Of a DNA stretch of 64,000 nucleotides, positions 1 to 64,000 are shown in pieces; the stretch's first letter is position 1; the number at the start of each line of letters is the position of its first letter. The DNA comes from Gammaproteobacteria bacterium (GTDB lineage: Bacteria > Pseudomonadota > Gammaproteobacteria > GRL18): the NCBI GenBank assembly GCA_027012135.1, contig JALUZF010000162.1, positions 62,001-126,000 on the forward strand, in the 5' to 3' direction. The notes beneath the pieces are model-generated. The model had not been told where the DNA came from. It searched no databases and worked only from the letters and a program-made list of their open reading frames with translations. A program made the translations under genes and the position numbers.

Positions 1-1
1 T

Positions 2-241
2 CCTGATTACAGCGGAAACAAAATGTATAATTCACTAGGAAACTTATTAATTAATCCAAAAATAGGAATGCTGTTTATTGATTTCCCTTCAGCATTACGT
101 TTGCGAGTTAATGGTCATGCTGAGATTTTAAATGATCTTGATAGTTATAAAGAACAATGGTCAACAGCAAAAAGATTTGTAAAAATAACAGTAAATCAAG
201 TTTTCTGGAACTGTAAAAAAAGAATACCAAAGTCCGTATGA
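2..241 (+). CDS. PNPOx-like FMN-binding protein, C-terminal part
   Basis: The frame is open back to the window edge, so only the C-terminal 79 residues are visible. The visible start PDYSGNKMYNSLGNLL and the following IGMLFIDFPSALRLRVNG match the FMN-binding barrel of pyridoxamine-5'-phosphate-oxidase-fold proteins, where an N-x-(M/F)-x-x-S/T-L-G-N stretch precedes a LLFIDF strand. The end (KITVNQVFWNCKKRIPK) also fits small putative flavin oxidoreductases of this fold. The substrate is unknown. AT-rich codon use matches the next genes; it may be the gene of a gene cassette. An ATG at 23 is internal to the domain and is not the likely start. Confidence 0.65.
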   Translation, partial: PDYSGNKMYNSLGNLLINPKIGMLFIDFPSALRLRVNGHAEILNDLDSYKEQWSTAKRFVKITVNQVFWNCKKRIPKSV

Positions 242-320
242 GGTTAACCTCAATAGTTAGCCCAACAAGAATTTGAATTGGATTAATTGGTCTATGCGAC
301 TTTTTAAAAAGTATTGAGTG

Positions 321-364
321 TTGGTCAAGGTCATCATATTTTAACAGCGTCTTTCCTTGACCAA
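321..364. repeat. 10-bp perfect inverted repeat
   Basis: TTGGTCAAGG (321-330) and CCTTGACCAA (355-364) are perfect complements around a 24-base loop. They lie between the PNPOx-like fragment and the small membrane protein. This could be a terminator stem without a T-run, an operator, or part of a cassette recombination site: a GCCCAAC box lies at 260-266 and GTTGGTC at 320-326. Confidence 0.4.
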
Positions 365-376
365 GAGCTCAATTAA

Positions 377-694
377 ATGGGCATTATGGATTTTCTTACA
401 TTTAAAAGTTTTATTAGCACCGAGGCATTAATAGTTTTTTATTACCTTGGAGCACTTATACTGCCTATCTGTATCTGGCTTTTGCTTACCTGGCTTACAC
501 AAAAATATGAATTGCTCAATAGTGCATATAAAGGTGGTAAGGAAATAATATGGAAATCATTAGATAGAAAGCAGAAAACAAAACTAATAATATTTTTTGT
601 AATAGCGTTTCTGTTTATGGAGCTATTTTGGAGAATGTTATTTGAATTTTTAATTGCTTACATGCAAATGCGGGATGCATTATTGCAGATTTGA
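377..694 (+). CDS. Small two-helix membrane protein, unknown function
   Basis: A 105-residue protein with two hydrophobic segments, about residues 17-40 (LIVFYYLGALILPICIWLLL) and 70-96 (LIIFFVIAFLFMELFWRMLF), joined by a basic, polar loop. This gives a helical hairpin in the inner membrane. It weakly resembles DUF4282-type small membrane proteins, but I cannot assign a family. The gene ends ten bases before an attC-like site and is AT-rich, as expected for an integron cassette. The ATG at 386 (MDFLTF) is an alternative start. Confidence 0.5.
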   Translation: MGIMDFLTFKSFISTEALIVFYYLGALILPICIWLLLTWLTQKYELLNSAYKGGKEIIWKSLDRKQKTKLIIFFVIAFLFMELFWRMLFEFLIAYMQMRDALLQI

Positions 695-703
695 CTATGA
701 ATG

Positions 704-768
704 CACTAACCAATCATTCAACCAGATTGGCACAAAATCACAACTACTGGTTTACTCAAATGTTTAGA
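704..768 (+). repeat. attC-like recombination site (candidate)
   Basis: The site begins with CACTAAC (704-710) and ends with GTTTAGA (762-768). Inside, CAATCATTCAACCAG and CTGGTTTACTCAAAT pair through AACCAG/CTGGTT and CTAA/TTAG. The layout of TAAC, spacer, TCATTCAA, stem, CTCAA and GTTTAG resembles the short attC sites of resistance-integron cassettes. It fits exactly between one stop codon (694) and the next start (785). The outer boxes deviate from RYYYAAC/GTTRRRY, so the call is tentative. Confidence 0.42.
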
Positions 769-784
769 ATAAAGAAAAATAGAG

Positions 785-1198
785 ATGCGAAAAATTATTT
801 TAATTATCACCGTTCTTATGGTTGGATGGTACGGAAATTTACTTTATAAACAAAATGGTTTTTCGTTTATGCATAGTTCGGTAACTGTTTCTGATTTAGA
901 AGAACAAGTAAAATGTATAACAAAAGATGGTAATGTTATATATGGAAGCATACCAAAAGGAACTGTATGTGAGAAATTTGAACCGATTAAAGGTTCACTA
1001 ACAGTAGTTCCAGGTACAACCTATAAAAATAATAAATCAAAAAATCATGTAACATCAAGATTTAAATGTGATGGAAGGCAATATTGTAGCCAAATGAGTT
1101 CCAGAGCAGAGGCTGTGTTTTTTATAAGGAATTGTCCAAATACAAAGATGGATGGTGATTTTGATGGGGTGCCATGTGAAAATGATTCTCGCTTTTAA
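785..1198 (+). CDS. Membrane-anchored Excalibur-domain protein
   Basis: A 137-residue protein with an N-terminal hydrophobic segment (residues 3-17), probably an uncleaved anchor or signal peptide, a low-complexity linker, and a C-terminal Excalibur calcium-binding domain at about 93-137. The domain shows its typical pattern: FKCDGRQYCSQM, a second Cys in the NCPNT motif, then the D-x-D-x-D-G-V-P-C-E loop (MDGDFDGVPCE). The four cysteines probably form disulfides outside the cytoplasm. The substrate or role is not evident. It starts 17 bases after the attC-like site at 704-768 and is AT-rich. Confidence 0.7.
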   Translation: MRKIILIITVLMVGWYGNLLYKQNGFSFMHSSVTVSDLEEQVKCITKDGNVIYGSIPKGTVCEKFEPIKGSLTVVPGTTYKNNKSKNHVTSRFKCDGRQYCSQMSSRAEAVFFIRNCPNTKMDGDFDGVPCENDSRF

Positions 1199-1229
1199 TC
1201 TAATAAAGGATTTAAGTTAGAGATTAAAA

Positions 1230-1400
1230 ATTTAACCAACAACAAATTATCAAATTATTGGCCAGCCATAAAATAAAAGTCAGAATATAAATTATTATTA
1301 AAATAATTATCCTTATTTTGAAGTTCTGTTTATAACAAAAAGTAATAAATTGAGGCTGTCCTGTAATACTCTACTCGGACAACCAAAAGCAGTGTTATAT
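1230..1400 (+). repeat. Long attC-like site (candidate)
   Basis: ATTTAAC (1230-1236, fits RYYYAAC) and GTTATAT (1394-1400) can pair at six of seven positions. Inside, GGCCAGCC (1260-1267) pairs with GGCTGTCC (1354-1361), and ATTATT with the following AATA, making a long imperfect stem like the larger attC sites of chromosomal integrons. The 3' arm motif TTATGGCTGTCCTGTAAT recurs in variant form at 2003, 2338, 3678 and 3813. The 171-base length is above the usual range. Confidence 0.38.
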
Positions 1401-1428
1401 GCAAGACTGTTGATAACATGGAGAAACT

Positions 1429-1884
1429 ATGAGAATTGAAGATGTTGATGAAAAGCAGATATATGGAATATCGGTAAGAACAACTAATACAAACGAAATG
1501 AATCCTGAAACGGCTAAAATAGGAAAAACATGGCAAAAATTTTTCAGTGAAGTTTCTGTTAATTATCAAGGTGGTGAAAAGGTCTATGGTGTTTATTATA
1601 ACTATGAGTCTGATGCTAATGGTGAATTTAATGTACTGGCAGGAATAGAAAAAGCTAATAATTCTCTTGAGAAAGTTTTTATCCAGAAAGGAAGGTATTT
1701 AGTTTTTGAGGGAAAAGCAGCATCGCCTGATGATAAAGTGCGAGTGCAAGCAGTAATAGAAACTTGGGGGAAAGTATGGGATTACTTTAGTAACGAAAAA
1801 TCAGAGCATAAAAGAGCCTACAAAACAGATTTTGAGCACTACAAAAATCAAACTGAAATAGATATATATATTTCTATTTTATAA
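1429..1884 (+). CDS. GyrI-like / integron-associated effector-binding protein
   Basis: A 151-residue stand-alone effector-binding domain of the AraC-effector/GyrI-like superfamily, closest in layout to integron cassette protein Cass2. Visible hallmarks are ISVRTTN at the N-terminus, VYGVYYNYESD in the middle, FVFEGKA-like YLVFEGKAAS, an AVIETWGKVWDYF helix, and the C-terminal FEHYKNQTEIDIYISI signature. No DNA-binding domain is present. Such proteins bind small cationic or drug-like ligands in a hydrophobic pocket; the ligand here is unknown. It lies between two attC-like sites. Confidence 0.75.
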   Translation: MRIEDVDEKQIYGISVRTTNTNEMNPETAKIGKTWQKFFSEVSVNYQGGEKVYGVYYNYESDANGEFNVLAGIEKANNSLEKVFIQKGRYLVFEGKAASPDDKVRVQAVIETWGKVWDYFSNEKSEHKRAYKTDFEHYKNQTEIDIYISIL

Positions 1885-2262
1885 ATTAAGCACATAAACA
1901 TGCTATTTCATGAAAGTGTGATAAATGAGGGAAGATGTGTGGACAGTCATCATTTAGTGTATTGAAAAATTTCAGAGGGTGTCAAATTGCACTTCAGTTA
2001 ATATAAATTATGGCAGCCCTATAATACTATTGTACCCATTTTCTTATACTTGTCCGGATGGCAGTTAGTAAATGGAAACCTGTTTTCTACTGTAGCCCTG
2101 ATGCAGGAGTAAAATTGCTTCAGCCCGCCTTCTGTAGTTACCATCTTTATTAAATTGTACGATTTTTTTAACCGTCGACGTACAGGACGACTCAGTTCCG
2201 TTATAATATTATTTATACTTAAGCTTTGTTTGATCAGATTTTTTTGGTTAATTTCTTTGATC

Positions 2263-2400
2263 GATAAACAAAACTTAACTTCCATTTATATGGACACCAT
2301 TTTTGAACAGCTATTTAGTGTGTATCTATTTTTGAAATATAAATTACGGCTGTTCTGTAATGCTTAGAATAAAATAAGTCGAAACTGTAGGTTGTTTATG
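2263..2400 (+). repeat. Long attC-like site (candidate)
   Basis: GATAAAC (2263-2269) pairs with GTTTATG (2394-2400) at six of seven bases. GAACAGC (2305-2311) pairs perfectly with GCTGTTC (2349-2355), within the family motif TTACGGCTGTTCTGTAAT. Spacing and orientation match the site at 1230-1400. An alternative 5' box ACTTAAC lies at 2273-2279. Confidence 0.38.
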
Positions 2401-2481
2401 CTGAATTCTGATTTCTGGAAGGTTAACTATTTATTTAGGTTCATAGCTATAACATAAAATTGATTTTTAAAGATTGGATTC

Positions 2482-2542
2482 GTCCAACAAACGGTTCATA
2501 TTGTGGTTCGTTTCTCATACAATCTAACCTTATTCGTTAGGC
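2482..2542 (+). repeat. Short attC-like site (best candidate)
   Basis: GTCCAAC (2482-2488) fits RYYYAAC and GTTAGGC (2536-2542) fits GTTRRRY. The 61-base length is that of classic short attC sites. Between the boxes, GGTT pairs with AACC and ATTGT with ACAAT, leaving single extrahelical bases and asymmetric spacers as attC bottom strands do. The box order places the cassettes on the plus strand. Confidence 0.55.
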
Positions 2543-2546
2543 ATAA

Positions 2547-2577
2547 AAAGCCTCAATAAATACTGAGGCTTTGGAAA
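2547..2577 (-). terminator. Rho-independent terminator of the PEP-CTERM gene
   Basis: AAAGCCTCA (2547-2555) and TGAGGCTTT (2564-2572) form a perfect nine-base stem with an eight-base loop. Read on the minus strand it is followed by a T-run. It lies about 20 bases past the PEP-CTERM stop codon. The A-rich left flank means it could also work on the plus strand. Confidence 0.75.
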
Positions 2578-2592
2578 AGTTGAATTAATTGA

Positions 2593-3279
2593 TTATGCTG
2601 TTTTCTTTTTCCTTGAAAATCCAATTCCAGCTAAACCAAGACCCAATAGAGTAATAGCTGAAGGCTCTGGTACATTACTTTGACCTTGACGAAAAGCTAC
2701 TTCTCCAATTGCACAACTAGTATAGTTGGCTGGCTGCTGAGGGCATGCCGACATATCAAAGCGAATATACTGTGTGCTAATGGGCGAAAATGAAAATACG
2801 TCGGCAAAATAGGGTGCAGGATAAGGGGAATTATCAGTTGGTGATAAACCTAAAGATAATACGGAGAAATTTATTCCATCTGTTGAAGTAAACAAATCAA
2901 GTACGCCAATACCGGCTGCCTCTTCGTTCCATAGTGCTAAAGCATCTATAGTTTGTAACGAACCAAGGTTATAAGTAACACTAGCACTATTACTGCCAGG
3001 ATTACTAAACCATTCGAAACCGGAGTAAGTAGATGTGTGTGAAGGGTTGGATGCAATATAACTATCAAAATCTGTAACGCCACTGGTATACCCAATTGCT
3101 AAGCCATTTTGATTCAAAGTATCATTAATTGAACCAGACCCTGGTCCGCCGCTGTTAATTTGAGCACTGGTTGCGCTCAAAATTGGCCCTGCATTTACGC
3201 CACTTGCAATACCAAATAATCCTAAAAATATAATCAGAAATTTTGCTCTGCAAGATAACAGGGTTATAAAAGTTCTCAT
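2593..3279 (-). CDS. PEP-CTERM sorting domain protein, discoidin-like
   Basis: A 228-residue exported protein. The N-terminus has a basic start and a hydrophobic core ending at about GVNAG (signal peptide, cleavage near residue 31). The C-terminus carries the PEP-CTERM tripartite signal: VPEPSAI, a hydrophobic helix LLGLGLAGIGF, then SRKKKTA. Exosortase would process this. The middle has Gly/Ser/Asn-rich beta sequence and a pattern like F5/8-type-C (discoidin) folds: VTYNLGSLQTIDALALWNE and IRFDMSAC. It runs opposite to its neighbours and has its own terminator, so it probably has its own promoter. Exosortase is not in this window. Confidence 0.82.
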   Translation of the reverse strand: MRTFITLLSCRAKFLIIFLGLFGIASGVNAGPILSATSAQINSGGPGSGSINDTLNQNGLAIGYTSGVTDFDSYIASNPSHTSTYSGFEWFSNPGSNSASVTYNLGSLQTIDALALWNEEAAGIGVLDLFTSTDGINFSVLSLGLSPTDNSPYPAPYFADVFSFSPISTQYIRFDMSACPQQPANYTSCAIGEVAFRQGQSNVPEPSAITLLGLGLAGIGFSRKKKTA

Positions 3280-3936
3280 AAATATCTCCTTTTCATAAAA
3301 TGGTTATTAAAAGCTACACTCAAACTAAAGCATTATATATGCCATATATTGCAACTATCTGCTTTGTAAATGGTTTTTTATTTTTAATTTCACCGCATCA
3401 AATGCAGTGTAAAAAATACTGACATTTATAATAACTAAAGTTTAGAGCGACAGTTCACCCTTGAGTACCGGTAATCCCCCCGAAAAATAACTCTTTTCAT
3501 AAGTAGAATTTTCTATTAAATTATTAATGAGGAGAACCTACAATGAAGAAGTCCAGATTTACAGAATCCCAGATTATCGGCATTCTGAAAGAAGCTGAAT
3601 CCGGCGTACCAGTCCCAATCGTATTCGAATGGCAGTAATGGGGGAGTTCTTTCACCAGGGCGTATTATCAATTAAGTATAAATTATGGCTGTCCTGTAAT
3701 AGTCTTTCAATTGCAATTTTTTATATGGTTTTAATTTATGAAAACCAACAAAGATTCATAAAACAAGGTGTTAATAAACACCCATGAATAAAATAGCCTA
3801 CTTAAAAAATCCATAAATTATGGGTATCCTATATTGCCAAATGTATGTTTTACTGAGGTTAAAAACACCGCATGATGATTTTGATAACCACTAAAGCCTT
3901 AACGCAGCTGTTAGGCTTTACAGAAGGAAAAATGGT
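3280..3936. other. Intergenic stretch with IS remnant and attC-like fragments
   Basis: Beyond the IS3 remnant (3543-3638), this 657-base stretch holds two more copies of the recurrent 3' arm motif at 3678-3703 (TTATGGCTGTCCTGTAAT) and 3813-3836 (TTATGGGTATCCTATATT). At 3891-3919, AAAGCCTTAAC faces GTTAGGCTTT, giving a near-perfect hairpin that ends in a GTTAGGC core (3910-3916) just before the VOC gene. No intact gene is seen. Confidence 0.4.
3543..3638 (+). pseudogene. IS3-family transposase orfA, N-terminal remnant
   Basis: A 31-codon frame begins with MKKSRFTESQIIGILKEAESG, the helix-turn-helix start of IS3-family OrfA proteins. It then diverges (VPVPIVFEWQ) and stops at TAA 3636-3638. 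A good ribosome site (GAGGAGAA) precedes the ATG. The rest of orfA and all of orfB are missing. A CCCCCCGAAAAATAA stretch about 70 bases upstream could be the left end of the element. The remnant directly abuts an attC-like 3' arm without its 5' partner. Confidence 0.75.
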
Positions 3937-4491
3937 ATGAGATTCAAGGGAGTGCATCATGTGGAGTTTTCAGTGCTTAAATATGATGAATCAATTAAGT
4001 TTTTTGATAAAATGTTCGGGTGGCTGGGATATAAAAGCTTCTGGACTCTCGATATTGATTACCGATCAACCTATTATATGGCGAGATTTCCTCTCTTCCA
4101 TAGCTATATTGGTATCCAGCCTGCAAAGACTGGTAATAAACTAAAATCATCTGAGCATCAAACGGGTATTCATCATATAGCTCTTTGGGCTAAAAGCAGA
4201 AAAGAGGTTGATTCCTTTTATAAAGAGTTTTTGAGTAAGAATAATATTGAAGTAACAGACCCGCCGTCAGAATACCCAACATATACACCGGGCTATTATG
4301 CGGTATTCTTTAATGACCCAATAACAGGGATACATTTCGAGCTGGCTTATACGCCATTAATACCTTCCGTATCTTCTTATTTTAGATGGTTGAAAATATT
4401 AAAAAAGATATGGCAAAAGCATCCGGAGTGGAAGAAACCACCATGGAAAGAGGCTATGCGAAAATTACCTTCAAAAAATGAGCAAGCCTAA
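3937..4491 (+). CDS. VOC family (glyoxalase/dioxygenase fold) protein
   Basis: A 184-residue protein with the two beta-alpha-beta-beta-beta modules of the vicinal oxygen chelate fold. Candidate metal ligands are in GVHHVEFSV (residues 5-13), TGIHHIALWA (about residues 68-77) and GIHFELAYTP (about 131-140). The C-terminal tail is basic and Trp-rich (WLKILKKIWQKHPEWKKPPW). The family includes glyoxalase I, ring-cleaving dioxygenases and fosfomycin-resistance enzymes; I cannot choose the reaction. It starts 20 bases after a GTTAGGC core, as a cassette gene would. Confidence 0.72.
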   Translation: MRFKGVHHVEFSVLKYDESIKFFDKMFGWLGYKSFWTLDIDYRSTYYMARFPLFHSYIGIQPAKTGNKLKSSEHQTGIHHIALWAKSRKEVDSFYKEFLSKNNIEVTDPPSEYPTYTPGYYAVFFNDPITGIHFELAYTPLIPSVSSYFRWLKILKKIWQKHPEWKKPPWKEAMRKLPSKNEQA

Positions 4492-4506
4492 AATATATTT
4501 GCATTT

Positions 4507-4563
4507 AACTGTTAAAAGGCAATAAATTTCATAGAGCAAATTTTTTCTAACCCTTTAACAGTT
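4507..4563. repeat. 13-bp inverted repeat after the VOC gene
   Basis: AACTGTTAAAAGG (4507-4519) and CCCTTTAACAGTT (4551-4563) pair with one mismatch across a 31-base loop. It begins 16 bases after the VOC stop. A box ATTTAAC (4503-4509) overlaps the left arm, so this could be the proximal part of a cassette site. A ribosome-independent terminator is less likely because there is no T-run. Confidence 0.4.
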
Positions 4564-4711
4564 TAATTGATCTATCTTGCTATTCACTGTGGTTTTCAGT
4601 ATAAAATTGTAACAAACCTATATATGGAATCATTTACATAGTTTGGTAATGGCAGGTTTTTCCCATAAAGGAATAATTATTGGCTACCCATAAAATAGTC
4701 CCGAGGTTTCC

Positions 4712-5467
4712 GTGAAGCTTGAGTTCAAAGATCATTTTTCTGAAAACTCAGAAGAATATAATAAATTTCGACCAAAATACCCGGCAGAACTATTTGCTTA
4801 TCTGGCCTCGGTGTCTAAGCAACACAAGAAAGCGTGGGATTGTGCTACTGGTACTGGGCAATCTGCTCTATCATTATCCGAATATTACTCAACTGTCATT
4901 GCTACTGATGCAAGTAAAATTCAAATTGAAAATGCTGAAACAAAGCAGGGGGTTATTTATCAAGTTGCGACAGCAGAAAATAGTAATATAGACGGCCGTT
5001 CAATTGATTTAATTACAGTAGCACAGGCATGTCATTGGTTTAACATTGATGCTTTTGCAATGGAAGTAAATCGAGTATTAAAAAAACAGGGGATTGTTGC
5101 AATATGGTCATATAATTTACTATCAATCCAGGGTGATATTGATGAAATTGTATCCAGTTTATATCACGATATACTTGGCGAATATTGGCCGGTAGAACGA
5201 AAAATGGTGGAAAACGGTTATAAAAATTTTCAGCTGCCATTTAAAGAAATTGAAACGCCTTTATTTAATATGTCTGCCAACTGGAATTTATATCAATTAA
5301 CAGGTTATTTGTGTACATGGTCAGCTACCAATAAATATAAGAAAAAGTGTGGCCTTAATCCAGTAGAGATTGTGTATGATCAACTTGCTGATCTTTGGGG
5401 TAAACCTGAAAAAAAATTATCTGTGAAATGGCCTTTGAGTATTCGAATATGGCAAAAAATCACATAG
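4712..5467 (+). CDS. Class I SAM-dependent methyltransferase
   Basis: A 251-residue methyltransferase starting with GTG after a GAGG ribosome site (4703-4706). Motif I is WDCATGTGQSA (about residues 42-52, usual form D-x-G-x-G), followed by the acidic loop VIATDAS (62-68), and motif IV-like IDLITVAQACHWFN (about 97-110). This CHWF form is typical of UbiE/YcgJ-like small-molecule methyltransferases. The C-terminal YLCTWSATNKYKK segment also belongs to that group. Substrate unknown. AT-rich; upstream bases 4679-4696 resemble the 5' arm of the attC-like sites. Confidence 0.82.
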   Translation: MKLEFKDHFSENSEEYNKFRPKYPAELFAYLASVSKQHKKAWDCATGTGQSALSLSEYYSTVIATDASKIQIENAETKQGVIYQVATAENSNIDGRSIDLITVAQACHWFNIDAFAMEVNRVLKKQGIVAIWSYNLLSIQGDIDEIVSSLYHDILGEYWPVERKMVENGYKNFQLPFKEIETPLFNMSANWNLYQLTGYLCTWSATNKYKKKCGLNPVEIVYDQLADLWGKPEKKLSVKWPLSIRIWQKIT

Positions 5468-5571
5468 CTGTGACTATTATTCAAAGAGCTAAAAGCTTTA
5501 ATACTCATGCACTGTCAATAAGCTGTTTGCCCGAATGTGATCCAGGATGTTGGTTTTACAGGTAGTATTAT

Positions 5572-6078
5572 ATGTTCAAAAAAATATTTAATAATTTAAG
5601 TTTGACCATTTATATTCAAATTTGGGAGGATAGAATAAAAGCGACTGAAATAAATTCTGGCAAGATATATGATGAAAAGCCATTTATAGCGATAAAGAAA
5701 AATGCTAAAGGTGAAGAAACCGTTACTGCTGTTGGCAGCAGTGTAGAGTTATTAAAAAATGATTCAGGTATAAAGGTTATTAAGCCCTTTTCTCATCCGA
5801 GAACATTAATCTCCAATTTTGTGGTTGCTCAAAAGCTTTTACAGTATATTATTCACTCGTTATCAAAACAAAAACAGAAGTTTCTTCTTATCTCGCCATT
5901 AATCGTAATTCACCCAATGGAGAAATTAGAAGGTGGCTTAACTCAAATTGAGTTTAGAGCTTTTAAAGAACTTGCATTAGGGGCGGGTTCAAGAGAGGCT
6001 TTAATTTATCAGGGGCCTGAACTCAATATTTATAATTTTGATTATGATAATATTAAAAAAAATGAAAAAGAGCCTTAA
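5572..6078 (+). CDS. Truncated MreB-like protein
   Basis: A 168-residue protein matching only part of the actin-like MreB fold. IYDEKPFIAIKK and ETVTAVGSSV match the early MreB strands. IKPFSHPRTLISNF precedes the helix, and EGGLTQIEFRAFKELALGAGSREALIYQGPEL matches the MreB segment that usually reads ERRAIRESALGAGAREV. The N-terminal nucleotide loop (GTANT) is replaced by SLTIYIQIWEDR, and the whole second half of MreB (about 180 residues) is absent. It probably cannot hydrolyse ATP and may bind or regulate true MreB. It is AT-rich and follows the cassette region. Confidence 0.6.
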   Translation: MFKKIFNNLSLTIYIQIWEDRIKATEINSGKIYDEKPFIAIKKNAKGEETVTAVGSSVELLKNDSGIKVIKPFSHPRTLISNFVVAQKLLQYIIHSLSKQKQKFLLISPLIVIHPMEKLEGGLTQIEFRAFKELALGAGSREALIYQGPELNIYNFDYDNIKKNEKEP

Positions 6079-6135
6079 ATTCCATGTAAGGCTGATATTG
6101 TCCGGAAAAAGGTTCTTTAAGATCGGGTCTAAGGT

Positions 6136-7143
6136 TTACTGATCCTTGGCAAAATCAAAGGAATCATAATAAAACTGTTCTTTTTTCATACCTTTATCCT
6201 GAAAACTGCTTTCTGCCGCTTTAATCATGGCCGGCGGGCCGCAGGCGTAGATGTCAAAAGTGGATAAATCATCAAAATCACTCAGTACGGCATCATGGAC
6301 ATAACCGGTTCGGCCATTCCAGCTGTTATCGGGTTCAGACAGTACCGGAACAAAATGAATATTGTCGTGTTCAGCGGCCCATTGTTCGGCCAGGTCACGC
6401 ATATACAGATCGCCTTTGGTGCGAACCCCCCAGTAAAGATAAATGGGGCGGGAGTCCTGTTCTGACAGGATGTGTTCAATAATACCTTTGAGGGGCGCAA
6501 AGCCGGTACCGCCGGCAATCATAAGTATTTCATCACGGGCATCTTCCCGGTAAAAGAAACTGCCGTGGGGACCTTCAATACGCAGCAGATCTTTGGGCTG
6601 CATGGTATTGAATACCCTGGAAGTAAACTGTCCGCCTTCCACCAGCCGGACATGCAGCTCCAGAAAGTCATCATTATGCGGAGCATTGGCAATGGAAAAG
6701 CTGCGGTGCCGGCCGTCTTCCAGAAGAATATCAATATACTGTCCCGGCAGAAACTGCAGGCGTTCAGAGGCGGGCAGTTTGATCAGCAACTGCATAACAT
6801 CATCCGCCAGGCGATTCATTTCATGAATACGGCAGGGCAGGGTCTTAATTTCTACGGCCTGACCCAGATCCACTTCCTCAACTTCAATAACCAGTTCGCT
6901 ATTCGGTTTTGCTTCGCAGAACAGTGCCAGATTCTGTTCTACATCACTGTCTTCAAGAGCAATCGGTGGTTCGTCATAGGAGACGCTGCCCTGCAGAATT
7001 TTACCTTTACAGGCACCGCAGGCGCCGTTTCGACAACCATAGCGCAGGTTGACCCCCTGTCTTAATGCGGCATCCAGAACGGTTTCTCCGGATTCAACAT
7101 AAAACTGATGTTCACTGGGCTGTATTTGAACTCGATGGCGCAT
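6136..7143 (-). CDS. 2Fe-2S ferredoxin / FAD / NAD(P)H flavin reductase
   Basis: A 335-residue three-domain electron-transfer protein. The N-terminal plant-type ferredoxin domain has Cys37, Cys42, Cys45 and Cys76 (CRNGACGAC then LFCEAKP). The FAD domain shows RSFS (147-150) and the NAD(P)H domain shows GGTGFAPL (211-218) and CGPPAM near residue 300. This order is that of CDP-6-deoxyglucoseen reductase (AscD/RfbI) and of reductase components of oxygenases. No oxygenase or deoxysugar genes are nearby, so it may serve as a general flavin or ferredoxin reductase, as similar orphan genes in gammaproteobacteria do. It is transcribed divergently from the 7365 gene. Confidence 0.85.
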   Translation of the reverse strand: MRHRVQIQPSEHQFYVESGETVLDAALRQGVNLRYGCRNGACGACKGKILQGSVSYDEPPIALEDSDVEQNLALFCEAKPNSELVIEVEEVDLGQAVEIKTLPCRIHEMNRLADDVMQLLIKLPASERLQFLPGQYIDILLEDGRHRSFSIANAPHNDDFLELHVRLVEGGQFTSRVFNTMQPKDLLRIEGPHGSFFYREDARDEILMIAGGTGFAPLKGIIEHILSEQDSRPIYLYWGVRTKGDLYMRDLAEQWAAEHDNIHFVPVLSEPDNSWNGRTGYVHDAVLSDFDDLSTFDIYACGPPAMIKAAESSFQDKGMKKEQFYYDSFDFAKDQ

Positions 7144-7364
7144 AACGGACCTCTATAATTATTACTGATATCCTGCCCGTGTCAGGCATAGCCCTCTGAT
7201 TCTAATGAAAATAAGGGATATAAGCAGGATGCAAGAATATATCTCATTTTAGATAGGATGAAAAGAATAAGCAGCAAAAAATAAAGAAAAAAATGCTCTG
7301 GACGCCAATAATAGTATAACTTGAGGTATTACCAGGGAATATAGTCTGTTATCAGGAGTTTATT

Positions 7365-8678
7365 ATGGAAACTGCACTAAACGGTGTTAATAATTTAAAT
7401 GAGTTAAATCGATTAAAAAGTAGCCTAAAAGAGTCACTACTGGAAAATAATCTGAATCCCTATAAGGGCATAGTCAGAAAGGAGTCAAATTTCGGCGATT
7501 CTTTATCAATTGGCATAATGAGCCCGGAAAAAACCCAGGCTATTTTAAACCGTGAACTGGCAGACAAGCTGGAACAGCGTTTTAAAGAGGAAGGTATTGA
7601 CCTTAAAGGGCTGAAAGCTGAAGATTTTACGCCGCAGAAAGTGTCTGAGCGGATTATGAATTTTGTATCCGGACGGGTGCTGTCGGAACAGGACAGTGAC
7701 AAACAGCTGGAACTTATGCAGCAGGCACGGGCCGGGGTTGAGCAGGGTTTTGCTGAAGCCAGAGACATACTGGACAGTCTCAGTGTGCTTAACGGTCAGG
7801 TTAAGGATGATGTGGATAAGACCTATGATCTGATCCAGCAGGGACTGGACAAACTGAACCAGCAGATTAACGGTCAGAGTGATGAAGATCAGGACGGGGA
7901 TAAGGAAAGCCGGGAAACTGATGATGAAGCAACAGTTGAAGCCAGCGGACAGTTATCCATGCAGAGCCGTTTTTCCCGTTCAGAAAGCACCCGGGTTGAG
8001 ATCCTCACTAATGAAGGTGATAAGATTCTGGTAGAGGTTTTTAAAAATCAGTCCGCTGAGCAGCAAAGCCGTCTGCAGCAATCAGAAGACGGCAATAGTT
8101 TCAGTCGTTCCCGCAGTATTTCAGCCAGCGCCGGTATTTCCTTCCAGGTGGAAGGTGATCTGAACAGCGATGAACAGAAAGCCATAGATGAACTGATGGC
8201 CAATATTGCTAATGTATCTGAACGCTTCTTTTCCGGAGATGTGCAAAATGCTTTTCAATATGCCCTGAACATGGACTTTAATACCCAGGAACTGACTCAG
8301 TTTTCCCTGAATATGAGCTATCAGGAAAGCCGTCAGGTGGCCATTAATACTTATGGATCTTACCTGCCGGAGACTTCAGCAAAAGACAGTGCGGAAAATA
8401 GTGCGCATAAAATGCCTGCATTACAGGATACCGCAGAAACCATTCGCCAGCTAGATGAGCTGTTGCAGAATCCTTTTGCCCGCCAGAAATTTGCTGATCC
8501 GGAGCAAAGTATCAGTGAGCTGTTAAAAGCCATGAATGACCAGCTATACTCTGATCCCATGCAGCAGTTACAGCAGGATTCTTCTGCTATGCTGGATGCT
8601 CTGGTACAGCAGATTAAACAGTTCAGAGGTGCTGAAAGTGTAGTCGCAGATACAGAAAACAGCATGGTTACTGGCTGA
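7365..8678 (+). CDS. DUF5610-like acidic coiled-coil protein
   Basis: A 437-residue Gln/Glu/Ser-rich soluble protein with no signal peptide or membrane segment. Residues about 60-110 (ILNRELADKLEQRF ... LKAEDFTPQKVSERIMNFVSG) match what I know as the DUF5610 region. The next part (115-165) is predicted helical, a very acidic linker (DEDQDGDKESRETDDE) spans about 172-188, and the C-terminal half repeats polar helices. The function is unknown. A ribosome site (AGGAG) precedes the ATG. It stands alone between a divergent reductase and the PPK2 gene. Confidence 0.62.
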   Translation: METALNGVNNLNELNRLKSSLKESLLENNLNPYKGIVRKESNFGDSLSIGIMSPEKTQAILNRELADKLEQRFKEEGIDLKGLKAEDFTPQKVSERIMNFVSGRVLSEQDSDKQLELMQQARAGVEQGFAEARDILDSLSVLNGQVKDDVDKTYDLIQQGLDKLNQQINGQSDEDQDGDKESRETDDEATVEASGQLSMQSRFSRSESTRVEILTNEGDKILVEVFKNQSAEQQSRLQQSEDGNSFSRSRSISASAGISFQVEGDLNSDEQKAIDELMANIANVSERFFSGDVQNAFQYALNMDFNTQELTQFSLNMSYQESRQVAINTYGSYLPETSAKDSAENSAHKMPALQDTAETIRQLDELLQNPFARQKFADPEQSISELLKAMNDQLYSDPMQQLQQDSSAMLDALVQQIKQFRGAESVVADTENSMVTG

Positions 8679-8720
8679 GCAAAATAGTTTATACCCTGGT
8701 CCTTGCTCGACTGTTTCTCA

Positions 8721-8746
8721 CGTTCCCACACTCCTGAGTGGGAACG
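8721..8746. repeat. Short palindromic repeat CGTTCCCAC...GTGGGAACG
   Basis: Nine-base arms CGTTCCCAC (8721-8729) and GTGGGAACG (8738-8746) are perfect complements around an eight-base loop. Elements of this form (GTTCCCAC/GTGGGAAC) are widely scattered between genes in gammaproteobacteria as REP-like palindromes. It lies 40 bases after the DUF5610-like gene and could also act as a transcription stop. Confidence 0.6.
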
Positions 8747-8833
8747 AAGGCAGAACCCAAATATCTCCACTTTTCCCTTTCCCTTTAAAAAATGTTATAC
8801 CTTTATGTAAGCTCCAAATATAGAGGATTCGCT

Positions 8834-9640
8834 ATGAGCAAAAAAAACAGTAAAGCGCCGCAAGCCAATAAAATGTCCCGAAAAAAATATGAAAAGGAAC
8901 TTTTTAAACTGCAGGCAGAACTATGTACCTTACAGGAGTGGGTGGTAGCTAAGGGATTACGGATAATAGTGCTATTTGAAGGCAGGGATGCAGCCGGTAA
9001 AGGCGGTGCCATTAAGCGTATTGTGGAACGAACCAGTTCACGGATATTCAGGGTTAATGCCCTGCCCACACCGGATGAACGCCAGAAAACCCAGCTTTAC
9101 CTGCAGCGTTATATTGAACGTTTTCCTGCGGCCGGAGAAGTGATTCTGTTTGACCGGAGCTGGTATAACCGGGCTAATGTAGAGCCGGTTATGGGCTTTT
9201 GTACTAAAAAACAGTATGAACGTTTTTTAATGAACGTGCCCAGTTTTGAAAATTATCTGATTAAAGACGGCATTATTTTAATTAAGTACTGGTTTGAAGT
9301 CAGTATGGAAGAACAGACCCGGCGTTTTAAAAGCCGCATAACCGACCCGCGTAAACAATGGAAACTCAGTCCCATGGATCTGGAGTCTCATCGTCGCTGG
9401 TATGATTATTCCAGAACCCGCGACAGAATGTTTGAAGCCACAGATACACCCTGGGCACCCTGGAATGTTATTGACGGTAACGACAAAAAAAGAGCCCGCT
9501 TAAACTGTATTGCCCATTTATTGTCCCAGATCCCGTATAAAAAAATTAAACGAAAAAAACCTAAACTGCCGCCCCGTCAGGACAGTAAGGGCTATAAAGA
9601 GCCCGATTATCCCTATAGATGGGTTCCGAAAAAATATTAG
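8834..9640 (+). CDS. ppk2: Polyphosphate kinase 2 family protein
   Basis: A 268-residue PPK2, which transfers phosphate between polyphosphate and nucleotides (GDP/ADP to GTP/ATP). It shows Walker A GRDAAGKGG (50-58), the Walker B region FDRSWYNR (106-113) followed by EPVMGFC, and the lid segment with SRITDPRKQWKLSPMD. The order and length fit single-domain class I PPK2. I start at ATG 8834 because AGAGGA lies 7 bases upstream; an earlier in-frame ATG at 8792 lacks a site. The C-terminus is Lys/Pro-rich (YKKIKRKKPKLPPR). Confidence 0.9.
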   Translation: MSKKNSKAPQANKMSRKKYEKELFKLQAELCTLQEWVVAKGLRIIVLFEGRDAAGKGGAIKRIVERTSSRIFRVNALPTPDERQKTQLYLQRYIERFPAAGEVILFDRSWYNRANVEPVMGFCTKKQYERFLMNVPSFENYLIKDGIILIKYWFEVSMEEQTRRFKSRITDPRKQWKLSPMDLESHRRWYDYSRTRDRMFEATDTPWAPWNVIDGNDKKRARLNCIAHLLSQIPYKKIKRKKPKLPPRQDSKGYKEPDYPYRWVPKKY

Positions 9641-9728
9641 CGTGTAAGCTTAAGTCGTAGGTTTTTATACGGAACATGATATACTCATAAGCATCTGAGT
9701 ATTTAATAAATTCCCGGGAGGATTAACT

Positions 9729-10085
9729 ATGTCTCTAAATGGTGTCTGGTCACTGGAAATAGCCGGAATGTATGGATGGGAAAGGGTTTCTACTGTTTTC
9801 CTGGAAGACGGGCGTTATCTTGGCGGTGGTGCAACGCATTTTTCCCAGGGACGTTATACAGTGGATAAGAAAAAAATTAAAATTAAGATCCATATGATCC
9901 AGCATGGTTTGCAAAAGCGTACGGTTTTTGGTGAAAGAAAGTCTGATCTGTATACGGAAATATCGGGTAAAAGAGAGGGAGATATCATTCAGGGTAAAGC
10001 ACGTCTGAAAGATGCCAAATCGGATGCACCTAAATATACCATCCGTATGGTACGACAAATGGATCTGATCCCGATAAAAGAATAG
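9729..10085 (+). CDS. GrlR-like small protein
   Basis: A 118-residue protein. MSLNGVWSLEIAGMYGWERVSTVFLEDGRYLGGG and the following YTVDKKKIKIKI resemble the beta-barrel of GrlR-type proteins, known in enteric bacteria as type III secretion negative regulators. Homologues in free-living bacteria have no known role. GGGAGG just upstream (9716-9721) supports the ATG. No type III secretion genes are in the window. Confidence 0.55.
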   Translation: MSLNGVWSLEIAGMYGWERVSTVFLEDGRYLGGGATHFSQGRYTVDKKKIKIKIHMIQHGLQKRTVFGERKSDLYTEISGKREGDIIQGKARLKDAKSDAPKYTIRMVRQMDLIPIKE

Positions 10086-10095
10086 ACCTTGTTTG

Positions 10096-10119
10096 TTCAA
10101 CTCAAATTAATGAGTTGAA
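10096..10119. terminator. Hairpin after the GrlR-like gene
   Basis: TTCAACTCA and TGAGTTGAA form a stem of about nine bases around a short AATTA loop, ten bases after the GrlR-like stop codon. A T-run is lacking, so it may be a weak stop or an RNA-stability stem. Confidence 0.4.
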
Positions 10120-10153
10120 ACTTTGCGACTGTTTATATCGGAATATTTATCTA

Positions 10154-10714
10154 ATGAAACAAACCTTATCAGCATTTTTCAGCCGAATGCGCGGTTCAGG
10201 AAAATGTGCCCCACGTCATTCACTGAGCTGGATTTTCTGGTCCTGGGTCGGTTCTTTTCTGGGTATCCTGCTGGTGGGCAGTGTCAATAAGCTGTTTGGT
10301 ATAAGCGTTACGGACAATATTTTTTTGATCGGCTCGTTTGGTGCATCGGCGGTGTTAATTTATGGTACACCTCACGTCCCTTATGCACAGCCCAGAAACC
10401 TTATCGGCGGGCATTTTATTTCTGCTTTAACCGGTGTGGCCGTGGTCCAGTTCCTGGCCATCCCGATAGAGTTTCAGGCGGCACTGGCGGTGTCACTGGC
10501 TATTGTCTTTATGCACCTGACCCGAACCATCCATCCTCCTGGGGGAGCCAGTTCCCTGATAGCCGTTATAGGCAGTTCCAAAGTGCATGCACTGGGCTTT
10601 AGCTATGCCTTTGCACCGGTACTTTCCGGTGCCTTATTAATGCTTGTGGTGGCCTTAGTAGTCAATAATATTCGTCATGATGAAGAGCGTCATTATCCGC
10701 GCTGCTGGTGGTAG
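10154..10714 (+). CDS. HPP family integral membrane protein
   Basis: About 186 residues with four to five hydrophobic segments. The family signature HPPGGASSLIAV is present in the C-terminal half after LAIVFMHLTRTI, and PHVPYAQPRNLIGGH in the middle is also conserved in HPP proteins. Members are linked to nitrite transport in cyanobacteria and plants, but the role here is unknown. I prefer ATG 10154 (MKQTLSAFF); a TTG at 10115 in the same frame would overlap the preceding hairpin. The C-terminus is short (RHYPRCWW). Confidence 0.8.
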   Translation: MKQTLSAFFSRMRGSGKCAPRHSLSWIFWSWVGSFLGILLVGSVNKLFGISVTDNIFLIGSFGASAVLIYGTPHVPYAQPRNLIGGHFISALTGVAVVQFLAIPIEFQAALAVSLAIVFMHLTRTIHPPGGASSLIAVIGSSKVHALGFSYAFAPVLSGALLMLVVALVVNNIRHDEERHYPRCWW

Positions 10715-10729
10715 ATTCAGGTTGTCGAT

Positions 10730-11626
10730 ATGCGTTTTGGAATTGATCTGGGCGGCACAAAAATAGAAATCATTGCCCTGGATGATACCGGTTATGAACA
10801 GTATCGCCAGCGGGTCAATACGCCGCAGGGCAATTATCAACAAACCCTGCAGGCTATAGTGGATCTCATCACTTCTGCCTGTCAGGCTGTAGCACCCGCA
10901 GAATATACGGTGGGTATTGGTATTCCGGGTGCCGTGTCTCTTAAAACCGGGCGGGTCAAAAATGCCAACTCCGTCTGGCTGATAGGCGAACCGCTTAAAG
11001 ATGATCTGCAGCAGCGGCTTGGTCAGGAAGTACGCATAAATAATGATGCCAATTGTCTGACAGTATCGGAAGCCACAGACGGTGCTGCGGCCGGTGCGCC
11101 GGTAGTCTTCGGGGTTATTATCGGCACTGGTACCGGAGGCGGTATAGCCATTAATCAACAGGTGATCACCGGGGTTAATGCCATTGCTGGTGAATGGGGT
11201 CATAATCCTATGCCCTGGAAAGATGATACCGAAGCCCCGGTGCAATGTTATTGTGGTAAACAGGACTGTATTGAAACTTTTTTAAGCGGTCCGGGTATGT
11301 TAAAGCGTTTTATTGCCAGAGGCGGCCAGGCTGATTCTCCCGCCGCTATTGTAGAGCAGGCCGATGCAGGCAGTGAGCTTGCAGAAGCATTTATGCAGGA
11401 TTACGAACTCTGGCTGGCCAATGGTCTGGCCGGTGTTATCAATATTCTGGATCCGGATGTTATTGTGCTGGGCGGCGGTTTGTCCAATATCGAACGTTTA
11501 TATCAGAATGTCCCTCCCCTGTGGCAGCACGGTGTTTTTTCCGATCAGATCAGTACCCGTCTGGTTAAAGCCCGGTACGGCGATTCCAGCGGTGTCCGCG
11601 GCGCTGCCTGGTTATGGCCTTTATAA
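10730..11626 (+). CDS. ROK family sugar kinase
   Basis: A 298-residue ROK kinase, phosphorylating a hexose (fructose, glucose or N-acetylglucosamine type). It shows the phosphate loop DLGGTK (6-11), catalytic Asp106 in NNDANC, GTGTGGG (132-138), the zinc-binding GEWGH His158 and Cys173/175/180 in CYCGKQDCIE. The layout is closest to NagK/Mak-type kinases. Its stop codon is one base before the ATG of the HugZ-like gene, so the two are co-translated. Confidence 0.88.
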   Translation: MRFGIDLGGTKIEIIALDDTGYEQYRQRVNTPQGNYQQTLQAIVDLITSACQAVAPAEYTVGIGIPGAVSLKTGRVKNANSVWLIGEPLKDDLQQRLGQEVRINNDANCLTVSEATDGAAAGAPVVFGVIIGTGTGGGIAINQQVITGVNAIAGEWGHNPMPWKDDTEAPVQCYCGKQDCIETFLSGPGMLKRFIARGGQADSPAAIVEQADAGSELAEAFMQDYELWLANGLAGVINILDPDVIVLGGGLSNIERLYQNVPPLWQHGVFSDQISTRLVKARYGDSSGVRGAAWLWPL

Positions 11627-11627
11627 A

Positions 11628-12134
11628 ATGACTGATAAAAACCCTTCAGAAAAGCAGTTAATCGATGAAATTGCCCGTTTTCGGGAACAACAGCAGAGCC
11701 TGATCCTGGCTACCACTAATTCCCAGGGCATACCGCTGAGCAGTACTGCACCTTTTATAGAATCTGACGACAGGGATTTTGTATTATTGCTTAGTGATAT
11801 GGCTGAACACAGCCAGAATCTGCGTCATCATGAACAAAGCGGGACAGTGGCTGCCGTTATGCTGCTTGAAGATGAAGCGCAATGCCGCAATATTTTTGCC
11901 CGTAAGCGTTTAAGCTATGAATGCCGGGTGCAGATTATCGATCGTGAACAGAAACAATGGCAGTCCATGATTGAGCAGCTGCAGCAGAAATTCGGCAAAA
12001 CCATAGAACTGCTCAGCAGCATGGGGGACTTCAGACTGTATGTACTGAGCCCCCAAAATGGCAACTATGTAAAAGGCTTTGGGCAGGCTTATCCATTGAG
12101 CACAGATGGTCGGCCGATACTTGATAAAGGATAA
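11628..12134 (+). CDS. HugZ-like PNPOx-fold protein
   Basis: A 168-residue split-barrel protein. SLILATTNSQGIPLSSTAPFIESD matches the N-terminal barrel strands, FVLLLSDMAEHSQNLRHH the flavin/heme region, and GDFRLYVLSPQNGNYVKGFGQAY is the typical C-terminal strand of HugZ/HutZ-type proteins, which bind or break down heme. The C-terminal heme-binding His loop of true HugZ is not obvious, so heme use is uncertain. The ATG begins one base after the ROK kinase stop; a longer in-frame reading from 11364 would lie inside that gene. Confidence 0.72.
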   Translation: MTDKNPSEKQLIDEIARFREQQQSLILATTNSQGIPLSSTAPFIESDDRDFVLLLSDMAEHSQNLRHHEQSGTVAAVMLLEDEAQCRNIFARKRLSYECRVQIIDREQKQWQSMIEQLQQKFGKTIELLSSMGDFRLYVLSPQNGNYVKGFGQAYPLSTDGRPILDKG

Positions 12135-12187
12135 TAATTATCCGCATTAACGGCCTGATAAAAATTCCTGCTGACTATTAAACGCAC

Positions 12188-12754
12188 TTATCCCTGCCAG
12201 AGCAGACCGCTGGCTACTTCATCCCGTTTGTCTTTGCCGGCTAATATTTCAATCAGTTTCAGGGCAAAATCCATGGCGGTGCCGGGGCCCCGTGAGGTGA
12301 CCACCTTGCCGTCATGCACCACAGAGTCGCCGCTGATCTGGGTATCGGTCAGGTTCATTTTATCTATAAAGCCGGGGTAGCTGGTGGCGGATTTGCCGTC
12401 CAGCAGACTGGCATGAGCCAGAACTTTCGGAGCGGCGCAGATGGCTGCCGTGTATTTATCCTGTTCGGCCATGCTTTTTAGTATCTGGTGAATACGTGGA
12501 TCATTATCCAGATGATCGGCACCGGGCAGACCGCCGGGCAAAACAATCATATCAAAGGATACCTGCATGGCATTATCCAGAGTAGTATCGGGGATCAGCA
12601 TAACACCGCGGCTGGCAGTGACAGGTTTGACTTCGCTGCCTTTATCCAGACTGGCTGTGGTCACCTGGATCCCGGCACGGCGTAATAAATCAATAATAGT
12701 TACTGCTTCGAGCTCTTCACAACCCTCGGCAAGAGGAACCAGAACATTGACCAT
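12188..12754 (-). CDS. DJ-1/PfpI family protein (YajL/glyoxalase III type)
   Basis: A 188-residue DJ-1 superfamily protein. The nucleophile elbow is AAICAAP with Cys106, preceded by GGLPGADHL (74-82), with Glu14/Glu15 in CEELEAV. The length and the intact Cys match YajL/DJ-1 glyoxalase III or deglycase-like proteins, which act on methylglyoxal or protect against oxidative stress. It is alone on the minus strand and ends 50 bases from the convergent HugZ-like gene. Confidence 0.88.
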   Translation of the reverse strand: MVNVLVPLAEGCEELEAVTIIDLLRRAGIQVTTASLDKGSEVKPVTASRGVMLIPDTTLDNAMQVSFDMIVLPGGLPGADHLDNDPRIHQILKSMAEQDKYTAAICAAPKVLAHASLLDGKSATSYPGFIDKMNLTDTQISGDSVVHDGKVVTSRGPGTAMDFALKLIEILAGKDKRDEVASGLLWQG

Positions 12755-12774
12755 AATAAACTCCTTTTTTAAAC

Positions 12775-12958
12775 AATATTAGTAACTATTCAGTATTCCT
12801 GACCGTGACTGTCTGCAGGTACTGAATTTCCAGGGGCGCTCAAGTACATCCATGTATCGCTTTGTGAAAACATCCATGTTTTCAAAACCCTGTAAATCCA
12901 GTACCTGCAGACAGCCACTCTACGTTACTATAATTTATACTGAGTAGTTACCAATATT
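12775..12958. repeat. 184-bp nested inverted repeat (MITE-like)
   Basis: Outer arms 12775-12796 (AATATTAGTAACTATTCAGTAT) and 12937-12958 pair with two mismatches in 22. Inner arms 12807-12829 and 12894-12916, centred on CTGCAGGTACTG / CAGTACCTGCAG, pair with two mismatches in 23. The core holds two ACATCCATG direct repeats near 12846 and 12869. It sits between the DJ-1 gene and the deacetylase gene and overlaps the latter's stop codon (12957-12959). Confidence 0.75.
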
Positions 12959-13862
12959 AATTAGTGATTAGCGTAGTTTCGGTTTCAGTACGGGTATTAT
13001 GTGTCAGCGTTGATGCTTTTTTCAATAATTCTTTTTCTCTGGCGGCGGCAATAATACGCTGCTGTTTAATGAGTCTGGAAGCCGGTATTAATTTAATCCT
13101 GGCTTTTTCTAGCTCGGGGATACGCTGCTCCAGTACCGCCAGGGTTTCCGGGTAGGGGTGACCAATGGCTATGGCAGCACCTTTCTGACGGGCTACCTGA
13201 AGCAGATGATCAAACTGAAATTCAATGGCCGGCCGGGTGCGTACATGGTCCAGGAATACATTGCGATGAGAACTGGTGACTTTAAACTGATGGGCAGTAC
13301 GTTCGGCCACTGTATCGGCTGAGGTACGGCTGTCAATAAAAAACAGATTAGTACGGGCCAGTTCTTCCATTAGCCAGGTCATCTGGGTGCTGCGGCTGGT
13401 GATCAGACTGCCCATATGATTATTGACACCTTTAACATGGGGCAGGGAAAGAATACTTTTTAACAGGGATATTTTAAACTCTTCCCGATTCATGTCTTCA
13501 GTCAGGCCTCCGGGCCCCAGGTATTGTGGCTCTATGGCCTGCATAGGTAAATGCAGCATGATTTCGCGGCCTTTTTTATGGGCCCGGTCAGCCAGGGCTT
13601 TAACATGCGGAGTATGGGGTAAAAAGGCATAGGTAACATTACCGGGCAGGTCAACAGCACGGTTGTCTTCGGTATATTTGTAACCCAGATCATCAATAAT
13701 AATAGCGACGTAGCTGGCGCCGGTCGGAATTTCAGGAGTGACTGGCTGAGCACTGGCCGCAAAACTAATGAGTATCAACAGAGCAGTAGCTAACAGGCAT
13801 TTATGGCGGATAATATTGGTGTGTGCTGCTGTTATTTTTTTTATTATGTTTGTTGTTATCAT
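12957..13862 (-). CDS. Divergent polysaccharide deacetylase (YibQ-like)
   Basis: A 301-residue exported protein. The first 40 residues hold a signal peptide (CLLATALLILISFAASAQ). YVAIIIDDLGYKYTEDNRAVDLPGNVTYAFLPHTPH matches the divergent NodB-fold deacetylase family (former DUF610), followed by REIMLHLPMQAIEP and GVNNHMGSLITS, which is where metal ligands of the fold lie. The substrate is unknown. The ATG overlaps the ctpA stop by four bases, so it belongs to the gpmI-envC-ctpA operon, a common gammaproteobacterial order. Confidence 0.88.
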   Translation of the reverse strand: MITTNIIKKITAAHTNIIRHKCLLATALLILISFAASAQPVTPEIPTGASYVAIIIDDLGYKYTEDNRAVDLPGNVTYAFLPHTPHVKALADRAHKKGREIMLHLPMQAIEPQYLGPGGLTEDMNREEFKISLLKSILSLPHVKGVNNHMGSLITSRSTQMTWLMEELARTNLFFIDSRTSADTVAERTAHQFKVTSSHRNVFLDHVRTRPAIEFQFDHLLQVARQKGAAIAIGHPYPETLAVLEQRIPELEKARIKLIPASRLIKQQRIIAAAREKELLKKASTLTHNTRTETETTLITN

Positions 13863-15208
13863 TTTTTATCCGTTGTTTCTTTTTTCATAATATTGATGCC
13901 TTTAAGCAGGTTTAAGGCTTCATGCAGGGCATAGTCGCTTTTTTCCGGCTTGTCCAGTTCTTTATTAACTTTGTCTTTTTTATTGTTAGTACTGCTGGTT
14001 GTTGTGTCTTTTGCTTTTTTATCGGTCTGTTCCAGATGTCCTTTAAGATCAGCTTCTTTGATCTGGCCAAAGTGCATATTCTTTTTGGCCTCTAGACTGA
14101 CATTAGCCAGGGTAATATCCGGTACAATGCCTTCGGCCTGGATAGAACGGCCTGAAGGTGTATAGTAGCGAGCAGTTGTCAGTTTAATAGCTGTTTTTGT
14201 GGTCAGTGGTTTAATGGTCTGTACTGAGCCCTTGCCGAAAGTGGTAGAGCCCATAATAATGGCACGACGATGATCCTGCAGGGCGCCGGCCACAATTTCA
14301 GAAGCAGAAGCAGAGCCGCCATTAACCAGTACCACCATGGGAGCGCCTTTAAGGGCATCGCCATGGATAGCGGAAAAGCGCAGTTCAGAATCCTTGATAC
14401 GTCCCTTGGTATAAACTATCAGCCCTTCATCGAGGAAAACATCAGCCACATCTACTGAGCCGTTAAGTACCCCGCCCGGATTATTGCGTAAATCGAGCAC
14501 CAGTCCCTTTAAGGGCTGCTTATGATTCTCCTTAACCAGTTTTTTCAGGGCTTTTTTCAGCTGTTCAGCAGTCCGGGACTGGAAACTGGAAATGCGGATA
14601 TAACCATAGCCATCTTCCAGTAAGCGGGACTTCACGCTCTTAACTTTAATGACTGCCCGTTTAATCGTAATTTTAAGGGGTTTGTCATTGCCTTTACGCA
14701 GGATGGTCAGCTCAATTTTGGTGCCGGGTTTGCCGCGCATCAGTTTAACGGCTTCATCCAGTTCCATATCCTTAACCGATTTGCCGTCAATGCGGAAGAT
14801 TAAGTCTCCTGGCTCAATGCCGGCCCGTTGTGCAGGGGTATCATCAATAGGAGAAATAACCTTAATCAGTCCATCTTCCATGCCGACTTCAATACCCAGC
14901 CCACCAAATTCACCGGAGGTACCTTCTTTTAAATGCTGGAAAGACTGTTCATCCAGGTAGCTGGAATGGGGATCCAGTCCGGAGAGCATGCCTTTAATGG
15001 CATTTTTTAGAATGGTTTTATCGTCAATTTTTTCCACATAGTCATTTTTAATGCTAGCAAAGGCATCGGTAAACTCTTTTAGAATATCCAGCGGCAGGGG
15101 TTCCGGGGTATTTCTGGTGTCTTTAGCATATACCTGGGCACTGATAAACGTACTGCTGATAAACAGGCTGATTATAAAAACAAGCGATACATACTTTGGC
15201 TTTAACAT
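13859..15208 (-). CDS. ctpA: S41 family carboxy-terminal processing protease
   Basis: A 449-residue periplasmic serine protease with a signal peptide (to about residue 28), a PDZ domain at about 100-185 (GGLGIEVGM ... TPAQRAGIEPGDLI) and the S41 catalytic domain. NGGSASASEIVAG (296-308) carries the likely nucleophile Ser301, and GKGSVQT carries Lys326 25 residues later. The C-terminal tail is Lys/Asp/Ser-rich. It trims cell-wall hydrolases and other envelope proteins. It lies downstream of envC, which fits cell-wall remodelling, and is translationally coupled to the deacetylase. Confidence 0.92.
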   Translation of the reverse strand: MLKPKYVSLVFIISLFISSTFISAQVYAKDTRNTPEPLPLDILKEFTDAFASIKNDYVEKIDDKTILKNAIKGMLSGLDPHSSYLDEQSFQHLKEGTSGEFGGLGIEVGMEDGLIKVISPIDDTPAQRAGIEPGDLIFRIDGKSVKDMELDEAVKLMRGKPGTKIELTILRKGNDKPLKITIKRAVIKVKSVKSRLLEDGYGYIRISSFQSRTAEQLKKALKKLVKENHKQPLKGLVLDLRNNPGGVLNGSVDVADVFLDEGLIVYTKGRIKDSELRFSAIHGDALKGAPMVVLVNGGSASASEIVAGALQDHRRAIIMGSTTFGKGSVQTIKPLTTKTAIKLTTARYYTPSGRSIQAEGIVPDITLANVSLEAKKNMHFGQIKEADLKGHLEQTDKKAKDTTTSSTNNKKDKVNKELDKPEKSDYALHEALNLLKGINIMKKETTDKK

Positions 15209-15370
15209 CCATGGCTCCGGGTTATAGGGAAAAATTGTCTGGATAACGTTTATCAGATTATTATTTGTTATAAAAGTTCAAATAAGGAGTATTTTTCAGC
15301 TAAACAGTTTATATTTTTGCCGATAGGCTTAATAATTACAATAGTTTAACGGATCTCTTTAAATAAACTG

Positions 15371-16579
15371 TTAACTTCTTCTTTTTTTACACCAGCGGGA
15401 GGGGTTATCAGGCTTGCCATTGTGACGTATCTCAAAATACAGGCCGGCATGTTTTAAACCACCGCTACTACCAACTGTAGCAATAATTTCATTATTCTCA
15501 ACCCAGTCGCCTACTTCCTTAAGCAGGGCCTGGTTATGGGCATATAGACTCATATAGCCGTCACCGTGATCAATAATAACAATCAGGCCATAACCGCGCA
15601 GCCAGTCAGAATAGGCAATCCGGCCATGAGAAATGGCATGCACCGGTGTGCCTTCCCTGGAACGGATAATATTGCCCTGCCATTTGACTTCGCCGACACT
15701 GCGCCAGTGATTATAAAGTTTTTTTACCGTGCCTTTGGCCGGCCAGTACAGCCTGCCCCGTTGTTTGCTAAACGGTTTTTCAGTAGGCAGGGCCGGAATA
15801 TCATCCAGGGCTTTTTTCAGTTTTTTGATTAAGCGGGTAAGGTTTTTTTTGTCACGCAGCAGATCTTTTAACTGTCTGTCTTTAGAGGCAATGTCCTGAT
15901 CCAGTTTACTCACCAGCTCATTACGCTGCGCCTGTTTCTGTTCCAGCTGATGTTTTTCATTTTCCAGTTGGACTTGCTGTTCTCGCAGGTTTTTCCGGGT
16001 CAGACTGATGGCCTGTTTATCGGCGCTGATGCTACTGAGCAGCTGGTTGACTTCATTTATCTGTCTGCTTCGGGCACGATTAAAATAATCGTAATAAGTC
16101 ATAATCCGGCTGATAGTGGCCGGGTTCTGCTGGTTTAGAAGTAATTTAATGTATTCCTGACGGCCAATATTATAACTGGCCTGTAACTGGCCGGATAGCA
16201 GTTCCTGTTGAACCGTTAATTCCCGATTGTGTTTTTCCAGGCTCTGGTTTAGCTGCTCCAGGCTGCTATTAAGCTGCTGGATTTTCTGTCCGGTGTTAAA
16301 CAGTTTCCGGGCAGTATCGGCAATGTGTTGTTCTGCCTGCTGAATTTCCTGTTCCAGGCGGGACTTATTATGCTGCTGCTGTTTTAAGCTGGATTTCAGG
16401 TCTTTAATTTGCTGGCGCAGCTGTTTTAACTGCTGTTGTTTTAGCTGGCCTTTTGAGCTTGAGCTGTTGCTGCTGAATACGTAGGGCGGGAATAACAGGG
16501 AAAACAGCATAATCAGCAGCGGGAGGCGACTGATTATGGGTTGCATAGCAGGAATCGAATTATTCGACAGATGCTTCAA
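15371..16579 (-). CDS. envC: Murein hydrolase activator EnvC
   Basis: About 402 residues: signal peptide ([16 protein letters not shown]), a long coiled coil at about 45-265 (Gln/Leu/Lys-rich) and a C-terminal M23/LytM domain ending in [17 protein letters not shown]. The LytM metal motif HxxxD is replaced ([14 protein letters not shown]) and the final HxH is LYFEIRH, so like E. coli EnvC it should be catalytically inactive and activate amidases at the septum. The reading starts with TTG at 16579 after AGGAAG, overlapping gpmI by 20 bases; ATG 16546 is an alternative. Confidence 0.9.
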
Positions 16580-18140
16580 TATCTTCCTGCAGAGTCAGCA
16601 GTGGCCGGCCATTCATTTCTGACGGAATATCCAGGCCCATCAGATACAGCATAGTCGGGGCAATATCAGATAAGGCTCCGGTTTCCGCCATAACTGCATC
16701 GCGATGACCCACATAAACAAAGGGGACAGGATTACAGGTATGGGCCGTATGAGCCTGGCCAGTATCTTCATTGAGCATCAGTTCGGCATTACCGTGATCC
16801 GCAGTGAGCAATAACTCGCCGCCAGCCTCATCAGTGGCCTTGCAGATGGCATCAATAAATTTATCCAGTGCTTCAATGGCCTTAATAGTGGCTTCTTCAT
16901 TACCGGTGTGACCCACCATATCGGGATTAGCAAAGTTACAGATAATGGCATCGTACTGATCGGATTTAATGGCTTCAACCAGCTTTTCGGTCAGCAGAGG
17001 AGCATTCATTTCAGGCTGCAGATCATAGGTGGCCACGTCCGGTGAATCAATCAGAATACGATCTTCATCCGGGAAGGGCTCTTCCTCGCCACCGTTAAAG
17101 AAAAAGGTAACATGGGCGTATTTTTCAGTTTCTGCAATACGCAGCTGACGTAAACCCAGTTTGGAAATATATTCACCAAAGACATTGTTCAGTCGCTCGG
17201 GTGGAAAGGCGACCGGAATATCAAACCTGGAAGAATACTCAGTCAGGCTGACAAACTGTCCCAGTTTAAAACGGCGATCCCGTTTAAAGGCTTCAAAATC
17301 ATCTTCAATAAAAGGCCGGGTGATCTGGCGGGCGCGGTCGGAACGATAGTTCATAAAGATCATAATATCGCCGTCTTCAATCCGCACCGGCTTAGTCCCT
17401 TTGGGAATAATAGCCGTAGCCTGGACAAACTCATCGGATTCACCGCGCTGATAGGCCTCGTCCAGACCTTCCATTGCCGATTCAGCACTGAATTCACCTT
17501 TACCATCGGCAATCACATCATAGGCGGATTTAATCCGTTCCCAGCGATGATCCCGATCCATGGCATAATAGCGACCTACAATTGAGGCAAAGCGTCCATG
17601 ACCCAGTTCATTAAAGACAGCCTGCATAGCCTTGATGGATTCTTTAGCACTGCGTGGAGCCGTATCACGGCCATCCAGAAAAGCGTGCAGGTATAACTTG
17701 CTGACACCGCGCTCTGCGGCCAGTTTGGCCATAGCATGAATATGACATTCGTGGCTGTGTACGCCGCCTGGAGAAAGCAGCCCCATAATATGGACGGCTT
17801 TATCATTTTCCAGCGCCTGATCCACAGCTTCGGTCAGGGTGCAGTTGGTAAAGAAAGAACCGGTACGTACGGCCCGGCTGACCCGGGTATACTCCTGGTA
17901 AACGACTCGGCCGGAACCGATATTAAGATGGCCGACCTCAGAATTACCCATCTGACCAGCAGGCAGCCCGACTTCAGCACCAGAGGCCTTAATCAGGGTA
18001 TGCGGTCTTTCCTTCCATAATTTGTCCCACACCGGTGTTCTGGCTTCAATAATTGCATTATGGCTTGGATTATCGGAGTAACCCCAGCCATCAAGAATAA
18101 CCAGTGTTAAAGGTTTTGGGGGTGTTGATGATTTTGACAT
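16560..18140 (-). CDS. gpmI: 2,3-bisphosphoglycerate-independent phosphoglycerate mutase
   Basis: A 526-residue cofactor-independent enzyme interconverting 3- and 2-phosphoglycerate. The N-terminal VILDGWGYS (14-22) supplies a metal aspartate, Ser67 in [10 protein letters not shown] is the phosphoserine nucleophile, and LTADHGNAE plus GQAHTAHT carry the C-terminal metal ligands. Length is usual for the family. It is first in the operon with envC, ctpA and the deacetylase, an arrangement conserved in gammaproteobacteria. Confidence 0.96.
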
Positions 18141-18640
18141 AATTTGTTCTGGATTAATCCGGTTTGGACGTTTGCAGGCAACCTGGGCGGCTTTTTCAAG
18201 CTTGCAAATGACGCGTAAAAATTAGCTCAATATGAGGGTTTGCTCAAGACTTATGTTCAGGAGTCTATATGGGGTTAAAGCCCTGTTTTATCAAGTCTGA
18301 TACTAAAAAAACACTATTATACCAAAAGATTTGTGACATACACTTTATCCAGTCATTTTTTTATTCAAAACAGGGTAAAGCAGTGATACAGATGGCCTTA
18401 ATAAGTTAAATTGTGTTTTTTTAGAGCAGAACAAGTAAAATAAAGTAGAAATTTTCAAAAAAAAACAAATTAAATGATTTTTTTGCAAAAAACATACTCA
18501 TTACCCAAAATATTATTGTATACTGTTATTGTTATATTAGCGAATAATCCAGGCTGGATATATGATGGATATATAAAATGGATATATAAAAAGTATATGC
18601 CTGGATAAATAAAATATAAGAGATAAATAGGTGATAAATA
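18141..18640. promoter_or_regulatory. AT-rich intergenic region with TGGATATAT repeats
   Basis: This 500-base region separates the divergent gpmI operon and the ArsR-type regulator. I see no gene. Three direct copies of TGGATATAT lie at 18555-18563, 18566-18574 and 18579-18587, 54 to 86 bases before the regulator ATG, with 11- and 13-base periodicity. They are placed as a possible operator for autoregulation. The rest is AT-rich, with T-tracts near 18370 and 18480. Confidence 0.4.
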
Positions 18641-18991
18641 ATGGGTGACCAATTTAACCTGAGCGAGACGGACTGTTGTGATATGAAGATGGATTTAATG
18701 TCACGTGATGAAGATATTGATCGTGCTTCACGGTCGTTAAAAGCTATGTCTCATCCCCTGCGATTAAAAATTTTATGTACCCTGGGCGATGCAGAAATCA
18801 GTGTTCAGGATATTGTTGAAAAGGTAGGCACTTCACAAAGTAATATCTCACAGCATTTGGCCATTCTCCGGGACAAGGGCATTCTTGCTTCCCGTAAAGA
18901 TGCAAACAGAGTGTATTATCGAGTGGGCGATGCCAGAACCTTGCGTTTAATCGGCATGATGAGAGATGTGTTCTGTACTTTAGGCAGTTAG
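18641..18991 (+). CDS. ArsR-family regulator, SqrR/BigR/YgaV-like
   Basis: A 116-residue winged-helix regulator. The DNA-binding part is AMSHPLRLKIL ... TSQSNISQHLAILRDKGIL (35-82) and the wing is RKDANRVYYRV. Cys46 (KILCTLGD) and Cys112 (DVFCTLGS) occupy the positions of the two cysteines that in SqrR, BigR and YgaV form a polysulfide bridge and cause release from DNA. No ArsR-type metal CxC is in helix 3. Extra Cys12/Cys13 lie in the N-terminal tail. The following rhodanese supports a role in sensing sulfide or persulfide. Repeats upstream suggest autoregulation. Confidence 0.8.
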   Translation: MGDQFNLSETDCCDMKMDLMSRDEDIDRASRSLKAMSHPLRLKILCTLGDAEISVQDIVEKVGTSQSNISQHLAILRDKGILASRKDANRVYYRVGDARTLRLIGMMRDVFCTLGS

Positions 18992-19077
18992 CCGCTATTG
19001 TAAGCTCCTGTAATAAAGTACACATCAGTAATTAAATCTGCAGCGGTATTTAGTTTGTTGCTGGCAGGCTTAATTAT

Positions 19078-19120
19078 GACCAAAAAACCAATCAGAGGTA
19101 ATTTCTGTTTGGTTTTTTTT
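19078..19120 (+). terminator. Rho-independent terminator
   Basis: ACCAATCAGA (19087-19096) and TCTGTTTGGT (19104-19113) pair with one mismatch, flanked by an A-run and a T-run (19113-19120). It lies about 90 bases after the regulator gene, so the regulator is transcribed alone rather than with the rhodanese. Confidence 0.7.
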
Positions 19121-19215
19121 GCTTTTACCGGCACAATATACGCCTTCCGGCACTAATATAGCTTCCAGCACAAATACAGTTCTGGAACATACAGCATTAA
19201 TTTTTGAGTAAATAC

Positions 19216-19632
19216 ATGGAACATTTGAACGAATTTGTCACAACGAACTGGGTGATGATCCTGATGTGGTTCTTCCTGCTGGGAATGATCATCAATTCAT
19301 TTATCAAATCTTCTTACGATATCAGCGCCCTGCAGGCGGTACAGCTATTAAGCCATGAACCCGGCACCGTCATTGTGGATGTTCGTGAAGATAAGGAATA
19401 CCAGTCCGGTCATATACCTGATTCCATTCATATTCCGCTCAGTGCTCTGAAAGGCCGGGTGGATGAATTAAACAGGTACAAAGATAAGCATATTATTCTG
19501 AGCTGCCGTTCCGGGAGCCGTTCGGGCCGTGCCTGCAGCATTTTGAAAAAACACGGTTTTGAAAACGTCCATAATCTGAGTGGCGGCGTAATGGCCTGGG
19601 AAAAAGAAAATTTACCAATGAAAAAAGCTTAA
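19216..19632 (+). CDS. Membrane-anchored rhodanese-like protein
   Basis: A 138-residue protein with one N-terminal membrane helix (12-30, VMILMWFFLLGMIINSFI) and a rhodanese domain. The catalytic loop CRSGSRSG has Cys97, and VDVREDKEYQSGHIPDS is the family's second landmark. It resembles YibN, which sits before grxC and secB in E. coli. It should carry persulfide sulfur at the membrane. The ATG at 19216 gives a standard N-terminus; a TTG at 19204 adds four residues. The order rhodanese-grxC-(trxC)-secB-gpsA is the expected conserved cluster. Confidence 0.88.
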   Translation: MEHLNEFVTTNWVMILMWFFLLGMIINSFIKSSYDISALQAVQLLSHEPGTVIVDVREDKEYQSGHIPDSIHIPLSALKGRVDELNRYKDKHIILSCRSGSRSGRACSILKKHGFENVHNLSGGVMAWEKENLPMKKA

Positions 19633-19692
19633 AAAAGGGTTAATGAGTAAAAATAATTCAGATTTTTCACACGCTTGATAAAAGGTTAAGCT

Positions 19693-19965
19693 ATGTCCAA
19701 ACAACAAGCAGAGATTACTATTTATCTGACTCAATACTGTCCTTATTGTGTTCGGGCCAGAGGCCTGCTCAATGCCAGGGAAGTCAGCTATAACGAAATT
19801 GATGTCGGTGCGCAGCCTGAATTACGCGAAGAAATGATCCAGAAAAGCAACGGTGTGACATCCGTACCGCAGATATTTATCGGCGGTACTCATGTCGGTG
19901 GTTGTGATGATCTGTTTGCCCTGGAGTCTGCCGGCAAACTGGATGAGCTGCTTTTTCCGGAATAG
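19693..19965 (+). CDS. grxC: Glutaredoxin 3
   Basis: A 90-residue dithiol glutaredoxin with the active site CPYC (Cys16, Cys19), the cis-proline TSVPQIFI and GGCDDL near the C-terminus. It reduces disulfides and protein-glutathione adducts in the cytoplasm using glutathione. It lies between the rhodanese and trxC, 60 and 95 bases apart. Confidence 0.95.
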   Translation: MSKQQAEITIYLTQYCPYCVRARGLLNAREVSYNEIDVGAQPELREEMIQKSNGVTSVPQIFIGGTHVGGCDDLFALESAGKLDELLFPE

Positions 19966-20060
19966 CTATATATAGCCATATAAAACTTTAAAACTGAATA
20001 AACGTTCCCATTTATAAGTAATAAACATTATTTTTAAAATTTATAAATGGAGAAAAGTGC

Positions 20061-20495
20061 ATGGCAGATAGCGTACATATTGTTTGTCCTCATTGTGATG
20101 CGGTCAACCGTATTCCTGTTGCCAAACTGGCAGCCGGGGCAAAATGCGGTAAGTGTCATCAGATATTATTACCCGGTAAACCGGTAGAACTGAACGCAGA
20201 CCGCTTTAACAGGCATATTCAGAAAAATGATTTACCGGTACTGGTGGATTTCTGGGCACCCTGGTGCGGTCCCTGTAAAATGATGGCACCGGTGTTTGAA
20301 CAGACAGCCAGCTATTTTCAGCATAAACTGGAACTGGTTAAAGTCAATACAGAGCAGGAACAGGCTCTGGCGGCTCAATACGGTATTCGGAGCATTCCAA
20401 CTATTGCCCTGTTTCACCATGGTCGGGAAATTGCCCGACAGGCGGGAGCAATGGATCAGAACAGCCTGATCCAGTGGGTGCAGAGTCATTTGTAA
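20061..20495 (+). CDS. trxC: Thioredoxin 2 (zinc-containing)
   Basis: A 144-residue thioredoxin with an N-terminal zinc ribbon, CPHC (9-12) and CGKC (29-32), and the active site WCGPC (Cys69, Cys72) in VDFWAPWCGPCKMMAP. The cis-proline is in GIRSIPTIALF. This two-part layout is specific to TrxC. It sits inside the grxC-secB cluster, where it is not found in E. coli, and fits the redox theme of the neighbours. A GGAG ribosome site lies just upstream. Confidence 0.95.
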   Translation: MADSVHIVCPHCDAVNRIPVAKLAAGAKCGKCHQILLPGKPVELNADRFNRHIQKNDLPVLVDFWAPWCGPCKMMAPVFEQTASYFQHKLELVKVNTEQEQALAAQYGIRSIPTIALFHHGREIARQAGAMDQNSLIQWVQSHL

Positions 20496-20523
20496 TGCCT
20501 GCTTAAAACCGTACCTGTTTTTT

Positions 20524-20601
20524 ACCCCTCCCCTGTTTCACGGTAAACGGCCTTAGCGTTCCCTCCTGGCAAGGGGGAGTACTGCGTCAGCGGGGAGGGG
20601 G
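20524..20601. repeat. Inverted repeat CCCCTCCCC ... GGGGAGGGG
   Basis: CCCCTCCCC (20525-20533) and GGGGAGGGG (20592-20600) are perfect complements, 58 bases apart. An inner CCCTCC...GGGGGAG pair lies at about 20560-20578. The element fills the trxC-secB gap (20496-20666) and resembles a repeated intergenic palindrome. It may also reduce read-through between the genes. Confidence 0.55.
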
Positions 20602-20666
20602 ATGAATTTGAATGGCTGTAAATATTATTTTTACTTAAATAACAATCAATAGGGAAGTCACAATTA

Positions 20667-21167
20667 ATGGCAAACGAACAAGCAAATTCAAATGGTGAAG
20701 ATCAGGCTCAACAGCAGTTTGTAATTCAGAAAATCTTCTGTAAAGATATTTCTTTTGAAACACCGAACTCACCGCAGATATTTACTGAAAAGTGGGAACC
20801 GGAACTGAAAGTCGATTTACATACTGCCGTTAATCCACTGGCTGATAATGTTTTTGAAGTGGTTTTAACCGTTACTGCTACCGTTAAAACCGAAGACAAA
20901 ACAGCGTTTCTGGCAGAAGTACAACAGGCCGGTATTTTTAATGTTTCCGGTTTTGAAAAAGAGCAGATGGATCACATGCTGGGCAGTTATTGTCCGAACC
21001 TGCTATTCCCCTATGTTCGTGAAGTGATTTCCGAGCTGGTTAATAAAGGCGGCTTCCCGCAGCTTATTCTGCAGCCGGTTAATTTTGATGCCGTCTATGC
21101 CCAGCATCTGCAGCAGCGTCAGGCACAGAAAAATTCTGATGAGTCCGGTGCTGATGCCGTTCATTAA
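20667..21167 (+). CDS. secB: Protein-export chaperone SecB
   Basis: A 166-residue SecB, the tetrameric cytosolic chaperone that delivers preproteins to SecA. Landmarks are FVIQKIFCKDISFETPNSPQIF, the VVLTVTATVKTEDKTAFLAEVQQAGIFNVSGF core, and LFPYVREVISELVNKGGFPQLILQPVNFDAVYAQ at the C-terminus. Length fits the family. It precedes gpsA by 26 bases, the usual order. Confidence 0.96.
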   Translation: MANEQANSNGEDQAQQQFVIQKIFCKDISFETPNSPQIFTEKWEPELKVDLHTAVNPLADNVFEVVLTVTATVKTEDKTAFLAEVQQAGIFNVSGFEKEQMDHMLGSYCPNLLFPYVREVISELVNKGGFPQLILQPVNFDAVYAQHLQQRQAQKNSDESGADAVH

Positions 21168-21193
21168 TCCAGTGATGGCATAGAGACAATAGC

Positions 21194-22195
21194 GTGACCA
21201 CAAATGAAACCATCAGTATTATTGGTGCCGGTTCCTGGGGAACTGCACTGGCAATTCTGCTGGCAAAAAACGGTCATAAAGTTCTGGTCTGGGGCAGAAA
21301 TAAACAGAAAATGCTGGCCATGCAGGAGGCGGGTGAAAACCCGTTTTTTCTGCCCGGCATTGCTTTTCCTCCAGGCCTGCAGGTGACCAGTGATCTGCAG
21401 CAGGCCGTTACCAAAAGTCATGATCTGCTGCTGGTTATTCCCAGCCATGCCTTTCGTGATACCCTGAACAAAATTAAGGCCATTAACCCTGATATTCAGC
21501 ATATCTCCTGGGCCACCAAGGGTCTCGAAGCAGAGACCAGCCAGTTACTGCATCAGGTGATCGCAGAAGTGCTGGGTAAGGTACCCAATCAGGCCGTTAT
21601 ATCAGGACCTACTTTTGCAAAAGAAGTGGCCATAGGCCTGCCGACCGCCGTTACCATTGCGGCCAATAACCCCGACTATTCACAACATCTTGCCAGACTG
21701 CTCTGCAATGAAACCTTCCGGCCGTATTTAAGTGATGATATAACCGGACTGGAAGTGGGCGGTGCGGTCAAAAATGTTATGGCTATTGCGGCCGGTATAG
21801 CCGATGGTCTGGGTTTCGGGGCGAATACCCGTTCGGCGCTGATCACCCGGGCATTAAATGAAATAGGCCGGCTGTCAGGCAGACTGGGTGGCCAGCAAAA
21901 AACCCTGATGGGACTTTCCGGGCTGGGTGATTTACTGCTTACCTGTACCGATGATCAGTCCAGAAACCGACGCATGGGGCTGGCCATTGGTAAAGGTCAG
22001 AGCATGGAGCAGGCCCAGGAAGAAATACAGCAGGTGGTTGAAGGCGTGCAGACCGCCAGGCTGGTTTATGCCCTGGCTAATCAGCTTGAAGTGGAAATGC
22101 CGATTGTCGAACAGGTTTACAGGGTACTTTATGAGAACCTGCCGCCCAGAGAGGCCGTGCATAATTTATTGAGCAGAGATTACAAAGCTGAATAG
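21194..22195 (+). CDS. gpsA: NAD(P)-dependent glycerol-3-phosphate dehydrogenase
   Basis: A 333-residue enzyme making sn-glycerol-3-phosphate for phospholipids. It has the Rossmann motif GAGSWG (11-16), GPTFAKE (140s), and the catalytic-domain segment EVGGAVKNVMAIAAGIADGLGFG with its conserved Lys. The start is GTG at 21194; no closer in-frame ATG precedes the dinucleotide motif. It lies 10 bases before murI, so the two are probably one unit. Confidence 0.96.
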   Translation: MTTNETISIIGAGSWGTALAILLAKNGHKVLVWGRNKQKMLAMQEAGENPFFLPGIAFPPGLQVTSDLQQAVTKSHDLLLVIPSHAFRDTLNKIKAINPDIQHISWATKGLEAETSQLLHQVIAEVLGKVPNQAVISGPTFAKEVAIGLPTAVTIAANNPDYSQHLARLLCNETFRPYLSDDITGLEVGGAVKNVMAIAAGIADGLGFGANTRSALITRALNEIGRLSGRLGGQQKTLMGLSGLGDLLLTCTDDQSRNRRMGLAIGKGQSMEQAQEEIQQVVEGVQTARLVYALANQLEVEMPIVEQVYRVLYENLPPREAVHNLLSRDYKAE

Positions 22196-22205
22196 GCCTG
22201 CCCCT

Positions 22206-22988
22206 ATGAACCACAATCCCATAGGTATTTTTGATTCCGGCCTGGGCGGGCTGTCAGTCTTACATCAGGTCTGCCAGGTACTCCCCGATGAAACCATTCT
22301 CTATGTGGCTGACAGTGCCCATGCCCCCTATGGCTGTAAAGATGAAACCTTTGTTGAGCAACGCTCCCGAATCATTACCGAAAAACTGCTTGAACAGGGT
22401 GCCGGGGTTATCGTTATTGCCTGTAATACCGCCACTGCATCTATTATTGATCAGTTCCGTCAGGATTATGGTATCCCCTTTGTCGGTGTGGAGCCGGGTA
22501 TAAAACCGGCAGTGCGGATCACCCAGAATGCCAGAGTAGGGGTGCTTGCCACTACCGCCACAATTGCCAGTGAACGTTATCGGCAGCTTATAGAACGTTA
22601 TGCTCAGTCCATTAAGCTATACAGCCAGGCCTGTCCGGGACTGGCGGATAAAGTGGAACAGGGTGCGGTAGCCGCAGCGGATACCAGAGCTTTACTGAAC
22701 ACATATCTGCAGCCTCTACTGCAGCAGGATATTGATACCCTGGTGCTGGGCTGTACCCATTATTCCTTTTTAAGTGATACCATCAGAGAAATGGTGAATG
22801 CCAATATTACTCTGGTGGATACCAGCCGTGCGGTAGCGGATCAGCTCAGCAGAATTATCGGGCAGGATGAAAATAAAACAATAAGCCGCTCACCGGCAGT
22901 CCATTACTTTACCACGGGTTCAGTATCGGCTAGCCGGCAGGCTATCAAAACTCTGCTGGAGCTTGATGTGCCTGTGAATCATTTTTAA
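22206..22988 (+). CDS. murI: Glutamate racemase
   Basis: A 260-residue cofactor-independent racemase supplying D-glutamate for peptidoglycan. The two catalytic cysteines are Cys73 (IACNTATAS) and Cys183 (LGCTHYSFL); the N-terminal IFDSGLGGLSVL carries the catalytic Asp. The length is standard. It is co-oriented with gpsA and trmL in a tight cluster. Confidence 0.95.
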   Translation: MNHNPIGIFDSGLGGLSVLHQVCQVLPDETILYVADSAHAPYGCKDETFVEQRSRIITEKLLEQGAGVIVIACNTATASIIDQFRQDYGIPFVGVEPGIKPAVRITQNARVGVLATTATIASERYRQLIERYAQSIKLYSQACPGLADKVEQGAVAAADTRALLNTYLQPLLQQDIDTLVLGCTHYSFLSDTIREMVNANITLVDTSRAVADQLSRIIGQDENKTISRSPAVHYFTTGSVSASRQAIKTLLELDVPVNHF

Positions 22989-23010
22989 GCCCATAATGAG
23001 GAAATAACTG

Positions 23011-23475
23011 ATGTTCCATATTGCCTTATTTGAACCCAGAATTGCCCCCAATACCGGCAATATCATCCGTTTAAGTGCCAATAACGGCTGTGCATTACAT
23101 CTGATTGAACCGCTGGGCTTTGATTTTGAGGAAAAGAAACTGCGCCGTGCCGGTCTGGATTATCATGACCTGGCCCATGTTACCCGCTATCCGGATTATA
23201 AACACTTTGCCGAGGCCATGCAGGGACGACGAATTTTTGCCTGTACCACTAAAGGCACCCGTGATTATGCCCAGGTCAGCTATCAGGAGGGTGATGTACT
23301 ATTATTTGGTTCTGAAACACACGGTCTGTCCGATGCGGTTATGCAGAGCATTGATCCGGAAAAACGCATTCGTATTCCCATGAAATCAGATAACAGAAGT
23401 CTGAATCTGTCTAACGCCGTTGCGATTATCAGTTACGAAGCATGGCGCCAGATGGGATTTAAAGGCGGGGAATAA
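23011..23475 (+). CDS. trmL: tRNA (cytidine(34)-2'-O)-methyltransferase
   Basis: A 154-residue SPOUT-class methyltransferase modifying the wobble base of leucine tRNAs. It begins [21 protein letters not shown], has [12 protein letters not shown] in the knotted SAM site, and ends with [29 protein letters not shown], all typical of TrmL/YibK. It follows murI by 22 bases and a GAGG ribosome site is present. Confidence 0.95.
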
Positions 23476-23491
23476 AAGCCTGAGTAAAACT

Positions 23492-24364
23492 TCAGCTCTG
23501 TTTTGAAGTCGCCACAGTCTCATAAACGGCCGCACTAATCACCAGCAAACCGCCGGCCACTGTTTTCCAGTCGGGCATTTCCGCCAGAAAAACAGCCGCA
23601 AATGCAGTACCGTAAACTACCTGCATACAGCCAATCAGGCTGGCGGTTTTAGCTTTCAGGTGCAGTAAACTATTGGCAAACAGAGTGTGCGGCAAAGCGG
23701 TAAAAAATATCCCCAGAACCAGTAACTGCAGCCACTGCCATTGTGTGACCTGCGGGATCACCTCTGCAGCAAAAGGCAGCAGCAGAACCATAACCACCAG
23801 GTTCTGATAAAACAGGGCATGACGGGCAGATGTGGCTTTAAAATAACGCCCCTGTAAAATATTGCGCAGGGCAAATAATAACGCTGAAAGTACGCCCCAA
23901 AATACGCCCTGTGTCGTTTGATTACTAATACTGAACTCGGGTACTAACAGGCTGATACCAAAGAGTACAATCAGAGCAGAAATAATATCCCTGATATGGG
24001 GTCTTTCACCATGAAAAAAGGGTTCCAGAAATACGGTGATCACCGGAAAGGTGTACAGGGAAATCATGCCCACTGCAATGGATGATATCTGCATGGCATG
24101 GAAATAGGTGACCCAGTGAGTACCCAGAAAAAAGCCCAGCACCAGTACAATAAAATAATCCCGCCGGCGTTTCAGATACAGGTTTTCCCGTCGCCAGAAA
24201 ATATACAGGGCAATGGCCAGTGCCGCAAAGATACTGCGCAGCAGGGTGATTTCAACGGCACTGAGGCTGATCAGTTTGGCAAATAAAGCGGTCAGGCCAA
24301 AAATTAGTACCGCAGCATGAACCGAAAGCAGACCTTCCTTATGATTCTGTATCCGCTCTGACAT
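23492..24364 (-). CDS. EamA/DMT family transporter
   Basis: About 290 residues forming ten hydrophobic helices in two EamA repeats, the fold of drug/metabolite exporters. The repeats start near LLSVHAAVLIFGLTALFAK and QTTQGVFWGVLSALLFALRNILQ. The substrate is unknown. I start at ATG 24364 (MSERIQ); a TTG at 24370 adds two residues. Its start overlaps the stop codon of the glcF remnant at 24367-24369, which suggests it was once coupled to a glcF gene. Confidence 0.88.
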   Translation of the reverse strand: MSERIQNHKEGLLSVHAAVLIFGLTALFAKLISLSAVEITLLRSIFAALAIALYIFWRRENLYLKRRRDYFIVLVLGFFLGTHWVTYFHAMQISSIAVGMISLYTFPVITVFLEPFFHGERPHIRDIISALIVLFGISLLVPEFSISNQTTQGVFWGVLSALLFALRNILQGRYFKATSARHALFYQNLVVMVLLLPFAAEVIPQVTQWQWLQLLVLGIFFTALPHTLFANSLLHLKAKTASLIGCMQVVYGTAFAAVFLAEMPDWKTVAGGLLVISAAVYETVATSKQS

Positions 24365-24366
24365 TA

Positions 24367-24497
24367 TCAATGCGCAGCCGGATCCAGCAGTTTAACCCAG
24401 TGCTTAAGCTGCTTCTGAGAGCGGGTGTTCAGGTGTAACTGACAAGCTACGTTGGCTGTTACAATAACATCAGGCTGTTCAGTATTGAGCGCCTGCA
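24367..24497 (-). pseudogene. glcF 3'-end remnant (partial duplicate)
   Basis: Bases 24375-24497 align without gaps to 27301-27423, the 3' end of glcF, with about 10 mismatches in 123. Read on the minus strand it encodes LQALNTEQPDVIVTANVACQLHLNTRSQKQLKHWVKLLDPAAH and a TGA stop, against LQALNTEQPDVIVTANVGCQLHLNTRTQKPVKHWIELLDPAALL in intact glcF. Many differences are silent or conservative. Nothing upstream of this piece remains; the ndvB-like gene begins its 3' end 27 bases away. Confidence 0.85.
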
Positions 24498-24523
24498 ACC
24501 CGTACGGTGAGATCATGTTCAGC

Positions 24524-27157
24524 TTAAGTTTTATGATTATTGGCCGGTGTCTGCTTAATGGCGGTTAGTTTTTCAGTATCAATAATTATCTTGCGGTAAA
24601 AATTGGGTAAAGCACTTATGACAGACATTATTAAGGCTGCCAAATAAGGAATTGATTGAACCAGCAGGGCAATAAACCACAGCAGAGTATCCAGGTTATC
24701 CAGAGATAATTGATAATATACGGCGAAAGCGCATAACCAGATTAAGAACAGAATCAGGCTTTCTTCACGGGCGGAGGCAATGGCTTGATATAAAGCGGCT
24801 GACTGTTCCATTTTCGGGGTTCTTAAAAAGGGTCGGCCGCTGGTGAACAGGCCCAGCCACATGGCTTTGGCAATGGTGTGAGACAATGCCAGACCGGCAA
24901 GCGCGGCTGTCAGAGTCTGGCGTAAGGTACTGACAACATGCATTCCCTGATACAGGTAAATCAGTTTAAGCAGTTTAAATAGAAACAGACTCAGGGGTAA
25001 TATCGAGAATATAATCAGCGGCGGATCAATTTTGTTTGGAAACAGAATCATTCCGGCAGTCCATAATATGGCAGCGCTGTTAAATATTAAATTAATGCCA
25101 TCGGCGATCCAGGGTAACCAGCCGGCAATAAAATGATAACGTTGACCAGGACTTAAACTGCTTTTTATTCTGCCTGTCAGTGCCCCAGCATGGTTACGCA
25201 TGATCTGCATGGCACCATAAGCCCAGCGAAAACGTTGATTTTTATAATCAGCAAAGGTATCGGGCATCAGACCCTTGCCGTAACTGCGGGCAATGTAAAC
25301 AGCTTCATGGCCGGCTTTAAATATCATCAGACCCAGTTCTGCGTCTTCGGTAATGGTTTGTTCACTCCAGCCACCAACTTGTTCAAGTACGCTGCGTCGT
25401 ACCATGGTCATGGTGCCGTGCTGAATAATGGCATTGCGTTCATTTCGAGTGACCATGCCAATATGGAAAAACCCCCGGTATTCTGAAAAGCACATAGCCT
25501 TAAAGGCATTTTCATTAAAGTCACGATAATCCTGGGGAGCCTGTACAATAGCTACCTGTTCACGTTGAAATTGTGGGACCAGTTCTTTCAACCAATTGGA
25601 ACTGACACAATAGTCACTATCTATAACCGCAATAATGCTGGCTTCGGGAGATGATTTACTGAGTGCATAATTCAGGGCGCCGGACTTAAACCCGGGCAGT
25701 GGATCTTTATGAAAAAATCTGAATTTGTTTCCCAGAGTCTGACAATGGGTCTGTACGGGTTGCCAGATGTCTGGATCTTTGGTGTTATTATCAATAACAA
25801 TGACTTCATAATTGCGATAGTCCAGTTTTGACAGAGCATTGAGTGTTTCAATCATCATATCCGGCGGTTCATTATAGGCAGGAACATGAATGGATACCAT
25901 GGGCTGCTCGCTATGAGCCTCAAATACCAGAGGCACAAATTTACGTCTTCGCTCTTTAACCCAGAGTGTTTCAGCCCATTCATGTGCTTCAATTAAAAGC
26001 ACCAGGGCAACGCCAAACATACCAAAAATTAATACTATGCCAACAATGATATCGGTTAGATTGAGGTACTGGTCAATATAGTTATAGATGATCCAGACCA
26101 GAACCGAGGCCAGGGAAAGTGCTATGATTCCAAGAAACAGACGACCATTATGATTGAGGGTTTTTGCATCAATAGACATCAGTGCGAAAATAAACATCGC
26201 AATTAATGCGGAAATAACTGACAATAATTGCCATTGTGGGATTTCTACAATGGGACGGGTAAATTCAAATTTTGCTTTTCGCTGCACATCGTAGACCCCC
26301 CAATAAGCACCTATATCTCCTTCCTGGGTCTGTTTCCAGGGTTGATCAAAAGCCTCCATCACATAATAAATGTAATCATTCTGTTCGGCTTTATCTAAAA
26401 AACGGCGTAAAAAAGTAGCCTGATTGGCCACAGAGGCTACGGCCTTTTTAAAGGTTCTGCCATGACTGGGCCAGCCGACTTCAGCCAGAATGATGGGTTT
26501 GTCCGGATACAGGGTTTTCAGGTAGTCAAGTCGATTTTCAATATGTCCTACAGCATTATCCAGTGATACACCTTCCCAGAAGGGTAGCATGTGTACGGCC
26601 AGATAGTCTACATGTTTGACCAGTTCCGGATTGGCTGCCCAGATATCCCATGGTTCTGCAGTACTGACCGGCATGCCAAGTTCAGCACGAACATGATCAA
26701 GATGCCGGATTAACTGGTTCAGTGACAGATCTTTTCTTAATAACACCTCATTGCCCACCATAACACGAACCACATTTCGACGGTTTTTATCCGCTATTCG
26801 AATAAGTTTTTCAACTTGCTCGGAATTTGCAGCTTCATTGCGGTTGAGCCAGCCTCCCAGGGCGACATTCAAATGGTATTGGTGTGCCAGTTCAGGGATC
26901 AGGGCCAGGGTGGAGTTAACACTATAAGTGCGTAAAGCATGAGTTTTACCGGCCAGAAGGGCCAGGTCGGATTTGATTTCCTCAACACTGGGGTAGTGGT
27001 TCCGGGCCGGGTCATCATCGGAGCGCATGGGGGAGAAGGAAAAACCCTGAATGGTATCCGGCCAGAGGGGTTCCATTTCAGGTCGATTGGCCAGAGCCCA
27101 GATGGCTATGGTCAGTAAGGCAATACTGAGTAATATAATAATATTAAAGAGTTTCAT
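24524..27157 (-). CDS. ndvB: GH17/GT2 glucosyltransferase, NdvB-like
   Basis: An 877-residue inner-membrane enzyme. After an N-terminal helix, residues about 30-310 form a GH17 (beta-1,3-glucanase/transglycosylase) domain with both catalytic glutamates visible in VGNEVLLR and ILAEVGWPSHG. Four helices then lead to a GT2 synthase domain (about 415-660) with VIDSDY, TITEDAELG and QRFRWAYG (D,D,D,QxxRW), then C-terminal helices. The arrangement matches Pseudomonas NdvB, which makes periplasmic cyclic beta-glucans linked to biofilm tolerance and osmoadaptation. The gene is flanked by two copies of the glcF 3' end, so it is probably an insertion into the glc locus. Confidence 0.85.
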   Translation of the reverse strand: MKLFNIIILLSIALLTIAIWALANRPEMEPLWPDTIQGFSFSPMRSDDDPARNHYPSVEEIKSDLALLAGKTHALRTYSVNSTLALIPELAHQYHLNVALGGWLNRNEAANSEQVEKLIRIADKNRRNVVRVMVGNEVLLRKDLSLNQLIRHLDHVRAELGMPVSTAEPWDIWAANPELVKHVDYLAVHMLPFWEGVSLDNAVGHIENRLDYLKTLYPDKPIILAEVGWPSHGRTFKKAVASVANQATFLRRFLDKAEQNDYIYYVMEAFDQPWKQTQEGDIGAYWGVYDVQRKAKFEFTRPIVEIPQWQLLSVISALIAMFIFALMSIDAKTLNHNGRLFLGIIALSLASVLVWIIYNYIDQYLNLTDIIVGIVLIFGMFGVALVLLIEAHEWAETLWVKERRRKFVPLVFEAHSEQPMVSIHVPAYNEPPDMMIETLNALSKLDYRNYEVIVIDNNTKDPDIWQPVQTHCQTLGNKFRFFHKDPLPGFKSGALNYALSKSSPEASIIAVIDSDYCVSSNWLKELVPQFQREQVAIVQAPQDYRDFNENAFKAMCFSEYRGFFHIGMVTRNERNAIIQHGTMTMVRRSVLEQVGGWSEQTITEDAELGLMIFKAGHEAVYIARSYGKGLMPDTFADYKNQRFRWAYGAMQIMRNHAGALTGRIKSSLSPGQRYHFIAGWLPWIADGINLIFNSAAILWTAGMILFPNKIDPPLIIFSILPLSLFLFKLLKLIYLYQGMHVVSTLRQTLTAALAGLALSHTIAKAMWLGLFTSGRPFLRTPKMEQSAALYQAIASAREESLILFLIWLCAFAVYYQLSLDNLDTLLWFIALLVQSIPYLAALIMSVISALPNFYRKIIIDTEKLTAIKQTPANNHKT

Positions 27158-27289
27158 CTTACTTTTTTCATCTTGTTGCTATGATGTCCATATCCTGTTG
27201 TTATATATGCAATGTTAACATTTGTTAATATTGCAATCAGGACTTTGTTCTCATATTTTTTAATCAGCCCTGAAAAACATGTTCTGACA

Positions 27290-28507
27290 TTATAAGAGGG
27301 CAGCCGGATCCAGCAGTTCAATCCAGTGCTTAACGGGTTTCTGAGTGCGGGTGTTCAGGTGTAACTGACAACCTACGTTGGCTGTTACAATCACATCAGG
27401 CTGTTCAGTATTGAGTGCCTGCAGTTTATTGCTGAGTAACTGCTGACTGAGTTCCGGCTGCAGAATGGAATAGGTACCGGCTGAGCCACAGCATAAATGG
27501 CTGTCCGGTACCTCGGTAAGTTCAAAGCCAAGCTGCTGCAAAATGCCTTCTACAAGACCATTAAGCTGCTGACCATGCTGCAGGGTACAGGGAGAATGAA
27601 AGGCCACCCGGCTGCCGGCTTTAATATTCAGGACAGACAGATCTTCGGCTGCCAGTACTTCAGATACATCGCGGCACAGCTCTGACACGGTCCGGGCTTT
27701 TGATGCATACTGTGGATCATCCGCCAGCAGATGGCCGTAATCCTTAACCTGAACCCCGCAGCCGCTGGCGGTAATAATAATGGCTTCGGCACCGTTTTCA
27801 ATATGCGGCCACCAGGTATCAATATTGGTTTTAATAAACTCTCTGGCTTCAGCACTGGCGGCCATATGCTGGCTGACGGCTCCGCAGCAGCCCTGACCAG
27901 CAGGGCTGATCAGACTGATCCCCAGTTTGTCCAGTACCCGGCTGACGGCTTCATTGGTATTGGGTGTAGTAACTGACTGAGCACAGCCTTCCAGGATCAG
28001 CATCTTGCGTGTATGTTGGTTAACAGCACGCTGAGTTGGCGTCTGTTTAACCGGCAGCTTGTTTTTAAAAGCCGCAGGCAACAGTGGTTTTACGAGCTGT
28101 GCCAGATTAAGCAAAACAGAAAAACGTCCGGGATAAGGCAATAGTTTACGCAATACCAGACGCTGTAATTTCTCTCCGGTTGGACGGGCAACCCGCTGTT
28201 CCACCAGCTCACGGCCAATATCAACCAGACGGCCGTACTGCACCCCGGAGGGACAGGTGGTTTCACAGGCACGGCAGGTCAGGCAGCGATCCAGATGCTG
28301 CTGAGTGACACGGGTAACCGGCTGGCCTTCCAGAAGCTGTTTAATCAGATAAATCCGCCCGCGCGGGCCGTCCAGTTCATCACCCAGCAACTGATAAGTC
28401 GGGCAGGTGGCGGTACAGAAGCCACAATGAACACAGGCACGCAGAATATTTTCTGCCTCACGTCCAGCCTTAGTGGCAAGAAATTGTTCAGTAATGGATG
28501 TCTGCAT
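27290..28507 (-). CDS. glcF: Glycolate oxidase iron-sulfur subunit GlcF
   Basis: A 405-residue subunit of the membrane-associated glycolate dehydrogenase. The two 4Fe-4S motifs are CVHCGFCTATCPTY (26-39) and CLTCRACETTCPSG (76-89). The C-terminal half carries the two CCG modules, GQGCCGAVSQH and LCCGSAGTYS, that hold a further cluster or flavin-quinone link. Start overlaps the glcE stop by one base. It transfers electrons from GlcD/GlcE to the quinone pool. Confidence 0.95.
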   Translation of the reverse strand: MQTSITEQFLATKAGREAENILRACVHCGFCTATCPTYQLLGDELDGPRGRIYLIKQLLEGQPVTRVTQQHLDRCLTCRACETTCPSGVQYGRLVDIGRELVEQRVARPTGEKLQRLVLRKLLPYPGRFSVLLNLAQLVKPLLPAAFKNKLPVKQTPTQRAVNQHTRKMLILEGCAQSVTTPNTNEAVSRVLDKLGISLISPAGQGCCGAVSQHMAASAEAREFIKTNIDTWWPHIENGAEAIIITASGCGVQVKDYGHLLADDPQYASKARTVSELCRDVSEVLAAEDLSVLNIKAGSRVAFHSPCTLQHGQQLNGLVEGILQQLGFELTEVPDSHLCCGSAGTYSILQPELSQQLLSNKLQALNTEQPDVIVTANVGCQLHLNTRTQKPVKHWIELLDPAALL

Positions 28508-29658
28508 TACAGCTCCCGGTACATACGGCCAGGGTTAAAAATGCCCTGTGGATCAAAAGCCTGTTTTAAACGACGATGTATCGCCAGCAGGGGTTCCGAT
28601 AGAGGGTGAAAAACTCCGGCATCCGTATCCCCTTTAAACAGCGTCACATGACCGCCTATATCAGTAATGGTCTTATATAAAGACTCATGATTATTATCCG
28701 TATTGCCTTTGTCAGCTATATACTCGCTATCGGCAATATACCAGCGCTGAGCACCGCCCCAGTCAATGAGCTGTTTACCCTGCAGATCGATAGCCGGGGT
28801 GTCTGCAGGCACCGCCAGCCGCCACAGTGGTTTATCGTTCTTAAAAAAGCCGTGCTGTAATTCCCGAATACTCTGCCAGAAGCTCTGGCTGTCGTCCAGG
28901 CTGTCTCCGCCAATGCGCCGGGCGCCAGAGGCCACGGCAGAGGGTGCACCGGATAAACGAATATATAATAGTGCTCCGTCATAACAGGCTGCAGACAGCG
29001 GCAGTGGTGAGCCGGCCCACTGGTTCATCCAGCTAATGGCATCCTGTATGGAACATTCCAGCACCTGGGTCTGCTCGGATTCCGGCAGGGGCAGAACTTT
29101 TAAACTGATATCCAGAAGCACCCCCAGCGTACCCAGGGCACCGACCATTAAACGGGAGACATCATAGCCGGCCACATTTTTCATGACTTCACCGCCAAAG
29201 TGCAGAATCTCAGCCTCACCATTAATAATACGTGAGCCGAGCACAAAATCACGAGCTGACCCTGTATACGGACGCCGGGGGCCGGAAAAACCGCAGGCAA
29301 TGGTTCCGCCCAGGGTGGCCTGTTGAGCGTCCGAGGCTGGTTGATTGCCTGCGGCCTGTAAAGAGCCACTGGAAAAAAGCGGCGGTTCAAAGGCGAGCAT
29401 TTGCTGCTGTTCTGCCAGAACCGCCTGTAATTCATGTAAGGGGGTTCCGCTGCGGGCCGTGATCACCAGTTCCTTAGGCTCATAATTAATAATGCCCTGA
29501 TGTTCACGGGTACTTAAAACACGGCTGTTTTCAGTTGCAGCCGGGGTATTACCATAAAAGGCTTTACTGCCGCTGCCTTTAATAAGCAGAGCCTGTTGTT
29601 GTGCCCGGGCTTCCTGAACCGCCTGCTGCAGATTTTTGCTGTTATCGTTATTTATCAT
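28507..29658 (-). CDS. glcE: Glycolate oxidase FAD-binding subunit GlcE
   Basis: A 383-residue FAD-binding protein of the PCMH type. It shows LLIKGSGSKAFYG at the N-terminus and GGTIACGFSGPRRPYTGSARDFVLG with GGEVMKNVAGYDVSRLMVGALGTLG, the FAD-site signature of GlcE. It ends IHRRLKQAFDPQGIFNPGRMYREL, as the family does. It lies 8 bases after glcD and runs into glcF, forming glcDEF. Confidence 0.95.
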   Translation of the reverse strand: MINNDNSKNLQQAVQEARAQQQALLIKGSGSKAFYGNTPAATENSRVLSTREHQGIINYEPKELVITARSGTPLHELQAVLAEQQQMLAFEPPLFSSGSLQAAGNQPASDAQQATLGGTIACGFSGPRRPYTGSARDFVLGSRIINGEAEILHFGGEVMKNVAGYDVSRLMVGALGTLGVLLDISLKVLPLPESEQTQVLECSIQDAISWMNQWAGSPLPLSAACYDGALLYIRLSGAPSAVASGARRIGGDSLDDSQSFWQSIRELQHGFFKNDKPLWRLAVPADTPAIDLQGKQLIDWGGAQRWYIADSEYIADKGNTDNNHESLYKTITDIGGHVTLFKGDTDAGVFHPLSEPLLAIHRRLKQAFDPQGIFNPGRMYREL

Positions 29659-29666
29659 AATTCAGT

Positions 29667-31103
29667 TTAATGGCTGCACGAAGCTGAGCCGGAGCCAATG
29701 GTGCGGTATTCGCTGCAGCGTTTTGGCTGGGGAATGGCCTTGCCGGGATTCAGCAGACCGTGCGGATCAAAAGCCGCTTTTAAACGCCGGAACTGTTCCA
29801 GTTCAGCTTCACTGAACTGCACACACATCTGGTGAATTTTTTCATGCCCAACACCATGCTCGCCGGTAATAGTGCCACCCACTTCAACACTGAGTTCCAG
29901 AATTTCTGCCCCGAAATCTTCGGCCCGTTGCAGTTCGCCGGGGGTATTGGCATCGTATAATATCAGAGGATGTAGATTGCCGTCACCGGCATGAAAAACA
30001 TTAGCCACCGGCAGTTGATAATGTTCTGATAACTGGCTGATCCGGGTCAGTACGGTACCCAGCTGCTTTCTGGGAACCGTACCGTCCATACAGTAATAAT
30101 CCGGTGATAAACGGCCTACGGCCGGGAATGCGGATTTTCGACCCTGCCAGAAGCGCAGCCGCTCGGCTTCGTCTCTGGCGGTGCGCACCTCACTGGCACC
30201 GCAGGCGGTCAGTACATCGTAAACCCGTTTACTGTGTTCGGACACTTCTTCATTAGTACCGTCTACTTCGCATAATAAAATGGCTTTGGCATCTCTGGGA
30301 TAGCCGGCATGGACAAAATCTTCAGCGGCCTGAATGGCCAGAGCATCCATCATTTCCAGGCCGGCAGGTATAATACCCTCGGCAATAATTTCGCCCACGG
30401 AATCCGCTGCTTTTTCCACGTCATCAAAGGCGGCCAGCAGAACCTGCGCCCGTTCCGGCTTAGGCAGTAATTTAACCAGTACTTCCACCACGATGCCCAG
30501 CATGCCTTCAGAGCCGTTCATTAAGGCCAGTAAATCATAACCTGCACTGTCCAGAGCTGCTGAGCCAAAAGTCACCAGTTCCCCTTCAGGTGTCACCACT
30601 TTTAACTCAAGAACATTATGCACCGTCAGGCCGTATTTAAGACAATGTACTCCGCCGGAATTTTCCGCCACATTACCGCCAATGGTACAGGCAATCTGAG
30701 AGGAGGGATCGGGAGCATAATACAGACCGTGTCTGGCGGCGGCTTCAGAAATGGCCAGATTGCGTACCCCGGGCTGTACCCGTGCTGTGCGGGTCAGTGG
30801 ATTGATGTCCAGAATTTTATTAAACCGACTCAGTCCCAGCAGGATGCCGTTTTCCAGCGGCAGGGCACCGCCAGATAAACCGGTGGCGGCACCGCGGGCG
30901 ACCACTGGAATGTTTTCCCGGTAACAGAGCTTAACGACCTGCTGTAACTGCTCAACAGTCTGGGGCAGAACGGCCAGCAGAGGCATTTTACGATAGGCGG
31001 GCAGGCCGTCACATTCGTAAGGGCGTAAGGCTTCCGTTTCGGAAATAATGGCTGCTGCCGGTAAAAACTGTTTTAATTTACTGCTTAACTCAGACTTGTT
31101 CAT
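29667..31103 (-). CDS. glcD: Glycolate oxidase subunit GlcD
   Basis: A 478-residue FAD-linked catalytic subunit that oxidises glycolate to glyoxylate. ARGAATGLSGGALPLENGILLGLSRF and GGNVAENSGGVHCLKYGLTVHNVL are the FAD-binding landmarks, and FHAGDGNLHPLILYD with GGTITGEHGVGHEK are catalytic-domain signatures. The C-terminus (SSARTIGSGSASCSH on the reverse) is slightly long. It heads glcDEF and, with the nearby aminotransferase, makes a glycolate salvage route. Confidence 0.95.
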   Translation of the reverse strand: MNKSELSSKLKQFLPAAAIISETEALRPYECDGLPAYRKMPLLAVLPQTVEQLQQVVKLCYRENIPVVARGAATGLSGGALPLENGILLGLSRFNKILDINPLTRTARVQPGVRNLAISEAAARHGLYYAPDPSSQIACTIGGNVAENSGGVHCLKYGLTVHNVLELKVVTPEGELVTFGSAALDSAGYDLLALMNGSEGMLGIVVEVLVKLLPKPERAQVLLAAFDDVEKAADSVGEIIAEGIIPAGLEMMDALAIQAAEDFVHAGYPRDAKAILLCEVDGTNEEVSEHSKRVYDVLTACGASEVRTARDEAERLRFWQGRKSAFPAVGRLSPDYYCMDGTVPRKQLGTVLTRISQLSEHYQLPVANVFHAGDGNLHPLILYDANTPGELQRAEDFGAEILELSVEVGGTITGEHGVGHEKIHQMCVQFSEAELEQFRRLKAAFDPHGLLNPGKAIPQPKRCSEYRTIGSGSASCSH

Positions 31104-31174
31104 CCGCTCTCATAAGCTCTCGTAGAATCTAAAATCCTGTTATTATATCAGGCCACTATAACAGAGAATTTTAT

Positions 31175-32059
31175 ATGGCTACTATCAATATTATGGCACT
31201 GCGTCATAGTGCTTTTTATGCCCCGTTACTGGTCACCATTAACGGCGGTTATCTGCAGAAACAGGGGCTGAAACCCGTTTATCGTATTGCCGGCCCGGAT
31301 AATACTATTGAGCAGAACCTGCTGAGCGGGTCAGTGCAACTGGCCCAGTCTGCACCGGCAGTGAGTTTTGCCGCTCTGGAACAGGGCAAACCCATTGATA
31401 TTGTACACTTTGCGGTCATAAATAACCGGGATGGTTTTTATCTAACCGCTCGTGAAGCCTCAAAGGATTTCCAGTGGTCCGATCTGCACGCTCAGGAGGT
31501 GCTGGTTGACCACCTGTTCCAGCCCTATGCAACCCTGCGCTACGCCATGTATCTGAACAATGCTGACTTTGATAATATGGATATTATTGATGCCGGTAAT
31601 GTGCAGCAAATGGATCAGGCTTTTCGCCAGGGTCAGGGTAATTATGTCCACCAGCAGGGACCAGCGCCACAGCAACTGGAAAAAGACGGCCTCGGGCAGA
31701 TCGTCGCCTCCATCGGTGAAGCTATAGGCCCGCTGGCATTCAGCAGCCTGTGCGCCACCCCCGACTGGCTGGAAACCGACATGGCCCAGACCTTTATACA
31801 CGCCTATCAACAGGCCATTCAGGACGTCATAGACCAACCCGCCATCCGTACCGCCGAAACCATTGCAGGCTTTCTGCCGGATATCGATAACGATGTGCTA
31901 ATCCGCACCATTGAAGACTATAAAAACCTCAAGACCTGGCAGGCTGATATCAACATTAATGAGGATAGTTATAATAATCTGCTGAAAGTCTTTTTACATA
32001 GTGGGTATATAAGTAAAGAGCATCCGATGGGAAGCTGTGTGGTAAGCGTTCAGCGCTGA
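31175..32059 (+). CDS. Cytosolic SsuA/THI5-like substrate-binding protein
   Basis: A 294-residue protein of the NMT1/THI5-like (SsuA/TauA-type) periplasmic-binding fold. It begins MATINIMALRHSAFYAPLLVTINGGYLQKQGLKPVYRI, then LLSGSVQLAQSAPAVSFAALEQGKPIDIVHFAVINNRDGFYL, as in these proteins. No signal peptide or lipobox is visible, so it should stay in the cytoplasm. No ABC permease or ATPase is nearby. It is divergent from glcD and convergent with the aminotransferase, and the ligand is unknown. A pathway role in glycolate or vitamin metabolism is a guess. Confidence 0.65.
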   Translation: MATINIMALRHSAFYAPLLVTINGGYLQKQGLKPVYRIAGPDNTIEQNLLSGSVQLAQSAPAVSFAALEQGKPIDIVHFAVINNRDGFYLTAREASKDFQWSDLHAQEVLVDHLFQPYATLRYAMYLNNADFDNMDIIDAGNVQQMDQAFRQGQGNYVHQQGPAPQQLEKDGLGQIVASIGEAIGPLAFSSLCATPDWLETDMAQTFIHAYQQAIQDVIDQPAIRTAETIAGFLPDIDNDVLIRTIEDYKNLKTWQADININEDSYNNLLKVFLHSGYISKEHPMGSCVVSVQR

Positions 32060-32143
32060 GAAAGAGCCAGAGCAAAAGGACTTATCCTCAAGTAGATACA
32101 AAATATTACTTGACTGAAGAAAAAGAGCTTTTAAAATTTTTTC

Positions 32144-32241
32144 GCTCAACGCTCAACGCTCAACGCTCAACGCTCAACGCTCAACGCTCAACGCTCAACG
32201 CTCAACGCTCAACGCTCAACGCTCAACGCTCAACGCTCAAC
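32144..32241. repeat. 14 perfect tandem copies of GCTCAAC
   Basis: The 7-base unit GCTCAAC is repeated fourteen times without error over 98 bases. It occupies the gap between the convergent substrate-binding-like gene and the aminotransferase, and supplies the latter's TGA stop codon (32237-32239). A translated reading gives a periodic peptide and is not a gene. Copy number may vary between strains. No change to the reading frame of either gene results, because the unit lies beyond both coding ends. Confidence 0.97.
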
Positions 32242-33409
32242 CCGCCAGCTTCTCCTGAGCTGCCGCCAGCGCCACTCCCGTATGCACCTTATCCCCCAGC
32301 ACCGCTTCCAGAGCCGCCAGGCACAGCATAATGTTTTCAGCACGACTACTATGTCCCATCAAGCCGATACGCCAGACTTTACCGGCCAGGGCGCCCAGAC
32401 CGGCACCGATTTCCAGGTTAAATTCATTCAGTAAACGGCCGCGTACTTCGGCATCATCTACGCCTTCAGGAATGGTTACCGAGTTTAACTGCGGCAGACG
32501 ATGATCTTCTGCTACTACAAATTCCAGGCCCATGGCTTCCAGACCGGCACGCAGGGCCAGGTGGTTGTCCATATGACGTTTCCAGGCGTTGTCCAGACCT
32601 TCATCCTGCAGCATAACCAGAGCTTCGTGCAGGGAATACATGGCATTAACCGGAGCGGTATGGTGATAGGCACGTTTGGCATTTTTGCCCCAGTAACCCA
32701 TGACCAGATTCAGATCAAGAAACCAGCTCTGTACGGGTGTTTTGCGGGCCTTAATGGCGGCAACGGCTTGGTCACTCATACTGACGGGCGAAATACCGGG
32801 AGTACAGGACAGGCACTTCTGGGTGCCGGAATAAATGGCATCAATTCCCCAGTCATCCACACGCAGTTCAGAACCGCCCAGGGAAGTCACTGCATCAACA
32901 ATGCTCAGGCAGTCGTATTTACGCGCCAGCTCGCATAAGGCTTTGGCATCAGAAGAGGCACCGGTGGAAGTTTCTGCATGGACAAAGGCCAGCACCTTGG
33001 CATCAGGATTGGCTTTAAGTGCATCTTCTACTTTATTTAAATCAACTGTTTTGCCCCATTCATCTTCCACCATAACAGCGGTGGCACCCAGACGTTCAAC
33101 ATTTTCTTTCATGCGGCCGCCAAACACACCGTTCTGACAGACAATGGCTTTGTCACCAGCTTCAAGCAGATTAACAAAGCAGGTTTCCATACCGGCAGAA
33201 CCGGGGGCAGAAACGGCAATGGTCAGTTCATTTTTTGTCTTAAAAGCATACTGCAGCATGCTTTTGACTTCTTCCATCATTTCCACAAATCTGGGATCCA
33301 GATGGCCGATAGTGGGACGGGACAGGGCTTCCAGAATACGCGGATGGACATCAGACGGGCCGGGGCCCATTAAGGTTCGAACAGGGGGTAAAAATGATGT
33401 AATACTCAT
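32237..33409 (-). CDS. Serine/alanine-glyoxylate aminotransferase (class V)
   Basis: A 390-residue PLP aminotransferase. Early LMGPGPSDVHPRIL is the family start, VHAETSTGASSDAK and SIVDAVTSLGG lie in the PLP site, and SGTQKCLSC carries the Schiff-base Lys (about 200). IGLMGHSSRAENIMLCLAAL closes the family fold. It converts glyoxylate to glycine with alanine or serine as donor, completing the route from glycolate after GlcDEF. Its stop codon lies inside the GCTCAAC tandem repeat. It has no other operon partner. Confidence 0.9.
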   Translation of the reverse strand: MSITSFLPPVRTLMGPGPSDVHPRILEALSRPTIGHLDPRFVEMMEEVKSMLQYAFKTKNELTIAVSAPGSAGMETCFVNLLEAGDKAIVCQNGVFGGRMKENVERLGATAVMVEDEWGKTVDLNKVEDALKANPDAKVLAFVHAETSTGASSDAKALCELARKYDCLSIVDAVTSLGGSELRVDDWGIDAIYSGTQKCLSCTPGISPVSMSDQAVAAIKARKTPVQSWFLDLNLVMGYWGKNAKRAYHHTAPVNAMYSLHEALVMLQDEGLDNAWKRHMDNHLALRAGLEAMGLEFVVAEDHRLPQLNSVTIPEGVDDAEVRGRLLNEFNLEIGAGLGALAGKVWRIGLMGHSSRAENIMLCLAALEAVLGDKVHTGVALAAAQEKLAG

Positions 33410-33606
33410 AAATAATTCTCAGGGGTAATAAATAATGAGGCCATTTTGCCATAAACCTAGTGTTTTAGTAAAGTATTTGCTTTCCGGCTTTTTTGACATA
33501 TTCAGGAATAGTAACCACAATGGCTCAAAAAACCAGAATATTGCCGTGTTTTGAGTGACTTTTTTGAATTAATCTCTGTAGCAGTTAATCCGATCCGGAG
33601 CCAGAA

Positions 33607-33999
33607 ATGGATACTTTAAACCTTGTTATTCTTGCCATTATAAGCCTGTTTGTACTCTTTCAGCTGTCTTTTTATTATAAAGCCTGGCGTTTAAAAGGCT
33701 CAAAGGTAGGCACTATTCTCAAGGAAGAGGGCATCAGTGGTAATTACGATGAACTGCTGCTGTTTTTTCACAGCGACCACTGCCCACCCTGTAAACAGAT
33801 GATGCCGGATATTAAGTCATTAATGGAAAATAATCCCAATATTATCCCGATTGATATTGGTATTTTTATGAACCTGGCCAGGCGCTTAAATGTAAGAGCT
33901 ACACCGACTACTTTATTTATTAAAAATGGTGAAGTAAAAAAAGTATTACTGGGGCGTCAGTCAAGGCGGGTGATTGAAAAGTTGTTTGTCTCAAAATAA
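33607..33999 (+). CDS. Membrane-anchored thioredoxin-like protein
   Basis: A 130-residue protein with one N-terminal helix (5-24) and a short thioredoxin domain. The active site is CPPC (Cys59, Cys62) in FFHSDHCPPCKQMMP, and the cis-proline lies in VRATPTTLFI. The hydrophobic anchor suggests membrane attachment, with the domain probably in the cytoplasm or periplasm. The partner is unknown. It is divergent from the aminotransferase by about 200 bases. Confidence 0.82.
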   Translation: MDTLNLVILAIISLFVLFQLSFYYKAWRLKGSKVGTILKEEGISGNYDELLLFFHSDHCPPCKQMMPDIKSLMENNPNIIPIDIGIFMNLARRLNVRATPTTLFIKNGEVKKVLLGRQSRRVIEKLFVSK

Positions 34000-34113
34000 G
34001 CTACAAAAAACTCTAGCATTAGATTTAAATACCCAACTTCAGGTGTAATGTTCTTTGATATTACTATATATTAAGAAAAATTGAAAAACCATATGCAAAT
34101 TATGAGGCACAAT

Positions 34114-34890
34114 ATGCAGTTTAGAAGAAACTGGACTCGCAAACAATTGTTAGTTGCTTTCATGCTTTACTGCCAGCTTCCATTCGGGAAATTACATTCA
34201 CGAAATCCAGAAATAGTTAAGTACGCTGAATTGATAGGGCGTACACCTTCTGCTTTAGCAATGAAATTAAGCAATATTGCAAGCCTTGATCCAGTCATTA
34301 CTTCAACCGGTAGAAAGGGACTAAAAGGGGCATCTATATTGGATCAGGAAATATGGGATGAAATGCAAAATGACTGGGAAAAGTTTGTAGAAGAAGCGGT
34401 ACAGTCATTAAATGAAATTTCAGGTGAACAGATAGAAAAAATAACTGGAATAGAAAAAGAAAGCTATATTGGAAAGACAAGATTAGTTGAAACAAAGGCA
34501 AGAGTTGGTCAGAATTTTTTTCGAGCTTCTGTAATGAGTGCTTACAATGAAAAATGTTGTATTTCAGGACTATCTCATACCAGCCTTTTAGTTGCGAGCC
34601 ATATTATTCCTTGGAAAGACGATGAAACACAAAGGCTTAACCCAAGAAATGGCCTCGCATTATCAATGCTGCATGATAAGGCTTTTGATTTGGGTATGAT
34701 TACTATTGATGAGAACATGAGGGTTGTAGTTTCGCATAAATATATTGATGAAGGAGATGCGTTTTATAACCAGTCAATAAAGTCATTTGAAGGTAAATTG
34801 ATAACTTTACCAGAAAAATTCATTCCAGAGCTGAGTTTTCTAGAATTTCACAGGGAAAATATATTTGAGAAAAGGGAGTTTTCATCATGA
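34114..34890 (+). CDS. HNH endonuclease
   Basis: About 258 residues, a soluble HNH_2 type nuclease. RNWTRKQLLVAFMLYCQLPFGKLHS starts the conserved N-terminal region. The HNH part is CCISGLSHTSLLVASHIIPWKDD (148-170) with His163, then NPRNGLALSMLHDKAFD (176-192) with Asn179 and His187. Such proteins act as stand-alone restriction-type nucleases or mobile-DNA defence. I start at ATG 34114, six bases after GAGG; upstream TTG 34081 and ATG 34093 are alternatives. AT-rich base use unlike its neighbours suggests transfer. No methyltransferase is beside it. Confidence 0.82.
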   Translation: MQFRRNWTRKQLLVAFMLYCQLPFGKLHSRNPEIVKYAELIGRTPSALAMKLSNIASLDPVITSTGRKGLKGASILDQEIWDEMQNDWEKFVEEAVQSLNEISGEQIEKITGIEKESYIGKTRLVETKARVGQNFFRASVMSAYNEKCCISGLSHTSLLVASHIIPWKDDETQRLNPRNGLALSMLHDKAFDLGMITIDENMRVVVSHKYIDEGDAFYNQSIKSFEGKLITLPEKFIPELSFLEFHRENIFEKREFSS

Positions 34891-35094
34891 ATGTTTTATT
34901 TGATTATTTTCAGGAATGAAAAATAAGCTGATTTATACATATTAACTATTAAGCTGAAAATGTACTAATAGATGGTGGTTTTTTTGTGGCAGATAAATGT
35001 AAGGCGTAAATAAATAACAATACAATTTTTATTTACCTTTACAGGATAGCGTCTATACTTTTACCAAACATAAAAATTTAAGAGACGTGGATAA

Positions 35095-35730
35095 ATGGCT
35101 GTAAAAAAGACTAAAACTAAAACAACTGATGATGTATTGCTGATTTTATGTAAATCGGTGCAGAAGGTGCTTTCTCAAACAACTAAAACGGATATTCAGT
35201 ATTCGCCGACGGTACAGAAAATAACCAAAACCTGTCTGAAGCCGGATATTGGCTGTTTTGTGCTGTTTGAAGGGGCTTTTTCCGGGCTGGTGATTATTAA
35301 TATGTCGGCCGGTGCGGCGGTAGAGATTTACAGTAATTATATGAAACAGATGGGTTTTAAGGATAATGAGATTTCTGAACAGCATACTTCAGATGATGTG
35401 GGTAATATGCTGGGGGAATTAATGAACCAGATTGTGGGTGATTTTCAGGGTGAGCTGGAGCATCAGCTGATGCTGTCCATTAACCAGACCCAGCCGAAAA
35501 TGCTGGTGGTGAATAAAGAGCTCATTTTATCCATTAATGCCAATATTGAACGACCCCAGTCCAGACGGGTGATTTTCCGTACCGGCAGTCATAAAACCTT
35601 CAGCCTGGAAATGTCCATGGAAAAAACGGATTTTATTGAACTGGATGATCCGGATAACCAGAATTACGCCGATCCTAATATCACTAAGGATGAACAGAAT
35701 AAGGCATTTCTGGAAGATCTGGATATTTAA
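35095..35730 (+). CDS. DUF3334 family protein, CheX-like
   Basis: A 211-residue soluble protein. The sequence TLKPDIGCFVLFEGAFSGLVIINMS followed by SDDVGNMLGELMNQIVGDFQGELEHQL matches the DUF3334 family and resembles the CheX/CheC helix with conserved Glu and Asn. These proteins are relatives of chemotaxis phosphatases and found in Vibrio and others, but their role is undetermined. The C-terminus is acidic (DDPDNQNYADP). It stands alone. Confidence 0.72.
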   Translation: MAVKKTKTKTTDDVLLILCKSVQKVLSQTTKTDIQYSPTVQKITKTCLKPDIGCFVLFEGAFSGLVIINMSAGAAVEIYSNYMKQMGFKDNEISEQHTSDDVGNMLGELMNQIVGDFQGELEHQLMLSINQTQPKMLVVNKELILSINANIERPQSRRVIFRTGSHKTFSLEMSMEKTDFIELDDPDNQNYADPNITKDEQNKAFLEDLDI

Positions 35731-35746
35731 CTTGAAGAAATCTTTC

Positions 35747-35767
35747 GCGTGGGCAAATTGCCCACGC
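35747..35767. terminator. Bidirectional terminator between convergent genes
   Basis: GCGTGGGCAA (35747-35756) and TTGCCCACGC (35758-35767) form a near-perfect GC-rich stem with a tiny loop. It lies between the stop codons of the DUF3334 gene (35730) and the cytochrome b gene (35778), so it could end both transcripts. Confidence 0.6.
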
Positions 35768-35777
35768 TTATCATTCT

Positions 35778-36440
35778 CTATTTGTCTTTAATTATTCTAC
35801 CCGGTTCGTCCTGTTCCAGGTACTCCTCTTCAGCTTCAGATAAATCCACCTCATCATAGCCGGTGATCATGGGTTTGATATGCTCAATGGTAGAGTGTCC
35901 GGTGGTCAGCAGATATATATGGATAATAATAAACACTGCCATGGCATAAGCGCCAATAGTATGCAGTGTGGCAATCCATTCCAGGGAACCGCTGGTCAGG
36001 GCGCCCTGTCCCCAGAAGCCGTACAGCAGATAAGCCAGGCCGGTGAGCCATAACAGGGGAAATAATACCAGTTTCAGTGCCAGATAGGACATTGCCTGCA
36101 GGGGATTGTGCTTATGCCAGAAGCGTTTGCGGTAGGGGTGATCTTCACCCAGAAAAATACCCCAGGCATAATAGCGCAGAACTTTAAACAGTCCATTACG
36201 GGTAGGCATATAATGACGCCAGTTGCCAGTGGTCAGATGCCAGAAGATGGCAAAGGTCCACAGCACCATTAAACCCAGTGCAGAAATGACATGAACCCAT
36301 ACCATGGTTTCAAAATCAACCAGCTGGTGAAAGCCATGGATACCTGCGCCGGAGAACAGCAGGGTAAATATCAGCAATGCCTGAGTCCAGTGCCAGAACC
36401 GTTCAAAGCGGCTGAAAACTTTAACTTTTTGTAAACTCAT
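35778..36440 (-). CDS. Cytochrome b/b6-type membrane subunit
   Basis: A 220-residue inner-membrane cytochrome b (cytochrome b561/Ni-hydrogenase type). Four to five helices carry heme-ligand histidines: FWHWTQALLIF, VHVISALGLMVLWTFAIFWHLTTG, LHTIGAYAMAVFIIIHIYLLTTGH. Its ATG overlaps the octaheme cytochrome stop by four bases. The partner is a multiheme c-type protein, so it should exchange electrons with the quinone pool and the octaheme protein. The C-terminal tail is acidic. Confidence 0.85.
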   Translation of the reverse strand: MSLQKVKVFSRFERFWHWTQALLIFTLLFSGAGIHGFHQLVDFETMVWVHVISALGLMVLWTFAIFWHLTTGNWRHYMPTRNGLFKVLRYYAWGIFLGEDHPYRKRFWHKHNPLQAMSYLALKLVLFPLLWLTGLAYLLYGFWGQGALTSGSLEWIATLHTIGAYAMAVFIIIHIYLLTTGHSTIEHIKPMITGYDEVDLSEAEEEYLEQDEPGRIIKDK

Positions 36441-38176
36441 GATGCTTTCCTCCTGCGGCTAAACAGTATACGGATCAGGCCATGTACCAGGACGCCGAGT
36501 AAGGTGGCCAGTACAGCAAAAATACCAATTTTTTCAACCCAGGGGTTTGTGTCTCTGCCTGGAATATACATACCTTCCAGATCTTTCAGACGTCCGTCTT
36601 TAGAGTGGCATTCCTTACAGGCCAGGGCTTTTTCCTTGGGTGCCACCATGTGGGTGACGGGCCAGTAGGACCAGGTTTTGACAAAATCGAAGTCACCGCT
36701 ATAGGGCAGCTGAAAATCGGCCATGCCGTGTTTAATGGCACGGGCAAAATCATAATTGCCCCAGAAAGCATCGGGGTCATTACCCCATAAGTGCATATAC
36801 ACCAGAGTATTATTACCCTTATCGTAAGGCTGGATGGTTTCCATACGCTTAAACGGCCAGATTCGGGAATTGGGATCATCAGGACTGCCTTCCAGATGAT
36901 TAATTTCTACTGGCTTAGCGGGATCAAATTTATCATGTACGGTCAGATAACGTTCGGTACCGTTAAACCAGACATACATGGGTTTGAGGTTTTCACCGTA
37001 TTTAAAATTACCCTTAATGGATTTATAGGTATGGCGGGGTTCACCATTACCCTGGATATAGCCCTCTTCACGATAGCCTTCACCGTTTTTCAGCTTACCG
37101 GCTGTGCGCCAGTCCCAATGGGTTTTGGTTGCAACACCGCCGGTGGCGTATTCGGGAATATGACAGGTCTGGCAGGCAACCCGGTCAGTATGATCATTCA
37201 GTTTCAGTCCCATTAAGTTAGCGGGATGGGGCTGCAGACCATGACAGCTTTCACAGGTCGCCGTCTGTCGTGCCAGGCCGGGCTTGCCCTGACCTATGGT
37301 GTCTTTGGCTATGGGCTCATAACGGCTGCCGGACCATTCATGACCTTCGCCTACATGACAGATAACACAGGAGAAGTTTTCCCCGTCAACTCCCATGTGT
37401 ACATCTACGCTTTTGGGCGGTTCAAAGAGTACTGAGGATAAATCACCGTGTTTAACATTATCGCCGCCGCCACCGTAAAAATGGCAGGCACCGCAGTTAC
37501 TGCGTCCCGGCAGGGTGACACTTTGTGCGACTTTGGTCAGGTCAATTTTGGGCTTGCCTTCAAACATGACGGCACAGGCTTTATTACCGGGAGATGGAGG
37601 GAGTTTATAATAGGTACCTGTGGATTCATGGCAAACCAGGCAGTCTATATTGTCCTCATTTTTAAAGTCATAGGTACGGGCATCGGTCATACCGTAACCG
37701 GCATGACACTGGGCACACATGCCTTCGTTACCGGCAGCATTAGTACAGAAATTATTAACCAGAACACTCTTGCCCAGATCCTGTCCGGTTTTATCAATAT
37801 GAACTTTCCAGGTCCAGTGCTTGTTTTTTATAAACTGATGCCCGGCCTTATTATGACAGCTCAGACAGGCTTTAGTGACTTCCGGTCCGCTGCTAAAGGG
37901 ACCCTGCAGTTCTTTTAGTTTGGAATGATCCGTTGTGGAGGTGTCCTCGGCTTTTTCACCCAGGATAACAACCGACTTATCGACCGGGCGTTTTTTGGCC
38001 GTAATATCGTATTCATTAATACCCAGCTCGGTATTACCACCTTCTACTGCAGCCATACTGGCGCCGGGCTGGCTGGCGGCAAGCGACAGTGGAGGAATAA
38101 AATTAAACAGCAAATAGCATAGTATCAGGTACTTTCTGTTTAATACGCTACTAAAAGCCATACTCAGTTTCAACAT
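36437..38176 (-). CDS. Octaheme c-type cytochrome, tetrathionate reductase (OTR) family
   Basis: A 579-residue exported protein. A signal peptide (YLILCYLLFNFIPPLSLAA) is followed by eight CxxCH motifs: CLSCH, CAQCH, CLVCH, CGACH, CVICH, CESCH, CQTCH and CKECH. Their spacing fits the octaheme tetrathionate reductase family (Shewanella OTR), which in vitro reduces tetrathionate, nitrite and hydroxylamine. A C-terminal membrane helix (IGIFAVLATLLGVLVHGLIRIL) anchors it to the inner membrane. With the cytochrome b it probably forms a quinol-linked complex. The physiological substrate is not evident. Confidence 0.88.
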   Translation of the reverse strand: MLKLSMAFSSVLNRKYLILCYLLFNFIPPLSLAASQPGASMAAVEGGNTELGINEYDITAKKRPVDKSVVILGEKAEDTSTTDHSKLKELQGPFSSGPEVTKACLSCHNKAGHQFIKNKHWTWKVHIDKTGQDLGKSVLVNNFCTNAAGNEGMCAQCHAGYGMTDARTYDFKNEDNIDCLVCHESTGTYYKLPPSPGNKACAVMFEGKPKIDLTKVAQSVTLPGRSNCGACHFYGGGGDNVKHGDLSSVLFEPPKSVDVHMGVDGENFSCVICHVGEGHEWSGSRYEPIAKDTIGQGKPGLARQTATCESCHGLQPHPANLMGLKLNDHTDRVACQTCHIPEYATGGVATKTHWDWRTAGKLKNGEGYREEGYIQGNGEPRHTYKSIKGNFKYGENLKPMYVWFNGTERYLTVHDKFDPAKPVEINHLEGSPDDPNSRIWPFKRMETIQPYDKGNNTLVYMHLWGNDPDAFWGNYDFARAIKHGMADFQLPYSGDFDFVKTWSYWPVTHMVAPKEKALACKECHSKDGRLKDLEGMYIPGRDTNPWVEKIGIFAVLATLLGVLVHGLIRILFSRRRKAS

Positions 38177-38427
38177 GAGGGGATACCTCTCAATTGTTAT
38201 TGATTTTGAGCAGTTGTAAACTGCTGTCTGATTTTTGTCGGAAGGAGGGAATAAAAACCCCTGTATTACGGCCTTTTATAATAATAGAAATATGACCGTT
38301 TATTATTTTTTATAGAGCCATCCTGTTCTTTTACAATCAACAGAATGGCCTTTTTTAATAAATATTATCTGTTATATTTTATAAAAATATTTTAACTTTA
38401 CCTTGATCTGTACCAAGGTAAATTAAA

Positions 38428-38901
38428 TTAATAAGCTTTTTTGGCCGCTTTCATTTTGCGGTAAATTTTGGTCCTTCGATTAATACCCAGTACTTCAACA
38501 ATGCGATCCAGTGCCATATCAAAGGCCCTGTCAAAGCCATGCAGATCGATGCTGATGCTACCCCAGGAAATACTGCCGTCAGGCAGGCGAATGCGCAGCT
38601 TGAAAATATCCACAACTCTGCCCTTGTTCTGCTGCTGCTGGCGGGTCAGGCCCACAATGCGCCCATCGCTGTGAAATTTAATCGGGTTGGCGGTTTCCAT
38701 TTCCTGCTGATATTCTTTTTGCATGGCCAGCAGTTCCCTGTCTCTGGCCCTGGCCAGGGCACGAATTTCACGTTCACGTTTTTTGGTTACCGGTTTGCCA
38801 TTTTCGGTCAGGTAGTAGACTTCATCATAAATGACATCACCGATTTTACGGTAGACTCTAAGACGGTGCCCATAGTGAGCATTATTTTCAGATACACCCA
38901 T
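38428..38901 (-). CDS. Conserved hypothetical protein
   Basis: A 157-residue soluble protein I do not recognise. It has a long Arg/Lys/Glu-rich central helix (KKREREIRALARARDRELLAMQKEYQQEM, about 42-70) then a beta-like region, LRIRLPDGSISWGSISIDLHGFDRAFDMALDRIVEVLGI. It starts with HYGHRLRVYRKIG. No signal peptide or membrane segment. It lies between the cytochrome gene and moaA, separated from both by more than 200 bases, so its role cannot be inferred from context. Confidence 0.6.
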   Translation of the reverse strand: MGVSENNAHYGHRLRVYRKIGDVIYDEVYYLTENGKPVTKKREREIRALARARDRELLAMQKEYQQEMETANPIKFHSDGRIVGLTRQQQQNKGRVVDIFKLRIRLPDGSISWGSISIDLHGFDRAFDMALDRIVEVLGINRRTKIYRKMKAAKKAY

Positions 38902-39136
38902 AATTACACCTATCCTTTGTTAAACAGAAATATTAAGCTTAAATAAATCAGTTTAATCTGTATAAAGCTGAACTGTATGAACTGTACAAAGTTAAGCCTG
39001 AATTAAAGAAAGATTAATTCTAATATCTTTAATTATAACGCTTCGGGTGAGAGTCATGAAAGAGCAAAAAACTGATCTGTATCATGTAAGAAGCAGGTTT
39101 TGGGTTTAGGTGAGAGGTTTTCAGGGCCTGGGGGCG

Positions 39137-40114
39137 TTAGCCGCCGGTCATGGACATAAAGCGGACGACCTTTTCAGGTTTTTCATTAAATTCATGTTTA
39201 AGCGGTTTCAGATTAATGGCATCACGGATGACCTGGTCCAGATTGCTGTCACTGATCCCCTCTCGCAGCAGGTGACGCAGTTCGTATTTGTGTTCATCAC
39301 CAAGGCACATATATAAGGTACCGGTTGCAGAAAGGCGTACCCGGTTGCAGGTGTCACAGAAATGCTGGGAGATAGGCGTAATAAAACCGATTTTAAGATC
39401 AGTTCCGGCCACCTGTACATAACGTGCCGGACCGGCACCGGACATAACGGCCGGGATCAGCTGGTATTTTTCTGCCAGCCGCTGTTCAATAATGTCCAGA
39501 CTGATATAGTGGTCCAGCGCATTACGTCCGGTATCGCCGATGGGCATGGTTTCAATAAAACGCAGGGTAAAACCGTGCTCCATGCAGAAATCCACCATGG
39601 CTTCAACATCGTTATCATTGACGCCTTTCATAATCACCATATTGATCTTTATTGGATCAAGGCCAACCGCTTTGGCCTGCAGCAGGCCAGTGGTAATTTT
39701 TTCCAGTTTTCCCTGGGTAATGTCTTTAAACTTGTGTGGATTTACCGTATCCAGACTGACATTAATACGGGAAATTCCGGCATTATGCAGAGCCTGGGCA
39801 TGTTTTCCCAGGCGGGTGGCATTGGTACTGAGAGATAAATCATCCAGCCCGGGCAGAGCGGACAGGCGCTGGGCCAGTACGGGCAGATCCTTACGCAGCA
39901 AAGGTTCGCCGCCGGTCAGACGGACGGCACTGACGCCCAGACGGGTAAAGGAGGCGATAACCCGTTCAATTTCATCAAAGTTGAGCCAGTCTTCCGGTTC
40001 TTCATAACCGTCAAAGCCTTTGGGCATGCAATAGAAACAGCGCAGATCACAGCGATCCGTTACCGATAATCGCAGGTATTTGATTTCTCGATTGTACTGG
40101 TCAATTAAACTCAT
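39137..40114 (-). CDS. moaA: GTP 3',8-cyclase MoaA
   Basis: A 325-residue radical SAM enzyme for the first step of molybdenum cofactor synthesis. The radical SAM cluster binds Cys22, Cys26 and Cys29 (CDLRCFYCMP). The second cluster uses CDTCNRVRLSATGTLYMC near the C-terminus. The protein ends in GG (MSMTGG), needed for catalysis. It stands alone; moaC and other mo-cofactor genes are not in view. Confidence 0.96.
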   Translation of the reverse strand: MSLIDQYNREIKYLRLSVTDRCDLRCFYCMPKGFDGYEEPEDWLNFDEIERVIASFTRLGVSAVRLTGGEPLLRKDLPVLAQRLSALPGLDDLSLSTNATRLGKHAQALHNAGISRINVSLDTVNPHKFKDITQGKLEKITTGLLQAKAVGLDPIKINMVIMKGVNDNDVEAMVDFCMEHGFTLRFIETMPIGDTGRNALDHYISLDIIEQRLAEKYQLIPAVMSGAGPARYVQVAGTDLKIGFITPISQHFCDTCNRVRLSATGTLYMCLGDEHKYELRHLLREGISDSNLDQVIRDAINLKPLKHEFNEKPEKVVRFMSMTGG

Positions 40115-40224
40115 TGCCCGGACTCTTTTTCTGAAAAGGGTGGTATGCCTGTTCTATGCATAATAAATGTATACAGTGGATATTAATCCGATATTGTCTG
40201 AACTGCCAGTATTTTAGAAAATTT

Positions 40225-41148
40225 TTATAGTTCAGGCTGCAGAAAATGGCGATCTGTATTAAGTCCCTGTTCCAGATCAGGGTATTTTAAAGTCAGTTTA
40301 AAGTCTTTCAGCAGCTTATGATTATCAATACGGCGTGACTCATTCATATAGGACAACATGCCGCTGGACAGTTTGGAACGGGCCTGCTCCAGACTAATGG
40401 CAGGCGGTTCTGGTAAATGGCTGGCACGAGCCACGCGCATAAAATAGTCATACATAGTGGTGGGGTGGCCGTCAGAACAGTTATAGATTCCCTCAATGTC
40501 AGGATTAAGACCGGCAATGATACAGATGTTCAGTAAGTCATCAGCATGAATACGGTTGCTGTAAGGGGAATCTTCTTCCCGAACCACAGGTGTTTGTGCC
40601 TGTATGCGTTTCAGGGGCAGTTTGTCAGCAGCATAAATTCCAGATACTCTAAGGATCACCAGGGGTATATTATGGTTTTGTGCATAATGCTGAAACTGCT
40701 GTTCGGCATCGGCCCGGCGTCGGGCACGATCCACTGATGGATTCAGGGGAGCTGTTTCATCTACCCACTGACCATAACAATTACCGTAAACGCCGGTAGT
40801 GCTGATCAGTACAATTTTTGCGGGTCTGGTTTCCGCTCGAGTATTTTGTTCCAGCTGTGCAATAAAAGTCTGAGCTCTGGTATCACGCCGGCCTTTGGGA
40901 GGCGGCGGGACAAAATAATAGATAATGGCACCGGGTTCCGGGATAGACTGTTTAACCGGTTCTGTCCTGTCCAGATCCCAGACCAGATGCTGGTTTGGGA
41001 TCTGAGACTCAGGCAGGCTTCTGGCGACTGTGGTGATCTGCTCAGCGGAGGCCAGAGACTGATCCAGCAGCACCTGCAGTAGCTTATGCCCCATATAGCC
41101 GTGGCCGATTATATAAATGGGATGAGTGGTTGCTGTCACCACAGGCAT
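40225..41148 (-). CDS. NAD(P)-binding SDR/epimerase-like protein (YeeZ type)
   Basis: A 307-residue Rossmann protein. IYIIGHGYMGHKLLQVL (11-27) gives the dinucleotide motif, VLISTTGVYGNCYGQWVDETAPLNP carries the SDR core, and GIYAADKLPLKRIQ a second landmark. It matches extended SDR proteins of the YeeZ type. The usual YxxxK pair is not clear in the sequence, so catalytic activity is uncertain. Substrate unknown. Confidence 0.78.
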   Translation of the reverse strand: MPVVTATTHPIYIIGHGYMGHKLLQVLLDQSLASAEQITTVARSLPESQIPNQHLVWDLDRTEPVKQSIPEPGAIIYYFVPPPPKGRRDTRAQTFIAQLEQNTRAETRPAKIVLISTTGVYGNCYGQWVDETAPLNPSVDRARRRADAEQQFQHYAQNHNIPLVILRVSGIYAADKLPLKRIQAQTPVVREEDSPYSNRIHADDLLNICIIAGLNPDIEGIYNCSDGHPTTMYDYFMRVARASHLPEPPAISLEQARSKLSSGMLSYMNESRRIDNHKLLKDFKLTLKYPDLEQGLNTDRHFLQPEL

Positions 41149-41187
41149 TACCTTTCTATTATTCAGAGTATATGAGTGTGACTATTT

Positions 41188-41970
41188 TCAGGCCCGCGCC
41201 ATTATCCAGCCATCGACCCGTTGAATACCGGCCTGTTTAAGTATTCTGGCTGCTTCATTAAGGGTGCTGCCGGTGGTCATAACATCATCAACCAGGGCAA
41301 TATGTTTTACATGGGATAATCTGAATTTGTGGGCTGATGTGGTTATTTTAAAGGCATTGCGAACATTTTTCTGTCTTTCCCGGGCATTGAGGCCAGCCTG
41401 AAGTCCGGTAGAACGATAACGGATCAGACTCTGATAATCTATAGGAATATGAAAATGCCTGGATAAGCTTCGGGTCAGTTCCAGGGCCTGATTATAACCC
41501 CGTTGTCTGAGCCTGTGTTGATGCATGGGCATGGGAATAAGCTGTTGAGGGAGTCTGAAATCCTCAAGGTTTTTGCTTTGCTGGATAAATAATCCGGCCA
41601 GTGTTCGGGCATAGTGTATTTTATTGTGGTATTTAAGCTGCCGGATAAGATAACGAATTTCATCGGTGTAGATAAAGGGACTGTACACCTGTTCAAAATA
41701 ATACTTATGGCTCAGGCAATTACCGCAGATATGGGGTTCAGAACCTTTTAAGGGCAGAGCACAGCGCTGACAGGCCCGGCTATTGTGTATTAACTGTTCA
41801 GAGCAGTAGTGACACACTTCGCTCTTTTCGTCTTCTTCTCCATGGGGTTCATGAATTTTTTCCAGGCAGAACAGACAGTGACTGGGAAGCAGTCTGGCCA
41901 TGGTTTTGCCAATATAATGTCTAAGGCTGAACCTGGAGCTGTTTGGGGTGTGCATCCTTGCTGAAGTCAT
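41188..41970 (-). CDS. comF: ComF family phosphoribosyltransferase-like protein
   Basis: A 260-residue protein with N-terminal zinc cysteines (CLFCLEKI, CHYCSEQL, CQRCALPL, CGNC) and a C-terminal phosphoribosyltransferase domain with IALVDDVMTTGSTLNEAARIL. The family takes part in DNA uptake and recombination after transformation. The reading starts 50 bases inside the upstream GGDEF/EAL gene; ATG 41901 (MARLLPSH) would avoid the overlap but loses little. Confidence 0.85.
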   Translation of the reverse strand: MTSARMHTPNSSRFSLRHYIGKTMARLLPSHCLFCLEKIHEPHGEEDEKSEVCHYCSEQLIHNSRACQRCALPLKGSEPHICGNCLSHKYYFEQVYSPFIYTDEIRYLIRQLKYHNKIHYARTLAGLFIQQSKNLEDFRLPQQLIPMPMHQHRLRQRGYNQALELTRSLSRHFHIPIDYQSLIRYRSTGLQAGLNARERQKNVRNAFKITTSAHKFRLSHVKHIALVDDVMTTGSTLNEAARILKQAGIQRVDGWIMARA

Positions 41971-43432
41971 ATCTTTCTGGTTTTCCTAAGTAATATCCCT
42001 GTAAGTAATCGACATTCATGTCCGTCAGTGCTTTGGCCAGGGCTTCGTCTTCCACAAATTCAGCAATGGTTAGATAACCGAGGTCGTGTGCACAATCGAT
42101 AATAGAGCGGACAATTTTACGATCATTGTCATTATGGAGCATATTTTTAATCAGCGAGCCGTCAATTTTAAGATAACTGATGGGCAGTCCGGATAAACGG
42201 GAATAATTTGAAAAGCCGCTGCCAAAATCATCAATGGCAAATTCTACGTCGTAGCGCCTGAGTTTTTCCATAAAGTCTTTAATGGTATTAAAATTATCAA
42301 TTTCGTCACTTTCCAGAATTTCCAGAATTAATTTGCCTTTGGGTTTTAAGCCGGCTACTTTCATGTGAATATAATCGCGGGTGTTTTTATTGGCAATATC
42401 ATCAAAAGATATATTAATACTGATGGTCAGATCGGCACGCTCTACCAGAATATCGATGACATGGTCAAACATAATCCGGGTCAGCTGAGGGTAAAGCCTG
42501 GCTTTTCTGGCAATGCCGATAAAAAAGAAGGGGGTAATGACCTGGCCGTCTTCTGTATGCAGCCGAACCAGAGATTCGTACTTGTTAATATCTGGATTGC
42601 CTGGCTCAGCAATGGGTTGAAAATAGGTTTTGATATTATCTGTTTCCAGGGCGGTTTTAATTTTGGCCAGCATTTTCTGGTTGTTCAGATAATTGTCCTC
42701 AGTGGACAGGGTTTCATTATAGATGTACCACTCTTTTAGTTCTGATTTGGCCTTACGCAAGGCCCGATCTGCTTCCGTATTGGGATGGTCGGAGTCAACT
42801 ACTATTCCGGCAGATGCGGTAATACGGATTTCCTGGTCATCAACAGTAATTTTTTTATTACGTAGCCGGGCCAGCAAATCGATAATCCAGTGGGTAATAA
42901 TATTTTCAGTCAGGGCTTTATCAGCTGCATTTTTGTTATGACTGTCCTGGTTCAGCAATAAGGCAAATTCATCAGAATGGCTTTTATAAACCTGTAGTGG
43001 TTTGTCTACAGCCCAGTCCTTTATTTCCTGTGCTATGGCTGTCAGTATCTGGTCACCGGCGCTGGTGCCGTAAATTTCATTAACTTCCTTAAAGCGGTCA
43101 ATATTAACCAGGATCAGGCTGGTGCGGGAATAATGTGTCTGGTCTTCCAGTAACTGCAGGCGGTTAGGCAAACCAGTCAGCTTGTCCAGAATATAGGCCT
43201 GTTTAAGATCCAGCAGGTTTTTTTTAACTTCGTGTTCCAGAAAATTAATTTTTACGGCATAAACATGCTGGAGGATGACTAAAAAAATAATTAAGGGAGA
43301 GAGCAGCAGAGCCAGCTGCAGGTGGCTGTCATCTGCATGATAATTCTGGTCAATAACTATACTGATGAATAAATACAGCAGTACCCCGGAGGTCACACGA
43401 TAACGGCGTATAAAAGCAGCGGTTTTATTCAT
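41921..43432 (-). CDS. Membrane GGDEF/EAL protein, degenerate cyclase
   Basis: A 503-residue protein with two N-terminal helices (14-58), a GGDEF domain (80-240) and an EAL domain (255-495). The cyclase motif reads HSDEF at 152-156 instead of GGDEF, so diguanylate cyclase activity is probably lost. The EAL motif is ESL (286-288), and other phosphodiesterase residues are present: SINISF, LEILES, AIDDFGSG, YLKIDGSL, EFVEDE and YLQGYYLGKP. It should hydrolyse cyclic di-GMP, or bind it. The sensor part is only membrane. Confidence 0.85.
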   Translation of the reverse strand: MNKTAAFIRRYRVTSGVLLYLFISIVIDQNYHADDSHLQLALLLSPLIIFLVILQHVYAVKINFLEHEVKKNLLDLKQAYILDKLTGLPNRLQLLEDQTHYSRTSLILVNIDRFKEVNEIYGTSAGDQILTAIAQEIKDWAVDKPLQVYKSHSDEFALLLNQDSHNKNAADKALTENIITHWIIDLLARLRNKKITVDDQEIRITASAGIVVDSDHPNTEADRALRKAKSELKEWYIYNETLSTEDNYLNNQKMLAKIKTALETDNIKTYFQPIAEPGNPDINKYESLVRLHTEDGQVITPFFFIGIARKARLYPQLTRIMFDHVIDILVERADLTISINISFDDIANKNTRDYIHMKVAGLKPKGKLILEILESDEIDNFNTIKDFMEKLRRYDVEFAIDDFGSGFSNYSRLSGLPISYLKIDGSLIKNMLHNDNDRKIVRSIIDCAHDLGYLTIAEFVEDEALAKALTDMNVDYLQGYYLGKPERYDFSKDAHPKQLQVQP

Positions 43433-43635
43433 TAATTCTGTACGGTCAGGAATAAAAGTCAGTTAAATTTCTTTGTATTTATTAAAAATGATAAGCACCT
43501 GTAAAGCATAGGAAATAGATTTAACTTATGCAATATTTTGGGGAGATAATGTGCTATTGTTTATTGAATAATAAAAATAGCTTTTTGAAACGGTTAACAG
43601 CCCTGAGTGTGGTAGTAAAGGTGGTAAAAAGTTAA

Positions 43636-45996
43636 ATGTCTAAATTTTTTCTGAAAACGTTTGCCATTTTTAAATGGGTATTTTTTGTCTTATTACTCGT
43701 TTCCCTGTCATTTTATTTTATGTTGCGCGGCAGCCTGCCGGATCTGAGTGGTCAGTTTACCATGTCCCTGCTGGACAGGCCGGCTGTAGTGGAACGGGAT
43801 CGCCAGGGGGTACCCACTATTAAGGCTCAGAACCGTGTTGATACTGCTTTTGCCCTGGGCTATGTGCATGCCCAGGAGCGTTATTTTCAAATGGATTTAC
43901 TGCGTCGTAGTGCTGCAGGCGAACTGGCAGAACTGTTTGGCCGCAGGGCGCTGGAAAAGGATAAGCAGGTTCGAATTCACCGCTTCAGAGAGCGGGTACA
44001 GAAACAGTTTCGTCATTTACCGGTATTTCAGACCAGGGTATTGCAGGCCTATGCCAATGGAGTGAATAGCGGTCTGGATAATCTGACGGGCAATCCTTTC
44101 CCCTATATTTTATTAGGCCATGAGCCCCAAGGCTGGGAACCGGAGGACAGCCTGCTGTGTATTTACGCTATGTTCCTGGATTTAAATGATGAAACCGGTA
44201 TTCGGGAAACCTCGCTGATGATTATGCAGGAGCAGTTGCCGGCAGACTGGTACGCATTTTTAACACCTGAAGGCGGGCAGTGGGATGCCCCCATGGATGA
44301 TGATGTTATTACCACAGCGCTGAAAATTCCGGATGGGCCCTTACCGAAGTCATGGCTGGAGCGTTACCAGGAATATTCACAAAATCCACCTTTCTATCAG
44401 AAACCGGCTCTGCCCGGATCCAATAGTTTTGCAGTGGACAGTTCATTAAGTAGCCATGATTCGGCCCTGCTGGCCAATGATATGCATCTCAATCTGCGGG
44501 TGCCCAATATCTGGTTCCGTGCCAGCTGGTACCTGCAGGATGGGCGCCGTATCACCGGTATTACTCTGCCCGGAACCCCGGTTATGATTGCCGGCAGTAA
44601 TGAAAGTATTGCCTGGGGCTTTACCAATAGCTATGGTGACTGGGGCGATATTATTACCCTGCAGACCAATCCTGAACAGACCCGTTATAAAACCCCGGAC
44701 GGCTGGCAGGATTTTAGTATCCATAATCAGGCGATTGCCATTGGGTCAGACAGTGAGGAAAACTTTCTGTCTATTGAAACCATCTGGGGGCCGGTTATCG
44801 GTAAAAACCAGAAAGGTGAAATGCTGGTGCATCAATGGCTGGCCTATGCACCGCAGGCGGCTAATCTGAATTTTGTTAACCTGGAACAGGCCGAATCCGT
44901 TAAAGATGCTCTGGATATTGCCCCCTATCTGGGTATGCCGTCTCAAAACCTGCTGGTGGCGGATAAGCAGGGTACCATTGGCTGGACTATTGCCGGCATG
45001 ATACCGCAGCGAAAATTATTGCCGCGGCCTTTACATCAGTCTGACTGGAGCGGTTATTTGCCAGCCAAAGATTATCCCCGTGTTGTTCAACCGGACAGCC
45101 ACCGGCTCTGGACAGCCAATAACCGCCTGTTTGGCGGTAAAACTCAACAGATCATCGGGGATAAGGGTGGCGACCTGGGTGCCAGAGCCCAACAGGTACG
45201 TGATGATTTAAAATCAGCAGAACAGTTTAAGGAAACGGATTTTCTGGCTATTCAGCTGGATTCCAGGGCACTGTTTTTACAGCGCTGGAAAACCCTGTTA
45301 AGGGAAACCATCAGAGATTCTGAAATTACCGCTTTTATCCGCATGGCTGAGATACTTGATGCCGAACAGAATATGGAGGCGAGTTCAGACTCGGTGGCCT
45401 ATGGACTGGTAAGGGATTTTCGAAAATCGGTTGTGGACGGCACCGTCGGCTGGCTGTTTGATGCCATGGAAAAACAGTATCCGCAGTGGTTTCTGCGCTC
45501 TAAAATTGACGGCAAAATTGAGTATCCGGTGTGGGCCTTAATCAGCCAGAAACCAGAGGCATTAATACCCCCCGGTTATCCTTCATGGGAAGAATTTTTG
45601 CTGGCCATGGCCCATCAGGCCTACAAAAAAACGACTGATAACGGTAAGCACTTTATCCAGCAGCAGAGCTGGGGCAATCGTTATAAAATTGATATTCGAC
45701 ATCCTCTGAGCAGTGCTCTGCCCGGACTGGGACTGCTGCTGGATATGCCCAAAGATCCCTTAAGCGGTGATGATGATATGCCCAAAGTATTAAAAAGTCA
45801 TTTCGGTGCTTCCATGCGCATGGTGGTATCCCCCGGTCATGAAAAGCAGGGGATATTCCATATGCCCACAGGCCAGAGCAGCCACCCCTTATCGTCCTAT
45901 CACTCCAGAGGCCATGAAGACTGGGTCAAAGGCCGTCCAACACCTTTTTTACCGGGAGAAACCGAATGGACTCTGAAGTTACAGGCCATTGAATAG
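43636..45996 (+). CDS. Penicillin acylase family (S45) hydrolase
   Basis: A 786-residue Ntn-hydrolase precursor with an N-terminal helix (10-30), so probably secreted or membrane-anchored. The alpha region ends near 260, and the autocatalytic cut and nucleophile are at Ser262 in LPGSNSFAV. Landmarks AFALGYVHAQERYFQMDLLRR (71-91) and WGFTNSYGDWGDI fit the family. It acts on acyl amides such as acyl-homoserine lactones or beta-lactams; the substrate here is unknown. It stands alone. Confidence 0.88.
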   Translation: MSKFFLKTFAIFKWVFFVLLLVSLSFYFMLRGSLPDLSGQFTMSLLDRPAVVERDRQGVPTIKAQNRVDTAFALGYVHAQERYFQMDLLRRSAAGELAELFGRRALEKDKQVRIHRFRERVQKQFRHLPVFQTRVLQAYANGVNSGLDNLTGNPFPYILLGHEPQGWEPEDSLLCIYAMFLDLNDETGIRETSLMIMQEQLPADWYAFLTPEGGQWDAPMDDDVITTALKIPDGPLPKSWLERYQEYSQNPPFYQKPALPGSNSFAVDSSLSSHDSALLANDMHLNLRVPNIWFRASWYLQDGRRITGITLPGTPVMIAGSNESIAWGFTNSYGDWGDIITLQTNPEQTRYKTPDGWQDFSIHNQAIAIGSDSEENFLSIETIWGPVIGKNQKGEMLVHQWLAYAPQAANLNFVNLEQAESVKDALDIAPYLGMPSQNLLVADKQGTIGWTIAGMIPQRKLLPRPLHQSDWSGYLPAKDYPRVVQPDSHRLWTANNRLFGGKTQQIIGDKGGDLGARAQQVRDDLKSAEQFKETDFLAIQLDSRALFLQRWKTLLRETIRDSEITAFIRMAEILDAEQNMEASSDSVAYGLVRDFRKSVVDGTVGWLFDAMEKQYPQWFLRSKIDGKIEYPVWALISQKPEALIPPGYPSWEEFLLAMAHQAYKKTTDNGKHFIQQQSWGNRYKIDIRHPLSSALPGLGLLLDMPKDPLSGDDDMPKVLKSHFGASMRMVVSPGHEKQGIFHMPTGQSSHPLSSYHSRGHEDWVKGRPTPFLPGETEWTLKLQAIE

Positions 45997-46013
45997 TGTT
46001 GGAGCACTTAGAT

Positions 46014-46035
46014 ATTGTATCAATAGCTTAAGTGC
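46014..46035. terminator. Hairpin between convergent genes
   Basis: GCACTTA (46014-46020) and TAAGTGC (46029-46035) form a perfect seven-base stem with an eight-base loop, between the acylase stop (45996) and the stop of the gene at 46040. There is no strong T-run, so efficiency is uncertain. Confidence 0.4.
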
Positions 46036-46039
46036 CAAA

Positions 46040-46456
46040 TTAGTGCAGATTAATCAGCCCGGCTGTTTGCGCTTCTTCCTTATCGAGAATTTTTTCCTCT
46101 ACCGCACGCCAGACCCCGTCTTCCTCCCTGGCCAGTACAACCAGTAATGAGTTTTCGTGTTTTTCGCCGGTGTTATCAGTCAAATACTCCATTGCCGTAA
46201 ATTTTATCAGGCTGTCGGACTCCGCTTTTACCGAGTTGAGATAGTAGCTTAATGAAGTCACGAATCCGCTGGCAAACTGTTCCTGTAGCTGCTTCAGCCA
46301 GAAGTTGTAGTCGACCACATCATGGTCTGCCAGACCAAATACCTGGACCTTCCTGGATATCAGGTTCATATGCCCTTCCAGGTCGTGCTTCTCCAGAGTT
46401 TCGCAACAGGCCAATGCCCATGCTTCGGCTATTTCACCGGCATTTATTGCTTCCAT
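46040..46456 (-). CDS. NTF2-like fold protein, unknown role
   Basis: A 138-residue soluble protein. It has helix-rich start EIAEAWALACCETLEKHDLEGHMNLISRKVQVFGL then beta strands FVTSLSYYLNSVKAESDSLIKFTAMEYLTDN and HENSLLVVLAREEDGVWRAVEEKI, the order of the NTF2/SnoaL cone. Such proteins bind small ligands or act as isomerases; nothing here identifies the ligand. It is next to the CDF transporter gene and on the same strand, 72 bases apart, but no link is apparent. Confidence 0.55.
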   Translation of the reverse strand: MEAINAGEIAEAWALACCETLEKHDLEGHMNLISRKVQVFGLADHDVVDYNFWLKQLQEQFASGFVTSLSYYLNSVKAESDSLIKFTAMEYLTDNTGEKHENSLLVVLAREEDGVWRAVEEKILDKEEAQTAGLINLH

Positions 46457-46528
46457 TTATCATTTCCACCAATCGTTTAAAATATTTGAACGGAAGTATA
46501 ACAGCAACTATAACTATATGCTTAATAA

Positions 46529-47140
46529 CTACCCGGAACAGCCGGGGGCACAATGTTCCCTGGCTTCTTTAAGAATGGTCAGGCCGCCGCGGATCACAAT
46601 GGAAACAATCAGTACGCCGATAATTAGATCCGGCCAGAATGACCCGGACAGGTAGACCAGAAAACCGGCAATGATTACGCCGGTATTGGCAATGACATCG
46701 TTTTTGGAAAAGATCCAGCTGGCCCGCATATGGATTTCCCCTTCTTTGTGTTTATTAATAATGACCAGGCAGACAATATTGGCAAACAGGGCAATAAAGG
46801 AAATAATGATCATTAAGGCTGACTGGGGCTCATAGCCCATAATGACCCTGCGGCCAATTTCCAGCAGCAGCAAAGTACCCAGGGTGATCTGAAAGTAACC
46901 GCTGATGCGAGCCGCCTGTTCCTTTTTTTCATAAGCTTTGCCGATGGCATACAGGCTGATAATATACACCAGGGAGTCGGCCAGCATATCAAAGGAGTCG
47001 GCAATCAGCCCGGCGGACTGTCCAATAATACCCGCCACCAGCTCCACAACAAACATAATTCCATTAATGGCCAGCAGGATATAAAGGATCTGTTTCTGTT
47101 CATTATTTTTAATTTCTACTTCGCAGTCGCAACTTGCCAT
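46529..47140 (-). CDS. Cation diffusion facilitator family transporter
   Basis: A 203-residue inner-membrane protein with six helices. NGIMFVVELVAGIIGQSAGLIADSFDMLADSLVYIIS has the metal-site Asp/Asp pattern of helix 2, and ASWIFSKNDVIANTGVIIAG that of helix 5. The usual cytoplasmic C-terminal metal domain is missing, so it is a minimal CDF. The N-terminal MASCDCEVE and C-terminal EHCAPGCSG bear cysteines that may bind metal. It lies four bases after its ArsR-type regulator and probably exports a divalent metal. Confidence 0.88.
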   Translation of the reverse strand: MASCDCEVEIKNNEQKQILYILLAINGIMFVVELVAGIIGQSAGLIADSFDMLADSLVYIISLYAIGKAYEKKEQAARISGYFQITLGTLLLLEIGRRVIMGYEPQSALMIIISFIALFANIVCLVIINKHKEGEIHMRASWIFSKNDVIANTGVIIAGFLVYLSGSFWPDLIIGVLIVSIVIRGGLTILKEAREHCAPGCSG

Positions 47141-47144
47141 AATA

Positions 47145-47558
47145 TTATCTCTGTTTGTTTACGGTTTCTGAAAGCAGGGTTTTGTTCTGCACACCAATAC
47201 GGCAGCGTCCGGATTCACGCAGAGTCATCCGTTCATTAAAGCGCTGCAGGTCGGTGTCATAAACCCCGGAGGTATCGGTGAGCAGCAAAATGGTTTTGTG
47301 TAACTGCTGCAGAAATTCGGTGTCGTCCACAAGCTTATGATAAATCCAGCGACCGTCTTTCCAGGCACTGAGCAGGCCGGCCTGTTTAAGCACCTTGATA
47401 TGACGGGAAAGTTTGTATTGTGGTTCCTGTAAGGCATCCACAAATTCGCACAGGCAGGCCTCTTCCTGGGTTAAACACAGCAGGCGCATAATTCTTAAGC
47501 GCGTGGCATCGGATAAGGCCTGAAAAACGGTTTCGGGTTGTACATTAATAATTTGCAT
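47145..47558 (-). CDS. ArsR/SmtB-family metal-responsive repressor
   Basis: A 137-residue winged-helix regulator. VFQALSDATRLRIMRLLCLTQEEACLCEF (11-39) shows Cys35 and Cys37 in a CxC, the arsenical/cadmium-type metal motif in helix 3; YKLSRHIKVLKQAGLL is the recognition helix and WKDGRWIYHKL the wing. It should repress the CDF gene four bases downstream and release on metal binding. A TTGCAT-GTTA-ATGCAA palindrome overlies the start region. Confidence 0.88.
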   Translation of the reverse strand: MQIINVQPETVFQALSDATRLRIMRLLCLTQEEACLCEFVDALQEPQYKLSRHIKVLKQAGLLSAWKDGRWIYHKLVDDTEFLQQLHKTILLLTDTSGVYDTDLQRFNERMTLRESGRCRIGVQNKTLLSETVNKQR

Positions 47559-47560
47559 GG

Positions 47561-47576
47561 TTGCATGTTAATGCAA
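47561..47576. promoter_or_regulatory. Operator-like palindrome of the ArsR-CDF operon
   Basis: TTGCAT (47561-47566) and ATGCAA (47571-47576) are perfect complements with a GTTA spacer, three bases before the ArsR-gene start codon (47558). An extra GCATGGTTGCATG overlap extends it. The position fits autorepression by the ArsR-family protein. Confidence 0.6.
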
Positions 47577-47587
47577 TTAAATAAGTA

Positions 47588-47613
47588 ATACAACTTTTTT
47601 ATTTATGTTGTAT
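47588..47613. repeat. Seven-base inverted repeat ATACAAC/GTTGTAT
   Basis: ATACAAC (47588-47594) and GTTGTAT (47607-47613) are perfect complements around a 12-base AT-rich loop. It lies between the ArsR gene and divergently transcribed mntP, so it could be an operator for either direction or a promoter-associated structure. Confidence 0.45.
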
Positions 47614-47679
47614 GATATAGACCATTTTAAACAAACTGTTCTGTTTGCATATATTCCTGTTCTTATGAGTTGAGTTGAA

Positions 47680-48219
47680 GTGATTGAAGTTATTATCCTT
47701 GCTATTGCATTAAGCATGGATGCTTTTGCCGTGTCGATTGGTTTAGGGGCAAAATATCCTGACCGAACACGTTCACTTGCGTTGATGTCCGGGATATATT
47801 TTGGCCTGTTACAGGGACTGATGCCCCTGATTGGTTATATGGGCGGTAAAGGCGTTTTAGGCTGGATAGAGGAGTATGCGGAATGGATAGCATTTTTACT
47901 CCTGCTGCTAATTGGCGGAAAAATGATTTATGAATCTTTTGCCGAAGGCATAGAGGAGGATATTAATGACATTACCCATAGAGTAATGCTGATCCTGGCC
48001 ATTGCCACCAGTATAGATGCAATGGCGGCGGGTTTTTCACTCACCTTACTGGATATTAATCCGTGGCTTGCCTGTGTGATTATAGGGATCACGACCTTTG
48101 GTTTTAGCTGGGCCGGTGTTTTTGTGGGTAAAAAAAGCGGTACCTGGCTTGAGAGTAAAGCAGAACTGCTGGGCGGTATTATTCTGATATTAATTGGTTT
48201 AAAAATCCTCCTGGTTTGA
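47680..48219 (+). CDS. mntP: Manganese efflux pump MntP
   Basis: A 179-residue protein with six helices in two repeats. Each repeat has the conserved Asp motif: [13 protein letters not shown] (about 9-21) and [13 protein letters not shown] (about 109-121). This matches MntP, the manganese exporter, by length and motif. The start is GTG at 47680. I saw no yybP-ykoY riboswitch in the short upstream region. It precedes the DUF1499 lipoprotein by three bases. Confidence 0.9.
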
Positions 48220-48222
48220 ATA

Positions 48223-48702
48223 ATGCATTATTTCAAAAAGTCAGTAGCTCTGATAAGCCTGATAATATTAACGGGGTGTACAGTGACAGAGCCTGATTTA
48301 GGTGTTCATAACGGGGAACTGCTGCCATGCCCCAAAACTCCAAACTGTGTGAGCAGTCAGGCCGTGGATAAAGAGCATTATATCCAGCCCATTCATTTTA
48401 AGGGTACAGAGCAGAAGGCAAAACAGCGCCTTATAAAGATTCTTGAAACTGATAAACAGGCACAAATTCTGAAAGTACAGGATAATTATATTCGTGCCGC
48501 TTTTACTTCCAGTTTATTTCGGTTTGTGGATGATGTTGAATTTTATTTTCCACAGGCATCCGCAGGTAACACAATAATACAGGTGCGCTCCGCTTCTCGT
48601 GTTGGTCATTCTGACTTTGGCGTTAACCGAAAAAGGATTGAGCGACTTCGAAGCCAGTTAATGGATGAATATGTTGTCCACCAGAACAGTACTCAAAAAT
48701 AA
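48223..48702 (+). CDS. DUF1499 family lipoprotein
   Basis: A 159-residue lipoprotein. The signal peptide ends in LTGC (lipobox, Cys19), followed by PCPKTPNCVSSQAVDKEHYIQPI, the DUF1499 start with its two cysteines, and FRFVDDVEFYF and IQVRSASRVGHSDFGVNRKRIERLRSQL at the C-terminal part. The function is unknown. The gene starts three bases after mntP, so they form one unit. Confidence 0.85.
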   Translation: MHYFKKSVALISLIILTGCTVTEPDLGVHNGELLPCPKTPNCVSSQAVDKEHYIQPIHFKGTEQKAKQRLIKILETDKQAQILKVQDNYIRAAFTSSLFRFVDDVEFYFPQASAGNTIIQVRSASRVGHSDFGVNRKRIERLRSQLMDEYVVHQNSTQK

Positions 48703-48806
48703 GCATTACGGTATTGTGCGGATGCCGTGAGCAAGCTGAACAGGGCTGTGGAATATGTTATAGTAGCGTCCTGAATTTACTTAACTGATATGACTACGGC
48801 TGCACT

Positions 48807-49874
48807 ATGAGTTTACAAGCGAGCACACAGGCAAAAACTGAATTACGACATAACTGGACTCTGGACGAGGTTCAGGCTCTGTTTGATTTACCCATGAATG
48901 ACCTGCTGTTTAAGGCACATAGTATTCACCGGGAAAATTTTGATCCCAATAGCATTCAAATCAGTACCTTACTCAGTATTAAAACCGGCCGCTGTTCCGA
49001 AGACTGTGGTTATTGCTCTCAGAGTGCCCATCATAAAACTGAACTGGAAGCTGAGTCCTTATTATCGCTGGAGGAAGTCATTGCAGCGGCTCAAAAAGCC
49101 AAAGATGAAGGCGCTGACCGTTTCTGTATGGGAGCGGCCTGGTCACGTCCAAATAAACGGGATTTTCCTAGAGTTCTGGAGATGATTAAGGCGGTCAAAT
49201 CTCTGGATATGGAAAGCTGTGTGACCCTGGGTATGCTTAATGAAGAACAGGTGCAGCTGCTTAAGGAAGCCGGCCTGGACTACTACAACCATAATCTGGA
49301 TACTTCGCCTGAGTTTTACGGCAATGTTATTTCAACCCGCACCTTTCAGGATCGTCTGGATACCCTTAATGCCGTTCAGCAGGCTGGAATCAATGTCTGC
49401 AGCGGCGGCATACTGGGGCTGGGTGAAGAACGCCATGACCGCTGCAGTCTGCTGATGCAGCTGGCCAATATGGCGCAGCACCCGGACTCTGTACCCATAA
49501 ATATGCTGGTGCAGGTAGAAGGAACGCCCTTATACGGTCAGGATGAAATTGAACCGCTGGAATTTGTCCGCACTGTGGCGGTGGCGCGTATTATGATGCC
49601 CCGTTCTGTGGTCAGACTGTCGGCCGGTCGTGAAGAAATGAGTGATGAAATGCAGTCAATGTGCTTTTTTGCCGGTGCCAACTCCGTTTTTTATGGCGAA
49701 CGCCTGTTAACCACAGAGGGAGCCAGCGCATCCCATGATCAGCAGCTGTTTGCCAGCCTGGGCATGAAAACCAGTCTGGAAAAGAAAAAAAACTGTCACA
49801 GCCAGTCCTCAGAATCGGTAACTGAACCAGTAACCACAGCCGAGTCGGATTCTGCAGTATCTGTCAGAGCCTGA
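48807..49874 (+). CDS. bioB: Biotin synthase
   Basis: A 355-residue radical SAM enzyme converting dethiobiotin to biotin. The cluster motif is CSEDCGYC (Cys63, Cys67, Cys70). [34 protein letters not shown] and [13 protein letters not shown] are family landmarks. The C-terminal 25 residues are a Ser/Thr-rich extension. First gene of bioBFHCD. Confidence 0.97.
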
Positions 49875-49893
49875 ATGTCCGGCGGCTGAATTA

Positions 49894-51075
49894 ATGAACC
49901 TGGATGATCTTCTGCAACAGGAGCTGTCAGATCGACGGCAGCAGTCTCTTTATCGTCAGCGTAAAATTATTGAAACTCCCCAACAGATTCACCTTAAAAT
50001 CAATGGGCGTTCCCTGCTCAGTTTCTGTAGTAATGACTACCTGGGCCTGGCCAGTCATCCCGATATTGCTGCTGCCTTAAAAAAAGGTGTCGATCGATGG
50101 GGGGTGGGCAGTGGTGCTGCACACCTGGTTAGTGGTCATACTGCCGTACATCATGAACTGGAAGAAGCTTTGGCTGGTTACACCGGGCGCAGTCGTGCCC
50201 TGCTGTTTTCTACCGGCTATATGGCTAACCTGGGGGTTGTTAATGCCCTGATGGGTAAAGGCGATCTGGTGGTGGAGGACAGGCTTAACCATGCCTCACT
50301 AATTGATGCCGCCCTGTTATCTTCTGCTCTCTCCGGGAGTGTCTTTAAACGCTATCCGCATAATAATGTGGAACGGCTGGAACTATGGCTGGCTGAAAGT
50401 GAGCCGCAGGCCAGAAAGCTGGTGATCAGTGATTCCGTTTTTAGTATGGATGGTGTACTGGCCGATGTGCCCGAACTGGTACGGGTCTGTCAGGACTATG
50501 ATGCCTGGCTGATGCTCGATGATGCCCATGGCTTCGGCCTGTTAGGTGAACAGGGCGCCGGCGTGGCGCAGGAGTTTCATCTGGATCAGCAGCAGCTGCC
50601 AGTTTATATGGCCACCCTGGGCAAGGCCATGGGTGTTGCCGGTGCCTTTGTGACTGGCAGTGACGCCCTGATTGAAACCCTGATCCAGAAAGCCCGCTCG
50701 TTTATTTATACCACCGCCATGCCGCCGGCATTGGCCTCGGCTCTGCTGGTCAGTCTGAAAATTGCCCGCCAGGAAAACTGGCGCAGGGAAAAACTTAAAG
50801 CCCTGATTGCTCAGTTCCGCAGCGGCTGTGAACAACTGGGCCTGAAACTGCTGGACTCCATGACGGCCATTCAACCGGTGTTAACCGGCAGCATTAAAAA
50901 TACTGTGCAGTTAAGCCAGGCTCTGGAAGAACAGGGTATTCTGGTCACCGCCATACGTCCGCCTACAGTACCCAAAGGCACGTCCCGGCTAAGAGTAACC
51001 TTATCGGCACAGCACTCAGAGCAGGATATTGAACGATTGCTGAATGCATTTGCCGATCTGGGCATGGGAGCCTGA
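49894..51075 (+). CDS. bioF: 8-amino-7-oxononanoate synthase
   Basis: A 393-residue PLP enzyme joining pimeloyl-ACP and alanine. LSFCSNDYLGLASHP is the family start, LDDAHGFGLLG the PLP-binding strand, and TLGKAMGVAGAF contains the Schiff-base Lys244. It lies 19 bases after bioB. Confidence 0.96.
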   Translation: MNLDDLLQQELSDRRQQSLYRQRKIIETPQQIHLKINGRSLLSFCSNDYLGLASHPDIAAALKKGVDRWGVGSGAAHLVSGHTAVHHELEEALAGYTGRSRALLFSTGYMANLGVVNALMGKGDLVVEDRLNHASLIDAALLSSALSGSVFKRYPHNNVERLELWLAESEPQARKLVISDSVFSMDGVLADVPELVRVCQDYDAWLMLDDAHGFGLLGEQGAGVAQEFHLDQQQLPVYMATLGKAMGVAGAFVTGSDALIETLIQKARSFIYTTAMPPALASALLVSLKIARQENWRREKLKALIAQFRSGCEQLGLKLLDSMTAIQPVLTGSIKNTVQLSQALEEQGILVTAIRPPTVPKGTSRLRVTLSAQHSEQDIERLLNAFADLGMGA

Positions 51076-51076
51076 G

Positions 51077-51886
51077 TTGGAGCAGTGTATTCGTTACCAG
51101 CAATGGGGTAATGTCGAGTCCCGCAGACAGCTCCTGTTTCTGCATGGCTGGGGCATGAACAGCGGTGTCTGGACACCGGCGGCAAAGTATCTGCAGGAAC
51201 AGCTTACTGGCTATCATATTATCGCTGTGGATTTACCTGGATATGGTCAAAGCCGTAGCTGTGATCAGCAGGCCCTGGGCGGTCATTATAATTCGGTCTC
51301 GCTGGCACAATGCCTGGCTTTTTTATTAAAGGATAAAGAAACCATTATTATTGGCTGGTCCATGGGTGGACTGGTGGCCCTGGAAATGGTGCGTCAGTTT
51401 CCACAGGCAGTCAGTCGGCTGGTTCTGGTCAGCTCCAGCCCGCGTTTTGTACAGGGAGATAACTGGCCTGATGCAGTTATAGCATCGGTGTTTGAAGATT
51501 TCTACCGGTACCTTGAACAGGATCATCGGGCGACCTTAAAACGCTTTCTGGCCATTCAGGCCATGGGCAGTGACACAGCCAGAAAAGATATTAAAACCCT
51601 GCAGCAGCAACTGGAACAACGCGGTGAGCCCGATCCCTCTGCCTTAAAAGAGGGGCTTAACATGCTGTTAAAGGAAGATAAAAGGGCGCTGTTATCTGAA
51701 ATCATGGATATTCCCATTGACCTGATTTGCGGAGAACGGGATACCCTGGTTAATATTAAAGCCCAGCAGCAGTTAACTCAGCAGTCCAATATTAAACTGC
51801 ATTCTGTTGCCGGTGCCGGCCATGCGCCTTTTATTTCTCATCCGGATGAGTTTATGACACTATTGCGAGGCATTCTTGAACACTGA
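51077..51886 (+). CDS. bioH: Pimeloyl-ACP methyl ester carboxylesterase BioH
   Basis: About 269 residues of alpha/beta-hydrolase fold, releasing the methyl group from pimeloyl-ACP methyl ester. The nucleophile elbow is GWSMGGL with Ser95, the acid lies in CGERDTL, and the histidine in GAGHAPFISHP. FLHGWGMNSGVW forms the oxyanion region. I start at TTG 51077, one base after the bioF stop, because GGGAG lies six bases before it; a reading from ATG 51044 would overlap bioF. Confidence 0.93.
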   Translation: MEQCIRYQQWGNVESRRQLLFLHGWGMNSGVWTPAAKYLQEQLTGYHIIAVDLPGYGQSRSCDQQALGGHYNSVSLAQCLAFLLKDKETIIIGWSMGGLVALEMVRQFPQAVSRLVLVSSSPRFVQGDNWPDAVIASVFEDFYRYLEQDHRATLKRFLAIQAMGSDTARKDIKTLQQQLEQRGEPDPSALKEGLNMLLKEDKRALLSEIMDIPIDLICGERDTLVNIKAQQQLTQQSNIKLHSVAGAGHAPFISHPDEFMTLLRGILEH

Positions 51887-52826
51887 CGATCCATCTGCTT
51901 TGTCTGCATTTAGCAAAGCCCAGGTGCAGGAAACCTTTAACCGGGCGGCAGACAGCTATGATAGTGCGGCAATAGTACAACAGGAGGTATGTAAGCGCTT
52001 ACTTGAACGGCTGGACTATATAAAAATTAAACCTCAGCTTATTCTGGATCTGGGTACGGGAACCGGACAGGGCATACAGGGACTGGCTGAGCAATATCCG
52101 CAAGCCGAGCTGATCGCTATGGATCTGGCACCCCGGATGCTGCAGAAATGTCGCCAGCGCCTTAAACCTTCCGGCCTGACAGATAAACTGCGCCGGGCCA
52201 TCCGTGCTAATCGCTATCATTATGTCTGTGCCGATGCGGAGCGGCTGCCACTGGCGGATGCCAGTGTGGATCTTATTTTTTCCAACCTTACCATTCAGTG
52301 GTGTACCGATTTAGTTCAGCTTTTTCAGGAATTTCGTCGGGTATTAAAACCCGGCGGTTTATTGCTGTTTACCACTTTCGGCACTGACACACTGAAAGAA
52401 CTGAGAACCAGCTGGGCAGCGGTCAGTGATAAAGTACATGTAAATGACTTTACCGATATGCATGATATTGGTGATATTTTATATAATGTCCAGACTGAAA
52501 ACCCCGTTATGGACAGTGAGCGGATTGTGCTTAATTACTCCTCAGTGAAACAGATTATGCTGGATCTGAAAGCTGTGGGTGCGCACAATCAGAACCGGGG
52601 TCGGGAAACCGCCCTGACCGGCAAACAGCGTTTTAAGGCCATGCTTGAGGAATATGAACAATTTAAAACAGTGGATGGTTATCCTCTAACCTATGAAGTG
52701 GTTTACGGCCATGCCTGGAATCCCAGAACCCCGCTGCAGAATACCCATGCCATAGATAATGGACAACAAACATCCATTTCCATGGCACAGCTTAAAAGTA
52801 CCCTGAAATCCAGAGATAAAAAATGA
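51876..52826 (+). CDS. bioC: Malonyl-ACP O-methyltransferase BioC
   Basis: A 316-residue SAM methyltransferase that starts pimelate synthesis. Motif I is LDLGTGTGQG, the acidic loop is LIAMDLAPRM, and DLIFSNLTIQWC fits motif IV. VLKPGGLLLFTTFGTDTLKELRTSW is diagnostic of BioC. It starts with TTG at 51876 after GCGAGG and overlaps bioH by 11 bases and bioD by four. Confidence 0.93.
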   Translation: MNTDDPSALSAFSKAQVQETFNRAADSYDSAAIVQQEVCKRLLERLDYIKIKPQLILDLGTGTGQGIQGLAEQYPQAELIAMDLAPRMLQKCRQRLKPSGLTDKLRRAIRANRYHYVCADAERLPLADASVDLIFSNLTIQWCTDLVQLFQEFRRVLKPGGLLLFTTFGTDTLKELRTSWAAVSDKVHVNDFTDMHDIGDILYNVQTENPVMDSERIVLNYSSVKQIMLDLKAVGAHNQNRGRETALTGKQRFKAMLEEYEQFKTVDGYPLTYEVVYGHAWNPRTPLQNTHAIDNGQQTSISMAQLKSTLKSRDKK

Positions 52827-53509
52827 ACGCCTGGTTTATCACTGCTATCGATACCGATGCCGGCAAGACTTTTGTGACTGAAGGTCTGTTAAGGGCTTTT
52901 GCCCGGGCAGGTTATCGCAGTCTGGGTTTTAAACCGGTGGCCAGCGGCTGTGAGTTGACTGGGCAGGGCTTAAGAAATGAGGATGCTCTGCGTCTGATGT
53001 CCGCTGCTTCAGTAAAAATAGCCTATGAACAGGTGAATCCCTGGGCCTTTGAACCGGCAATCGCCCCACACATTGCTGCAGAAAAAGCTGGAAAAAGTAT
53101 TCATCTGGAGCAAATTGTTAATAATGTACGGGAAAATTCAATAAAATCGGATATTGTGCTGGTAGAAGGTGTGGGCGGCTGGCAGGTGCCTTTAAACGCC
53201 GATCAAACTATTGCTGATCTGGCTCAGCAGTTGGCTTATCCGGTTATTCTGGTAGTCAATATGCGTCTTGGCTGTATTAACCATGCTCTGTTAACCGTAC
53301 AGTCCATCTCTCAAAGTGATGTTGAACTGGCTGGCTGGGTAGCCAATACCGGTTTGAATGAGCAGCCGATGAACTGCCTGCAGGAAAATATTGAGACTTT
53401 GCAGCAACGTATAAAAGCTCCCCTCCTGGCTACATTGTCGACTTTAAAAATGTCAGAACCGGTTTATTCAGAGACTTTTACCCTGTTAGCAAAGCAACTG
53501 CTTCTATAA
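52823..53509 (+). CDS. bioD: Dethiobiotin synthetase
   Basis: A 228-residue ATP-dependent enzyme closing the ureido ring of biotin. The P-loop is DTDAGKTF (10-17), GFKPVASG the substrate loop, and VEGVGGWQVPL the second nucleotide region. Its ATG overlaps the bioC stop. It is the last gene of the biotin cluster. Confidence 0.95.
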   Translation: MNAWFITAIDTDAGKTFVTEGLLRAFARAGYRSLGFKPVASGCELTGQGLRNEDALRLMSAASVKIAYEQVNPWAFEPAIAPHIAAEKAGKSIHLEQIVNNVRENSIKSDIVLVEGVGGWQVPLNADQTIADLAQQLAYPVILVVNMRLGCINHALLTVQSISQSDVELAGWVANTGLNEQPMNCLQENIETLQQRIKAPLLATLSTLKMSEPVYSETFTLLAKQLLL

Positions 53510-53590
53510 TTAGTTTAACAACGTCTCTGGACATATTATACTACTGACCTCTTATTAATTGATAACCACTGTCTATTCAGGAGTAGCAAA

Positions 53591-54307
53591 TTGTTTAAAT
53601 CTGTCAGCCTTATTATAGTGGTCGCTCTGGTGGTATTCGGCTGGTGGTTTTATAGCAATATTACCACCCCGCAGGCTGACAGCGGTGTCCGGGTAAACAA
53701 TCTTCCCTGGCAGATCACGGTGGTGGATCCGCAGACCCTGCATGTGCTGGATCTGGATATCGGGCGTTCAACACTGGATGATGCGGTCAATTCCCTGCTT
53801 AGTGAATATAGTCTGGCCTGGTTTGATAACCCTGATAATAGTATCAGCCTGGAAGCTTATTTTATCCGGGTGAGTAAATCGGGTTTACGAGCCAAAGTGA
53901 TTCTGCAACTGGATGCTTCCAGTCTGGATACGGACTATCTGAAAAAAAATTCCGGTAAGCCGGAAATTCAGACTTCCCGTTCCATTAAATACCCTCTGGA
54001 TGATCTGGCGCATATTTTAAAAGACAGAAAGATCCTCCAGCTAACTTATATCCCGAAAATTAATCTTGATGAGGACATGATCACCAGTCGTTTTGGCAAA
54101 CCGGCAGAAAAAATTGTAGTGGATGAAAATACTGAATTCTGGCTTTATCCTGAGAAAGGCCTGGTTATAAACTGGAACCGCAAGGCTAAAGAAGCCTTCC
54201 ATTATATCCCGCCGGCTGATTTTGACAGAGTACAGAAGAGTATTATACAGGCGGCAGAACAGGTCAAAGCAGGGCAGGATCCGGCCGCTCCTGCAGATGT
54301 CAGATAG
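53591..54307 (+). CDS. Conserved hypothetical, membrane-anchored
   Basis: A 238-residue protein with an N-terminal helix (3-20, SVSLIIVVALVVFGWWFY) and a soluble, probably periplasmic, domain. LHVLDLDIGRSTLDDAVNSLLSEYSLAWFD and MITSRFGKPAEKIVVDENTEFWLYPEKGLVINWN look like repeats of a small alpha/beta module with a FGKPAE turn. No family is recognised. It starts with TTG after CAGGAG (53578-53583). It sits between biotin genes and fnr. Confidence 0.6.
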   Translation: MFKSVSLIIVVALVVFGWWFYSNITTPQADSGVRVNNLPWQITVVDPQTLHVLDLDIGRSTLDDAVNSLLSEYSLAWFDNPDNSISLEAYFIRVSKSGLRAKVILQLDASSLDTDYLKKNSGKPEIQTSRSIKYPLDDLAHILKDRKILQLTYIPKINLDEDMITSRFGKPAEKIVVDENTEFWLYPEKGLVINWNRKAKEAFHYIPPADFDRVQKSIIQAAEQVKAGQDPAAPADVR

Positions 54308-54318
54308 CCGTTTAAACT

Positions 54319-55062
54319 ATGTCTTCAAAATCCAGAACAGCCACTGAACCCAACTATGTTGCCTGTGATGCCTGTAAATTATCCCCAATCTGTACCCCCG
54401 TTGATGTGGGCGGACACAGTTATGATTTTACCGGGCAAATGGTTCACCGGCGGCATTTTTTTAAAAAAGGGACTTTTATCTTCAGGCAGGGTAAGCCTGC
54501 AGAACTGGTTTATGCTATTTCAGCCGGTACTGTTAAGCTGATTGCTGAAGTAAAGGATAGCCGGAGAGTGGTGGATTTTCGAATTCCAGGTGAACTGGTG
54601 GACATCAGTTCTCTTATTGAAGGCATGCACACTTATAGCGCTCAGGCACTGGAAAATACCTGGTTGTGTGAAATAGGTAAGGAAACCCTGGTGGATATTG
54701 CCTCTCAGATCCCGCAGGTACAGGGACGACTGATGAATGTGGTTAACAAGGAACTGGCCAGCATTCAGAAATCCGCCCTGTTTCTGCACGGCAATGTCAA
54801 TGCCGAAGAAAAAATTGCCGCCTTTGTTCTTAACCTGGCCTGGCGTTATTCCTTAAGCGGCTATTCAGCCGAAAGCTTTAAACTGACCATGACCCGAACT
54901 GACATTGCCGATTATCTGGGTTTATCTAAAGAAACGGTTATCCGCCTGTTTAAAAAACTCGAACAGGCTGAACTGCTCAGCGTGCAGGGTAAACAACTCG
55001 CTATAAAAAATATGGATAACCTGCAGAATTTTGTGGGTATCCATCTTATTACTGCCGGTTAA
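54319..55062 (+). CDS. fnr: FNR/CRP family transcription regulator
   Basis: A 247-residue FNR-type regulator. The 4Fe-4S ligands are Cys16, Cys19, Cys25 (CDACKLSPIC) and Cys117 (WLCEIG), matching Cys20/23/29/122 of E. coli FNR, so it is an oxygen sensor. The cyclic-nucleotide fold spans 40-150. The recognition helix is GLSKETVIRLFKKL; the FNR triplet ExxSR is ExxIR here, closer to Crp. It is 340 bases before ccoN and probably controls it. Confidence 0.9.
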   Translation: MSSKSRTATEPNYVACDACKLSPICTPVDVGGHSYDFTGQMVHRRHFFKKGTFIFRQGKPAELVYAISAGTVKLIAEVKDSRRVVDFRIPGELVDISSLIEGMHTYSAQALENTWLCEIGKETLVDIASQIPQVQGRLMNVVNKELASIQKSALFLHGNVNAEEKIAAFVLNLAWRYSLSGYSAESFKLTMTRTDIADYLGLSKETVIRLFKKLEQAELLSVQGKQLAIKNMDNLQNFVGIHLITAG

Positions 55063-55401
55063 AGGTGTTTTTCTAAACAGCTCTGTACTGAAAAATGTGA
55101 GGCATTTCACACAGCTAGCGATCATTTCACCCAAAAAATGAACTATTTTGATACTAGAATAAATCCCTTTAAAAATATAGGGTTAATGTTATTAACCTAG
55201 TATAAGCCTAGGATCTTAGTGGTATTTATCACCCAAATATATTAGAAATGATTGATACTTGACCACAAAAGAGGCAAAATATCACCTGCAGGACTTCCCT
55301 GATTAAAACTAATTTTTTTAAAAAACAGTAAAAAACTAGTAACAAGGTAAGCCTGTAATTTTTTGGGTAATTTTTTGTAATGATTAATTGTGGAGAACAC
55401 T
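55063..55401. promoter_or_regulatory. Regulatory region of ccoNOQP with CRP/FNR-like site
   Basis: The 339-base region between fnr and ccoN has no gene. TGTGA-GGCATT-TCACA (55096-55111) is a perfect dyad in CRP/FNR format. GGGTTAATGTTATTAACCT (55180-55198) is another inverted repeat. Half-sites TTGAT lie near 55148 and 55250 (TTGATACTTGACCA) but their second halves are poor. Either dyad could be the binding site for the FNR-family protein just upstream. Confidence 0.5.
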
Positions 55402-56838
55402 ATGGAAGAAGCTGCAGCGGAGCAGAAGTATAACTTCGACGTTGTGCGCTGGTTTGCCGTAATGACCGCCGTTTACCTGGTAGTAGGTGCAACGGTAGGG
55501 GTATATATTGCCTCTGAATTGGCATGGCCGGTGCTCAACCTTGACAGTCCTTATTTATCGTTTGGACGTTTACGACCTTTACATACTAATGCGGTTATTT
55601 TTGCGTTTGGTGGATGTATCCTGATGGCAACCGCTTTTTACACGGTACAGCGTACCTGTGGTGTAAAACTCTGGAGTAGCAAGCTGGCATGGTTCACCTT
55701 CTGGGGCTGGAACCTGATTATTGTTGCTGCTGTTATCACTCTGCCTTTAGGTTTAACTCAGTCTAAAGAATACGCTGAACTGGAATGGCCAATTGACCTT
55801 GCGATTGCCGTAGTCTGGCTGTCGTACATGTTCAACTTCCTGATGACCATTGCAAACCGTAAAACCAAACACATCTATGTGTCTAACTGGTTCTTTATGG
55901 GCATGATGATTATGATCACCCTTCTGCACGTGGTTAACAGTGCTGCTATCCCTGTTGGTGCTTTCAAATCCTACTCTGTATACTCCGGTGTACAGGATGC
56001 CATGATTCAGTGGTGGTGGGGTCATAATGCGGTAGGTTTTTACCTGACTGCGGGCTTCCTGGGTATTATGTACTACTTCGTTCCAAAGCAGGCCAATCGT
56101 CCTGTGTTCTCTTATCGTTTATCCGTTATTCACTTCTGGGCGCTGATGTTCGGTTATGTCTGGCTGGGTGCTCACCACCTGCAGTACACTGCATTGCCTG
56201 ACTGGACCGGTTCTTTAGGGGCTGCGGTTTCCATTGCTATGATTATTCCATCATGGGGTGGTGCGGTTAACGGTATGATGACTTTATCCGGTGCCTGGGA
56301 TAAATTACGTAATGACTACGTATTACGCTTCCTGATTATGTCTCTGGCATTCTATGCCATGTCTACTTTTGAAGGTCCAATTATGTCCATTAAGACAGTA
56401 AACGCACTGTCTCACTACACTGACTGGACCATTGGTCACGTACACTCCGGTGCTCTGGGCTGGGTTGCTATGGTTGGTATCGGTGCTCTGTATCACATGA
56501 TCCCAAAAATTTTCCATACCCCAATGTATTCTCAGAAACTGATTAATATGCACTTCTGGACTGCAACCGTTGGTACCGTGGTTTACATTGTTGCCATGTG
56601 GGTATCCGGTATCATGCAGGGTTTGATGTGGCGTGCTTATGATGAGTACGGAACTCTGGCTTATACTTTTGCAGAATCTGTAGAAGCTATGCATCCATAT
56701 TACGCAATGCGTGCTATTGGCGGCGGTATCTTCTTACTGGGTGCAGTAATTATGCTGTATAACATTATTATGACTGTTCTGAAAGCCAAGAGCGAAGGCA
56801 CAGTTAAAGCGGCACAAACTGCTGCTGTAACGGCATAA
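55402..56838 (+). CDS. ccoN: cbb3-type cytochrome c oxidase subunit I
   Basis: A 478-residue catalytic subunit with 12 helices, reducing oxygen to water at high affinity. Histidine ligands of heme b and the heme b3/CuB site lie in [45 protein letters not shown] and [17 protein letters not shown] start at ATG 55402 (MEEAAAEQ) after GGAGA; GTG 55390 is possible. First of ccoNOQP. Confidence 0.97.
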
Positions 56839-56852
56839 GGAGGAGTTGTAAA

Positions 56853-57572
56853 ATGGCTTTTAATGATCCACAAGCAAATGAAAATGGCATGCAAAGCAAG
56901 GCCGAGAAAAATGTCTGGCTGTTAGCTTTCTTTACCTTTCTGGTGGTGTCTGTTGCAGGTATCGTAGAAATCGTACCGCTGTTCTATCTGGACAGCGCAT
57001 TGCCTGCAAAAAATATCCCTGGTGTTGTCTGGAAAAGAGACGCTGGCCAGTCGCTGGATGACTGGAAAGAAGGTGACGGGGTTCGTCCTCTGAAGCCTCT
57101 TGAACTGGCGGGTCGTGACATTTACCAGCGTGAAGGCTGCTATCTGTGTCACTCTCAGATGGTACGTCCATTCCGTGATGAGAAAGAGCGCTATGGTCAC
57201 TATTCACTGGCTTCCGAGTCAATGTATGACCATCCTTTCCAGTGGGGTTCAAAACGTACTGGACCTGATCTGGCTCGTCTGGGCGGTAAATACTCTGATG
57301 AATGGCATATACAGCACCTTAAGGCGCCTCGTTCCGTGGTACCTGAGTCTGTTATGCCGAATTATCCATGGCTGCTGGAAAACACCGTGGATGGAGAGAC
57401 TCTTAAAGCTCATATGCGTGGTTTAAGATCTGTGGGTGTTCCTTATACTGATGCTGATATTGAAAGCGCAGCGGCCATTACCGGTAAAACCGAAATGGAA
57501 GCTATGGTTGCCTATCTGCAGCAGCTTGGAACAATGGTTAAATTCCAGGAAGGGGTAGAATACCGTGAGTAA
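56853..57572 (+). CDS. ccoO: cbb3 oxidase mono-heme subunit II
   Basis: A 239-residue membrane-anchored cytochrome c. One helix (21-48) is followed by a periplasmic domain with CYLCH (96-100) and the axial Met in SQMVRPF or the later [29 protein letters not shown] and [25 protein letters not shown] are the family hallmarks. It overlaps ccoQ by eight bases. Confidence 0.97.
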
Positions 57573-57804
57573 TCCTTCTTCAGGCACTGGTGCCTATATA
57601 GAAGAAAATGCACAAGGTTATTTCCATACTGACTGGAGTGCAATGACTTCTCATGACTGGGCAGGGCTGTTAATTACAGTGGTTACCTTTGTCCTGATGG
57701 TCATTGCTTACTTCTACGTTTTTCGTCCAAAAAACAAGGATAAACTTGAGCAGCAGAAATACATGCTGATGGACGAAGAAACCACAAATACGGAGAAAAA
57801 ATAA
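57565..57804 (+). CDS. ccoQ: cbb3 oxidase subunit CcoQ
   Basis: A 79-residue protein with a single helix (30-50, [22 protein letters not shown]) and the [15 protein letters not shown] tail of CcoQ, which stabilises the oxidase. It begins with GTG and overlaps ccoO and ccoP by a few bases. Its N-terminal extension (about 25 residues before the helix) is somewhat longer than in many CcoQ proteins. Confidence 0.92.
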
Positions 57805-58655
57805 TGTCGGAACATGAGCATAATCCCTTTCCCGATGAAGGGAATACCGGGCATATCTGGGATGATAATCTGAGAGAACTTGCGAATCCTGCACCAAACT
57901 GGTGGATGATGGCTTTTTATGCCAGTATCGCATTTGTTATCGGTTATGGTCTTATTTATCCCATGATCCCATTAACAGACAGCTATACCAAAGGTTTAAC
58001 CGGCTGGACTGCTATTGGTGAATATAAGGCAGCAACTTCAGAAGTAGAAGCTGTTCGTAAACCCTATGAAGATAAAATTGCCAAAATGTCAGCCAAAGAA
58101 ATTCTGGCAGATGCCGAGCTTTCTGCTTATGTAGAAGCTTCCGGTAAGGTTATCTTTGGTGATAACTGTGCGGCCTGTCATGGTACCGGCGGTTCGGGTA
58201 ACCCAGGTTTCCCGGTACTGGCGGATGATGACTGGCTGTATGGCGGAAGTATTGAGCAGATCCAGACTACTATTACTAATGGTAGACAGGGTATGATGCC
58301 CAAAATGGGTGGCCAGCAGCTGACTGATGCAGAAATCGATAAACTGGCTAATGCCATTTACAATGGTACTGTGACCAAAGAACCTCTGTTTACCAGCAAA
58401 GGTTGTATGGGCTGTCACGGCCCTGACGGTAAAGGTATGGCTGCACTGGGTTCTGCAAACCTGACCGATGGTATCTGGCGCTTTAGTGAGCCTGATCAGC
58501 TGGCCTCTATCAAATACACTATTAAGCATGGTGTAAATGATGGTAGTGATCCTGAAACCAGAAAACCTAAAATGCCTTCATTTAAGGATAAACTGTCTGA
58601 GCAGGATATCAAGAAAATGGCAGTTTACGTTTATAAGTTTGGTGGTGGTAAGTAA
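57804..58655 (+). CDS. ccoP: cbb3 oxidase di-heme subunit III
   Basis: A 283-residue membrane cytochrome c. One helix at about 33-55 (WWMMAFYASIAFVIGYGLIYP) is followed by a periplasmic part with two c-type hemes, CAACH (122-126) and CMGCH (201-205). The N-terminal HIWDDNLRELANPAPNWW is the family signature. It feeds electrons to CcoO and CcoN. Confidence 0.97.
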   Translation: MSEHEHNPFPDEGNTGHIWDDNLRELANPAPNWWMMAFYASIAFVIGYGLIYPMIPLTDSYTKGLTGWTAIGEYKAATSEVEAVRKPYEDKIAKMSAKEILADAELSAYVEASGKVIFGDNCAACHGTGGSGNPGFPVLADDDWLYGGSIEQIQTTITNGRQGMMPKMGGQQLTDAEIDKLANAIYNGTVTKEPLFTSKGCMGCHGPDGKGMAALGSANLTDGIWRFSEPDQLASIKYTIKHGVNDGSDPETRKPKMPSFKDKLSEQDIKKMAVYVYKFGGGK

Positions 58656-58827
58656 GGATTCTTGCTAACACCAGATATCAGTGTTCTGATTAAAGACTTA
58701 TATGAGTATTACATGATATAAGTCAACAGGGCACTGAAATAAAAACGTTATGATTAAGCTTTATAAAATCGGTATGTTATAAATTACTGTATTAGCATAC
58801 TATCCTGGTTAATATAGGAGTGTTCTT
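58656..58827. promoter_or_regulatory. Intergenic region before the small membrane protein
   Basis: About 170 AT-rich bases separate ccoP and the 38-residue protein at 58828. No hairpin with a T-run is evident here, so read-through from ccoNOQP is possible, and TAGGAG at 58815-58820 is the ribosome site for the small gene. Confidence 0.3.
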
Positions 58828-58944
58828 ATGAATGATGCTGTATTTTGGGGTTCTATTGCAGCTGTCGGTATTTGTGTTGTAATTCTTGTGTATTTAGGTT
58901 TTTTAGCCGTCAAAAAAATCAACACTGATCACAGTGAAGATTAA
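58828..58944 (+). CDS. Small single-helix membrane protein, CcoM-like candidate
   Basis: A 38-residue frame: MNDAVFWGSIAAVG continues as ICVVILVYLGFLAVKKINTDHSED. One hydrophobic helix (about 6-28) is followed by KK and a polar tail. TAGGAG lies eight bases before the ATG, and a strong terminator follows. Its size and topology recall CcoM, a small subunit of Pseudomonas stutzeri cbb3 oxidase, and it sits inside the cco locus between ccoP and ccoG. No sequence identity is claimed. The gene is easily missed because it is short. Confidence 0.62.
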   Translation: MNDAVFWGSIAAVGICVVILVYLGFLAVKKINTDHSED

Positions 58945-58957
58945 AAAATTTTAAAGC

Positions 58958-58989
58958 AAAAAAAGAGAGGCTATGCCTCTCTTTTTTTT
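58958..58989 (+). terminator. Rho-independent terminator after the small protein gene
   Basis: AAGAGAGGC and GCCTCTCTT form a perfect nine-base stem with a TAT loop, followed by a T-run, and the mirrored A-run upstream makes it bidirectional in appearance. It ends the ccoNOQP-small protein transcript, so ccoG needs its own promoter. Confidence 0.9.
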
Positions 58990-59115
58990 GCCTGAATTTT
59001 CTAATAACAAAAAGTTTATGTAACATAAGTTACTTATAATGTTCTTATTTGATCTATAATAGGTTAGTTAGCTTTTATTTTTTCAGTGTTTATCATTTTT
59101 AGAGAAATAACCATT

Positions 59116-60543
59116 ATGGCCGAAAAAAATATTCAGGAACAGACGATAGAAGAACTCTACGCTGAAGCCAATGAGCATAAGATTAATGTTGGTGACGTGA
59201 AGATTCACGCCAAGCGTATGAAGGGCAAATTCAGAAGCATAAAATGGCTGACTAATTCCATCTGGTTAATTCTTTTTTTCGGACCCTATTTACGCTGGAA
59301 TGGACATCAGGCCGTATTGCTGGATATTCCTAACCGTCAGTTTCATATTTTTAATATTACTCTGCTGCCGCAGGACTTATGGATGCTGTCATTTGTGCTG
59401 TTATTTTTTGCTATTCTGCTGGCGGTAGTTACGGCACTGGCCGGCCGGGTATGGTGCGGATTTTTCTGTTTTCAGACGGTGTGGACCGATGTGTTTACCT
59501 GGATTGAAGATAAAATAGAAGGCGGGCCTGCTAAACGTCGTAAACTGGATAAGGCCCCCTGGGATGTTAAAAAAATCACCATGCGGGCCAAAAAGTATCT
59601 GCTCTGGTTTTTAATTTCAGTGTTTACCGGTATTAGTTTTGTGGCCTGGTTTACCGATTCGTTCCAGCTCTGGAAAGATCTTTTTACTTTACAGGCTTCT
59701 TCCACGGTCTGGATCACTATTTTAATGTTCACCGTAGGTACTTTTTACCTGGCTGGATTTTTACGTGAGCAGGCCTGTTTCTGGCTTTGTCCTTATGCCC
59801 GTATTCAGGCAGTAATGATTGATGATACCTCCATTGTTCCCAGCTATGATGTACCACGGGGTGAAAAACGTGGCCGTCTGGTTAAAGGTAAGCCGGTATC
59901 TGAAGATCAGGGTGACTGTGTTGACTGTAACCAATGTGTAGCCGTCTGCCCTACCGGTGTAGATATTCGCGGTGGCCAGCAGGAAGGCTGTATTATGTGC
60001 GGTTTGTGTCTGGATGCCTGTGATGCAGTAATGGACAAAATTGGCAAACCCAAAGGCCTGATAAAATACGCTTCCTGGGATGGTATACGCGGCAAGGAAG
60101 AAAAGCCTCTGTTTAAGCGTCCCAGAGTCTGGCTGTATACAACTATTATGACTATTGCCCTGGCTGGTATTATATATGGCCTCAGTGGTATGGAGTCCAT
60201 TGAACTAAAGGTTATTCATGCCAGACAACCCCTGTTTGTTCTGCAAAGTGACGGCACCATACAAAATCGTTACACATTAAAGGTATTAAATAAACTTCCT
60301 GCAGATATGGATGTCAAAGTAAGCGTAAAGGAAAATAATTTGAAAGGTCTGATCATTAGTGGTGCAGAAAAGCCCGTAACAGCTCATCATGGTACCGTTA
60401 CACCGGTTACCATTTTTGTGAGAGTACCTAAGAAAAATCTAACCGAACAATCGGTGCCGCTTACCTTTGTGGTGGATGGTAAGGATGAGTCTGGTCAGGT
60501 TTATCATAGTGAACGGGAAAGTGTGTTTATCGGACCTAAATGA
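59116..60543 (+). CDS. ccoG: cbb3 oxidase accessory iron-sulfur protein CcoG
   Basis: About 475 residues: five or so membrane helices and a cytoplasmic loop with two 4Fe-4S sites, CVDCNQCVAVCPTG and CIMCGLCLDACDA. It is related to RdxA/FixG and reduces copper for cbb3 assembly. The C-terminal part (about 350-475) is an Ig-like domain. I start at ATG 59116 (MAEKNIQ); GTG/ATG positions upstream are less likely. Confidence 0.95.
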   Translation: MAEKNIQEQTIEELYAEANEHKINVGDVKIHAKRMKGKFRSIKWLTNSIWLILFFGPYLRWNGHQAVLLDIPNRQFHIFNITLLPQDLWMLSFVLLFFAILLAVVTALAGRVWCGFFCFQTVWTDVFTWIEDKIEGGPAKRRKLDKAPWDVKKITMRAKKYLLWFLISVFTGISFVAWFTDSFQLWKDLFTLQASSTVWITILMFTVGTFYLAGFLREQACFWLCPYARIQAVMIDDTSIVPSYDVPRGEKRGRLVKGKPVSEDQGDCVDCNQCVAVCPTGVDIRGGQQEGCIMCGLCLDACDAVMDKIGKPKGLIKYASWDGIRGKEEKPLFKRPRVWLYTTIMTIALAGIIYGLSGMESIELKVIHARQPLFVLQSDGTIQNRYTLKVLNKLPADMDVKVSVKENNLKGLIISGAEKPVTAHHGTVTPVTIFVRVPKKNLTEQSVPLTFVVDGKDESGQVYHSERESVFIGPK

Positions 60544-60575
60544 TAAATTCGAACTTCAATTTGAGTATTCTCTTT

Positions 60576-60623
60576 AACCTGGAAAAATCAGTTGCAGTCG
60601 GTGGCAACAGATTTTTCCAGGTT
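60576..60623. repeat. 14-bp perfect hairpin between ccoG and ccoH
   Basis: AACCTGGAAAAATC (60576-60589) and GATTTTTCCAGGTT (60610-60623) are exact complements with an inner TTGC/GCAA pair. It lacks a terminal T-run, so it is a terminator-like or RNA-stability stem. Confidence 0.65.
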
Positions 60624-60653
60624 TAAAAGAGGAATAATAGTTAATTCAATTAT

Positions 60654-60690
60654 GGGTGTTAATAGCAATTTGCTGTTAACACCCTTTGTT
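60654..60690 (+). terminator. Terminator-like hairpin before ccoH
   Basis: GGGTGTTAATAGCA (60654-60667) and TGCTGTTAACACCC (60671-60684) pair at 13 of 14 positions, followed by TTTGTTTTT. It lies 23 bases before the ccoH ATG, so it could be an attenuator between ccoG and ccoHIS. Confidence 0.6.
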
Positions 60691-60706
60691 TTTGTGTGTG
60701 GTGGTT

Positions 60707-61216
60707 ATGAATACAGAAAAAGAAGATACAAAAAAGAAAAACTGGTATAAAAGTCCCTGGGTAATAGGCTGGCTGCTGCTGGTTGCAACGGTACTGGGTG
60801 TTAATTTTTACATGATTATGCAGTCTATGAATGAGTTCCCAGGACTGGTAGTGGATGACTTTTATGAACGCGGCCAGGATTATGAAGAAAACATCCATAA
60901 AAAACTGGATAATAATAATCTCTGGAAAACCAGCTTTGATTACCAGCAGATTCATCTGAATCAGCCTGCTGATATACGATTTGTGATCACTGATCAACAG
61001 GGTAATACTGCAAATATAGAAAAAATGACCCTGTACCTGTATCGTCCCGCCAATGCTAAAAAAGATTTTTCCCTGCCTATGAACGCAACGGAAAAAAATA
61101 ATACCTGGCATACCAGTGTCAGTTTTGACAGTAAAGGAAAGTGGGATATGCTGGTAAGTGTCATTATAGATGGTAAGGAAGCCAACTATGGTGAAAGTAT
61201 TTTTGTTAATGACTGA
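60707..61216 (+). CDS. ccoH: cbb3 assembly protein CcoH (FixH)
   Basis: About 169 residues with one N-terminal helix (17-37, WVIGWLLLVATVLGVNFYMIM) and a periplasmic beta-rich domain. YKSPWVIGWLLL and VVDDFYERGQDYEENIHKK match FixH. It helps assemble the cbb3 complex. I use ATG 60707; a TTG at 60686 extends into a hairpin. Confidence 0.92.
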   Translation: MNTEKEDTKKKNWYKSPWVIGWLLLVATVLGVNFYMIMQSMNEFPGLVVDDFYERGQDYEENIHKKLDNNNLWKTSFDYQQIHLNQPADIRFVITDQQGNTANIEKMTLYLYRPANAKKDFSLPMNATEKNNTWHTSVSFDSKGKWDMLVSVIIDGKEANYGESIFVND

Positions 61217-61251
61217 TTATTAAATCAGATAAACTAAAGCCATAAAAAATA

Positions 61252-63792
61252 GTGAGCCACTCCGAGACCTGTGATCATTGCCACCTGCCCCTGCCTGAAG
61301 GGGAAAAAATAACGGCAACCATAAACGATAAAGAAATGCAGTTTTGCTGCTACGCCTGCAAAACCGTATGTGAAACCATCTATGGTGCAGGTATGGAAGG
61401 CTTTTATCAGCGCACACCTGATAATGAAACCCTGCAGCCGCCTCCTGAAATTGATTCCCAGCTGGAAGTGTATGATCTGGATGAAGTTCAGGGGGATTTT
61501 GTTGACGGCCTGGACGATATACGGGAAATACATCTGCTGGTGGAAGGCATTCACTGTGCTGCCTGTGTCTGGCTGATTGAACGGCGGCTGGCCATGGTCG
61601 ACGGAGTTCTGGATGCCTATGTTAATCTTAGTGCCAAAAAGCTCAAGGTAAAATGGGATAACCGAAAAATAAAATTATCCCGGATACTGCAGATCCTCGG
61701 CCAGATTGGTTATGCGGCTGTGCCCTATGATCCGGAAGCGGCTGAAGGGCAGATAAAAAAAGCCAATCGACAGTTATTATTCCGCCTGGGTTTTGCCGGC
61801 TTTGCGGCCATGAATCTGATGTGGATTTCCATTGCGCTTTATACCGGTGCTGATGAAGGTAAATTTAAAGAACTGTTTTACTGGCTGGGATTCGGCCTGG
61901 CTACACCCACTTTAATCTATTCCGGTTATCCCTTTTTCCGGGGTGCTATTACTGGTCTGCTCAATCGTCATCTGACCATGGATCTGCCCATTGCTATCGG
62001 GGCGACAATTACCTATCTGTATTCCTGCTATGTAGTAATCAGCGGTTCAGAAATTGCCCATGTGTATTTTGATACTGTGGTTAACTTTATTTTTGTTATT
62101 TTAACCGGCCGCTACCTGGAGGCCATGTCCAAACGCCTGGCTGTACAGTCCTCTCAACGACTGCTGGATCTGCAGCCTAAAATCTCTACCCTGATTGAGG
62201 GTGATGAAACAAAAATTGTACCCATACGGGCCCTGAAAGAAGGAGACTGGGTACTGGTTAAAGCCGGAGAAAAAATTCCGGTAGACGGGGTGATCCTCAA
62301 GGGTGAAGGAATTATTGATGAGTCCATGCTGACCGGAGAATTTGTACCTGTAGCCAAATTTAAAGACGATTATGTTTCAGCAGGTACTACCAATAAAGAT
62401 GGTGTGCTGACCATTGAAGTGAAAAATACCCTGAAAAATACCGCCCTGGGTAAAATTATTCATCTGGTGGATGAAGCCCAGTCAACCAGGGCTCCGATTC
62501 AATGTACTGCGGATCGGATCATTCCCTGGTTTGTTTCCGTGACTCTGGTTCTGGCGACCCTAACCTTTTTCTTCTGGGTTAATAAGGACTTTGAACTGGC
62601 TTTGATGGCGGCAACCTCGGTGCTGATTATTACCTGTCCCTGTGCTTTTGGCCTGGCCACACCCATGGCTATTGCCGTGGCCACGGGCGTTGGTGCACGG
62701 ATGGGGGTGCTGGTAAAACATGGGGCGGTGCTGGAGATATTATCTTCAATTAAAGATTTTATATTTGATAAAACCGGTACTCTGACACAGGGCAAGATGC
62801 TGGTCAGTACCCTGTATGATATACCGCTGGATCAAACCGGCAGGATAGAACCCATTAATGTTGATGAAGAGCATATGGCACAACTGGATCAACATCAGAA
62901 ATCCATTCTGGCATTAGCCTGGTACCTGGAAAAACAGTCGGAACACATGATTGCCAGAGCCATTGTCAGTTTTGCTCAGCAATACGCTTTACAGCACTGG
63001 ATTCGACAGACCCTTAAAACCAGTAATGACGATCTGGAGCATATTAAGGTAATACCAGGTTCTGGAATACAGGCCAGTTACCAGAACAGGCGGGTGGCCA
63101 TTGGACATCTGAACTGGATAAAGGAAATAGCTTCATTGTCGCCGGAGTTAGTTGTAAAACTTGAACAGGAAATGCAGCAATACCATGTTAGTGGCAGCAG
63201 TGTGGTCTATATCTGGTTTAAGGCACAGGCTTTAATGGCCTTTGTGGTGGAAGATAAATTACGTGAAGATGCGCCCGGGATTATTAAAAAAATGCATGAA
63301 CAGGGCTTTCATGTTACCTTGTTAAGTGGCGATAAACAGGAAGTAGCTCAATATATGGCGGATAAGCTGGGTATTGAGGAAGTGATTGCAGAAGTAATGC
63401 CGGATCAAAAAGACCAGTTAATTCAGCAAAAACAGCAACAGGGGCTGAAGGTGGCTATGGTCGGTGATGGTATTAATGATGCACCGGCTCTGGTCAGGGC
63501 TGATGTGGGTATAGCCATGGGCTCGGGCACCGATGTCTCTATAGAAAGTGCTGATGTTATCCTGGTCAATGGAGAACTGGCAAAAATTCCGCTGGCAGCA
63601 GAATTGTCTCGGGCAACACTGGCAACTATTAAGCAGAATATAGGCATTTCTATTGTCTATAATATTGTTATGGTGCCGCTGGCCATGGCGGCCATGATAA
63701 CACCACTGGTCGCAGCGATCTCCATGCCCTTAAGTTCTTTGCTGGTGATTGGTAATGCCGCCAGGTTGCGCTGGCGCTTTAAAAACAACTAG
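61252..63792 (+). CDS. ccoI: Copper-transporting P1B-type ATPase CcoI (FixI)
   Basis: An 846-residue copper exporter. It starts with GTG at 61252. An N-terminal cysteine motif (CDHCHLPLPEGE, CCYACKTVC) is followed by a heavy-metal domain with CAAC (102-105). The membrane CPC motif is at 462-464 (TCPCAFGLATP), the phosphorylation motif DKTGTLTQG begins at 506, and GDGINDAPAL lies near 737. It supplies Cu to the CuB site of CcoN. Follows ccoH by 35 bases. Confidence 0.96.
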   Translation: MSHSETCDHCHLPLPEGEKITATINDKEMQFCCYACKTVCETIYGAGMEGFYQRTPDNETLQPPPEIDSQLEVYDLDEVQGDFVDGLDDIREIHLLVEGIHCAACVWLIERRLAMVDGVLDAYVNLSAKKLKVKWDNRKIKLSRILQILGQIGYAAVPYDPEAAEGQIKKANRQLLFRLGFAGFAAMNLMWISIALYTGADEGKFKELFYWLGFGLATPTLIYSGYPFFRGAITGLLNRHLTMDLPIAIGATITYLYSCYVVISGSEIAHVYFDTVVNFIFVILTGRYLEAMSKRLAVQSSQRLLDLQPKISTLIEGDETKIVPIRALKEGDWVLVKAGEKIPVDGVILKGEGIIDESMLTGEFVPVAKFKDDYVSAGTTNKDGVLTIEVKNTLKNTALGKIIHLVDEAQSTRAPIQCTADRIIPWFVSVTLVLATLTFFFWVNKDFELALMAATSVLIITCPCAFGLATPMAIAVATGVGARMGVLVKHGAVLEILSSIKDFIFDKTGTLTQGKMLVSTLYDIPLDQTGRIEPINVDEEHMAQLDQHQKSILALAWYLEKQSEHMIARAIVSFAQQYALQHWIRQTLKTSNDDLEHIKVIPGSGIQASYQNRRVAIGHLNWIKEIASLSPELVVKLEQEMQQYHVSGSSVVYIWFKAQALMAFVVEDKLREDAPGIIKKMHEQGFHVTLLSGDKQEVAQYMADKLGIEEVIAEVMPDQKDQLIQQKQQQGLKVAMVGDGINDAPALVRADVGIAMGSGTDVSIESADVILVNGELAKIPLAAELSRATLATIKQNIGISIVYNIVMVPLAMAAMITPLVAAISMPLSSLLVIGNAARLRWRFKNN

Positions 63793-63831
63793 TTATAACA
63801 ACAATTTATAACAAGCAATGGGTAACAATAA

Positions 63832-64000
63832 ATGGATGTCATTTACGGTTTAATCCCCAGTATGATTATTATCGGTATTATCCTGGTGGTGATCCTGTTC
63901 TGGGCAATAAAATCAGGACAGTTTGATGATCTGGAAGGTGATGCTCATCGTATCCTGCTGGACGAAGATCTTGCGATAGATGAAAAAAAAACGCACAATA
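63832..64000 (+). CDS. ccoS: cbb3 assembly protein CcoS (partial)
   Basis: The frame starts at ATG 63832 and runs off the window after 56 codons. The helix LIPSMIIIGIILVVILFWAI then KSGQFDDLEGDAHRILLDED match CcoS, a small protein needed to fit cofactors into CcoN. It follows ccoI by 39 bases. The stop is outside the window. Confidence 0.93.
   Translation, partial: MDVIYGLIPSMIIIGIILVVILFWAIKSGQFDDLEGDAHRILLDEDLAIDEKKTHN

Follow-up and report, generated by a model that had tools for sequence, protein, structure and literature searches.

The open reading frame at positions 58828 to 58944 (forward strand) of the window, i.e., the whole 64,000-nucleotide stretch of DNA that was analyzed, is a real protein gene under selection and is tied to the cco genes of the cbb3 oxidase. 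The gene, which was given the working name X, codes for a 38-amino acid, CcoM-like, single-helix membrane protein (MNDAVFWGSIAAVGICVVILVYLGFLAVKKINTDHSED), and it appears to be an operon-encoded, divergent form of the CcoM type with a much wider range, outside the current family models. We estimate at roughly three in four the probability that its product is a CcoM-type accessory subunit that stabilizes the cbb3 core. The assignment of X as a gene for such a small membrane protein is based on the conservation of the frame, on purifying selection, and on the position of the gene in other genomes.

X is located between ccoP (upstream, 57804–58655; Pfam FixP_N and Cytochrome_CBB3) and ccoG (downstream, 59116–60543; FixG_C and Fer4_18), as the first-pass annotation had described, and the open reading frame and the Pfam-identified neighbors confirmed this arrangement. 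All genes of the locus are on the forward strand. A gene for a regulator of the Crp/Fnr family (54319–55062; HTH_Crp_2 and cNMP_binding) precedes ccoN (55402–56838; TIGR00780, E 8e-205; PDB 9g6b and 3mk7), which is followed by ccoO (56853–57572), recognized because its position matches that of ccoO in relatives, and by ccoQ (57565–57804), which codes for 79 amino acids and matches Pfam FixQ below the cut-off (E 1.3e-5). Downstream of ccoG are ccoH (60710–61216; Pfam FixH) and a gene for a ccoI-like P-type ATPase (61252–63792, identified by reading the sequence). The same kind of reading places ccoS after the latter gene, past the end of the window.

Several small proteins of this cluster resemble the X product. 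CcoQ/FixQ (PF05545) is also a small single-helix cbb3 subunit, and CcoS/FixS and CcoH/FixH are small membrane proteins encoded in cco clusters. All three identities were rejected: X matched neither FixQ nor FixS in Pfam, it had no Pfam match that would make it a FixH, and the true ccoQ, ccoS, and ccoH are the separate genes mentioned above. No above-cut-off match for X was found in Pfam or NCBIfam. The weak Pfam matches (GDT1, BcsF, Syndecan) were below cut-off and typical of transmembrane helices, and the sole match of the X family profile in PDB, a peptide transporter helix (E 0.03), was also discarded.

Most of what the first-pass annotation had read from the letters around the frame held up. 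The strong ribosome site is an AGGAG Shine-Dalgarno sequence at 58816–58820, 7 nucleotides before the ATG, and sites of the GGAG/GAGG type are retained in most relatives. The single helix was reproduced by an AlphaFold2 model (residues 4–37, mean pLDDT 90), and aspartate D3 in the short N-terminus is invariant in the X family. The description of the C-terminus as a polar, Lys-rich tail was only partly accurate, because a KK pair is present but the tail continues as INTDHSED, which makes it just mildly Lys-rich and acidic at the end. The terminator is an intrinsic hairpin at 58956–58991 (GCAAAAAAAGAGAGGC-tat-GCCTCTCTTTTTTTTGC, with a U run) that starts 11 nucleotides past the stop codon and has a folding energy of −20.5 kcal/mol (z −4.8). 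A simple scan for terminator patterns did not list this hairpin, presumably because its T run is taken up into the stem; a hairpin-like element is found downstream of X in many relatives too. Another stable hairpin (−24.8 kcal/mol, z −3.05) lies directly 3′ of ccoP, at 58656–58760, and is possibly an mRNA 3′-end or processing element. Two members of the genus have about 170–180 additional nucleotides after ccoP in the ccoP–X gap, alike in both.

The full-length protein was found, at 63–100% identity, in 19 genomes of the source bacterium's family, a number that comprises those matching X and includes the genome of the window. The X copies adjoin ccoP in 19/19 of them, and also ccoG wherever the contig extends that far. 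The pN/pS ratio in the X frame was 0.14 within the genus, versus 0.94 and 2.99 in the two remaining forward frames, and 0.22 over the family, where the other forward frames gave values of at least 0.9. Over the family, variation was concentrated at third codon positions, of which 33 of 38 were variable, compared to 14 first and 12 second positions. Frames +2 and +3 contained stops in all 19 genomes and frame +1 in none. One antisense frame showed a pN/pS of 0.33–0.38, a value that selection on the coding strand can produce, yet it is interrupted by stops in 19/19 family genomes. The antisense open reading frame at 58809–58925 was rejected as a gene, as it has stops in most relatives and lacks a selection signal of its own. 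The first-pass annotation had named two observations that would speak against the gene, i.e., a frame that is not conserved in related genomes and substitutions that ignore codon position; what was found is a frame kept in 19/19 genomes and a pN/pS of 0.14. That X is a chance open reading frame or an untranslated RNA leader, as its very short length and the stable hairpins before and behind it might suggest, has a negligible probability, since the low pN/pS is limited to the coding frame and the start codon and ribosome site are preserved across great distances. The chance open reading frame was therefore rejected on the basis of frame-specific selection.

The ccoP–X gap includes a candidate promoter. 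An FNR/Anr-like box, ATGATATAAGTCAA (58713–58726, forward strand), with two mismatches to TTGATN4ATCAA, is followed 22 nucleotides later by the −10-like hexamer TATGAT (58749–58754, same strand). A box and a −10 hexamer at such spacing constitute the layout of class II FNR promoters, and the pair was predicted to be one that serves X. The spacing of exactly 22 nucleotides was found in 14/19 family genomes, which as relatives are not independent, and the single-locus p-values are modest (0.00–0.15). In these 14 genomes, the hexamer lies anywhere between 13 and 80 nucleotides upstream of the ATG. In two relatives, a perfect FNR box is located upstream of ccoN. Taken together, the conserved box/−10 layout, the FNR boxes before ccoN, and the Crp/Fnr gene suggest that X may have its own promoter; in the source family, it may be transcribed both with the operon and from an oxygen-controlled FNR-type promoter.

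X is widespread in gammaproteobacteria. Its distribution was surveyed by six-frame searches of 370 genomes of this class with profiles of the small protein alone, taking E < 1e-8 as a clear match. Clear matches were obtained in 39 genomes, and in 39/39 carriers one match is located between ccoP and ccoG. All 39 are among the 240 class genomes with ccoN (hypergeometric p 1.4e-8). As the first-pass annotation had advised, related cco loci were also searched for the same small gene: a CcoG search in named genomes produced 68 loci in which ccoP is also visible, and X is present in 63 of them. A scan of 11,791 open reading frames of 20–400 amino acids found no X match elsewhere in the named loci. 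One of the 63 copies (L192:2370–2486) is frameshifted (MNTDMVFWGAV / ...CKFMKQDAERNAG), which points either to gene decay or to a fault in the assembly. In L178, L181, L190, L194, and L199, ccoP and ccoG are about 200 bp apart without X, unlike in their relatives. The named carriers include Sedimenticola selenatireducens, Thiocapsa roseopersicina, Lamprocystis purpurea, Motiliproteus coralliicola, Candidatus Thiodiazotropha, and a Lamellibrachia symbiont. X likewise occupies the ccoP–ccoG gap in eleven genomes from one family (f190) of another class in the same phylum. The ccoP–ccoG gap of a more divergent cbb3 operon type contained no small hydrophobic open reading frame like X, and no match was found in the plasmid collection. 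The gene order thus makes the link of X to cbb3 very strong, and the association with this oxidase that had been proposed from the sequence alone is supported by the 39/39 class genomes and the 63/68 named loci.

Three genomes have second, unlinked copies of X with no cco gene nearby (L262:2293–2418, L264:2172–2366, and L265:2324–2452; an example of the protein is MLDATAILA...RITRLMK.CNSEEL), and those of L264 and L265 are near SPFH/NfeD-like genes. X can therefore occur outside the operon, and its protein may not be restricted to cbb3. These copies speak for a different role of this small membrane protein, one for which its place in the cco operon would be incidental, but we consider this explanation very improbable because all 39 clear carriers of the class have X at the ccoP–ccoG position and also have ccoN.

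The known protein of the same size is CcoM of the Pseudomonas/Stutzerimonas cbb3 oxidase, whose sequence is that of PDB 5djq chain N. PMC8267372 cites CcoM as present in the oxidases of some Pseudomonas species, where it is required for the stability of the cbb3 complex and not for its activity. The first-pass annotation had noted that X has the size and topology of CcoM, and the likeness goes further. Both proteins are 36–43 amino acids long, with an aspartate 2–3 residues after the methionine; the features of CcoM (about 36 amino acids, a single transmembrane helix, a basic C-terminal side) are found in X, with its 38 amino acids and helix at residues 4–37. The NCBIfam CcoM model NF041600, with a curated cut-off of 40 bits, did not match the protein of the window and weakly touched three members of the X family, all in the same register, with a best score of 16.3 bits. 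None of the X family profiles reached chain 5djq_N. A CcoM alignment was then built from 24 Pseudomonadaceae genomes, and hhalign aligned it with X at 83.6–86.1% probability over 30–31 columns, in register from Met1. The first alignment scored 26.6, and the 600 column shuffles that were run with it reached a maximum of 22.0. The larger alignment scored 27.5, compared to a mean of 10.1 and a maximum of 16.4 for 71 decoys, which were transmembrane helices cut from cco proteins; windows of the CcoQ profile scored no better than other decoys. We consider that X and the Pseudomonas CcoM are probably homologous, distantly, and this homology is well supported; the identity is below 30% over about 30 residues, mostly helix, and a single short helix puts a low ceiling on proof. 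X is CcoM-like and not a member of the NF041600 model. The possibility that X is a cbb3-associated single-helix protein of independent origin, whose likeness to CcoM reflects convergence of short transmembrane helices, derives from the short, hydrophobic nature of the sequences and the lack of a match to the formal model; we regard it as improbable because the in-register match from Met1 beats all 600 shuffles and all 71 decoys.

The two forms also differ. In 30 Pseudomonadaceae loci, the ccoM gene is separate from cco and often has rapA or a phaJ-like gene close by, whereas X is in the operon. The X family also lacks the F-[IV]-W-x-D block that is conserved in CcoM. A clear CcoM was found in 0/39 X carrier genomes, and no operon-encoded copy of the X family was found at cco in Pseudomonadaceae. 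The operon-encoded X and the Pseudomonas CcoM therefore seem to substitute for each other.

CcoM is a subunit visible in the 5DJQ structure, and the homology of X to it also bears on whether X could instead be a transient helper of cbb3 assembly or of copper or heme insertion, like CcoH or CcoS, rather than a stoichiometric subunit. X adjoins the assembly genes ccoGHIS, and many assembly factors are small single-helix proteins; at this locus, ccoH and ccoS are genes of their own. The X family has no conserved metal motif made of Cys, His, or Met, and with the homology to CcoM this leaves the helper function unlikely, though less so than the alternatives considered above. Cytochrome bd, a different terminal oxidase, has very small single-helix accessory subunits, CydX and CydH, whose way of working would be analogous; neither has a library match to X. 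CydX is also cited in PMC12350097.

As a CcoM-type accessory subunit, the X protein would have a short N-terminus with D3, one transmembrane helix, and a basic-to-polar tail that, judging from the charge distribution, would be cytoplasmic. The helix would pack against the CcoNOQP core and stabilize the assembled oxidase, in line with the role of the Pseudomonas CcoM as cited in PMC8267372, and it presumably has no catalytic role. In the source family, X would be made from its own putative FNR-type promoter and its transcript would end at its own terminator; with such an arrangement, its levels would rise with low oxygen.

The X family, for which Pfam has no model and NCBIfam no matching one, occupies one fixed place in cco operons. 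Its operon carriers are sulfur oxidizers, purple sulfur bacteria, symbionts, and others, and cultured, named strains are among them. These results suggest that in many bacteria the cbb3 core includes a fifth small subunit, overlooked by purification and annotation. The chances seem even that X is the ancestral CcoM and belongs in general to the oxidases of a large proteobacterial cbb3 clade, with the Pseudomonas CcoM as a relocated, diverged offshoot. In that case, what has passed for a specialty of Pseudomonas would be a widespread but unannotated subunit.
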